Part shown: piece after piece, positions 1 through 36,952 of the stretch
Numbering within the stretch: position 1 is the stretch's first letter
How the letters are laid out: every line of letters starts with the position of its first letter
DNA from: Streptosporangiales bacterium
Lineage (GTDB): Bacteria; Actinomycetota; Actinomycetes; Streptosporangiales; Streptosporangiaceae
Direction of reading: 5' to 3'
Assembly (NCBI GenBank): GCA_009784565.1
Contig: WRBL01000020.1
Location: forward strand, 1 to 36,952
Length of the DNA stretch: 36,952 nucleotides
The notes under the pieces: model-generated
Told to the model about the DNA's origin: nothing
Databases searched by the model: none
Seen by the model: the letters and a program-made list of their open reading frames with translations, nothing else
Made by a program: the position numbers and the translations under genes

Positions 1-208
1 CGCCGGGATCGATTAGTGCCGTCCTGACCTGCGGATTTACTGCATAATGATTAGGGTCCGGCCGATCTCCGGGGGCCGGGAGCGGTGCCGGGGCCTGGCC
101 GGGGACCCGGGACGCCAAGGCCGACGCTGAAAGGCTTCGGGCGGTATGTCGCGGTTTCGGGGGCAATGCTCCGTAGGCCCGCGGTTTTTGTGCCAGGGAT
201 ATTAGTCA

Positions 209-227
209 TATGGATGCTTATGGATGC
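209..227. repeat. Direct repeat TATGGATGC x2 upstream of mtrA
   Basis: The 9-mer TATGGATGC occurs at 209-217 and again at 219-227, a 10-bp period that puts both copies on the same face of the helix. This spacing suits a dimeric or tandem-binding regulator. It lies about 300 bp before mtrA. OmpR-family regulators such as MtrA often bind direct repeats, but binding here is only an inference. Confidence 0.5.
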
Positions 228-240
228 CGCTTATCCTTTC

Positions 241-280
241 TAGGTACGTAAAAATACGTACGCGGAAGTATTGATACCTA
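241..280. promoter_or_regulatory. Nested inverted repeats (operator-like) upstream of mtrA
   Basis: A perfect dyad GTACGTA-AAAA-TACGTAC spans 244-261. It sits inside a wider inverted repeat with TAGGTA at 241-246 and TACCTA at 275-280. The whole block is A+T-rich in an otherwise very GC-rich region. It could be an operator or a cruciform-forming element. No regulator can be named from sequence alone. Confidence 0.5.
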
Positions 281-528
281 AATTCGCTCCGATCGCCTAT
301 CGGGCGGGTCGTGGCGGGGGCGGATCGCGTTTCGTGATCATTCCGGGACCCGGCGGCGCGGCCCGGGCCGTCAGGGCGGCCGGGCGGGCCGGCCCTGGTA
401 AACGGGCTCGGGGAGCCCGGGGGAGCTGGTAAAAAGGTGGGTAACTTGCGCATGCTGGGCGCGGGTCGCGCGGCGGGCACGGTCGCCTCCGCGATTGCTG
501 CTCTGCCTAGAGCCAGACACATGGAACG

Positions 529-1215
529 ATGGGGCCCATGAAAGGACGTGTTCTAGTCGTCGACGACGACGCGGCGCTCGCGGAGATGCTCGGCATCGTT
601 CTCCGCGGTGAGGGATTCGAGCCGACGTTCGTGGCCGACGGGGACAAGGCGCTGGACGCCTTCCGCGACACCCACCCGGATCTGGTGTTGCTCGACCTGA
701 TGCTGCCGGGTTCGGACGGGATCGACGTATGCCGTCAGATCCGCGGAGAGTCGGGCGTCCCGATCGTCATGCTCACGGCGAAGACCGACACGGTCGACGT
801 CGTCTTGGGCCTGGAGTCCGGCGCGGATGACTACATCCTCAAGCCGTTCAAGTCCAAGGAACTGGTCGCGCGGATCCGGGCCCGGCTGCGACGCACGGAC
901 GAGCCCGCCCCGGAGATGCTGCAGATCGGCGACGTGAGCATCGATGTCGCCGGGCACGCGGTCAAGCGGAACGGCGCGGCCCTGAGCCTCACGCCCCTCG
1001 AGTTCGACCTTCTCGTCGCGCTGGCCCGCAAGCCCCGGCAGGTGTTCACCCGCGAAGTCCTGCTCGAGCAGGTCTGGGGCTACCGGCACGCGGCCGACAC
1101 CCGTCTGGTCAACGTGCATGTCCAGCGGCTGCGGGCCAAGATCGAGAAGGACCCGGAGCATCCCGAGATCGTCGTGACGGTCCGCGGCGTGGGCTACAAG
1201 GCAGGACCTGGCTGA
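529..1215 (+). CDS. mtrA: DNA-binding response regulator MtrA
   Basis: MtrA is the response regulator of the MtrAB two-component system, which in actinobacteria controls cell-wall hydrolases, cell division and replication-linked genes. The 228-residue protein has an N-terminal receiver domain with the acidic pocket VVDDD, the phosphoacceptor Asp56 in LLDLMLPG, and the KPF lysine motif near residue 105. A C-terminal OmpR/PhoB winged helix follows (SLTPLEFDLLVALARKPRQV, then VWGYRH and VNVHVQRLRAK). Length and sequence closely follow mycobacterial MtrA. The ATG at 529 is chosen because the MGPM start aligns with the mycobacterial MDTM start; the internal ATG at 538 is the alternative. mtrB begins 7 bp downstream, so the two are almost certainly cotranscribed. 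Confidence 0.96.
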   Translation: MGPMKGRVLVVDDDAALAEMLGIVLRGEGFEPTFVADGDKALDAFRDTHPDLVLLDLMLPGSDGIDVCRQIRGESGVPIVMLTAKTDTVDVVLGLESGADDYILKPFKSKELVARIRARLRRTDEPAPEMLQIGDVSIDVAGHAVKRNGAALSLTPLEFDLLVALARKPRQVFTREVLLEQVWGYRHAADTRLVNVHVQRLRAKIEKDPEHPEIVVTVRGVGYKAGPG

Positions 1216-1222
1216 TCGGAGC

Positions 1223-3040
1223 ATGGAGCGGTCAGCGGTTAGTCCCGACGCGGATGTCCGCGAGGCCTGGGAGCGGGCGCTGCGCCGTAACAAGCTGGTG
1301 CGGTGGTTCGTCCGGTGGCTGCCCCACCGGGTAACGATCCTGATCCGCACCATCCTGCGGGCCGAGCACGCGGTCATCGCCAAGGCGCGCCAGCGCTGGC
1401 GCCGCAGTCTGCAGCTGCGGGTTGTCGGCACCACCCTGGTGATGTCGGTCATCGTGGTCGCGGTTCTCGGCTTCTTCCTCACGGCGCAGATCGCCGACGG
1501 GCTCCTGACGAACGCGGAGAGCACGGCGACCAACCAGGCCCTGGCCGGGCTGAACGCGGCCCGGTCGCTGCCCGGGCTCACGGCCTACCCGAACAGCCAG
1601 TCGGCCGAGCAGTTCATGTACAACGCCGCGATCACGCTTCAGCCGACCGGGAGCGGCGCCACGAGCTACAACGTGATCGTCGGGCTCAACCCCGACGTCA
1701 GGGGCGTGGACACCCAGTGGGCGACGGAGAGCGTTGACGCCCGGGCGACGCTGCCCCGGACGCTGATCGGCAAGGTTCAGGCCGAACAGCGAAAGAACGC
1801 GGGCGGATCCGGCGACATGTTCTACGCGCCGACCACGATGGTGCCCACCAGCGGCGGGCCCGGGCGGCCCGCGGTCGCGGTCGGGACACCGCTCGGCAAC
1901 TGGTACCAGCTGTACTTCGTCTTCCCGCTGGACGACGAGCAGCAGACGCTGCAGCTCGTGCAGACCACCCTGCTCGGGGCGGGCATCGCGCTGGTCGTGC
2001 TGCTCGCGGCCATCGCGTCGCTAGTGACCCGGTGGGTCGTGCTGCCGGTCCGGCACGCCGCCCAGGCGGCCCGCCGGGTCTCGGCCGGGCACCTCGAAGA
2101 GCGGATGACGGTGGCCAGTGCCGACGACCTCGGCGCCCTCGCCACGTCCTTCAACGAGATGGCCGGGAGCCTCCAGGAGAAGCTGCTCCAGCTGGAGGAG
2201 CTGTCCCGGGCCCAGCGTCAGTTCGTGTCGGACGTGTCGCACGAGCTGCGCACGCCGATGACCACTATCCGGATGGCGGCGGAGATCCTGCACGAGTCCA
2301 GGGAACAGCTCGATCCGGCCGCTGCCCGGTCGGCCGAGCTGCTGCAGAGCCAGACCGAGCGCTTCGAGGTACTGCTGTCCGATCTGCTGGAGATCAGCCG
2401 ACATGACGCCAACGTGGCGACGCTGGATTCCGAGCCGACGGACATGTGCGACATCGCGCGCCGCAGCGCCGACGACGCCCAGCACCTGGCCGAGCGGCGA
2501 GGATGCCGCATCGAGTTCCGGCTTCCGGCCGAGCCGTGCGTCGCCGAGGTGGACAAGCGGCGGGTCGAGCGGATCTTGCGGAACCTGCTGGTGAACGCGG
2601 TAGAGCATGGTGAGGACAAGGACGTGATCGTGACCGTGGCCGCCGACCGGGACGCGGTCGCCGTCGCCGTTCGGGACCACGGAGTCGGCCTCGGTCCCGG
2701 TGAGGAGCAGCTGGTGTTCGAGCGGTTCTGGCGCGCGGACCCGGCCCGGGCCCGGACGACCGGAGGCACCGGCCTCGGGCTGGCCATCGCCCACGAGGAC
2801 GCCCGGCTGCACGGCGGCTGGCTCCAGGCGTGGGGAGAGAAGGGCCGGGGCTCGGTGTTCCGGCTTACCGTTCCCCGGGTCGCCGGGCACACGCTGGCGG
2901 GCTCGCCGCTGCCGCTGGGCCCGGACGACACCGGGGCCGCCCGCGGGGCGCTGGACCCGCGCGGGGCCCTGGACCCGGACCTGGCCGGCGGTTCGCCCGT
3001 GTCCGGGGGCTCATCCGCGGCTGGCGGTTCGCGTGCGTAG
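1223..3040 (+). CDS. mtrB: Sensor histidine kinase MtrB
   Basis: MtrB is the membrane sensor kinase that phosphorylates MtrA. The 605 residues show a basic N-terminal cytoplasmic segment, TM1 near 66-88 after the family-typical WRRSLQLRVV, an extracellular domain to about 246, TM2 near 247-270, a HAMP domain to about 325, and a HisKA domain with SHELRTP (phosphoacceptor His340). The HATPase domain has the N box NLLVNAVEH and G boxes DHGVGLG and GGTGLGLAI. The C-terminal tail of about 50 residues is Gly/Ala/Pro-rich with a GALDPR/GALDPD duplication and looks disordered. The ATG at 1223 has GGAG only one base upstream, so the exact start is less sure than the gene. The 3' end overlaps the lpqB start. 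Confidence 0.96.
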   Translation: MERSAVSPDADVREAWERALRRNKLVRWFVRWLPHRVTILIRTILRAEHAVIAKARQRWRRSLQLRVVGTTLVMSVIVVAVLGFFLTAQIADGLLTNAESTATNQALAGLNAARSLPGLTAYPNSQSAEQFMYNAAITLQPTGSGATSYNVIVGLNPDVRGVDTQWATESVDARATLPRTLIGKVQAEQRKNAGGSGDMFYAPTTMVPTSGGPGRPAVAVGTPLGNWYQLYFVFPLDDEQQTLQLVQTTLLGAGIALVVLLAAIASLVTRWVVLPVRHAAQAARRVSAGHLEERMTVASADDLGALATSFNEMAGSLQEKLLQLEELSRAQRQFVSDVSHELRTPMTTIRMAAEILHESREQLDPAAARSAELLQSQTERFEVLLSDLLEISRHDANVATLDSEPTDMCDIARRSADDAQHLAERRGCRIEFRLPAEPCVAEVDKRRVERILRNLLVNAVEHGEDKDVIVTVAADRDAVAVAVRDHGVGLGPGEEQLVFERFWRADPARARTTGGTGLGLAIAHEDARLHGGWLQAWGEKGRGSVFRLTVPRVAGHTLAGSPLPLGPDDTGAARGALDPRGALDPDLAGGSPVSGGSSAAGGSRA

Positions 3041-5024
3041 GCGCCTGACCCGGCCGGTGACGGCCGCCGCGGTCCTGCTGGCGCTGACGCTGCCGGCCGC
3101 CGGCTGCGTGGACATGCCCGATGGCGGCCCGGTGCGCTCGGACCGGGTAACCCAGGGCGCCGACGCGCAGAACCAGCCCTATCCGCAGCTTGTCCCCAGG
3201 TCGCCGGCGCCCGGGGCGTCTCCGGCCGAGATCGTGCGCGGCTTCCTGACCGCCAGCGCCAGCTTCGCCGACGGGCAGCAGACGGCCCGGGACTTCCTCA
3301 CCGGGCCCGCCAGCCGTTCCTGGCACCCGACCTGGCCCTGGTCGGCAACCGTGTTCACCGGCACCGGACCGCAGGTCAGCCAGTCCGGCAGCCCGTCTCC
3401 CGGCGGCCTTTCCTCCGGCAGCCGAAAGACGGCGACGGTCACCGTTTCCGGGAAAGTCCAGGCCGAGCTGTCGGCATCCGGGGCCTACGCCGTGCCCTCG
3501 ACCGCCACCGGCAGGGGGACTTCTGTCAGGTTCACGCTGGTCAGGCAGGGCAGACAGTGGCGGATCTCCAGCCCGCTGCCGCCGAACCTGCTGCTGACCA
3601 GCACCGAGTTCTCCGCCGACTACCAGCTTCGGAATCTCTACTTCCTCGACCCGGCGTCGAAGGTCCTCGTCCCGGACCCGGTATACGTGCCGCTGCAGAC
3701 GAGCTCGGAGAACCTGCTGGACGGGCTGGTCCGGGACCTGATCAGCCAGCCCAGGGACTGGCTGCGTGACGGGACCCGGACGGCGCTGCCGGCCGGCACC
3801 AGGCTCCTGTCCGACGTCATGGTCAACGGCGCGGCCGAGGTGAACCTCGGCGGCGCGGCGGCCAAGACCAGCGACCGGGTACGGGAGCTGATCTCCTCGC
3901 AGCTGCTGTCCACACTGTCGGGGTCCGGGCAGGGGCAGCCGCCCATCCATTCCATCGTGCTCGACATCAACGGCAAGCCGTGGTCCCCGCCCCAGGCGGA
4001 CCAGAACCCGGTGCAGCACAGCGCCGCGGTGCGGGTTCCGGACGGGGCCAGCGGCGGGTTCTACTACACCGACAGCGGCGGCGACCTCGAACGCCAGCCC
4101 GGCGCCGGAGGCTCTCCGGTGAAGGTCCGGCAGCTAGGCCAGGGATACTCGGCGATCGCCGTCTCTCCGGACCTGCGGTACCTGGCGGCACTGCGCGACG
4201 GAATTCTCTACACCGGCCCGCTCAACGGCACTCTGGTCAAACGGGCCGGGAGCGGCTACACCACGATGAGCTGGGATTCGGCGGGCCGCCTGTGGGCGAC
4301 GGCGGGCGGTGCCGTGTTCATGCTCCGGGGGGACGTGACCCCGCGTTCCGCGAAGACGGCGGCCGCGCCCGAGGAGGCGAACGTCTCCCCGACCGGCGCC
4401 TCGGCCGGGACCGGACCGATCACCGCGGTGCGGGTCGCTCCCGACGGCGTCCGGATGGCGCTTATCCAGGGAACCGGAAAGGCGCTGTACTTCGGAGCGA
4501 TCTCCGACCAGCCCTCTTCGCCGTCGGAGGCCCGGTTCTCGTCCCGGCCGGGCGAGTCCCCGCCGGACGGGCCGCAGATCACGCTGTCGCCGTTCAACGT
4601 GTCCGGCGGCCTCGACGGGTTCAGCGCGGTGTCCTGGTACGGAGCTGACAATGTCGTTACGCTCGGGGCCGGCTCCGGGACCGAGGGCCCGCCGCTGACC
4701 GAGTACGCGGTGACCGGGGCGTCATCGACCCAGATCCCGACCTCGTCCGGAATTGACTCGATCAGTTCCAGCTCCGGAAGCGAGCTTGTCGCCGGGACGA
4801 AGGCCGGGGACCTGCTGGCGAGTCCCAGTCCCACCGCGGCGTGGGCGCCGCTCGGATACGGCGGCCTGGACCCCGTTTACCCCGGGTTATGTGATACCCG
4901 TCACTGGTTATCACGGAGTGTCACTAGTGGCGCACCGGTGGCGCAAGTTCACAGACGGGTTGTGTGGTCAATGTTGCATTTCGCCGTTAATGTCCCTCCT
5001 GACAATTCGGCTCAGGAGAGCTAG
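3033..5024 (+). CDS. lpqB: Lipoprotein LpqB, MtrAB accessory protein
   Basis: LpqB is a secreted lipoprotein that modulates MtrB signalling, and lpqB follows mtrAB throughout actinobacteria. I place the start at GTG 3033, overlapping the mtrB stop by 8 bp, because it gives a textbook lipoprotein signal: basic n-region VRRRLTRP, hydrophobic core, lipobox LPAAGC with Cys25. The frame is open further upstream, but that part lies inside mtrB. The mature part has a GerMN-like domain (about residues 180-330) followed by a beta-propeller-like region. Family members usually end soon after a motif like DPVYPG, reached here at 4886. The frame instead continues 45 codons to 5024 through sequence that looks non-coding, suggesting a lost stop codon. 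Confidence 0.92.
   Translation: MRRRLTRPVTAAAVLLALTLPAAGCVDMPDGGPVRSDRVTQGADAQNQPYPQLVPRSPAPGASPAEIVRGFLTASASFADGQQTARDFLTGPASRSWHPTWPWSATVFTGTGPQVSQSGSPSPGGLSSGSRKTATVTVSGKVQAELSASGAYAVPSTATGRGTSVRFTLVRQGRQWRISSPLPPNLLLTSTEFSADYQLRNLYFLDPASKVLVPDPVYVPLQTSSENLLDGLVRDLISQPRDWLRDGTRTALPAGTRLLSDVMVNGAAEVNLGGAAAKTSDRVRELISSQLLSTLSGSGQGQPPIHSIVLDINGKPWSPPQADQNPVQHSAAVRVPDGASGGFYYTDSGGDLERQPGAGGSPVKVRQLGQGYSAIAVSPDLRYLAALRDGILYTGPLNGTLVKRAGSGYTTMSWDSAGRLWATAGGAVFMLRGDVTPRSAKTAAAPEEANVSPTGASAGTGPITAVRVAPDGVRMALIQGTGKALYFGAISDQPSSPSEARFSSRPGESPPDGPQITLSPFNVSGGLDGFSAVSWYGADNVVTLGAGSGTEGPPLTEYAVTGASSTQIPTSSGIDSISSSSGSELVAGTKAGDLLASPSPTAAWAPLGYGGLDPVYPGLCDTRHWLSRSVTSGAPVAQVHRRVVWSMLHFAVNVPPDNSAQES
4885..4925. 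promoter_or_regulatory. Imperfect tandem repeat GGTTAT-N8/9-GTCACT
   Basis: Two adjacent copies of the pattern GGTTAT-(8 or 9)-GTCACT lie at 4885-4905 and 4906-4925. Within them GTGATA (4891-4896) and TATCAC (4909-4914) also form an inverted repeat. The block covers the expected end of lpqB and precedes hpf. Repeated GTCAC-type half-sites recall reported MtrA direct-repeat boxes, so MtrA feedback is an attractive but unproven reading. Confidence 0.45.
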
Positions 5025-5027
5025 CGT
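4999..5027 (+). promoter_or_regulatory. Putative sigma-70-type promoter for hpf
   Basis: CTGACA at 4999-5004 and TAGCGT at 5022-5027 are separated by 17 bp, close to the housekeeping TTGACA-N17-TANNNT pattern. Transcription would start near 5034, giving hpf a 5' leader of about 300 nt. The stretch 5034-5340 contains no recognisable gene, and no comF-like reading frame was seen in it. Confidence 0.4.
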
Positions 5028-5340
5028 TCATGCATGGCACTCGCCCGGGTCCGTGGTTGCGCGGGGCTGGCCCTGCTGGAGACGGCGGGTCCCGCCCGGC
5101 AAGCCGACGCCAGGCGCAGGCGAAACGGCCCACGTAAGGCGACTTCTCGTCGACCGATCACGGTGCGCCTTAGAGGTAAGTCCTGCCTCGACGGGGAATA
5201 CAGAGTTCCCTGGACCGAGAGAAGGGCAGTAGTGGCCATGGAAGGCCGCGAACCTCTCAGCAGGCGGATGTGGGGTCGAAGACCAGGTCGGCCGGGCGGG
5301 TGCCCACCATCGGTCCATGGATCCGTAGGGGGAAAACCAG

Positions 5341-6183
5341 ATGGACATCACCTTCAAGGGCAGGCACACCAGCGTCCCCGAGCGCTTCCGCAGGCACGCC
5401 TCGGGCAAGCTCGCCAAGCTGGAGAAACTGGATCAGAAGGCCATCCGGATCGACGTCGAGGTGTCCAAGGAACGAAACCCGAGGCAGGCTGATCGCAGCG
5501 AGAGGGTGGAACTCACGGTCCGCTCCCGCGGGCCGGCCATCCGGGCCGAGGCGGCTGCCGACGACCGGTACGCGGCGCTTGACCTCGCGTTCGCCAAGCT
5601 AGAGGGGAGATTGCGCAAGGCGGCTGAGAGGCGGAAAGCCAAGCGCTCCGACATGTCCGTCCGGTCGGCGGACGCCCTGGCCGCCGTGGCGGCGGCCGCG
5701 CCGGGCGCGATCGACGGAACGGCTCTGATGAACGAGATCACCGAGGCTCCGGAGCGCGCCCGCAGGCGAGGCTCCAGGAAGCAGCACGGCCGGGCCAAGG
5801 CCCGCGGCCGCGCGGAGTCGGTCCTGGCCCTGCCCGAGACCGACGACCTGCCCGGCGTCGGCGGCGTGAACGGCCGTGAGCCGCACGTCAGTACCGACAT
5901 CGCCAGCGGAGGGGCCAAGGTGGGCTCTGCTGCGGACGATGACGAGTCCACGGGCGGCGAGACCATGGTGGTGCCCATTCAGATGGAGGGCGAAGGCCCT
6001 CTCGTCGTCCGGGAAAAGTTCCACGCGGCCGAGCCGATGACGATCGACCAGGCCCTGCTGGAGATGGAGCTTGTGGGCCACGATTTCTACGCATTCCATG
6101 ACAAGGAGTGCGGAAAGTTCAGCGTTGTCTACCGGCGCCGGGGCTATGACTACGGTGTCATCCGCTTGGTGGAGGAAGATTAG
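5341..6183 (+). CDS. hpf: Long-form ribosome hibernation promoting factor (HPF)
   Basis: HPF binds the 30S decoding region and, in its long form, dimerises 70S ribosomes into inactive 100S particles in stationary phase or stress. The 280-residue product has the S30AE/YfiA-like N-terminal domain (residues 1-105: MDITFKGRHTSVPERFRRHA through AFAKLEGRLRKAAERR) and the C-terminal dimerisation domain (about 222-280: VREKFHAAEPMTIDQALLEMELVGHDFYAF, then YRRRGYDYGVIRLVEED). They are joined by a linker of about 115 residues that is long, Arg/Ala-rich and probably disordered. The ATG has a purine-rich GGGGGAAA box just upstream. In Streptomyces the usual order is lpqB-comF-hpf; comF is absent here. 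Confidence 0.94.
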   Translation: MDITFKGRHTSVPERFRRHASGKLAKLEKLDQKAIRIDVEVSKERNPRQADRSERVELTVRSRGPAIRAEAAADDRYAALDLAFAKLEGRLRKAAERRKAKRSDMSVRSADALAAVAAAAPGAIDGTALMNEITEAPERARRRGSRKQHGRAKARGRAESVLALPETDDLPGVGGVNGREPHVSTDIASGGAKVGSAADDDESTGGETMVVPIQMEGEGPLVVREKFHAAEPMTIDQALLEMELVGHDFYAFHDKECGKFSVVYRRRGYDYGVIRLVEED

Positions 6184-6196
6184 GCACCGGAAGCTA

Positions 6197-6225
6197 ATGA
6201 CCGTGGTGCGCGAACCCCCGATAAT
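6197..6225 (+). promoter_or_regulatory. Putative promoter of the NarL-type regulator gene
   Basis: ATGACC at 6197-6202 and GATAAT at 6220-6225 are 17 bp apart, a good match to a housekeeping promoter. The predicted start point near 6232 falls in the centre of the palindrome at 6210-6256. Confidence 0.45.
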
Positions 6226-6256
6226 GGGTGTACATAACCCATTGGAGGGGGTTCGC
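6210..6256. promoter_or_regulatory. Long two-part palindrome between hpf and the response regulator
   Basis: Two perfect inverted repeats are nested. The outer arms are GCGAACCCCC (6210-6219) and GGGGGTTCGC (6247-6256). The inner arms are AATGGGT (6223-6229) and ACCCATT (6237-6243), with a 7-nt centre and symmetric 3-nt internal gaps. No T-tract follows, so a simple intrinsic terminator is unlikely. It overlaps the predicted -10 and start point of the downstream gene, which favours an operator, although as RNA it could also terminate hpf transcripts. Confidence 0.7.
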
Positions 6257-6309
6257 TGCCCCGGCCCGAACGCGGCCCGGTGAGCCCCGTGGTACGGAGA
6301 GGAGCAGCC

Positions 6310-7107
6310 GTGACCGATCGGCCCAGGATGGGCTCGAGCGCAACGGCCACGATGGCGGCGGGAAACCCGCCCGCTGACGCACCCCACAGCGGCGCTCCCG
6401 AGGCCGCGCAGTCGGGCGGCGAAGCCGACCCGTCTGGCGAGCCCATTCGCGTTCTGATCGCGGACGATCATGCCCTGTTCCGGCGCGGCCTGGAGATGGT
6501 GCTGGCGGAGGAGGAAGGCATCGATCTCGTCGGCCAGGCCTCCGACGGTGCCGAGGCGGTCCAGGTGGCCAGCGAGACGGTGCCCGACATCGTCCTGATG
6601 GACATCCGCATGCCGAAGACCTCCGGTATCGAGGCCGCCCGGCAGATGAAGGAGTCCGCGCCCAGCGCCAAGATCGTGATGCTGACCATCAGCGACGAGG
6701 AGGACGACCTCTTTGAGGCCATCCGGGCCGGCGCCAGCGGCTACCTGCTCAAGGACATCCCGCTGGACGAGGTGGCGGACTCCGTGCGCGCCGTGCACGG
6801 CGGCCAGTCGCTGATCAACCCGTCGATGGCGGGAAAGCTGCTGACCGAGTTCGCGACGCTGGCCCGCCGGGACGAGGAAGAGCCGCCTGCCAAGCACGTG
6901 GCCGCGCCCAAGCTCACCGACCGCGAGATGGAGGTCCTCCGTCTCGTCGCCCGGGGCATGAACAACCGCGACATCGCCAAGGAACTGTTCATCTCCGAGA
7001 ACACGGTGAAGAACCACGTCCGCAACATCCTGGAGAAGCTCCAGATTCACTCCCGGATGGAAGCCGTCATGATCGCCGTCCGGGAGAAACTGATCGAGTT
7101 CTCCTAG
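6310..7107 (+). CDS. Orphan NarL/FixJ-family response regulator
   Basis: This is a two-component transcription factor of the LuxR-HTH class. The GTG at 6310 is chosen because GGAG sits about 6 bases before it; an in-frame GTG at 6280 lacks such a site. The 265-residue product has a Pro/Ala-rich N-terminal extension of about 45 residues, unusual for the family. A receiver domain follows (IADDHALFRRGLEMVL, phosphoacceptor Asp98 in LMDIRMPKTSG, Lys in LLKD), then the GerE/LuxR helix-turn-helix LTDREMEVLRLVARGMNNRDIAKELFISENTVKNHV (described by its key DREMEVL and ENTVKNHV parts). No kinase gene is adjacent. A regulator also follows hpf in Streptomyces. It converges on the glycosylase gene, the two stop codons sharing one CTAG. 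Confidence 0.93.
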   Translation: MTDRPRMGSSATATMAAGNPPADAPHSGAPEAAQSGGEADPSGEPIRVLIADDHALFRRGLEMVLAEEEGIDLVGQASDGAEAVQVASETVPDIVLMDIRMPKTSGIEAARQMKESAPSAKIVMLTISDEEDDLFEAIRAGASGYLLKDIPLDEVADSVRAVHGGQSLINPSMAGKLLTEFATLARRDEEEPPAKHVAAPKLTDREMEVLRLVARGMNNRDIAKELFISENTVKNHVRNILEKLQIHSRMEAVMIAVREKLIEFS

Positions 7108-8300
7108 TCCCCGCCCTTGAGGGCGCTGGCGAAGGCCGGCGCCAGCTCGGCGGGGGCGAATCGTTCGACGGTCACGTCGTCGCAGCCCACCCACGACGCG
7201 GCTTCCGTCGCGGCCCGGGCGAGACCGCGCGCCGCCGCGGCCGAGTCGACTGTCGCCTGCCGCAGGACCAGGGTCGTACCCTCGCGGGCGGGGTCGGCGC
7301 GGCCGACCAGGCGGCCGCCGGCCAGCAGGGGCATGGCGAAGTAGCCGTGGACCCGCTTGTCCTTCGGGACGTAGGCCTCCAGGGCGTGATGGAATCCGAA
7401 GATCCGTTTCGTCCGCTTACGGTCCCAGACCAGCGAGTCGAACGGTGACAGCAGCGTCGTCCGGTGAGTGCCGCGGCCGCCCGCGTTCAGCCAGGCCAGC
7501 GCGTCCGGGTCCGCCCACGCGGGCAGCGGCTTGTCTCGGTCGGCGATCGTGACCGGGGACAGTCCGGACACCTTCGCCGCCTGGTCGATCGCCGCGCTGG
7601 TGTCGGCCTGGGGGAGGCGCAGGTGCTCCCGGAGGTCCGCGCGGGTCGCGACGCCGAGGGCACGGACGGCCGCCGCCACCAGATAGGACAGGCACTCGGC
7701 GTCGTCCGGCTCGGCGTTCAGCAGTTCCGGCGGGATGACCCGCTCGGGCAGGTCATAGACGCGCCGCCAGCCGACCCGGCGTACGCAGGCCGCCGTGCCC
7801 GTATCGAAGAGCCACTCGGCGGCGATCTTCACCTCCGACCAGTCCCACCAGGGACCGCCCGCCTTGGCCCCGCCCAGCTCGGTGGCGGTCAGCGGGCCCT
7901 CGGACCGAAGCCGGGCCAGGACCTCGTCGCAGGCCTTCGGCGAGACCTTGTGCCAGCGCTGGCCGCGGGCCCGGATCCGGCGCCGGCGCGCCGAGTAATA
8001 CGGCCAGTCCTCAATCGGCAGCACGCACGCGGCGTGCGACCAGTACTCGAAGGCCGCCGGCCGCGAGGGATGCCAGTAGGCCCGCTCGATGCTTGCCCGG
8101 CCGACCGCGCCGAGCCGGGCGTACGGCACCAGTTCGTGCGAGCGCGCGAGCACGCTGATCGTGTCCAGCTGGACGGCGGACAGGCGCCGCAGCATGGCGG
8201 GAACGCCGCCGCGCCGTCCGTCGGCGCCCAGGAGTCCCTGGGCGCGCAGGGCGGCCCGGCGCGCTTCACCGGCGGTTATTTCTGGGGCAGACGCAAACAC
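7104..8300 (-). CDS. AlkX/YcaQ-type DNA glycosylase (HTH_42 superfamily)
   Basis: Members of this winged-helix family excise alkylated bases; E. coli YcaQ (AlkX) unhooks interstrand crosslinks and Streptomyces AlkZ protects against azinomycin. The 398-residue protein begins with the family N-terminus and carries AVQLDTISVLARSHELVPYARLG. Here Gln44-Leu45-Asp46 matches the QxD catalytic motif known for AlkX/YcaQ, as opposed to QxQ in AlkZ. Other family signatures include FEYWSHAACVLP and LLSPFDSLVWDRKRT. The GTG at 8300 directly follows a hairpin arm containing CAGGAC, which may act as the ribosome site. The small membrane-protein gene lies 55 bp upstream on the same strand. Substrate specificity cannot be told from sequence. 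Confidence 0.88.
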   Translation of the reverse strand: MFASAPEITAGEARRAALRAQGLLGADGRRGGVPAMLRRLSAVQLDTISVLARSHELVPYARLGAVGRASIERAYWHPSRPAAFEYWSHAACVLPIEDWPYYSARRRRIRARGQRWHKVSPKACDEVLARLRSEGPLTATELGGAKAGGPWWDWSEVKIAAEWLFDTGTAACVRRVGWRRVYDLPERVIPPELLNAEPDDAECLSYLVAAAVRALGVATRADLREHLRLPQADTSAAIDQAAKVSGLSPVTIADRDKPLPAWADPDALAWLNAGGRGTHRTTLLSPFDSLVWDRKRTKRIFGFHHALEAYVPKDKRVHGYFAMPLLAGGRLVGRADPAREGTTLVLRQATVDSAAAARGLARAATEAASWVGCDDVTVERFAPAELAPAFASALKGGD

Positions 8301-8328
8301 GTCCTGAACCCTAGCGAGGATTCAGGAC
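8301..8328 (-). other. Hairpin immediately upstream of the glycosylase start codon
   Basis: Perfect 8-bp arms GTCCTGAA (8301-8308) and TTCAGGAC (8321-8328) enclose a 12-nt loop. Read on the minus strand, the distal arm ends exactly at the GTG start of the glycosylase and contains the only plausible ribosome-binding sequence, CAGGAC. The stem could therefore hide the start region in mRNA, or act as an operator. There is no T-tract, so it is a poor terminator for the upstream gene. Confidence 0.5.
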
Positions 8329-8355
8329 GATTCCCGGTAGGAACCCGGGTCTGGC

Positions 8356-8634
8356 CTAGTACCAGTCCTTGCTCATGGTCTTGGCGCCGGCGATGACGAA
8401 GAGGCCGACGACGAAGACTGCGCAGCCCGCGTAGAACATCGGCCACATGACCGGGGGAGCGAACGGGGGCATCCACGCCCAGCCTCCGACGACCGATCCG
8501 ACGATCGCGATCGTGACGCCGATCCACGAGATCGGGCGCCCGGGGTTGTGCTCAAGGTGCTGGTTGGCGGCGTGGGCCGAGCTCACGGCTCCCGTCCCGG
8601 CGGTCTCCACCGTGCCTGCTGCCTGGTCGGCCAC
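8356..8634 (-). CDS. Small membrane protein, HGxxPAAW-like
   Basis: This is a 92-residue integral membrane protein of unknown function. It has an N-terminal Ala/Thr/Gly-rich tail, a HNPGRPISWIGVTI segment resembling the HGxxPAAW motif of a small actinobacterial membrane-protein family, and two hydrophobic helices (about residues 36-52 and 64-84). It ends in AKTMSKDWY. The GTG at 8634 is preceded by a strong GAGGAGGAG site. A longer frame from 8784 is open but has no such site and runs through the hairpin-rich intergenic DNA, so I reject it. It is divergent from secA. Confidence 0.72.
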   Translation of the reverse strand: MADQAAGTVETAGTGAVSSAHAANQHLEHNPGRPISWIGVTIAIVGSVVGGWAWMPPFAPPVMWPMFYAGCAVFVVGLFVIAGAKTMSKDWY

Positions 8635-8687
8635 GACTCCTCCTCGATCACCAAAGCTGTCTATGCTGAGGTTGCCATGAAAATTTA

Positions 8688-8730
8688 CCTCCCCATTATC
8701 GGGGAGGGGTGCCCCGGCCGTTGACCGGGG
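8688..8730. repeat. Two successive hairpins between the small membrane gene and secA
   Basis: CCTCCCC (8688-8694) pairs with GGGGAGG (8701-8707) around ATTATC. CCCCGG (8712-8717) pairs with CCGGGG (8725-8730) around a 7-nt loop. They sit in the shared 220-bp promoter region of two divergent genes. On the minus strand the first loop reads GATAAT, a plausible -10, so the first palindrome may be an operator for the small membrane gene. Confidence 0.5.
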
Positions 8731-8854
8731 GTATGGATACACGGGCTGTCCCTTGTCGACTCGCCCTCGTAGCTTACGGGGCACGCGCCTTCTGGCCTAC
8801 CATGTCTGGCGAGGCGTGTAATGCCCATCCGATCCGCAAGGAGCACGACGACAA

Positions 8855-11884
<3,030 letters not shown>

Positions 11885-11911
11885 CCCCCGGCACCCCCGC
11901 ACCCCCGCACC

Positions 11912-11940
11912 CCGGCGCGGCGGCACTCCGGCGCGGCGGC
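11912..11940. repeat. 13-bp direct repeat after secA
   Basis: CCGGCGCGGCGGC occurs at 11912-11924 and 11928-11940, preceded by short CACCCCCG repeats from 11891. It lies between the convergent ends of secA and the Rv3235-like gene. No terminator with a T-tract is visible. It may be simple-sequence drift in very GC-rich DNA. Confidence 0.4.
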
Positions 11941-11945
11941 CTTCC

Positions 11946-12488
11946 TCAGCCCGTCTCGATGTCGGTGCAGCGCCACTGGGGCGGCTGGCCGGGCTTCCCC
12001 CGGGCCGGCCGCCCAGCGCCGGGGGCGGCCGGGAGCTTCTCCATGCGGACGGCCAGGGCCTTCGTGCGGGGCCCGAGCCCGACGATGACGCTCAGTTCGG
12101 CCACGCTGTCGTCCGGCCAGCTCACCAGCACCCGCAGCACCCGGGGCCGCTGCCCGCAGCGCAGCACGGGGGCGGCCCGGCGCATATGAGCCCGGGCCCG
12201 GTCGGTCATCCAGGGAGCGATCTGCCCCGCCGGGCGCATCCCGGCCAGCGTTTCCGCCAGCAGCCGCGCGAACGGCCCGGCCCAGGCCCCGTCCCGCCGC
12301 TGCCCGGCCGCGGGCGCCGCCTTCTCGGGGCGCGCCGGAGGGGGTGCCCACACCTCAAGCTCCGGCACCGGGGTGCGGCTGGCGGGCCCGGCCTCGCCGT
12401 CGAACGGCGGGGCGACGTCGGGCACCCTCAGCAGCCGGAGAGACGATGGTTCGACAACGGGCGGTTCAAGAGCGCTCTGTGCTGCCAT
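11946..12488 (-). CDS. Rv3235-like protein (DUF6459 type)
   Basis: This is a conserved actinobacterial protein of unknown function; in mycobacteria a homologue lies near secA1, as here. The 180-residue product has a Pro-rich N-terminal half that looks disordered, then a compact alpha/beta domain (about residues 80-165). That domain contains WAGPFARLLAETLAGMRP, LRCGQRPRVLRVLVSWP and a CTDIETG-like C-terminus. The ATG at 12488 is preceded by AAGGAC at a good distance, so it is preferred to an upstream ATG at 12533. It lies downstream of the ABC transporter on the same strand, with a 137-bp gap. Confidence 0.75.
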   Translation of the reverse strand: MAAQSALEPPVVEPSSLRLLRVPDVAPPFDGEAGPASRTPVPELEVWAPPPARPEKAAPAAGQRRDGAWAGPFARLLAETLAGMRPAGQIAPWMTDRARAHMRRAAPVLRCGQRPRVLRVLVSWPDDSVAELSVIVGLGPRTKALAVRMEKLPAAPGAGRPARGKPGQPPQWRCTDIETG

Positions 12489-12625
12489 TGCTCGGTCCTT
12501 AGGGTCACGTTGAAGCGGCAACTGCTTGCGCATCCCGGTTTACACGCGACCACTGACATTCCGGCGGCACCCGAGAACCGTCGCCCTCCCGGCCGCGAGA
12601 GACTCTGAGCGGTGTCAGCCGGCGC

Positions 12626-13660
12626 TCAGCTGCCGGCGGAGGAGTTGTACTGGCTGGTGATGTACTTCGAGATGTCGATCTTATTGGGGATGAGCCCGGC
12701 CGAGGAGAACTGGTCGACGATGTCCTGCTCGGACTTGGCCACCGCCGGGGTGATCGTCGCCGGGACGTTAGCGTCCTGGACGGCGGCCTTCTGCATGATG
12801 TTCGACGGAAGGCCCGTGGCCTGGGCCCAGGTCTTCGCCCACTGGCCCGGGTGGGTGCCGGTCCACTTGTACGCCTGGTTCAGGACCTTGAGGTACGTGG
12901 CGATCTCCTTGGACTTGGCCGGGTCCTGGACGGAGGACTTCGACGCGACCTCGAAGGAGTACTGGCTCCCGTACGGGTTGCCCACGGTCAGGATGCGGGC
13001 GCCGTCCTGGCCGGCTAGCTGCTGGACGTACGGGGGCCAGATGTCCCAGGCGTCGATCGCCTTGGAGGTGAACGCGGCCAGCCCGGGAGCGGGCTGGAGG
13101 TTCACCATCGTGACCGCCTTGGGGCTGATCCCGTTCTTGTTCAGGACGGACAGCAGGTGGTAGTCGTCCGAACTGCCGGACGAGATGCCGATCTTCTTGC
13201 CCTTCAGCTGGCTGATCGACTTGATCGGAGAGCCCTTCGGCACGACGACCGCGTCCTGGTCGCCGCCCTTCGTCTCGCGGGCCCCCACGATCTCGATGTT
13301 CTCCCCGCCGGAGGCGGCGAACACCGGCGGGGCGTCGCCCACGCCGCCGATGTCGATGGCGCCGGTGCTCATGGCCTGGACCATGGTCGGGCCGGAGGTG
13401 AAGTCCGACCACTTCACCTTGAACGGCAGCTTGTTGATCAGGCCCGACGCCTGCAGGACCGCCTGGGCGCCCGTGCCCTTCTGGTCACCCACATTCAGGA
13501 CGCCCTTGGCGGACGACGAGCCCGTGATGCCCGCGGACTTGCCCGACGCCCCCGATCCCGATGACGAGGCGGCTGGAGCCCCGGACGAGCACCCCGCCGC
13601 CGCGGCCAGGGTGGCCAGCGCGATCACGCCTGCGGCGAGCGGCTTGCGGGTGAATCTCAT
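12626..13660 (-). CDS. ABC transporter substrate-binding lipoprotein (SsuA/TauA-like)
   Basis: This is the extracellular solute receptor of an importer for aliphatic sulfonates, taurine or a related compound. The 344 residues begin with a lipoprotein signal (MRFTRK, hydrophobic core, lipobox AAAAGC with Cys24), followed by a Ser/Gly-rich tether. The NMT1/SsuA-like fold shows LNVGDQKGTGAQAVLQASGL, GAIDIGGVGDAPPVFA, LKGKKIGISSGSSDDYHL and AIDAWDIWPPYVQ. These are characteristic of the sulfonate family. Its ATG overlaps the ATPase stop in a TCATGA arrangement (13657-13660), so translation is coupled. Sulfonate specificity is a family-based inference; nitrate or thiamine-precursor receptors share the fold. 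Confidence 0.85.
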   Translation of the reverse strand: MRFTRKPLAAGVIALATLAAAAGCSSGAPAASSSGSGASGKSAGITGSSSAKGVLNVGDQKGTGAQAVLQASGLINKLPFKVKWSDFTSGPTMVQAMSTGAIDIGGVGDAPPVFAASGGENIEIVGARETKGGDQDAVVVPKGSPIKSISQLKGKKIGISSGSSDDYHLLSVLNKNGISPKAVTMVNLQPAPGLAAFTSKAIDAWDIWPPYVQQLAGQDGARILTVGNPYGSQYSFEVASKSSVQDPAKSKEIATYLKVLNQAYKWTGTHPGQWAKTWAQATGLPSNIMQKAAVQDANVPATITPAVAKSEQDIVDQFSSAGLIPNKIDISKYITSQYNSSAGS

Positions 13661-14415
13661 GAGCGATCTCCTTCTACGGGCGCGGAGGGTTCTTCCGCGG
13701 GAACACCGAGTTCGGTGAGCAGCCGCTGCCGGAGCGCGGTCAGTTCGGGGTGGTTACGGTCGCGGGGCCGGGGCACGGTGACGGCCGCGGAGTGCGCGAT
13801 GCGCCCCTCATTGAGCACCAGGACCCGGTCGGCGAGGGCGAGGGCCTCGTCCACGTCGTGCGTGACCAGCAGGACCGCGGGCCGGTGCCGCTCCCACAGG
13901 GACAGCACGAGGCGGTGCATGCTGATCCGGGTCAGCGCGTCCAGGGCGCTGAACGGCTCGTCGAGCAGGAGCAGGGACGGCTGCCGCACCAGCGCCCGGG
14001 CCAGGGACGCGCGCTGCGCCTCGCCGCCGGACAGGGTGAGCGGCCAGGCGCCGGCCCGTTCGGTCAGCCCGACCTCGGCCAGCGCGCCGGCGGCCACGGC
14101 CTTCGCGTCGGGCGTGCGCAGGCCGAGGGTGAGGTTGTCCGCAACCCTTTTCCACGGAACGAGACGGGGCTCCTGGAACGCCACCGCCGTCTCGCCCGGG
14201 ACGGTGAGCGTGCCCGTGATGCCGGAGTCCAGTCCGGCCAGGGCCCGCAGGAGCGTGGACTTGCCGGTGCCGCTTCGGCCGATCATGGCGATGAACTCGC
14301 CGGGCGCGATCTCCAGGTCGAGGTCGTCCAGAACGGTCCGGGCACCGAACTTCCGGGAAAGCCCCTGGACGCACGCGGCGCTCGTGGTCTCTACCGTGCG
14401 AAGTCGCGACGCCAT
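13657..14415 (-). CDS. ABC transporter ATP-binding protein (SsuB-like)
   Basis: This is the cytoplasmic ATPase of the importer. The 252-residue protein has the Walker A GRSGTGKST, a short Q-loop region AFQEPRLVPWKRV typical of the SsuB/TauB family, the signature LSGGEAQR, the Walker B LLLLDEPFSALD, and the H-loop VTHDVDEAL. The ATG at 14415 follows an AAGGAAGG box on the minus strand and overlaps the end of the permease gene by 25 bp. The frame is open further upstream, but that part lies within the permease gene. Order permease-ATPase-receptor, all overlapping, indicates one operon. Confidence 0.88.
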   Translation of the reverse strand: MASRLRTVETTSAACVQGLSRKFGARTVLDDLDLEIAPGEFIAMIGRSGTGKSTLLRALAGLDSGITGTLTVPGETAVAFQEPRLVPWKRVADNLTLGLRTPDAKAVAAGALAEVGLTERAGAWPLTLSGGEAQRASLARALVRQPSLLLLDEPFSALDALTRISMHRLVLSLWERHRPAVLLVTHDVDEALALADRVLVLNEGRIAHSAAVTVPRPRDRNHPELTALRQRLLTELGVPAEEPSAPVEGDRS

Positions 14416-15257
14416 GCCAGGGCCTTCCTTTCGATGAGCCGGACGATCCCGTTGGCGAGTAGCCCGAGGATGGCGTACACGACGAGGACGAGGACGATGA
14501 TGCTGTTCTGGAGGAAGCTCTCGGCCTGAGTGATCATGAAGCCGAGCCCGGCGTTGGTGTTGAACTGCTCGGCCACGACCAGGGCGAGCAGCGAGGCGAA
14601 GCTGCCGAGGCGGATGCCGGACAGGGCGCCGGGCAGGCCGCCGGGCAGCACGATGTGCCGGATCCGTCCCCACCAGGACAGCCCGAGCGTCCGGGCCGCC
14701 TCGCCGAGCTTGGGATCGATGCCGCGGATCTCGGCGTACGTGTTCACGTACATCGGGAACAGCGCGCCCAGCAGGACGATCAGGATCTTTGGCAGCTCCC
14801 CGATGCCGAACCACACGATGAACAGGGGCAGGATGCCCAGCAGCGGGATGGACCGCAGCACCTGGACGATCGGGTCGACCACGTACTCGGCGATCCGGGA
14901 CAATCCCGTGGCCACGGCGAGGATGATCGCCGCCACCGTGCCGATGGAGAACCCGATGCCCCAGCGCTCGGCCGAGACGGCCAGCGAGTACTGGAGAGTC
15001 CCGTAGCTCGGGTTGTTCGTGGTGATCAGCGTCCAGCCTTCATGCACCACCGTGGTCGGCGATACCAGTTTGGACGGGGGAAGCACCCCGGTGGCGCTCA
15101 GCAACTGCCACAGCAGCACCAGGGCGATCGGGCTGACGATGCGCAGCCAGCCGTCACGCCGCGAACGTCCCTCGGCGCGGCGAGTCGGCGGCGTGGCGCC
15201 GGCGGCGACGGCCGGTCGCGCGGCCGCCGCGCTCGCGTCATGGACGGATGCGGACAA
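14391..15257 (-). CDS. ABC transporter permease (SsuC-like)
   Basis: This is the membrane channel subunit. It has about six hydrophobic helices and the cytoplasmic coupling EAA loop EAARTLGLSWWGRIRHIVLPGGLPGAL, whose key part is EAA-x3-G-x9-LP. An Ala/Arg-rich N-terminal tail of about 40 residues precedes the first helix (WLRIVSPIALVLLWQLLSATG). I prefer the TTG at 15257 because a GAGAGGGG box lies five bases upstream, giving 288 residues. An ATG at 15314 is an in-frame alternative but lies in the A+T-rich promoter region. It is the first gene of the importer operon. Confidence 0.85.
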   Translation of the reverse strand: MSASVHDASAAAARPAVAAGATPPTRRAEGRSRRDGWLRIVSPIALVLLWQLLSATGVLPPSKLVSPTTVVHEGWTLITTNNPSYGTLQYSLAVSAERWGIGFSIGTVAAIILAVATGLSRIAEYVVDPIVQVLRSIPLLGILPLFIVWFGIGELPKILIVLLGALFPMYVNTYAEIRGIDPKLGEAARTLGLSWWGRIRHIVLPGGLPGALSGIRLGSFASLLALVVAEQFNTNAGLGFMITQAESFLQNSIIVLVLVVYAILGLLANGIVRLIERKALAWRRDFAR

Positions 15258-15302
15258 GACAACCCCTCTCGTTTCGGACTCTTGAGCCGTCTTCAAGGCT
15301 GC

Positions 15303-15345
15303 CCAACGTAACATATAAAGTCAATAGAAATTGTAGGGATTTAAC
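15303..15345. promoter_or_regulatory. A+T-rich promoter/operator region of the ssu-like operon
   Basis: This is a strikingly A+T-rich island in GC-rich DNA. On the minus strand it contains TTGACT and TATATG elements and on both strands several TA-rich hexamers, consistent with a regulated promoter for the importer. I could not fix a single -35/-10 pair with correct spacing. Sulfur-starvation control is expected for this transporter type but no known regulator box is evident. Confidence 0.4.
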
Positions 15346-15403
15346 GAGTGTCGCGGGGGCGCGCCAGTCCCGTGTCCCGCCCTTCCGCGGGCACGCGCCG
15401 CCG

Positions 15404-15471
15404 CCCCCTCCGTCGGGACTCGACGTCACGTCGTCCCCCTCCGTCGGGACTCGACGTCACGTCGTCCCCCT
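15404..15471. repeat. 31-bp tandem repeat, 2.2 copies, with internal dyad
   Basis: An exact 31-bp unit occupies 15404-15434 and 15435-15465, and the first six bases of a third copy follow. Each unit contains the dyad CGACGT-C-ACGTCG, so the array presents two identical palindromes 31 bp (three helical turns) apart. It lies in the intergenic region between the divergent importer operon and vsr. It could be an operator array or a recent slippage duplication. Confidence 0.85.
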
Positions 15472-15566
15472 TCTATGGCGGTGGACGGCGCGTTGACCGC
15501 CAACGCGAGCATCGCGGAGGAGCGCGAGAAGCCGTAAATGCCGGCCCGCAAGGAGTTGCCAGTCAC

Positions 15567-15572
15567 TAGGCT
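15567..15572 (+). promoter_or_regulatory. Putative -10 element of a leaderless vsr transcript
   Basis: TAGGCT lies six bases before the GTG start of vsr, and no Shine-Dalgarno sequence is present. In actinobacteria a TANNNT motif 6-7 bases before the start codon is typical of leaderless mRNAs. No matching -35 was found. Confidence 0.35.
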
Positions 15573-15578
15573 GGACCA

Positions 15579-16034
15579 GTGACCGCGGCAGAATCTCCGA
15601 AGCCGAAGCCCTACCCCCAGCCCAAGGACAAGGGGCGCTCGGCCAACATGAAGGCCAACCGCCGCACGGACACCAAGCCGGAACTCAGGCTGCGCAGCGC
15701 CCTGCACGCGCTGGGCTACCGGTACCGCAAGGACCACCGGCTGGACCTGCCGCTGCGCCGGGTCCGCCCGGACATCGCCTTCACGTCGCGGAAGGTCGCG
15801 GTCTTCGTGGACGGCTGCTTCTGGCACGCCTGTCCCCAGCACGGATCGGCGCCGAAGAACAACGAGTGGTACTGGTCGCCCAAGCTGGCCAAGAACGTGG
15901 AACGTGACCGCGCCTGCGACGCCGCCCTCGCCGACGCGGGCTGGACGGTAATCCGCCTCTGGGAGCACGTTCCCCTCGCCGACGCCATAGCCGAGGTGGT
16001 CGAGACGGTCGGCGAACCCAGGGCGCTACGATGA
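15579..16034 (+). CDS. vsr: Very short patch repair (Vsr-like) DNA mismatch endonuclease
   Basis: Vsr enzymes nick DNA 5' to T:G mismatches that arise when 5-methylcytosine deaminates. The 151-residue protein has the family N-terminus MKANRRTDTKPELRLRSAL and GYRYRK, then RPDIAF with the predicted metal-binding Asp65. AVFVDGCFWHACPQHG (zinc/active-site Cys and His), NNEWYW, KNVERDR and WTVIRLWEH follow. Length is normal. No cytosine methyltransferase (Dcm) gene is in the window, although Vsr is classically paired with one. The gene probably uses a leaderless GTG start. The next gene begins 6 bp after its stop. Confidence 0.88.
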   Translation: MTAAESPKPKPYPQPKDKGRSANMKANRRTDTKPELRLRSALHALGYRYRKDHRLDLPLRRVRPDIAFTSRKVAVFVDGCFWHACPQHGSAPKNNEWYWSPKLAKNVERDRACDAALADAGWTVIRLWEHVPLADAIAEVVETVGEPRALR

Positions 16035-16040
16035 GGGGCC

Positions 16041-16535
16041 ATGCGGGTCTACCTGGCCACCACCCTTACGGCGCTTCCCGGCATTCTCCAGGCCGGCGAG
16101 ATCGCGCCCGCGCCGTTGAACGGCTATGCCCCCACCCCGTCGCTGCGTGAGTCCTACGCGAGCGGCGACGAGGAGGAGCTGGAGTACGTCGCGATGCTCA
16201 TGGCCGCGCGGGAATCCCTGCGGCTGCTGGCCGCGGACAAAGGGACACCTCGCCGGAGGGTCGTGCTCGCGGCCGACGTGCCGGACGACGACGTGACGGC
16301 CGTCCCGTACGACGATGAGCCCGCCGCGGTGACCATCAGCGCCGCGATTCCCCTGAAGAAGGTGGCCGCCGGCCACATCGATGACGCGGAAGCCGAACCA
16401 GACGTCGCGGCGGCGGCCGAAGCCAGCGCCGCCGCCGACGCCGGGGTGGAAGACGCGCAGTTCACCGTGGACAGCGCCGACGGCCACGAACTGGCCTGGT
16501 ACGCCACCCAGGAACTGCGGTACCTGTCCGATTGA
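16041..16535 (+). CDS. Conserved actinobacterial protein, DUF6912-like
   Basis: The function is unknown. The 164-residue product starts MRVYLATTLTALPGIL, typical of this actinobacterial family, and ends with HELAWYATQELRYLSD, also family-like. The middle (about residues 100-140) is an Ala/Asp/Glu-rich low-complexity segment. It is acidic overall, has no signal peptide or membrane helix, and is probably cytoplasmic. A GAGGGG box precedes the ATG. It sits six bases after vsr and is likely cotranscribed with it, and 62 bp before the HAD gene. No catalytic motif can be recognised. Confidence 0.7.
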   Translation: MRVYLATTLTALPGILQAGEIAPAPLNGYAPTPSLRESYASGDEEELEYVAMLMAARESLRLLAADKGTPRRRVVLAADVPDDDVTAVPYDDEPAAVTISAAIPLKKVAAGHIDDAEAEPDVAAAAEASAAADAGVEDAQFTVDSADGHELAWYATQELRYLSD

Positions 16536-16597
16536 TACCAGCTTCCGCTAGTCTCGTACGCGTCGATTTTCCGGGCATATGAGACAAGCGGAGGCGC

Positions 16598-17314
16598 GTG
16601 ATTCACCGGCTGGTGCTGTGGAACATCGACCTGACCCTGGTCGATGTGGCGAAGGTCATCCGTCCCGCGTTCGCGGAGGCGTTCAAGTCGGTCACCGGCC
16701 GCCGGTTGGTGCAGCTGCCGCAGATGGCGGGGCGGACCGAGCGGGAGTTCTTCTTCGACGCGATGGCCCGTAACGGGGTCAGCCTCGCCGTCGGCGACGA
16801 CTCCGAGCGCTTCGTGTCCCCGTTCAGCTCCGAATTCGCCAGCGCGCTGGCGGCCCGCCGGGATCAGCTGGTCGTGGAGGGGCTGCTGCTGCCCGGGGCG
16901 GCGGAGGCGCTGGCCACGGTTTCCCAGGCCGACGGCGTGGTCCAGTCCGTGCTGACCGGCTCGTCCCGGCCCAACGCCGCGGTCAAGCTCCGTGCCTTCC
17001 GCCTGGACCGGTACGTGGACATGACCGTGGGCGGGTTCGCGGGGTCCGACCCCTATCCCAAGGGCGCGCTGCTCGAACTGGCCCGGCAGCGGGCGGAAGA
17101 GAGGTACAAGACCCGGTTCAGCGGCAAGGCCACGGTCTACATCGCCGACTCGCCGCGCGACGTCCACGCGGCGAAAATCGCCGACGCCTACTCCGTGGCG
17201 GTGGCCAGCGGCCGTTCCACTTCCGCGGAGCTCAGGGCCTCCGGCGCCGACACGGTCATCGGTGACCTCACTGACATCCCGGCCCTGCTAGGCATCATCG
17301 AATCCCCCGTGTAG
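16598..17314 (+). CDS. HAD-superfamily hydrolase-like protein with Asn at the nucleophile position
   Basis: The fold resembles phosphoglycolate-phosphatase-type HAD proteins. Motif I reads LVLWNIDLTLVD: the usual first Asp of DxDxT, the phosphoryl-accepting nucleophile, is Asn9, while Asp11 and Thr13 remain. A C1-type helical cap follows. Motif II is SVLTGSS, the motif III Lys is probably Lys155 in PKGALLEL, and motif IV is ADSPRDVHAA with Asp184 and Asp188. The 238-residue length is normal. GGAGG lies three to four bases before the GTG. The protein may be a weak or inactive phosphatase, or the change may be normal in its subfamily. Substrate unknown. Confidence 0.75.
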   Translation: MIHRLVLWNIDLTLVDVAKVIRPAFAEAFKSVTGRRLVQLPQMAGRTEREFFFDAMARNGVSLAVGDDSERFVSPFSSEFASALAARRDQLVVEGLLLPGAAEALATVSQADGVVQSVLTGSSRPNAAVKLRAFRLDRYVDMTVGGFAGSDPYPKGALLELARQRAEERYKTRFSGKATVYIADSPRDVHAAKIADAYSVAVASGRSTSAELRASGADTVIGDLTDIPALLGIIESPV

Positions 17315-17487
17315 GCCGCCCGGCGCGCGCCCGGCCGCGGCCCTCTGCCCGCCCGCCATGACTTGGGGCGCGAGATGGTGCGGCATACGCCGTAAATCGG
17401 GCGCGTTGACATCCGGCTCGCGCCCTATGCTGCTGTCCGGGGAGGGCCGGAGGCCGCGGCAGATGATATGAGGGGGTCTGGGGCTTG

Positions 17488-17516
17488 TTGCGTCGCGCCG
17501 GAGACCGAATGATGCT
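17488..17516 (+). promoter_or_regulatory. Putative promoter for a leaderless acetoacetyl-CoA synthetase mRNA
   Basis: TTGCGT at 17488-17493 and GATGCT at 17511-17516 are 17 bp apart, and the -10 ends six bases before the ATG at 17523. There is no Shine-Dalgarno sequence before that ATG, which agrees with a leaderless transcript. Confidence 0.35.
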
Positions 17517-17522
17517 GGTCAT

Positions 17523-19730
<2,208 letters not shown>

Positions 19731-19731
19731 T

Positions 19732-19776
19732 CGTTTATCCACCTTAAACGGCGGCCGCGCGGAGTCTCGCGTGGCC
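19732..19776 (+). terminator. Tandem hairpins between the ligase and glutamate dehydrogenase genes
   Basis: CGTTTA (19732-19737) pairs with TAAACG (19745-19750). Then GGCCGCGCG (19753-19761) pairs with CGCGTGGCC (19768-19776) with one G-U wobble. Both follow directly after the ligase stop. Neither is followed by a T-tract, so this is at best a GC-rich, T-less terminator; an operator for the downstream gene is an alternative. Confidence 0.4.
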
Positions 19777-19841
19777 GACCGTTAACATGCGCCTGCGCAC
19801 AACGAAGTACGCGGGGCGGACATGAATGGAGTCGACTTTAG

Positions 19842-22800
19842 ATGCCGGAACGCGCTAACGAGGCTCGGGAGGCCTCGGACACGGCAAGGAACGCGATCAT
19901 CACCGACGCGGTGACGAGATGGCCGAGCGCGAGAGAGAGCGGCGCCGTGCCGCTCGAAGATTACTTCCGCCTAGTCGCCACCGAGATGCTGGCCGCGGCC
20001 GGCTCCGAGCGGATCGCGAGTACCGTCGCCCGCCACGAGGCCCTCGGACGAGCCCGGCCGCAGGGCCGCGCGGCGGTCGAGATCACCGACGGCGGTGAGG
20101 TCTCCCTGACCGGCACGGACGTCGTGGTGGACGTCGTCACCGACGACATGCCCTACCTGGTCGACTCGGTGACGATGGAGCTCAACCGGCATGGCGCGGA
20201 CGTCCGGCTGCTCGTTCACCCGGTACTGACCGTGCATCGTGATGTGACCGGTGCCATCACCGGCCAGCCGGCCGCCAAGACCACCGAGGACGGGAACGGC
20301 CGCGAGTCCTGGATTCATGCCGAACTGGGCCCGGTCGACGACCGCGCCGCCCTGGACGCGGACCTGCGCCGGGTTCTCGATGACGTCCGGGTGACGTACG
20401 AGGACCAGCGGCGGATGAGGACGGCCGCCCGGGCGCTGGTCGAGTCGCTGACCGAGTCCGGCGGTCCGGAGGAGGCCGAGACCGGCCAGCTGCTGGCCTG
20501 GCTGTCGGCCGGCCACTTCACGTTCCTGGGCTACCGCGAGTACGACCTCGCGCCCGGGAGCGACCCCAAGCCCGTGCCCGGAAGCGGCCTCGGGATCCTG
20601 CGCCACGATGACCCCGGCTCGCCGGACACCCTGCCCGCCGGGTCCGTGCCCGATGGAGACCGCCGCCTGCTGGTGCTGGCCAAGTCGAGCACCAAGTCCA
20701 CGGTGTATAAGCCCGACTACCTCGACTACGTCGCGGTCCGCAAGCACGACGAGGCGGGCGGGGTCATCGGGGAGTACCGGTTCCTCGGCCTGTATACCCA
20801 GGCCGCCTACACGGAGTCGATCACCCGCATCCCCGTGCTCCGGCACAAACTGGACCGGACCATGGAGGCCTCCGGCCTCGACGCCGACAGCCACGACGGC
20901 AAGGAACTCGTCGAGATCCTGGAGGGCTACCCGCGCGAGGAGCTCTTCGAGGTCAGCGCCGATCAGCTGACCCCGATCGCCCTCGGGGTGCTGCGCCTCG
21001 GAGAGCGGAAGCAGGTGCGGCTCTTCCTCCGCCCGGACGCCTACGGCCGCTACATGTCGTGCCTGGTGTACCTGCCGCGCGACCGCTACACCACGGAGGC
21101 CCGGCTGCGGGCCCAGGAGATCCTGCGCTCCGCGCTGGGCGGCGCCTCGGTCGACTACTCCGCGATGGTCACCAACTCGGCGCTGGCCCGGCTGCACGTG
21201 GTGGTGCATGCCGCCCCCGGCACCGAGATGCCCGAGGCCGACGCCTCCGGACTCGAGGCCGAGATCGCGGCGGCGCTGCGGTCCTGGGACGAGGACCTCA
21301 TGGAGGAGGCCGAGCGCCAGCTCGGCCCCGACCGGGCCACCCGCCTGCTGAGCTCCTGCGGCCTGGGCATCCCGGAGACCTACAAGTCGGATACGGCGCC
21401 GGCGGCGGCGGCCCGGGACCTGGACGCGATCCTCCGGCTGAAAGACGACGGGGCGCCGTTCGGGTCCCGGCTCAGGATCCATCCGAACGGGTCATGGCGC
21501 CTGTCCGTTTTCCGGGCCGAGAGCCCGATGACCCTGTCCTCGGTGCTGCCGCAGCTTCAGCACATGGGCCTCGAGGTCGTGGACGAGCACCCGTATGAAT
21601 TCAGCAGGCGGGAAAATCCGTTCTGGATCTACGAATTCGGCCTGCGCAAGGAAGGGGTGGCGGCCCCCGACGCCGGTACCCAGGGGCGCTTCGAGGACGC
21701 GCTGACGGCGCTGTGGCGCGAGGAGTGCGAGGACGACGGGTTCAACACCCTGGTCCTGGACGCGGGGCTGACCTGGCGGCAGGTCGTGGTGCTGAGGGCC
21801 TACGCCCGGTACCTGCGCCAGATCCGGACCCGGTACAGCCAGGGATACCTCCAGCGCGTGCTGCAGGCCAACCCGGCCATCACGCGGCTGCTGGTGCGGC
21901 TTTTCGAGTCCCGGTTCGACCCGGACAAGCGGTCCGGCGCGGCCGAGCGGGGCGAGGCGATCGCCGAGGAACTGCGGGGAGAACTGGACGAGGTCACCGT
22001 CCTCGACCATGACCGCATCCTCCGGTCCTACCTGGCCCTCATCGAGGCCACGCTCCGCACGAACTACTTCCAGCCCGGCGCCACGACGCTCGCCTTCAAA
22101 CTCGCCTCCGAGCGGGTCACCGAGGCGCCCCTGCCCCGGCCGAAGTTCGAGATCTTCGTGTACTCGCCGCGGCTTGAGGCCGTCCACCTGCGGTTCGGGG
22201 CCGTCGCCCGCGGCGGCCTGCGCTGGTCGGAGCGGCCCGAGGACTTCCGCACCGAGATCCTGGGCCTGGTCAAGGCGCAGGAGGTCAAGAACTCGGTCAT
22301 CGTGCCGTCCGGGGCCAAGGGCGGGTTCGTGTGCAAGCGGCTGCCCGAGCCGACAGACCGCGAGGCCTACGCCGGCGAGGTCCTGGCCTGCTACCGGGCC
22401 TTCATCGGCACCATGCTCGACATCACCGACAACCTGTCCGGCGACGACGTGATCGCTCCGGAGAAGGTGGTCCGGCTCGACGGGGACGACCCGTACCTGG
22501 TCGTGGCGGCGGACAAGGGCACCGCGACGTTCTCCGACGTGGCCAACGAGATCGCCCAGGCCCGGGGCTTCTGGCTGGGTGACGCGTTCGCCTCCGGGGG
22601 CTCCGAGGGCTACGACCACAAGAAGATGGGCATCACCGCCCGCGGCGCCTGGGAATCGGTCCGCTGGCACTTCTCCGCGCTCGGGGTCAACGTCGACGCC
22701 GACGACTTCACCGTCGCCGGGATCGGCGACATGTCCGGGGACGTGTTCGGCAACGGCATGCTCCTGTCGACCCGCATCCGGCTGGTCGCGGCCTTCGACC

Positions 22801-24599
22801 ACCGGCACGTCTTCCTCGACCCGGACCCGGACCCGGCGAGCAGTTTCGCGGAGAGAAACCGCGTGTTCGGCCTCGCCCGGTCCTCCTGGGACGACTACGA
22901 CCGTTCCCTGATCTCGGCCGGGGGCGGCATCTGGCCGCGCAGCGCCAAGTCCGTGCCGCTGTCGGCGCAGGCCCGGGCGGCGCTCGGCCTCGACGGCTCA
23001 GTGACCGCGCTGTCGCCGGACGACCTGATCAACGCCATCCTGAAGGCCCCGGTCGACCTGCTGTGGAACGGCGGCATCGGGACGTACGTGAAGGCGACGC
23101 AGGAGACGCACGCGGACGCGGGCGACCGGTCCAACGACGCCGTCCGCGTGGACGCGGCGGAGCTGAGAGCGCGGGTCGTCGGCGAGGGAGGCAACCTCGG
23201 GCTCACGCAGGCCGCGCGGATCGAGTTCGCGCTGGCCGGAGGCTTGGTCAACACCGACTTCATCGACAACTCGGCCGGGGTGGACACCTCCGACCACGAG
23301 GTGAACATCAAGATCCTGCTGGGCCATTCGGTCGAGTCCGCCGAGCGGGGCAAGCTGCTGCACCAGATGACCGACGAGGTCGCGTCGCTGGTGCTCAAGC
23401 ACAACGACGGGCAGAACATGGCCCTGGCCACCGCCCGGTACCAGGCGCCGCGCCTGCTTCACGTCCACGCCCGCTACCTGCGCAAGCTGGAGCGGGAGAA
23501 GCGGCTGTCCCGGGAGCAGGACATGCTCCCGTCGGACAAGGAGATCGCCGCGCGGCGCAGTGCCGGAACCGGGATGACCGCGCCCGAGCTGTCGCTGCTG
23601 CTCGCGCACACCAAGATCGCGGCGGGCCAGGATGTGCTGGCCTCCGACCTGCCCGATGACCCGCACCTGCGGTCCGTGCTGACCAGCTACTTCCCGGCCC
23701 CGTTGCGGGAGAGGTTCGCCGACCGGATGTCGTCCCACCAGCTGCGGCGGGAGATCATCACCACCTCCGTGGTGAATGACATGGTCGACACGGGCGGCAG
23801 CACGTTCCTGTTCCGGCTGGGCGAGGAAACCAGCGCCGCGGTCCCGGACATCACCCGGGCCTGGCTGGTGACCCGCGAGGTGTTCGGCATGCCGGACTTC
23901 TGGCGGCAGGTCGAGGAACTGGCCGGGAAGGCGGACACCGACACCCGGATCGGGCTGGTCCTCGAGGCCCGCAAGCTGGTGGAGCGGGCCAGCCGGTGGC
24001 TGCTGATGAACCGGCGGCCCCCGTTCGTGATCGACGAGGCGGTCAGCTTCCTGCGGGACGGCGTCACCGCCGTGCGCTCGGCCATTCCGGCGCTGCTGGC
24101 CGGACAGGACCTGGCCGGGTTCAACGAGCGCCGGGACGAGTTCACCGCCCGGGAAGTCCCCGTGGCGCTGGCCGAAGAGGTAGCGGCCATGGTGCCGTCG
24201 TACTCGGCCTTCGACATCGTGGAGAGCGCGGCCCGGACGGGACGGGACGTCACCGAGACCGCGGCGGTCTACTTCGCGCTGGCCGACCGCCTGCAGATCG
24301 GGCGGCTGCGCGACCTGGTCACCGCGCTGCCGCGCGAGGACCGGTGGACGTCCATGGCCCGGTCGGCGCTGCGGGACGAACTGTACGCGGCGCACGCGGC
24401 CCTGACCCGGGACGTCCTGGCGACCGGAAACGGCGGCACGGCGGCCGAGCGAGTGGAGGCATGGGTATCGCGCAACGACGCGGCCGTCTTCCGCACGGCG
24501 GCCACGCTGGGCGAGATCTGGGAGAGCGAGCGCTTCAACTTCACGACCCTCTCCGTCGCCTGCCGCATCATCCGCACGCTGGTGCCGGTCGGCGCGTAG
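19842..24599 (+). CDS. gdh: Large NAD-dependent glutamate dehydrogenase (about 180 kDa class)
   Basis: This enzyme oxidises glutamate to 2-oxoglutarate and ammonia with NAD, linking amino-acid catabolism to the TCA cycle. The 1585 residues match the giant GDH class of Streptomyces and mycobacteria. A long N-terminal regulatory region (about 1-700) carries ACT-like segments. The catalytic domain has PSGAKGGFV with Lys826, ADKGTATFSDVAN, the dinucleotide-binding GIGDMSGDVFGNG (960-972), and GEGGNLGLTQ. A C-terminal helical domain follows. The ATG at 19842 has GGAG about 10 bases upstream, and nearby ATGs at 19822 and 19826 are out of frame. In mycobacteria the FHA protein GarA inhibits this enzyme; no garA is in the window. 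A strong terminator follows. Confidence 0.95.
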   Translation: MPERANEAREASDTARNAIITDAVTRWPSARESGAVPLEDYFRLVATEMLAAAGSERIASTVARHEALGRARPQGRAAVEITDGGEVSLTGTDVVVDVVTDDMPYLVDSVTMELNRHGADVRLLVHPVLTVHRDVTGAITGQPAAKTTEDGNGRESWIHAELGPVDDRAALDADLRRVLDDVRVTYEDQRRMRTAARALVESLTESGGPEEAETGQLLAWLSAGHFTFLGYREYDLAPGSDPKPVPGSGLGILRHDDPGSPDTLPAGSVPDGDRRLLVLAKSSTKSTVYKPDYLDYVAVRKHDEAGGVIGEYRFLGLYTQAAYTESITRIPVLRHKLDRTMEASGLDADSHDGKELVEILEGYPREELFEVSADQLTPIALGVLRLGERKQVRLFLRPDAYGRYMSCLVYLPRDRYTTEARLRAQEILRSALGGASVDYSAMVTNSALARLHVVVHAAPGTEMPEADASGLEAEIAAALRSWDEDLMEEAERQLGPDRATRLLSSCGLGIPETYKSDTAPAAAARDLDAILRLKDDGAPFGSRLRIHPNGSWRLSVFRAESPMTLSSVLPQLQHMGLEVVDEHPYEFSRRENPFWIYEFGLRKEGVAAPDAGTQGRFEDALTALWREECEDDGFNTLVLDAGLTWRQVVVLRAYARYLRQIRTRYSQGYLQRVLQANPAITRLLVRLFESRFDPDKRSGAAERGEAIAEELRGELDEVTVLDHDRILRSYLALIEATLRTNYFQPGATTLAFKLASERVTEAPLPRPKFEIFVYSPRLEAVHLRFGAVARGGLRWSERPEDFRTEILGLVKAQEVKNSVIVPSGAKGGFVCKRLPEPTDREAYAGEVLACYRAFIGTMLDITDNLSGDDVIAPEKVVRLDGDDPYLVVAADKGTATFSDVANEIAQARGFWLGDAFASGGSEGYDHKKMGITARGAWESVRWHFSALGVNVDADDFTVAGIGDMSGDVFGNGMLLSTRIRLVAAFDHRHVFLDPDPDPASSFAERNRVFGLARSSWDDYDRSLISAGGGIWPRSAKSVPLSAQARAALGLDGSVTALSPDDLINAILKAPVDLLWNGGIGTYVKATQETHADAGDRSNDAVRVDAAELRARVVGEGGNLGLTQAARIEFALAGGLVNTDFIDNSAGVDTSDHEVNIKILLGHSVESAERGKLLHQMTDEVASLVLKHNDGQNMALATARYQAPRLLHVHARYLRKLEREKRLSREQDMLPSDKEIAARRSAGTGMTAPELSLLLAHTKIAAGQDVLASDLPDDPHLRSVLTSYFPAPLRERFADRMSSHQLRREIITTSVVNDMVDTGGSTFLFRLGEETSAAVPDITRAWLVTREVFGMPDFWRQVEELAGKADTDTRIGLVLEARKLVERASRWLLMNRRPPFVIDEAVSFLRDGVTAVRSAIPALLAGQDLAGFNERRDEFTAREVPVALAEEVAAMVPSYSAFDIVESAARTGRDVTETAAVYFALADRLQIGRLRDLVTALPREDRWTSMARSALRDELYAAHAALTRDVLATGNGGTAAERVEAWVSRNDAAVFRTAATLGEIWESERFNFTTLSVACRIIRTLVPVGA

Positions 24600-24618
24600 C
24601 GGGACACCCGCCCAGAAA

Positions 24619-24649
24619 CGAAACCCCCCGCCAGCGGCGGGGGGTTTCG
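24619..24649. terminator. Strong bidirectional terminator hairpin
   Basis: Perfect 14-bp arms CGAAACCCCCCGCC (24619-24632) and GGCGGGGGGTTTCG (24636-24649) enclose the triloop AGC. It lies between the convergent gdh and lipoprotein genes. The A and T bases at the ends of the arms give AAA/TTT tracts in both directions, fitting a shared terminator. Confidence 0.85.
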
Positions 24650-24650
24650 G

Positions 24651-24709
24651 GGGCGTCCCCCGGGAGTTACGGGCGTCCCCCGGGATTACGAGAACGCCGG
24701 GATTACGAG
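24651..24709. repeat. Short direct repeats across the lipoprotein gene 3' end
   Basis: GGGCGTCCCCCGGGA occurs at 24651-24665 and 24671-24685, and CGGGATTACGAG at 24681-24692 and 24698-24709. The last repeat contains the TAA stop of the minus-strand lipoprotein (24703-24705), so the array appears to have grown from the end of that gene. Confidence 0.6.
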
Positions 24710-25767
24710 TGGGCGTCCGCGGAGGTCGGGACGCCGCCCATGGTGATGACCTGGATCTTGGCGTTCTTGGCCGACGCGGGCGGGTCGATCGCGGCGAAGT
24801 CGAGGTCGTAGTCGGTCTCGAGCTTGTCCGTCGGCTTAGACTCGTGAGACGGGATCAGCACCTTGAACGGGCCCGGAACGGGAATGACCTTGCCGGGCGT
24901 GACGGGGTTGGCCAGGTTCAGTTCCGACGGGGTCTCCTCCGTCTCGTTCAGGGCGTCCGAGTAGAAGACCAGCGCGCCGCCGTTGGCCAGGCGCAGCGCG
25001 AAGCGGTCGTAGGTCGCGCCCTCCAGGGACCACATCCGCTTGTCGCCGGCGACCGGCTTGATGCCGTTCTCGTAGGAGTACATTCCCGTGGTCAGCGGCC
25101 CGCTCTTCACGGCCGACGCCGCGGGGGCCTTAGGGCCGTCGTCCACGACGGAAGCCTGCAGCGGGCCGACCAGGTCCGGCCGGACGAGGTAGGAACTGGT
25201 GTCGTCCAGCTGGGCGATGTCCGGCGCCGGCGAAACCTTGGGCAGCTGCTGGCCGGGCTGCAGCCTCATGGTCGTGCTCAGCTGCCAGGGCGCCTGCGGG
25301 TTCATCTTCTCGAACGTCATCAGCGCCGGGCCGCTGGCGGGCCGTGACACCCCCGCGAGACTCGACGGGGCATCCTTGGGGGCTGTGATCTTCGTCGTCA
25401 CGGCGAACCACTGCGGATACACCGACTCGCGGGGAATGATGAACGAAGGCTTGCCGTACGTGTACTTCTCGGAGTGCTTCAGCGCGAAGAAGTCGAAGGT
25501 CTGCTCGTGCCAGGAGACGCCCTGGGTCGCGGCGAGCGCCTTCTTCTGGTTGCCGGAGTCGGCCTGGCTCGTGACGCTCTTGAAAATGGACTTGGCCTGT
25601 GCGGTCGTCACCGCCGACGGTGAACTCGAACTCGCCGCGCCGCCGGACTGGCTCGCGGCGCCGGACGTCGTTTTACTGGCCGCCGTCGCGCTGCCTGAGC
25701 ACCCTGCCGCGGCCAACGCGACAGCCGAGAGCGCGATGGCTGACATAAGCACATTTTTCCTAGCCAC
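24703..25767 (-). CDS. Secreted lipoprotein of unknown function (DUF8094-like)
   Basis: This is a 354-residue lipoprotein with signal peptide VARKNVLMSAIALSAVALAAAGC (lipobox AAAGC, Cys23), then a Ser/Thr/Ala tether of about 40 residues. The large extracytoplasmic domain includes WHEQTFDFFALKHSEKYTYGKPSFIIPR, YPQWFAVTTKI and LANGGALVFYSDALNETEE. It resembles uncharacterised actinobacterial lipoproteins, and no enzyme motif is visible. The GTG at 25767 is chosen for its compact signal peptide. GTG and ATG codons further upstream, to 25848, are in frame but would add an odd n-region, and no start has a clear ribosome site. It converges on gdh and diverges from prfB. Confidence 0.7.
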   Translation of the reverse strand: MARKNVLMSAIALSAVALAAAGCSGSATAASKTTSGAASQSGGAASSSSPSAVTTAQAKSIFKSVTSQADSGNQKKALAATQGVSWHEQTFDFFALKHSEKYTYGKPSFIIPRESVYPQWFAVTTKITAPKDAPSSLAGVSRPASGPALMTFEKMNPQAPWQLSTTMRLQPGQQLPKVSPAPDIAQLDDTSSYLVRPDLVGPLQASVVDDGPKAPAASAVKSGPLTTGMYSYENGIKPVAGDKRMWSLEGATYDRFALRLANGGALVFYSDALNETEETPSELNLANPVTPGKVIPVPGPFKVLIPSHESKPTDKLETDYDLDFAAIDPPASAKNAKIQVITMGGVPTSADAHS

Positions 25768-25963
25768 GCCTGGGGAGGATACCGTCCGCAGCCGCCCCCC
25801 AACGCCTATCCCCACATCCTTACCTTTCCTTAGTAAGCGAACAGCCATGTCCGGAGGCCCGGGTGCTGTCAGGCCTAGCCCTTCAGCGGCATCCCCGGGT
25901 CGTTCTGTCCTTACCCACAGTAATAAACGACTCGTCGGCGTTCAGTGCGCGCCCGCGGTGCCG

Positions 25964-26004
25964 CCGGCCCGAAGGGGCCGGGTATGGTGGCGCTCTTTGC
26001 CACC
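25964..26004. promoter_or_regulatory. Two adjacent palindromes overlapping the prfB promoter
   Basis: CCGGCCC (25964-25970) pairs with GGGCCGG (25975-25981) around GAAG. GGTGGC (25986-25991) pairs with GCCACC (25999-26004) around a 7-nt centre. The second palindrome overlaps the predicted -35 of prfB, so a repressor-type operator is possible. If the mRNA is leaderless, neither hairpin would be transcribed. Confidence 0.45.
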
Positions 26005-26025
26005 GGGCGCTCACAGGGATATAGG
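25997..26025 (+). promoter_or_regulatory. Putative prfB promoter (near-leaderless)
   Basis: TTGCCA (25997-26002) and TATAGG (26020-26025) are separated by 17 bp, a good housekeeping-type promoter. Transcription would begin near 26032, two or three bases before the ATG at 26035. The absence of any Shine-Dalgarno sequence there supports a leaderless or near-leaderless mRNA. Confidence 0.55.
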
Positions 26026-26034
26026 CTTTCGGGC

Positions 26035-27159
26035 ATGACAGCCACCGATCCCGCCGATGAGCTCTCGGAACTGTCGTCGAAGCTCGACACCATCGAAGCC
26101 GTACTCGAACCGGACGCGATGCGCACCGAGGCGGCGGATCTGCGCGAGCAGTCCGCGGACCCGACCCTGTGGGAAGACCAGACACGGGCCCAGCAGGTGA
26201 CGCGCAGGCTCTCCCATCTGGAGGGCGAGTTGTCACGACTGGACAACCTGCGGCAGCGCCTGTCCGACGCCGAGACGCTGTTCGAGCTTGCGGACGAGGA
26301 GACCGAACCGTCGGCACGCGAGGAAGCGCGCAACGAAGGGCTCACCGAACTCGCCGGGCTCCGTAAGGATATCGACGGGCTTGAGGTGCGCACCCTGCTG
26401 TCGGGCGAATACGACAGCCGTGAGGCGCTTATCACAATCAACTCCCAGGCGGGGGGTGCGGACGCGGAGGACTTCGCGGGGAACCTGCAGCGCATGTACC
26501 TGCGCTGGGCCGAGCGGCACAAGTACCCCTCCGAGGTCTACGAGGTCTCCTATGGCGAGGCCGGAATCAAGTCGACCACGTTCGCGGTCAAGGCCCCGTA
26601 CGCCTACGGCACGCTCCGCGGCGAGCAGGGCACGCACCGGATGGTCCGCATCTCCAAGTACGACAACCAGGGCCGCCGCCAGACCTCGTTCGCGGGGGTG
26701 GACGTCGTCCCGGTGGTCGAGACGACCGACCACGTCGAGATTCCCGACGACGAGATCCGGGTGGACGTGTACCGCTCCTCCGGCCCGGGCGGCCAGGGCG
26801 TCAACACCACCGACTCCGCGGTCCGCATTACCCACCTGCCCACCGGCATCGTGGTCTCCTGCCAGAACGAGCGGAGCCAGATTCAGAACAAGGCCTCGGC
26901 ACTGGCGGTGCTCCAGGCCAAGCTGCTGGAGCGCCGCCGGGAGCAGGAGGCGGAGGAACTGGCCGCGCTCAAGGGCGACGGCCGGCGGGCCTGGGGCTCG
27001 CAGATCCGGAACTACGTGCTCTACCCGTACCAGATGGTCAAGGACCAGCGGACAGGCCACGAGACCTCGCAGGCCGAGACCGTCCTCGACGGGGAGATCG
27101 ATGACTTCATCGATGCCGAGATCCGCTGGCTGCGCAAGAGCGAAGCCGAGGAAAAGTAG
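26035..27159 (+). CDS. prfB: Peptide chain release factor 2 (RF2) with SKY in place of SPF
   Basis: RF2 ends translation at UGA and UAA codons. The 374-residue protein has the helical domain 1, the codon-recognition domain, and the catalytic GGQ loop in [19 protein letters not shown]. The C-terminus has [14 protein letters not shown], similar to the YVLHPYQMVKDLRT of other actinobacteria. The stop-codon-recognition tripeptide, normally SPF in [19 protein letters not shown], here reads Ser207-Lys208-Tyr209 ([16 protein letters not shown]). Ser is kept, Pro and Phe are replaced. No in-frame UGA or frameshift site interrupts the 5' end, so the E. coli-type autoregulatory frameshift is absent. 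ATG 26035 is chosen from homology and promoter position. It precedes ftsE as in Streptomyces. Confidence 0.94.
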
Positions 27160-27169
27160 GCACGGGAGA

Positions 27170-27210
27170 AGAACCTCAAACCCGTTAGGACCTAACGGGT
27201 TTGAGGTTCT
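27170..27210. terminator. Perfect 41-bp palindromic terminator
   Basis: Arms of 19-20 bp (27170-27189 and 27191-27210) are exact inverted copies around one central base; the inner part reads CCCGTTAGG and CCTAACGGG. It lies just after the prfB stop and touches the stop codon of the convergent zinc-ribbon gene. No T-tract follows, but the stem is very stable and serves both directions. Confidence 0.8.
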
Positions 27211-27394
27211 AGGGAAGCACGTGGGCCGCCAGCAGCAGGCACAGGACGGCGATCAGCGCGATCGCGATGAGGACCTGCGGAGTCAAGCCGGAGGGGTGAT
27301 GATGTACGCGTGCCTTCGCCTCGCGGCAAGCCGCGCAGCGACCCTCCACGACCGGGCCGTTGCAGTTCGCGCAGATCAGGTGCTCACAGCTCAT
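27209..27394 (-). CDS. Small zinc-ribbon membrane protein
   Basis: This is a 61-residue protein with an N-terminal zinc-ribbon-like module (CEHLICANC with Cys3, Cys8 and Cys11; then VVEGRCAAC with a CxxC), a His-rich linker ARVHHHP, and one C-terminal transmembrane helix (about residues 41-59: VLIAIALIAVLCLLLAA). It is probably tail-anchored with the metal site in the cytoplasm. The ATG at 27394 has GAAGGGG six bases upstream; a longer frame from 27484 lacks a site. The function is unknown. It is convergent with prfB and divergent from ftsE. Confidence 0.65.
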   Translation of the reverse strand: MSCEHLICANCNGPVVEGRCAACREAKARVHHHPSGLTPQVLIAIALIAVLCLLLAAHVLP

Positions 27395-27606
27395 TTGTAC
27401 CCCTTCTGGTAGCAGTGCCCGGGTCCACTTGGCGTGATCTGCAGCCTTGCCTGCTTTTTTCCCCCTAGACTGTTCCCTGGCCAACCCAGGTTACCCCCAG
27501 GTTGCCCGGCTAGGCCGGAAATACCCCCCCGTGGCGGACGCTCGCGCACCGGGCTGGCCCGTGCGTCGGCAATCTCCGTCTTCGTCGAGATCTTAGTGAT
27601 GGTCCC

Positions 27607-28299
27607 GTGATCAACTTTGACAACGTCTCCAAGACCTACCCGCACCAGAACCGGGCTGCGCTGGAGAACGTCAACTTGTCGATCGACAAGGGTGAGTTCG
27701 TCTTCCTGGTCGGGCCGTCCGGGTCGGGCAAGTCGACCTTCCTGCGCCTGATCCTCAAGGAAGAGCGGCCGACCGGAGGCCAGATCCACGTGGCAGGCAA
27801 GGACCTGGCCCGCATCGCCAACTGGAAGGTGCCGCACCTGCGGCGCCGGATCGGCTGCGTGTTCCAGGACTTCCGCCTGCTGCCGAACAAGAACGTCTAC
27901 CAGAACGTCGCGTTCGCGCTCGAGGTCATCGGCAAGAACCGGCGCTTCATCCGCCGGGTCGTGCCCGAGGTCATCGACCTCGTCGGCCTGGAGGGCAAGC
28001 ACGACCGGATGCCCAACGAACTGTCGGGCGGCGAGCAGCAGCGAGTCGCCGTGGCCCGGGCGTTCGTCAACCGGCCGATGATCCTGCTGGCCGACGAGCC
28101 AACCGGGAACATCGACCCCGCGACCTCGATCGGCATCATGAAGGTGCTCGACCGCATTAACCGCACCGGGACCACGGTCGTGATGGCCACGCACGACGCG
28201 GCCATCGTGGACTCGATGCGCAAGCGCGTCATCGAGGTCGAGTACGGCAAGATCATCCGTGACCAGGTTCGCGGAGTCTACGGACAGAACAGCTACTAG
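27607..28299 (+). CDS. ftsE: Cell division ATP-binding protein FtsE
   Basis: FtsE is the ATPase of the FtsEX complex, which activates peptidoglycan hydrolases at the division site. The 230-residue protein carries the Walker [11 protein letters not shown]-loop [19 protein letters not shown] (FtsE-typical), signature LSGGEQQR, Walker [11 protein letters not shown] and switch His in MATHDAAIV. The GTG at 27607 has no clear ribosome site and may be leaderless. ftsX follows after an unusually long gap of 123 bp. In most bacteria the two genes overlap or nearly touch. Confidence 0.96.
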
Positions 28300-28377
28300 C
28301 GGCCCCTGCCGCGCGGTGACCGCTGGAGCGGCGGCCGGGCCATGCCCCTGCCTCCTTACCGCCCTCTTACGGTGCGC

Positions 28378-28387
28378 GTCACGTGAC
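28378..28387. promoter_or_regulatory. Palindrome GTCACGTGAC in the ftsE-ftsX gap
   Basis: A perfect 10-bp palindrome centred on CACGTG lies 36 bp before the ftsX start. It may be an operator for a separate ftsX promoter. No regulator can be named. Confidence 0.35.
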
Positions 28388-28422
28388 CACACAGAACTAC
28401 CGAAGGATGAGATAAGGCCAGT

Positions 28423-29328
28423 ATGCGTTCGAACTTCGTGCTCCAGGAGATCTGGATCGGACTGCGCCGGAACCTCACCATGACGGTCGCGCTCATCGTG
28501 GTGGTGGCCATCAGCCTGTCCATGCTCGGGACCGGCGTGCTGTTCATCCAGCAGGTCAACCAGACAAAGTCGTACTGGCAGAGCCGGGTCGAGATTTCGG
28601 TGTACCTCTGCACCGCGAACAGCGCCAACCAGAACTGCAAGGGGGCGGCGACACCCGCGCAGGTCGACGGCATCAGGCAGACGCTGAGCTCGATGCCGCA
28701 GGTTCAGTACGCGAAGTACCAGTCCCAGCAGCAGGCGTACTCCCTGTTCAAGCAGTACTTCGCCAACGACTCCTCGTACGTCAACACGGTGTCGCAGAAC
28801 GAGATGCCGTCCTCGTTCGAGGTGAAACTCAAGAACCCGTCCACCGATTACAACGTGGTCGCCAGCGCCGTCACCGGCAAGGCGGGAGTGGACTCGGTCA
28901 TCGACGAGATGACCATCCTGAACAAGTTCTACAAACTGCTCGGCGGCTTGCAGAACGGCGTCTTCATCGTCGCGCTGATCCTCATCGTGGCGGCGGTCTT
29001 GCTGGTCGGCAACACCATCCGGCTCTCGGCCTTCAACCGAAGGCGGGAGACCGGCATCATGAGACTGGTCGGCGCGTCCAACTTGTATATCCAGATGCCG
29101 TTCCTCCTGGAAGGCATCATCGCCGGGCTGATCGGCTGGGTCATCGCGTCCGTCTTGCTCATCGGCGTCAAGTCGCTGCTGCTGAATGAGTTGCAGCAGT
29201 ACTTCAGCTACAACGTCGGTCTCTCGACGATGGACCTGGTGGAAGTCATCGGACTCGCGATGCTGGTCGCGATTGTCCTGTGTGGCGTGACCTCCTTCGT
29301 GACGCTGCGCAGATACCTTCGGATCTAG
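28423..29328 (+). CDS. ftsX: Cell division permease-like protein FtsX
   Basis: FtsX is the membrane partner of FtsE. The 301 residues give TM1 (about 17-41), a large extracellular domain (about 42-180), and TM2-TM4 (about 183-205, 225-255, 272-297). The extracellular domain has a Cys pair in VYLCTANSANQNC, typical of actinobacterial FtsX, where this region binds a hydrolase such as RipC. The cytoplasmic coupling segment RLSAFNRRRETGIMRLVGAS is well conserved. The ATG at 28423 follows a purine-rich ATAAGG. No hydrolase gene follows directly; smpB starts 9 bp after the stop. Confidence 0.95.
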   Translation: MRSNFVLQEIWIGLRRNLTMTVALIVVVAISLSMLGTGVLFIQQVNQTKSYWQSRVEISVYLCTANSANQNCKGAATPAQVDGIRQTLSSMPQVQYAKYQSQQQAYSLFKQYFANDSSYVNTVSQNEMPSSFEVKLKNPSTDYNVVASAVTGKAGVDSVIDEMTILNKFYKLLGGLQNGVFIVALILIVAAVLLVGNTIRLSAFNRRRETGIMRLVGASNLYIQMPFLLEGIIAGLIGWVIASVLLIGVKSLLLNELQQYFSYNVGLSTMDLVEVIGLAMLVAIVLCGVTSFVTLRRYLRI

Positions 29329-29337
29329 GGTTGACGT

Positions 29338-29811
29338 GTGGCCAAAGAGAAGAACGACGGCAACAACAAGGTCATCGCCCGGAACCGACGGGCCCGGCAT
29401 GACTACGCCATAGAGGACGTCTACGAGGCGGGCCTCGCGCTGACCGGCACCGAAGTGAAGTCACTGAGGGCCGGCCGCGCGTCGCTCGCGGACGGGTTCG
29501 CGCTGGTGTCAGACGGGGAAGTCTGGCTGCATAACGTTCATATCCCGGAGTACGCGATGGGCACGTGGACCAACCACACGCCGACGCGGACCAGGAAGCT
29601 GCTCTTGCACCGGGGGGAAATAGAGCGCCTGATCCGGAAGACCACGGAGCAGGGGCTCACACTGGTCCCGCTGTCGCTGTACTTCAAGGACGGCAAAGTC
29701 AAAGTGGAGCTCGCAGTTGCCCGCGGAAAACGGACATACGATAAGAGGCAGGATCTGGCTAAGCGAGATGCCGCCAGAGAGGTCGAGCGTGCCCTACGGC
29801 GACGACGATAA
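29338..29811 (+). CDS. smpB: SsrA-binding protein SmpB
   Basis: SmpB binds tmRNA and delivers it to stalled ribosomes for trans-translation. The 157-residue protein has the full family core: [35 protein letters not shown], then [48 protein letters not shown] and the C-terminal tail [21 protein letters not shown]. That tail enters the empty mRNA channel. The GTG at 29338 begins [19 protein letters not shown]. Its RNA partner ssrA lies 2.7 kb downstream on the same strand. Confidence 0.97.
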
Positions 29812-29826
29812 GTCCGGAGGCGGACG

Positions 29827-32085
29827 ATGACCGCGCGGTCGCGTGAATGGGGTGCCGGGGCACCCGTCGGCTACGGCCCGCCGGGCGGCACCGTGCCGCC
29901 GGGCGATGAACCCGTGCAGCGGGCGGGGCACGCGCCGTTGCCGGGAGAGGGCCCGCCGCCCGCGGTGACCGAGCACGGGTTCGTGCCGGTCCCGGGGAAG
30001 ATAGCGCTGCCGACGGAGACACCGTCGCCGGAGGAGACGCCGGCGCCCGAGACAGCGGCGGAAGCGGCGAAGATGCCGTCGCTGGTGGAGACGCCGGAGC
30101 CCGTGGAAACGCCGGCGCCGGCGGAGATGCCAGCGCCGGGTCCCGCGCCCGCTCCCGCGCCAGCCGCGCCGCCGCGCAACGGCGGGCACCGCAAGCCGGC
30201 CGCGCCCGCCCGGCGCCCGCTGGTGCCCCGTAAGGCCAAGCTCGCCGGGGCGCTGATCGGCGTCGCCGGGGTGATCACCGCCGGATTCCTCACCGGCTTC
30301 GGCAAGCAGGGGTCCCCGGAGTCCACGGTCCAGGCTTTCCTGCTCGACTGGCAGCAGGGCAACTACCAGCAGGCGGCGGCCTTTACCACGGGTTCGAGGT
30401 CCGTCGTGGCGGCGCAGCTGTCGTCCGCCTACAGCGACCTCAACTCCAGCGCCACGTTCTTGTCCCTCGGGCCGGTCCGGCAGCACGGAGACACCGCCTC
30501 GGCGACCTTCAAGGCGACCGTCGACGTCGACCAGGGGCGCCACCAGTGGAACTACACCGGGCACCTGGGCCTGATCTCCAAGAACGGCAACTGGTTCGTC
30601 AACTGGTCGCCCGGCGTGATCAATCCCAGCCTCGGCCCGGGGGACCGGCTGGCCGTGACCGCCTCCTACCCGCAGCGCGCGCCGGTCACCGACTCCGCGG
30701 GCCAGTCGCTCGTGCCGGAGACGCCCGCCTACCACATCGGCGTGATCCCGGGCCGCCTGACCAGCATGGCCAAGACGGTGCGGGCGTTCAGCGGCATCGC
30801 GCAGCTGGATCCCAAGCAGGTCCTGGGCGAGGTCCGGGCCGCCCCGCCCGGTCAGTTCCTGTCTCTCCTGACCGTGGACCCGGCGACCTTCAAGACGCTG
30901 TGGCCTCGCCTGTCCGCGGTTCCGGGAGTGGGCGGCCAGGTCAAGAAGGAACGCCTGTTCGTCTCCGGCACCACCGGAGCCGGGGCGCTGACCGGGAGCG
31001 TCGGGACGGAGAACTCATCCGCCCTGCAGGCCGCCGGAGTCGCCTACGAGCCGGGTAACACGATGGGCCTGGGCGGGCTTGAGCAGACCTACCAGGACAC
31101 GCTGGCCGGTACGCCGGCGGCCTCGGTCGTCGTGGTCAACTCCGCGGGCAAGGAACTGTCCACCCTGTGGACGGCCCCGGCCCATGCCGGGACCCCGGTG
31201 AAGACCACCCTGGACAGCGGCGACCAGGCGGCCGCCACCCGGGCGCTCGCCAGCCGCCCGAACTCCGGCGAGATCATCGCGGTCGACTCCGGGACCGGCG
31301 ACATCAAGGCCCTGGCCACGCATGACGGCCCCGTGCCGTTGCCGGCGGGAGGACCGCTGAACACAAGGATCGCTCCGGGCATGGCGTTCAGCATCGTGTC
31401 CGCGGCGGCGATGATGAACGCCGGGATGCAGCCCGGGACGCCGATGCCGTGCAACAGCAGCGAGGCGATCGGCGGCCAGACGTTCACCTACACCGGGCAG
31501 AAGGCACCCGCGACCCTCGCCTCCGACTTCGCCCGGGGCTGCGGGACCGCGTTCGCCAGCATGGCGGCGAAGCTGACCCCGCAGCAGCTCGCGGCGTCGG
31601 AAAAGGCTTTCGGGATCGGAGGCGACTGGGACCTGCCCGTGCAGGCGTTCCCCGGCTCGGCCCAGTCCGCGTCCGCGGGAGCGGGCCTGGCCTCGCAGGT
31701 CACCGGGACCAGCGGCGTGCTGATGAGCCCGCTGGGCATGGCCGCGGTGGCGGCCGAGGTCGACTCGGGTACCGGGCACGCCCCGGTCCTCGTTCCCGGC
31801 GGCTCGCAGGCCGCACCGTCCCAGCCGCCGCTGTCGCCGGAGCAGCTCACCGGACTTCGCCAGATGATGCGCGGCGCGGTCCTGTCCGGGACGGCGAAGA
31901 CGGCGGGCTCGCCCGGCGCCCCGGTCTACGGGCAGGCGGGCGTGACCCGGAACGGGCAGCACGGCTTCCTGAGCTGGTTCGTGGGCTACCGGGGCACGAC
32001 GGCGGTCGCCGTCCTGCAGGCCGGGAACACGCCCCAGCAGGCCGCCGCCTCCCTGGCGGGCGCGTTCCTGTCCCAGGTGCACTGA
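29827..32085 (+). CDS. Penicillin-binding-protein-like protein with degenerate transpeptidase motifs
   Basis: The 752-residue protein has a disordered Pro/Glu/Ala N-terminus (1-135, ETPAPE-type repeats), a transmembrane anchor at 139-157, a MecA_N/NTF2-like domain (about 163-270), a dimerisation-like region, and a C-terminal transpeptidase fold. The catalytic motifs are gone. The SxxK box of PGSTFK type reads PGMAFS (Met519 and Ser522 in place of Ser and Lys). The SxN box reads GCG (571-573). The KTG box before the conserved WFVGY reads QAG (703-705). It therefore looks like a pseudo-transpeptidase that may scaffold or regulate cell-wall synthesis. It follows smpB by 15 bp, and a GGAGG box precedes the ATG. 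No frameshift is seen, so it seems maintained. Confidence 0.82.
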   Translation: MTARSREWGAGAPVGYGPPGGTVPPGDEPVQRAGHAPLPGEGPPPAVTEHGFVPVPGKIALPTETPSPEETPAPETAAEAAKMPSLVETPEPVETPAPAEMPAPGPAPAPAPAAPPRNGGHRKPAAPARRPLVPRKAKLAGALIGVAGVITAGFLTGFGKQGSPESTVQAFLLDWQQGNYQQAAAFTTGSRSVVAAQLSSAYSDLNSSATFLSLGPVRQHGDTASATFKATVDVDQGRHQWNYTGHLGLISKNGNWFVNWSPGVINPSLGPGDRLAVTASYPQRAPVTDSAGQSLVPETPAYHIGVIPGRLTSMAKTVRAFSGIAQLDPKQVLGEVRAAPPGQFLSLLTVDPATFKTLWPRLSAVPGVGGQVKKERLFVSGTTGAGALTGSVGTENSSALQAAGVAYEPGNTMGLGGLEQTYQDTLAGTPAASVVVVNSAGKELSTLWTAPAHAGTPVKTTLDSGDQAAATRALASRPNSGEIIAVDSGTGDIKALATHDGPVPLPAGGPLNTRIAPGMAFSIVSAAAMMNAGMQPGTPMPCNSSEAIGGQTFTYTGQKAPATLASDFARGCGTAFASMAAKLTPQQLAASEKAFGIGGDWDLPVQAFPGSAQSASAGAGLASQVTGTSGVLMSPLGMAAVAAEVDSGTGHAPVLVPGGSQAAPSQPPLSPEQLTGLRQMMRGAVLSGTAKTAGSPGAPVYGQAGVTRNGQHGFLSWFVGYRGTTAVAVLQAGNTPQQAAASLAGAFLSQVH

Positions 32086-32192
32086 CCCACCCGGCGTATA
32101 GGCGGACAATCCGGCGCATCTAACAGCTGCCGGAGCAGTCCGCAGCCGGTTGCCAAAAAATTTACTGAAATTCTGGCCACGGGAAGCAACCT

Positions 32193-32220
32193 TTGCGTCA
32201 CCGGCCGACGTCTTTACATG
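32193..32220 (+). promoter_or_regulatory. Putative promoter upstream of the structured region
   Basis: TTGCGT (32193-32198) and TACATG (32215-32220) are 16 bp apart. It would start transcription near 32227 and yield the hairpin-containing RNA listed next. Confidence 0.35.
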
Positions 32221-32265
32221 TGACTGTGGCTCGCTTGGGGGGTTGCGGCCCAGTCGTCGTGAGAG

Positions 32266-32368
32266 CCGGGCCTCATCTCGGGGGAGGCCCGGACTTCCAG
32301 ACCGGCTCCGACCCTGCCGGTCGGCCCCCGTGGGCGCGTTTCGGCCACCGCCAGCGCCTACGGGGGCC
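32266..32368 (+). ncRNA. Candidate structured RNA with 9-bp and 15-bp hairpins
   Basis: Hairpin 1 has perfect 9-bp arms CCGGGCCTC (32266-32274) and GAGGCCCGG (32284-32292). Hairpin 2 has 15-bp arms GGCCCCCGTGGGCGC (32323-32337) and GCGCCTACGGGGGCC (32354-32368) with a single G-U wobble and a 16-nt loop. Such long near-perfect stems are unlikely by chance even at this GC content. It could be a small RNA, an attenuator or a processing signal upstream of tmRNA. No T-tract follows. This is inferred from sequence only. Confidence 0.45.
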
Positions 32369-32437
32369 ATTCTCACGTCCGGGCCGCGCGGCCGCGCCCG
32401 GGAAGTCCGGTCGCTCCCCGGCCTGAGGGAATTTACG

Positions 32438-32466
32438 TTGGCGTCATGGCGTTCATGCAGTATGGT
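32438..32466 (+). promoter_or_regulatory. Putative ssrA promoter
   Basis: TTGGCG (32438-32443) and TATGGT (32461-32466) are 17 bp apart. Transcription would begin near 32473, about 39 nt before the mature tmRNA 5' end, leaving a short leader to be removed by RNase P. Confidence 0.5.
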
Positions 32467-32511
32467 CAACGCAGGCGGCACGCCTCGCGCGGGCCGCTGA
32501 CAACTAAACAG

Positions 32512-32883
32512 GGGGGTGAACGGTTTCGACTTCGGTAGTTGATCTAGGGGAAGCGAGCCGAGGACGGCGGTTGTAACCTCGTTAATACTGCGACCGCAAA
32601 CCTATAAGTGCCAACTCTAAGCGCACTGCCTCCACTTTCGCCCTTGCGGCTTAAGTAATATGAGGCTGTCAGCCCGGGAGCGCCTTCGGCCCGGATCCTG
32701 GCATCAGCTAGAAGGCTTTACTGGTCGGCCCGGTCACGGGGTCGGCTAGGACATCAAACAGTGACTGAGCCCGTCGGCGACTTGCCTGCGTGATCGCCGG
32801 GGCTGAGAAAAGCACAGCAGGCTGCGCTCGGAGAAGCCCTAGTGAGGTGCTGAAGGACGCGGGTTCGATTCCCGCCACCTCCA
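32512..32883 (+). ncRNA. ssrA: tmRNA (SsrA)
   Basis: tmRNA rescues stalled ribosomes and tags the nascent chain for proteolysis. The 5' end GGGGGTG (32512-32518) pairs with CACCTCC (32876-32882) as a 7-bp tRNA-like acceptor stem, followed by discriminator A at 32883. The family 5' motif GAACGGTTTCGACTTC and a T-arm GCGGGTTCGATTCCCGC are present. The tag frame runs from 32610 to 32651 with TAA at 32652, encoding ANSKRTASTFALAA, an actinobacterial-type tag ending in ALAA. The genome reads ACCC after the acceptor stem, so the 3' CCA is not fully encoded and must be completed by tRNA nucleotidyltransferase. SmpB is encoded upstream. Confidence 0.97.
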
Positions 32884-32891
32884 CCCATCAC

Positions 32892-32923
32892 GCCCGGCCG
32901 CGTCATGCGGACCGGGCTTTTTT
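32892..32923 (+). terminator. Intrinsic terminator of ssrA
   Basis: GCCCGG (32892-32897) plus CCGC pairs with GCGG plus CCGGGC (32912-32917), with one bulged A, and is followed by six T residues (32918-32923). It lies 9 bp after the tmRNA 3' end. This is the clearest classical rho-independent terminator in the window. Confidence 0.92.
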
Positions 32924-33199
32924 GCGTGTCTGGACGGGAAAATGCCTCTTGGTAGTCACTTAATAGCTTTACGTCGCATGATCGGCGGTCGCGGAGCTAC
33001 TTTCGGGGAGTTGAACGGCGGCACACGTACCCGATCATTACCATTCTGCGCCTGAACACGGGATAATAGGGCGACGGATCGACACGGTTGTGGCTTGGCC
33101 GGTTCCGCTCGGCGGCACTGGGAAGCAGGCAGGCGCGGCTTCCGCAGGAACGCGTTGATACGTGTATGAAAGCGGATGCGTAACGAAAGGGGATGCAGG
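32924..33199. other. Intergenic region upstream of the DUF3117 gene
   Basis: No gene is recognisable in this 276-bp stretch. A weak promoter candidate is TTACCA (33038-33043) with GATAAT (33062-33067), spacing 18 bp, which would give the downstream gene a leader of about 125 nt. Nothing else stands out. Confidence 0.4.
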
Positions 33200-33367
33200 A
33201 TGGCGGCGATGAAGCCGCGGACGGGCGATGGCCCGCTCGAGGTGACCAAGGAGGGCCGTGGCATCGTGATGCGCGTCCCTCTTGAAGGCGGCGGCAGGCT
33301 TGTCGTTGAGCTGACGGCCGACGAGGCCGCGGCACTAGGCGAAGAGTTGAAGAGCGTTATCGGATAG
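33200..33367 (+). CDS. Small conserved DUF3117 protein
   Basis: This 55-residue protein is nearly invariant across actinobacteria and has no known function: MAAMKPRTGDGPLEVTKEGR, then a GIVMRVPLEGGGRLVVEL beta-rich core and an acidic helical end. The ATG at 33200 matches the length of the whole family and is preceded by a purine-rich GGGGATGCAGG. An upstream in-frame ATG at 33176 would add eight residues not seen in homologues. It is convergent with the methyltransferase gene and lies in its usual place near the sigE cluster. Confidence 0.9.
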   Translation: MAAMKPRTGDGPLEVTKEGRGIVMRVPLEGGGRLVVELTADEAAALGEELKSVIG

Positions 33368-33377
33368 GGCGCGCCAC

Positions 33378-33443
33378 GCCTGCCGTCGTGCCGTCAAGTG
33401 CCGTCGTGCCGTCAGGGCCGTCCTGCAAGCATGGGCGGCAGGC
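33378..33443. repeat. 16-bp direct repeat and inverted arms in a convergent gap
   Basis: TGCCGTCGTGCCGTCA is present at 33381-33396 and 33399-33414. GCCTGCCG (33378-33385) and CGGCAGGC (33436-33443) form inverted arms around the repeats. It lies between the convergent DUF3117 and methyltransferase genes and could act as a weak terminator. Confidence 0.6.
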
Positions 33444-33451
33444 AGTCGCGT

Positions 33452-34009
33452 TTACCGTTTGACCGCGGCCAGCAGCCCGCCCGCGATCGGAAGCAGCAAC
33501 GGAACGAGGCCCTCGTCGTTCCTGATCAGCTCGGCGAGTTCATCGGAGTCGGAGCCGGGAACGGGAGAGAAAGCGTCATCGAAGACGATGAGACCCCCGA
33601 CCCGGAGCAGTCGCAGCCCCTCGGACAGGTATTCCGGGCCGGACGAGACGTCCGCGTCGCAGAACACCAGGTCGTAGCCGCCGTCGGACAGGCGGGGCAG
33701 GACGTCGTTGGCCCGGCCGAGTATCAGCCGGGCCTGGTTCGTGGCGAAGCCCGCCTGGGTGAACGCCTTGCGGGCCAGGCGCTGGTACTCCGGCTCGGTG
33801 TCCACGCTGGTCAGCACGCCGCCAGTCCGCATTCCGCGCAGCAGCCAGATCCCGGAACTGCCGCAGCCGGTGCCGACCTCCACCACCGCCCGCGCGTTGA
33901 TGGCGGTCGCCAGAAAGCGCAGGGCCGCCCCGGTGGCGGGCTGGACCGGCTCGGTCCCCCCGATGTCGTCGGCGTTCGACCGGGCGGTGAGCAGGGGCTC
34001 GTCCTCCAC
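33452..34009 (-). CDS. SAM-dependent O-methyltransferase (Rv1220c-like)
   Basis: This is a class I methyltransferase of the catechol-O-methyltransferase-like family, with SAM-binding motif I VVEVGTGCGSSGIWLL, acidic loop TSVDTEPEYQRLA, YDLVFCDAD and GGLIVFDDA. The C-terminus is GGLLAAVKR, as in Rv1220c. A homologue lies divergently upstream of sigE in mycobacteria, as here. The first canonical start (GTG 34009) gives 185 residues. The in-frame sequence upstream, without stop, reads like the missing family N-terminus (YADDNFGFAVEDEPLL), so the true start is probably 40-80 bp further upstream at a non-canonical codon such as CTG or ATC. The substrate is unknown. Confidence 0.85.
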   Translation of the reverse strand: MEDEPLLTARSNADDIGGTEPVQPATGAALRFLATAINARAVVEVGTGCGSSGIWLLRGMRTGGVLTSVDTEPEYQRLARKAFTQAGFATNQARLILGRANDVLPRLSDGGYDLVFCDADVSSGPEYLSEGLRLLRVGGLIVFDDAFSPVPGSDSDELAELIRNDEGLVPLLLPIAGGLLAAVKR

Positions 34010-34111
34010 GGCGAAACCGAAGTTATCGTCCGCGTAGTGAGTGTCGATGACCTTGCCCCCTTCGAGCTGGTGTTTCCTCAGGCGAGAGCCTAGCCAAAAT
34101 GCTTCACGGGT

Positions 34112-34137
34112 GGAACATGGAGCGCCCGCCGATCGTT
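34112..34137 (+). promoter_or_regulatory. SigE-type ECF promoter upstream of sigE
   Basis: GGAAC at 34112-34116 and CGTT at 34134-34137 are separated by 17 bp, closely matching the promoter recognised by actinobacterial SigE-like ECF sigma factors. It points at sigE, ending about 30-45 bp before its start, so the gene is probably autoregulated. Confidence 0.65.
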
Positions 34138-34180
34138 AACTATTCACCCGAGCGAGACAGGCCCACCGGTGGAGGAGCCC

Positions 34181-34780
34181 TTGGCACCCGAGTCCGCCCA
34201 GCCGCAAGGCGCGCAGCTTCACGAGGCTCAGTGGGAGCTTCCCAGCTGGGAAGAGATCGTGCGCGCGCATTCGACGCGGGTCTATCGTCTCGCCTACCGG
34301 CTCACCGGCAACCAGCATGACGCGGAAGATCTCACGCAGGAGGTCTTCGTCCGCGTGTTCCGCTCCCTGTCGAGCTACACGCCGGGCACGTTCGAGGGCT
34401 GGCTGCACCGGATCACCACCAACCTGTTCCTGGACGGCGCCCGGCGCCGGCAGCGCATCCGGTTCGAGGGCCTGGGCGACGACGTCGCGCAGCGCCTGCC
34501 CGGGAGCGAGCTGTCACCCGCCCAGGCATGGGACGAACGCCATCTGGACGGAGACATCCAGGCCGCGCTGGCGGCGCTGCCCCCGGACTACCGGGCCGCG
34601 GTAGTGCTCTGCGACATCGAGGGGTTCTCCTACGAGGAGATCGCGGCCACGCTCGGGGTGAAGCTCGGCACGGTCCGCAGCCGTATCCACCGGGGCCGGG
34701 CCCAGCTGCGGGCGGCGCTCGCGCACCGCCAGCGGACCCGGGCCCCGCGCGAGGCGCAGCGTGAGATGGCGGGCGGGTGA
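34181..34780 (+). CDS. sigE: ECF RNA polymerase sigma factor, SigE-like
   Basis: This is an extracytoplasmic-function sigma factor for envelope stress. Region 2 is [41 protein letters not shown] with the signature [10 protein letters not shown]. Region 4 is [56 protein letters not shown], with the helix-turn-helix [20 protein letters not shown] choose the TTG at 34181 (199 residues) because GGAGGAG lies just before it at 34171-34177. The GTG at 34169 (203 residues) is the alternative and has no ribosome site. The linked anti-sigma gene begins three bases after the stop, and an ECF promoter lies upstream. Confidence 0.92.
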
Positions 34781-34783
34781 GCC

Positions 34784-35293
34784 GTGAGTCATCTGGGAGA
34801 CAATCTCTCCGCCCTGGTGGACGGAGAGCTGACCGGCACTGACCTGGACCGGGCCAACGCGCACCTGGCCGCCTGCGAGCGGTGCCGGGGCGACGCGGCC
34901 GCGCTCCGGGCCCTGAAGAGCCAGCTGAGGGGTCTCGGCGGGGGCGCCGGCCACGCCGAGCTGACCTCGAAACTGCTCGCGGTGGCGGGACAGCCGCCCG
35001 AGTATCTTGACGTCGCCGCGGATACCCGGCTGTCGCCGGGCCGCCGCCGCTACTTCGTCTGGGGCGCCCTCTCGCTGGCGGTGGTCGGCGGGGTGGGGGC
35101 CGCGGCGTTCGGCATGGGCGGAGGCCAGCCGGGGACCCGGCCGGGACCGGACGTGGTCCCGCAGACCGAGATGTTCAGCGTGCAGCATGCCACCACCTCC
35201 GGTGACGTGCCGTTCCCCGAGCCTTCGCGTTCGGAGGGGTCCGCCGTCCGCCCCCACCAGTCAGCGGCGCGGGTGCCAGTCCGCAGGCCATGA
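34784..35293 (+). CDS. Zinc-binding anti-sigma factor, RseA-like
   Basis: This protein holds SigE inactive at the membrane. It has an N-terminal zinc-binding anti-sigma (ZAS) domain with His27-x3-Cys31-x2-Cys34 in ANAHLAACERC, preceded by the family motif NLSALVDGELTG. A linker, one transmembrane helix (about residues 90-111, RYFVWGALSLAVVGGVGAAAFG) and an extracytoplasmic tail of about 55 residues follow. The 169-residue length fits. The GTG follows the sigma gene stop by three bases, and the end overlaps the next gene by ATGA (35290-35293), so all three are translationally coupled. It matches the position of mycobacterial rseA. Confidence 0.9.
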   Translation: MSHLGDNLSALVDGELTGTDLDRANAHLAACERCRGDAAALRALKSQLRGLGGGAGHAELTSKLLAVAGQPPEYLDVAADTRLSPGRRRYFVWGALSLAVVGGVGAAAFGMGGGQPGTRPGPDVVPQTEMFSVQHATTSGDVPFPEPSRSEGSAVRPHQSAARVPVRRP

Positions 35294-36450
35294 GGTCAGT
35301 GCCGCGCCGTCCGGCGCTGCTGCTGAGTATCGTCGCGACGATCAGCGTGCCCGGTGCCCTCACCGCGCTAGCCGTGCTCGGCCATTACCAGCATGAGAGC
35401 GCCGCGTCCTCGGTCCAGACGGTGTCCGGCCTGCCCGTGCCCTCCGGCCTGCCCGAGCCGAACGCGCGGGCGGAGGTACCGGCCATCGTCACCCAGGCTC
35501 AGGCCCGGGCGCGGGCCCGGGGAGCGGCCCTGCTGCGGCAGGCCGCCGCGGCGGGCCGCACGGCGGCCTACCAGGGCGTGGAGTCGATCGCCGACACCAC
35601 CATGACCGGGCCGGGCACGATGGTGGCCCGGGTGTGGCACCGCGGCGGCGTGACGGTGATGCAGGCCGGGAGCGGCCGGCCGGAGCAGGCCTACGACAGC
35701 GACGGCCGGGCCACGGAAGGCGTTTTCGGGGTCACCACGACGATGGTCGGCCTGTTGGAGAACCGGTATGTGCCGGTGTACCTCGGCACCGGCACCACGG
35801 TGGGACACTCCGCGCTGATCGTGGCGGTACGGCGGGCTGACGGGAGCACGGCCGCACGGTACTGGCTGGACGCGAAGACGCGGCTGCCCCTGCGCCGGGA
35901 CCTCTACGGGGCGTCGGCGGGAGTGGTCAGCGACGAGCGGTTCACGCGCGTGAGGTTCGCCACGACGACGATCCCGAAGGCGGCCGCGGGGCCGGGCAGC
36001 ACGGGGTGGGCGACGGTGGCGTCCCCGGTACGCCTCCTGTCCGAACTGAACGGATCGGGCTTCCGGGTCCCGCGCACGCTTCCCGGGAATCTGTCGCTGT
36101 ACGCGGCGTCACGGGCCCGGACGTCGAGCGGGCGGGTGGCCGACTTCGGGTTCTCGGACGGGCTGCTCGCGGTGTCGCTGTTCGTCGAACGGGGCTCTCT
36201 TCCGCGGAAGATGCCAGGCTGGCGGGCGGAACGGGTCTCGGGGCACCTGGTGTACGCGGCTCAGCATGAGGTGACGATGTCGGGCCGCGGTTTTGTCTAT
36301 ACCCTGGTGTCGAACGCGCCGCCGCCGACCGTGGACGCGGTAGTGCGAGCGCTGCCGCCAAGCGGGTCCCCGGCGGCGCCCCCGGGGATCCTGGGCCGGA
36401 TGGGCCGGGGCTTCGACCGCCTGGTTTCGGTGCTGGACCCATTCCGTTGA
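35290..36450 (+). CDS. RseB/MucB-like sigma-E regulatory protein
   Basis: This 386-residue extracytoplasmic protein has an N-terminal signal anchor (ALLLSIVATISVPGALTALAVLG) and a two-domain body like RseB/MucB, the periplasmic sensors that protect anti-sigma factors from proteolysis. The first domain has LLRQAAAAGRTAAYQGVESI, ARVWHRGGVTVMQAG and YWLDAKTRLPLRRDLYG. The second has VADFGFSDGLLAVSLFVERGSLP, close to the family SDGLxxxSVFVE signature. Mycobacteria have the protease gene htrA at this place, whereas here an RseB-like sensor replaces it. It overlaps the anti-sigma gene by 4 bp, which supports a joint role. Confidence 0.82.
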   Translation: MRSVPRRPALLLSIVATISVPGALTALAVLGHYQHESAASSVQTVSGLPVPSGLPEPNARAEVPAIVTQAQARARARGAALLRQAAAAGRTAAYQGVESIADTTMTGPGTMVARVWHRGGVTVMQAGSGRPEQAYDSDGRATEGVFGVTTTMVGLLENRYVPVYLGTGTTVGHSALIVAVRRADGSTAARYWLDAKTRLPLRRDLYGASAGVVSDERFTRVRFATTTIPKAAAGPGSTGWATVASPVRLLSELNGSGFRVPRTLPGNLSLYAASRARTSSGRVADFGFSDGLLAVSLFVERGSLPRKMPGWRAERVSGHLVYAAQHEVTMSGRGFVYTLVSNAPPPTVDAVVRALPPSGSPAAPPGILGRMGRGFDRLVSVLDPFR

Positions 36451-36509
36451 CCGAGCCGTAACTCGCCCCGGGCCTGCGGAACGTTTAAAGTGGTAGTGGG
36501 TGTGATCGT

Positions 36510-36542
36510 CTCTCCGAGGACGGTCAATTTCCTTACGGAGAG
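36510..36542 (+). other. Hairpin masking the tatB ribosome-binding site
   Basis: CTCTCCG (36510-36516) is the exact inverse of CGGAGAG (36536-36542), which contains the GGAG ribosome site eight bases before the tatB GTG. The stem of 7 bp with a 19-nt loop could reduce tatB translation until opened. Confidence 0.45.
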
Positions 36543-36548
36543 CTGAGC

Positions 36549-36941
36549 GTGTTTGACCTTTCCATCACCAAGCTACTGGTCCTGGCGGTGATCGCCCTGG
36601 TGGTCTTCGGGCCGAATGAGCTGCCCAGGGTCGCCGCGCAGGCCGGAAAGGCCCTGCGCGACCTGAGGCGTATCGCCGAGGGGGCCAAGTCCGACCTGCG
36701 GGAAGGGCTCGGCCCGGAGTTTCAGGATTTCGATTTCGAGGACCTGAACCCCCGCCGTTTTGTGCAGAAGCACCTGCTCGACGAACCGGACCCGGTTAAC
36801 GGCACGGTCCCCGCGGCCAACGGCAGCGTCGCGAACGGATCCGCCGCCGCCGCTAACGGCGCCACCATCCCCAACGGGAAAGCGGCCACCGATACCCTCC
36901 CGAAGGACGAGCCCCCGCCCTTCGACTTCGACGCGACCTGA
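36549..36941 (+). CDS. tatB: Sec-independent translocase protein TatB
   Basis: TatB, with TatC, forms the receptor that recognises twin-arginine signal peptides on folded proteins. The 130-residue protein has a short N-terminal transmembrane helix (about residues 5-20), the FGPNELP hinge, and an amphipathic helix (about 24-60, LRDLRRIAEGAKSDLREGLG). An Asn/Ala/Gly-rich tail carries NGS-like repeats and ends PPFDFDAT. The 'NELPR' and 'ADLR/DLRRIAEGAKSD' pattern separates TatB from TatA. The GTG at 36549 has GGAG at good spacing. It ends the sigE cluster, as in mycobacteria. A CCTGA triplet repeat follows the stop at the window edge. Confidence 0.93.
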   Translation: MFDLSITKLLVLAVIALVVFGPNELPRVAAQAGKALRDLRRIAEGAKSDLREGLGPEFQDFDFEDLNPRRFVQKHLLDEPDPVNGTVPAANGSVANGSAAAANGATIPNGKAATDTLPKDEPPPFDFDAT

Positions 36942-36952
36942 CCTGACCTGAC

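Follow-up and report, generated by a model that had tools for sequence, protein, structure and literature searches.

We report a homologue of the MecA_N class B penicillin-binding proteins (PBPs) which, as read from its sequence, fails the tests for the residues that define these enzymes, although its descent from a known PBP family is clear. The gene lies at 29827..32085 on the forward strand of the window, the whole stretch of 36,952 nucleotides that was analysed from a Streptosporangiaceae genome. The explanation that we favour, and consider probable, is a catalytically dead, anchored class B PBP that scaffolds or regulates wall synthesis through binding by its MecA_N-pedestal module. PBPs have been studied mainly as enzymes and drug targets, and the usual way to test for roles that do not depend on catalysis is to engineer mutants; here a natural version of the catalysis-removal experiment would be provided by an entire family of soil actinomycetes. 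Since the active ancestral form appears to persist at the same locus elsewhere, the two offer a clean comparison of the protein surfaces that matter without catalysis. A search of the open-access literature, with subscription papers mostly outside its scope, did not turn up any account of a naturally occurring pseudo-PBP at this locus. Genes of the clade match the Pfam transpeptidase model above its cut-off, and are therefore easily misread as penicillin-binding transpeptidases.

Degenerate motifs in a predicted transpeptidase fold

The open reading frame comprises 752 codons, starts with ATG, has GGAGG upstream and begins 15 bp after the smpB stop codon. Its product shows the domain order of the PBP2a/PBP5-type class B PBPs, namely an NTF2-like MecA_N domain (residues 163-272; 30313..30642), a PBP_dimer or pedestal domain (residues 281-446; 30667..31164) and a transpeptidase domain (residues 484-742; 31276..32052), each scoring above the curated Pfam cut-off and encoded on the forward strand. 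Within the last of these domains, M519-A-F-S522 (31381..31392) occupies the position of the SxxK motif, G571-C-G573 (31537..31545) that of SxN and Q703-A-G705 (31933..31941) that of KTG. An alignment with solved class B PBPs, among which the chains of Enterococcus faecium PBP5 are the closest relatives by sequence, places the STFK of that protein on M519-A-F-S522, and an alignment of 110 proteins sets the GCG and QAG triplets on SxN and KTG. The motifs had been described as degenerate in an initial annotation, and both the alignments and the structural model described below bear this out. The other transpeptidase-domain genes found in the same genome, with motifs read off their sequences, have SxxK and KTG intact.

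An AlphaFold2 model was obtained with high confidence (mean pLDDT 92.8, pTM 0.89) from 67 aligned sequences, in which the MecA_N and Transpeptidase domains were matched in 67 and PBP_dimer in 57. In this model, numbered as residue minus 149, M519 is found at the first turn of helix 369-382, the SxxK-carrying helix, residues 571-573 form a loop between two helices, and Q703-G705 fall within strand 551-560, which carries KTG. Because the motif positions fall on the expected elements of a confident model, their loss is not a misalignment, and the predicted structure is one in which the cleft is built and the catalytic chemistry is missing. Full-length Foldseek comparisons returned Bacillus subtilis PBP3, Staphylococcus aureus PBP2a and E. 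faecium PBP5 (E about 1e-35 to 1e-33), while the C-terminal part aligned with beta-lactam-bound transpeptidases at VIA-align Z scores of up to 39.9. These three proteins, the best structural and sequence matches, share the MecA_N, PBP_dimer and Transpeptidase order of the pseudo-PBP, but identity to the solved MecA_N PBPs is only 16-20% and the catalytic motif residues that they possess are lost.

Motif loss across relatives

Relatives were found by searching genome contigs with an alignment-based profile. Each of the 36 further genomes sampled from the GTDB family of the source has an orthologue directly 3' of ftsX-smpB (34 complete copies and two cut by contig ends). The Trebonia genus set, Nonomuraea gerenzanensis and one sister-family genome likewise have smpB-linked orthologues. 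Two apparent absences were rejected, the copy being split over two contigs in one genome (G018) and cut by a contig end in the other (G019).

The lost clade is represented by 47 smpB-linked sequences spanning 17 numbered genera and the Trebonia group. In the alignment, the lysines of both SxxK and KTG are lost throughout (47/47 each); the nucleophile serine of SxxK is lost in 44 of the 47, and SxN has lost its asparagine in 43 and its serine in 38. The MecA_N PBPs used for comparison, which come almost exclusively from the same genomes, retain S, K, S, N, K and G in 61 of 61 cases, and thus serve as an internal control against both misalignment and sequencing error. Loss of both lysines in 47/47 smpB-linked proteins versus 0/61 other MecA_N PBPs is, at the level of sequence, a pattern far beyond chance. 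The underlying MecA_N search covered 41 genomes of the order and yielded about 105 places, nearly all of which were aligned. One intact MecA_N PBP from a genome of the same genus (L017, in G007) was considered as a counterexample and rejected, as it is not linked to smpB and clusters with the other MecA_N PBPs.

Within the genus the gene is present in all eight genomes, including that of Trebonia kvetii, which makes the source genome Trebonia-like, and the seven other copies are 50-66% identical, nearly full length and free of stops, with motifs reading MAFS, MTLS, MTFS or IAFT, then GC(G/F/D), then QAG. More distant copies from metagenome-assembled genomes read MTFT/GCG/QSG (L039), TAFT/GCG/QTA (L040) and TAFS/ACA/QQG (L041), and in N. 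gerenzanensis, where the gene order is prfB-ftsE-ftsX-smpB-PBP, the motifs are TAFS/GCV/VRA. The proposal that related genomes might share the same substitutions at 519, 522, 571-573 and 703-705 was therefore correct for the loss itself, which is common to them, but not for the exact letters. Across the lost clade, position 519 is T, G, M, E, S, I, P, F or A, position 522 is S, T, G or Q, position 573 is V, T, G, N or others, and position 703 is Q, V, I or L. C542 and C572, between which we infer a disulfide, are invariant in lost and active proteins alike.

Origin of the lost clade

In four genomes from two other families (three from family f3 and one from family f9), the gene that follows smpB keeps STFK/SCN/KTG, and the intact motifs at this same locus indicate that the gene began as an active enzyme. 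These active MecA_N PBPs, which are predicted lipoproteins, share with the pseudo-PBP its place behind ftsE-ftsX-smpB, its domains and its tree neighbourhood, and differ from the clade in the motifs, which are intact in one and lost in the other. A maximum-likelihood tree of 112 proteins, obtained by a quick search with no bootstrap, separates the 47 lost proteins from all others at a branch with an SH-aLRT of 100, and the 51 smpB-linked proteins at one with an SH-aLRT of 92, the lost clade sitting beside the intact smpB-linked PBPs. Loss throughout a family, confined to one clade and with the predicted fold preserved, strongly supports the earlier designation of pseudo-transpeptidase.

A smpB-linked PBP from family f2 (L123, in G008) reads SVFQ/SCT/LAG, in which the serine is kept and both lysines are lost, and this form may be an intermediate. 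Across the class, a PBP was found behind smpB in three of 30 loci (two from the family of the source and one from f9), some of the 30 holding little DNA 3' of smpB. Weak matches of one query inside smpB in this survey were rejected as an artefact, arising from an open reading frame that runs upstream over smpB.

Selection and domain constraint

Every complete copy of the pseudo-PBP has an open frame. The closest pair (L036-L037) has an overall dN/dS of 0.11, with 0.12 for the transpeptidase domain, and 14 other close pairs give 0.17-0.41 in that domain, compared with 0.04-0.29 for active orthologues in the same genomes; these values were obtained by the NG86 method, which is rough on high-GC genes. 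The initial annotation had taken the intact frame as an argument for selection, and the open frames across relatives, together with dN/dS values of about 0.1-0.45 for the transpeptidase domain across the compared pairs, confirm from the sequences that the pseudo-PBP is under continued purifying selection. In one pair the pedestal reached a dN/dS of 1.10.

Relative to sets of active orthologues from the same genomes, divergence of the pseudo-PBP was 0.59-0.78 times in MecA_N, about equal in the pedestal (0.91-1.15) and 1.43-1.62 times in the transpeptidase domain. This comparison of sequences shows that, relative to active relatives, the transpeptidase domain has lost constraint and MecA_N has gained it, although for MecA_N the reference was a set of paralogues in which this domain may itself evolve unusually fast. 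The ranking of domains was obtained by plain identity and is independent of the NG86 estimates. Because the transpeptidase domain also remains constrained, the function of the protein need not reside in MecA_N alone.

Membrane anchoring and a proposed role in wall synthesis

A membrane anchor is predicted at residues 139-158 (30241..30300, forward strand) from reading of the sequence, and is preceded by a Pro-rich tail that is presumably cytoplasmic. In smpB-linked PBPs outside the Trebonia group, whether intact or lost, a lipobox is located just before MecA_N; that of L138 reads TAACAAEPS and was missed by the search pattern. The Trebonia group, comprising the source gene and L032-L041, has exchanged this lipobox for a transmembrane anchor, a hydrophobic helix that lacks the lipobox cysteine and lies behind a long Pro-rich N-terminal tail.

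We propose that an ancestor of Streptosporangiaceae-type actinomycetes made a dead PBP from an active smpB-linked MecA_N lipoprotein PBP. On the outer surface of the membrane, to which a lipid would anchor it in most genera and a transmembrane helix in the Trebonia group, the resulting protein would not cross-link, and on established PBP chemistry beta-lactams would be unable to acylate it. Its MecA_N-pedestal module may bind nascent peptidoglycan or a partner, whether an active PBP or some other protein of wall synthesis or division, and the bound protein would then scaffold or regulate the wall synthesis performed by the active PBPs of the genome. From the shift in constraint, together with the existence of class B PBPs having catalysis-free roles, we infer an anchored scaffold or sensor of peptidoglycan synthesis.

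Such roles have precedents. In B. subtilis PBP2b, catalysis is dispensable while the protein is essential, with PBP3 supplying the activity (PMC12713402), and S. aureus PBP1 has roles beyond catalysis (PMC9426605). Both PBP2b and the S311A form of Clostridioides difficile SpoVD keep their role without transpeptidation, as proposed here for the pseudo-PBP (PMC12713402), but these proteins are active in nature, their catalysis being dispensable or removed in the laboratory, whereas the loss described here is natural, fixed and old. By its title, PBP2a entry 3zg5 contains a peptidoglycan analogue at the allosteric site, and the idea that the N-terminal part binds the wall is accordingly open to testing. 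As the gene is inherited together with ftsEX, a search for its role would best begin with division-associated wall synthesis. That the pseudo-PBP serves, family-wide, to scaffold or regulate synthesis of this kind, its structural role having been separated naturally and fixedly from the enzymatic one, is a narrower proposal that we regard as plausible and put forward tentatively.

Alternative explanations

The pseudo-PBP could instead pair with FtsW, RodA or an extra SEDS glycosyltransferase and act as its activator, with an active PBP supplying the cross-links, an alternative that we consider unlikely while giving it some weight. Class B PBPs activate SEDS proteins allosterically, and can do so even when catalytically inactive (PMC12713402). 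The smpB-linked proteins also keep a part of the pedestal, near residues 300-380, that is missing from 59 of the 61 other MecA_N PBPs. A transmembrane helix is part of the usual SEDS contact, however, and relatives outside the Trebonia group are predicted lipoproteins without such a helix; nor was a SEDS gene seen in the neighbourhood inspected.

Retention of the cleft scaffold and of the two cysteines would also suit a sensor of beta-lactams or wall damage, in which the empty cleft binds stem peptides or beta-lactams non-covalently and signals. We judge this improbable, given that known chemistry offers no reason to expect acylation once the serine and both lysines are gone, that the variation of the former catalytic positions across the clade is a poor fit to one conserved ligand site, and that no sensor kinase adjoins the pseudo-PBP. 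It is more improbable still that the protein has stayed catalytic by using other residues in the same cleft: the invariant C572 adjoins the cleft and some members keep Ser, Thr or Glu at 519, but no conserved replacement set is seen at 519, 522, 573 and 703, and C542 and C572 are equally invariant in active proteins. The 1.4-1.6 times faster divergence of the transpeptidase domain than in active orthologues of the same genomes might indicate a pseudogene on its way out, with catalysis lost and the rest decaying, but the survey and selection results already largely refute this very improbable reading, since the gene is present in 36/36 other family genomes with the frame open in every complete copy, dN/dS in the transpeptidase domain is low and MecA_N is more conserved than in active relatives.

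Gene neighbourhood and additional observations

As the initial annotation had noted, the gene follows ftsEX and smpB, with ftsE (27607..28299), ftsX (28423..29328) and smpB (29338..29811) all upstream on the forward strand. On its other side, ssrA (tmRNA; 32512..32886, forward strand) starts 426 bp past the pseudo-PBP, and most of the relatives tested likewise have the pseudo-PBP between smpB and ssrA. This placement could be taken as a sign of shared function in trans-translation, yet such a partnership is highly improbable, as trans-translation takes place in the cytoplasm, whereas the predicted location of the domains is outside the membrane. smpB and ssrA often adjoin anyway, so that insertion between them suffices to explain the position of the gene. 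The same consideration bears on the divisome role put forward in the initial annotation, and on our preferred anchored scaffold in so far as it is linked to division: the gene order does suggest such a role, and only suggests it, but lying between smpB and ssrA the gene could owe its place to old gene order alone, and the ftsEX-smpB-ssrA arrangement may be without functional meaning.

The tmRNA tag in the source is ANSKRTASTFALAA. For another locus (L122, 4799-5166), ARAGORN gives an aberrantly long tag, DSDSVGLRASPPQGPASLGDSPVRSGHGA, in which the start of the tag has probably been misread. Elsewhere in the window, positions 5040-5300 on the forward strand match the raiA RNA (RF03072; 143.7 bits), a large structured RNA. 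Between prfB and ftsE, the reverse strand (27209-27484) encodes a small protein that combines a CxxC...CxxC pattern with a hydrophobic helix at its C-terminus and is conserved in the same place out to Nonomuraea.
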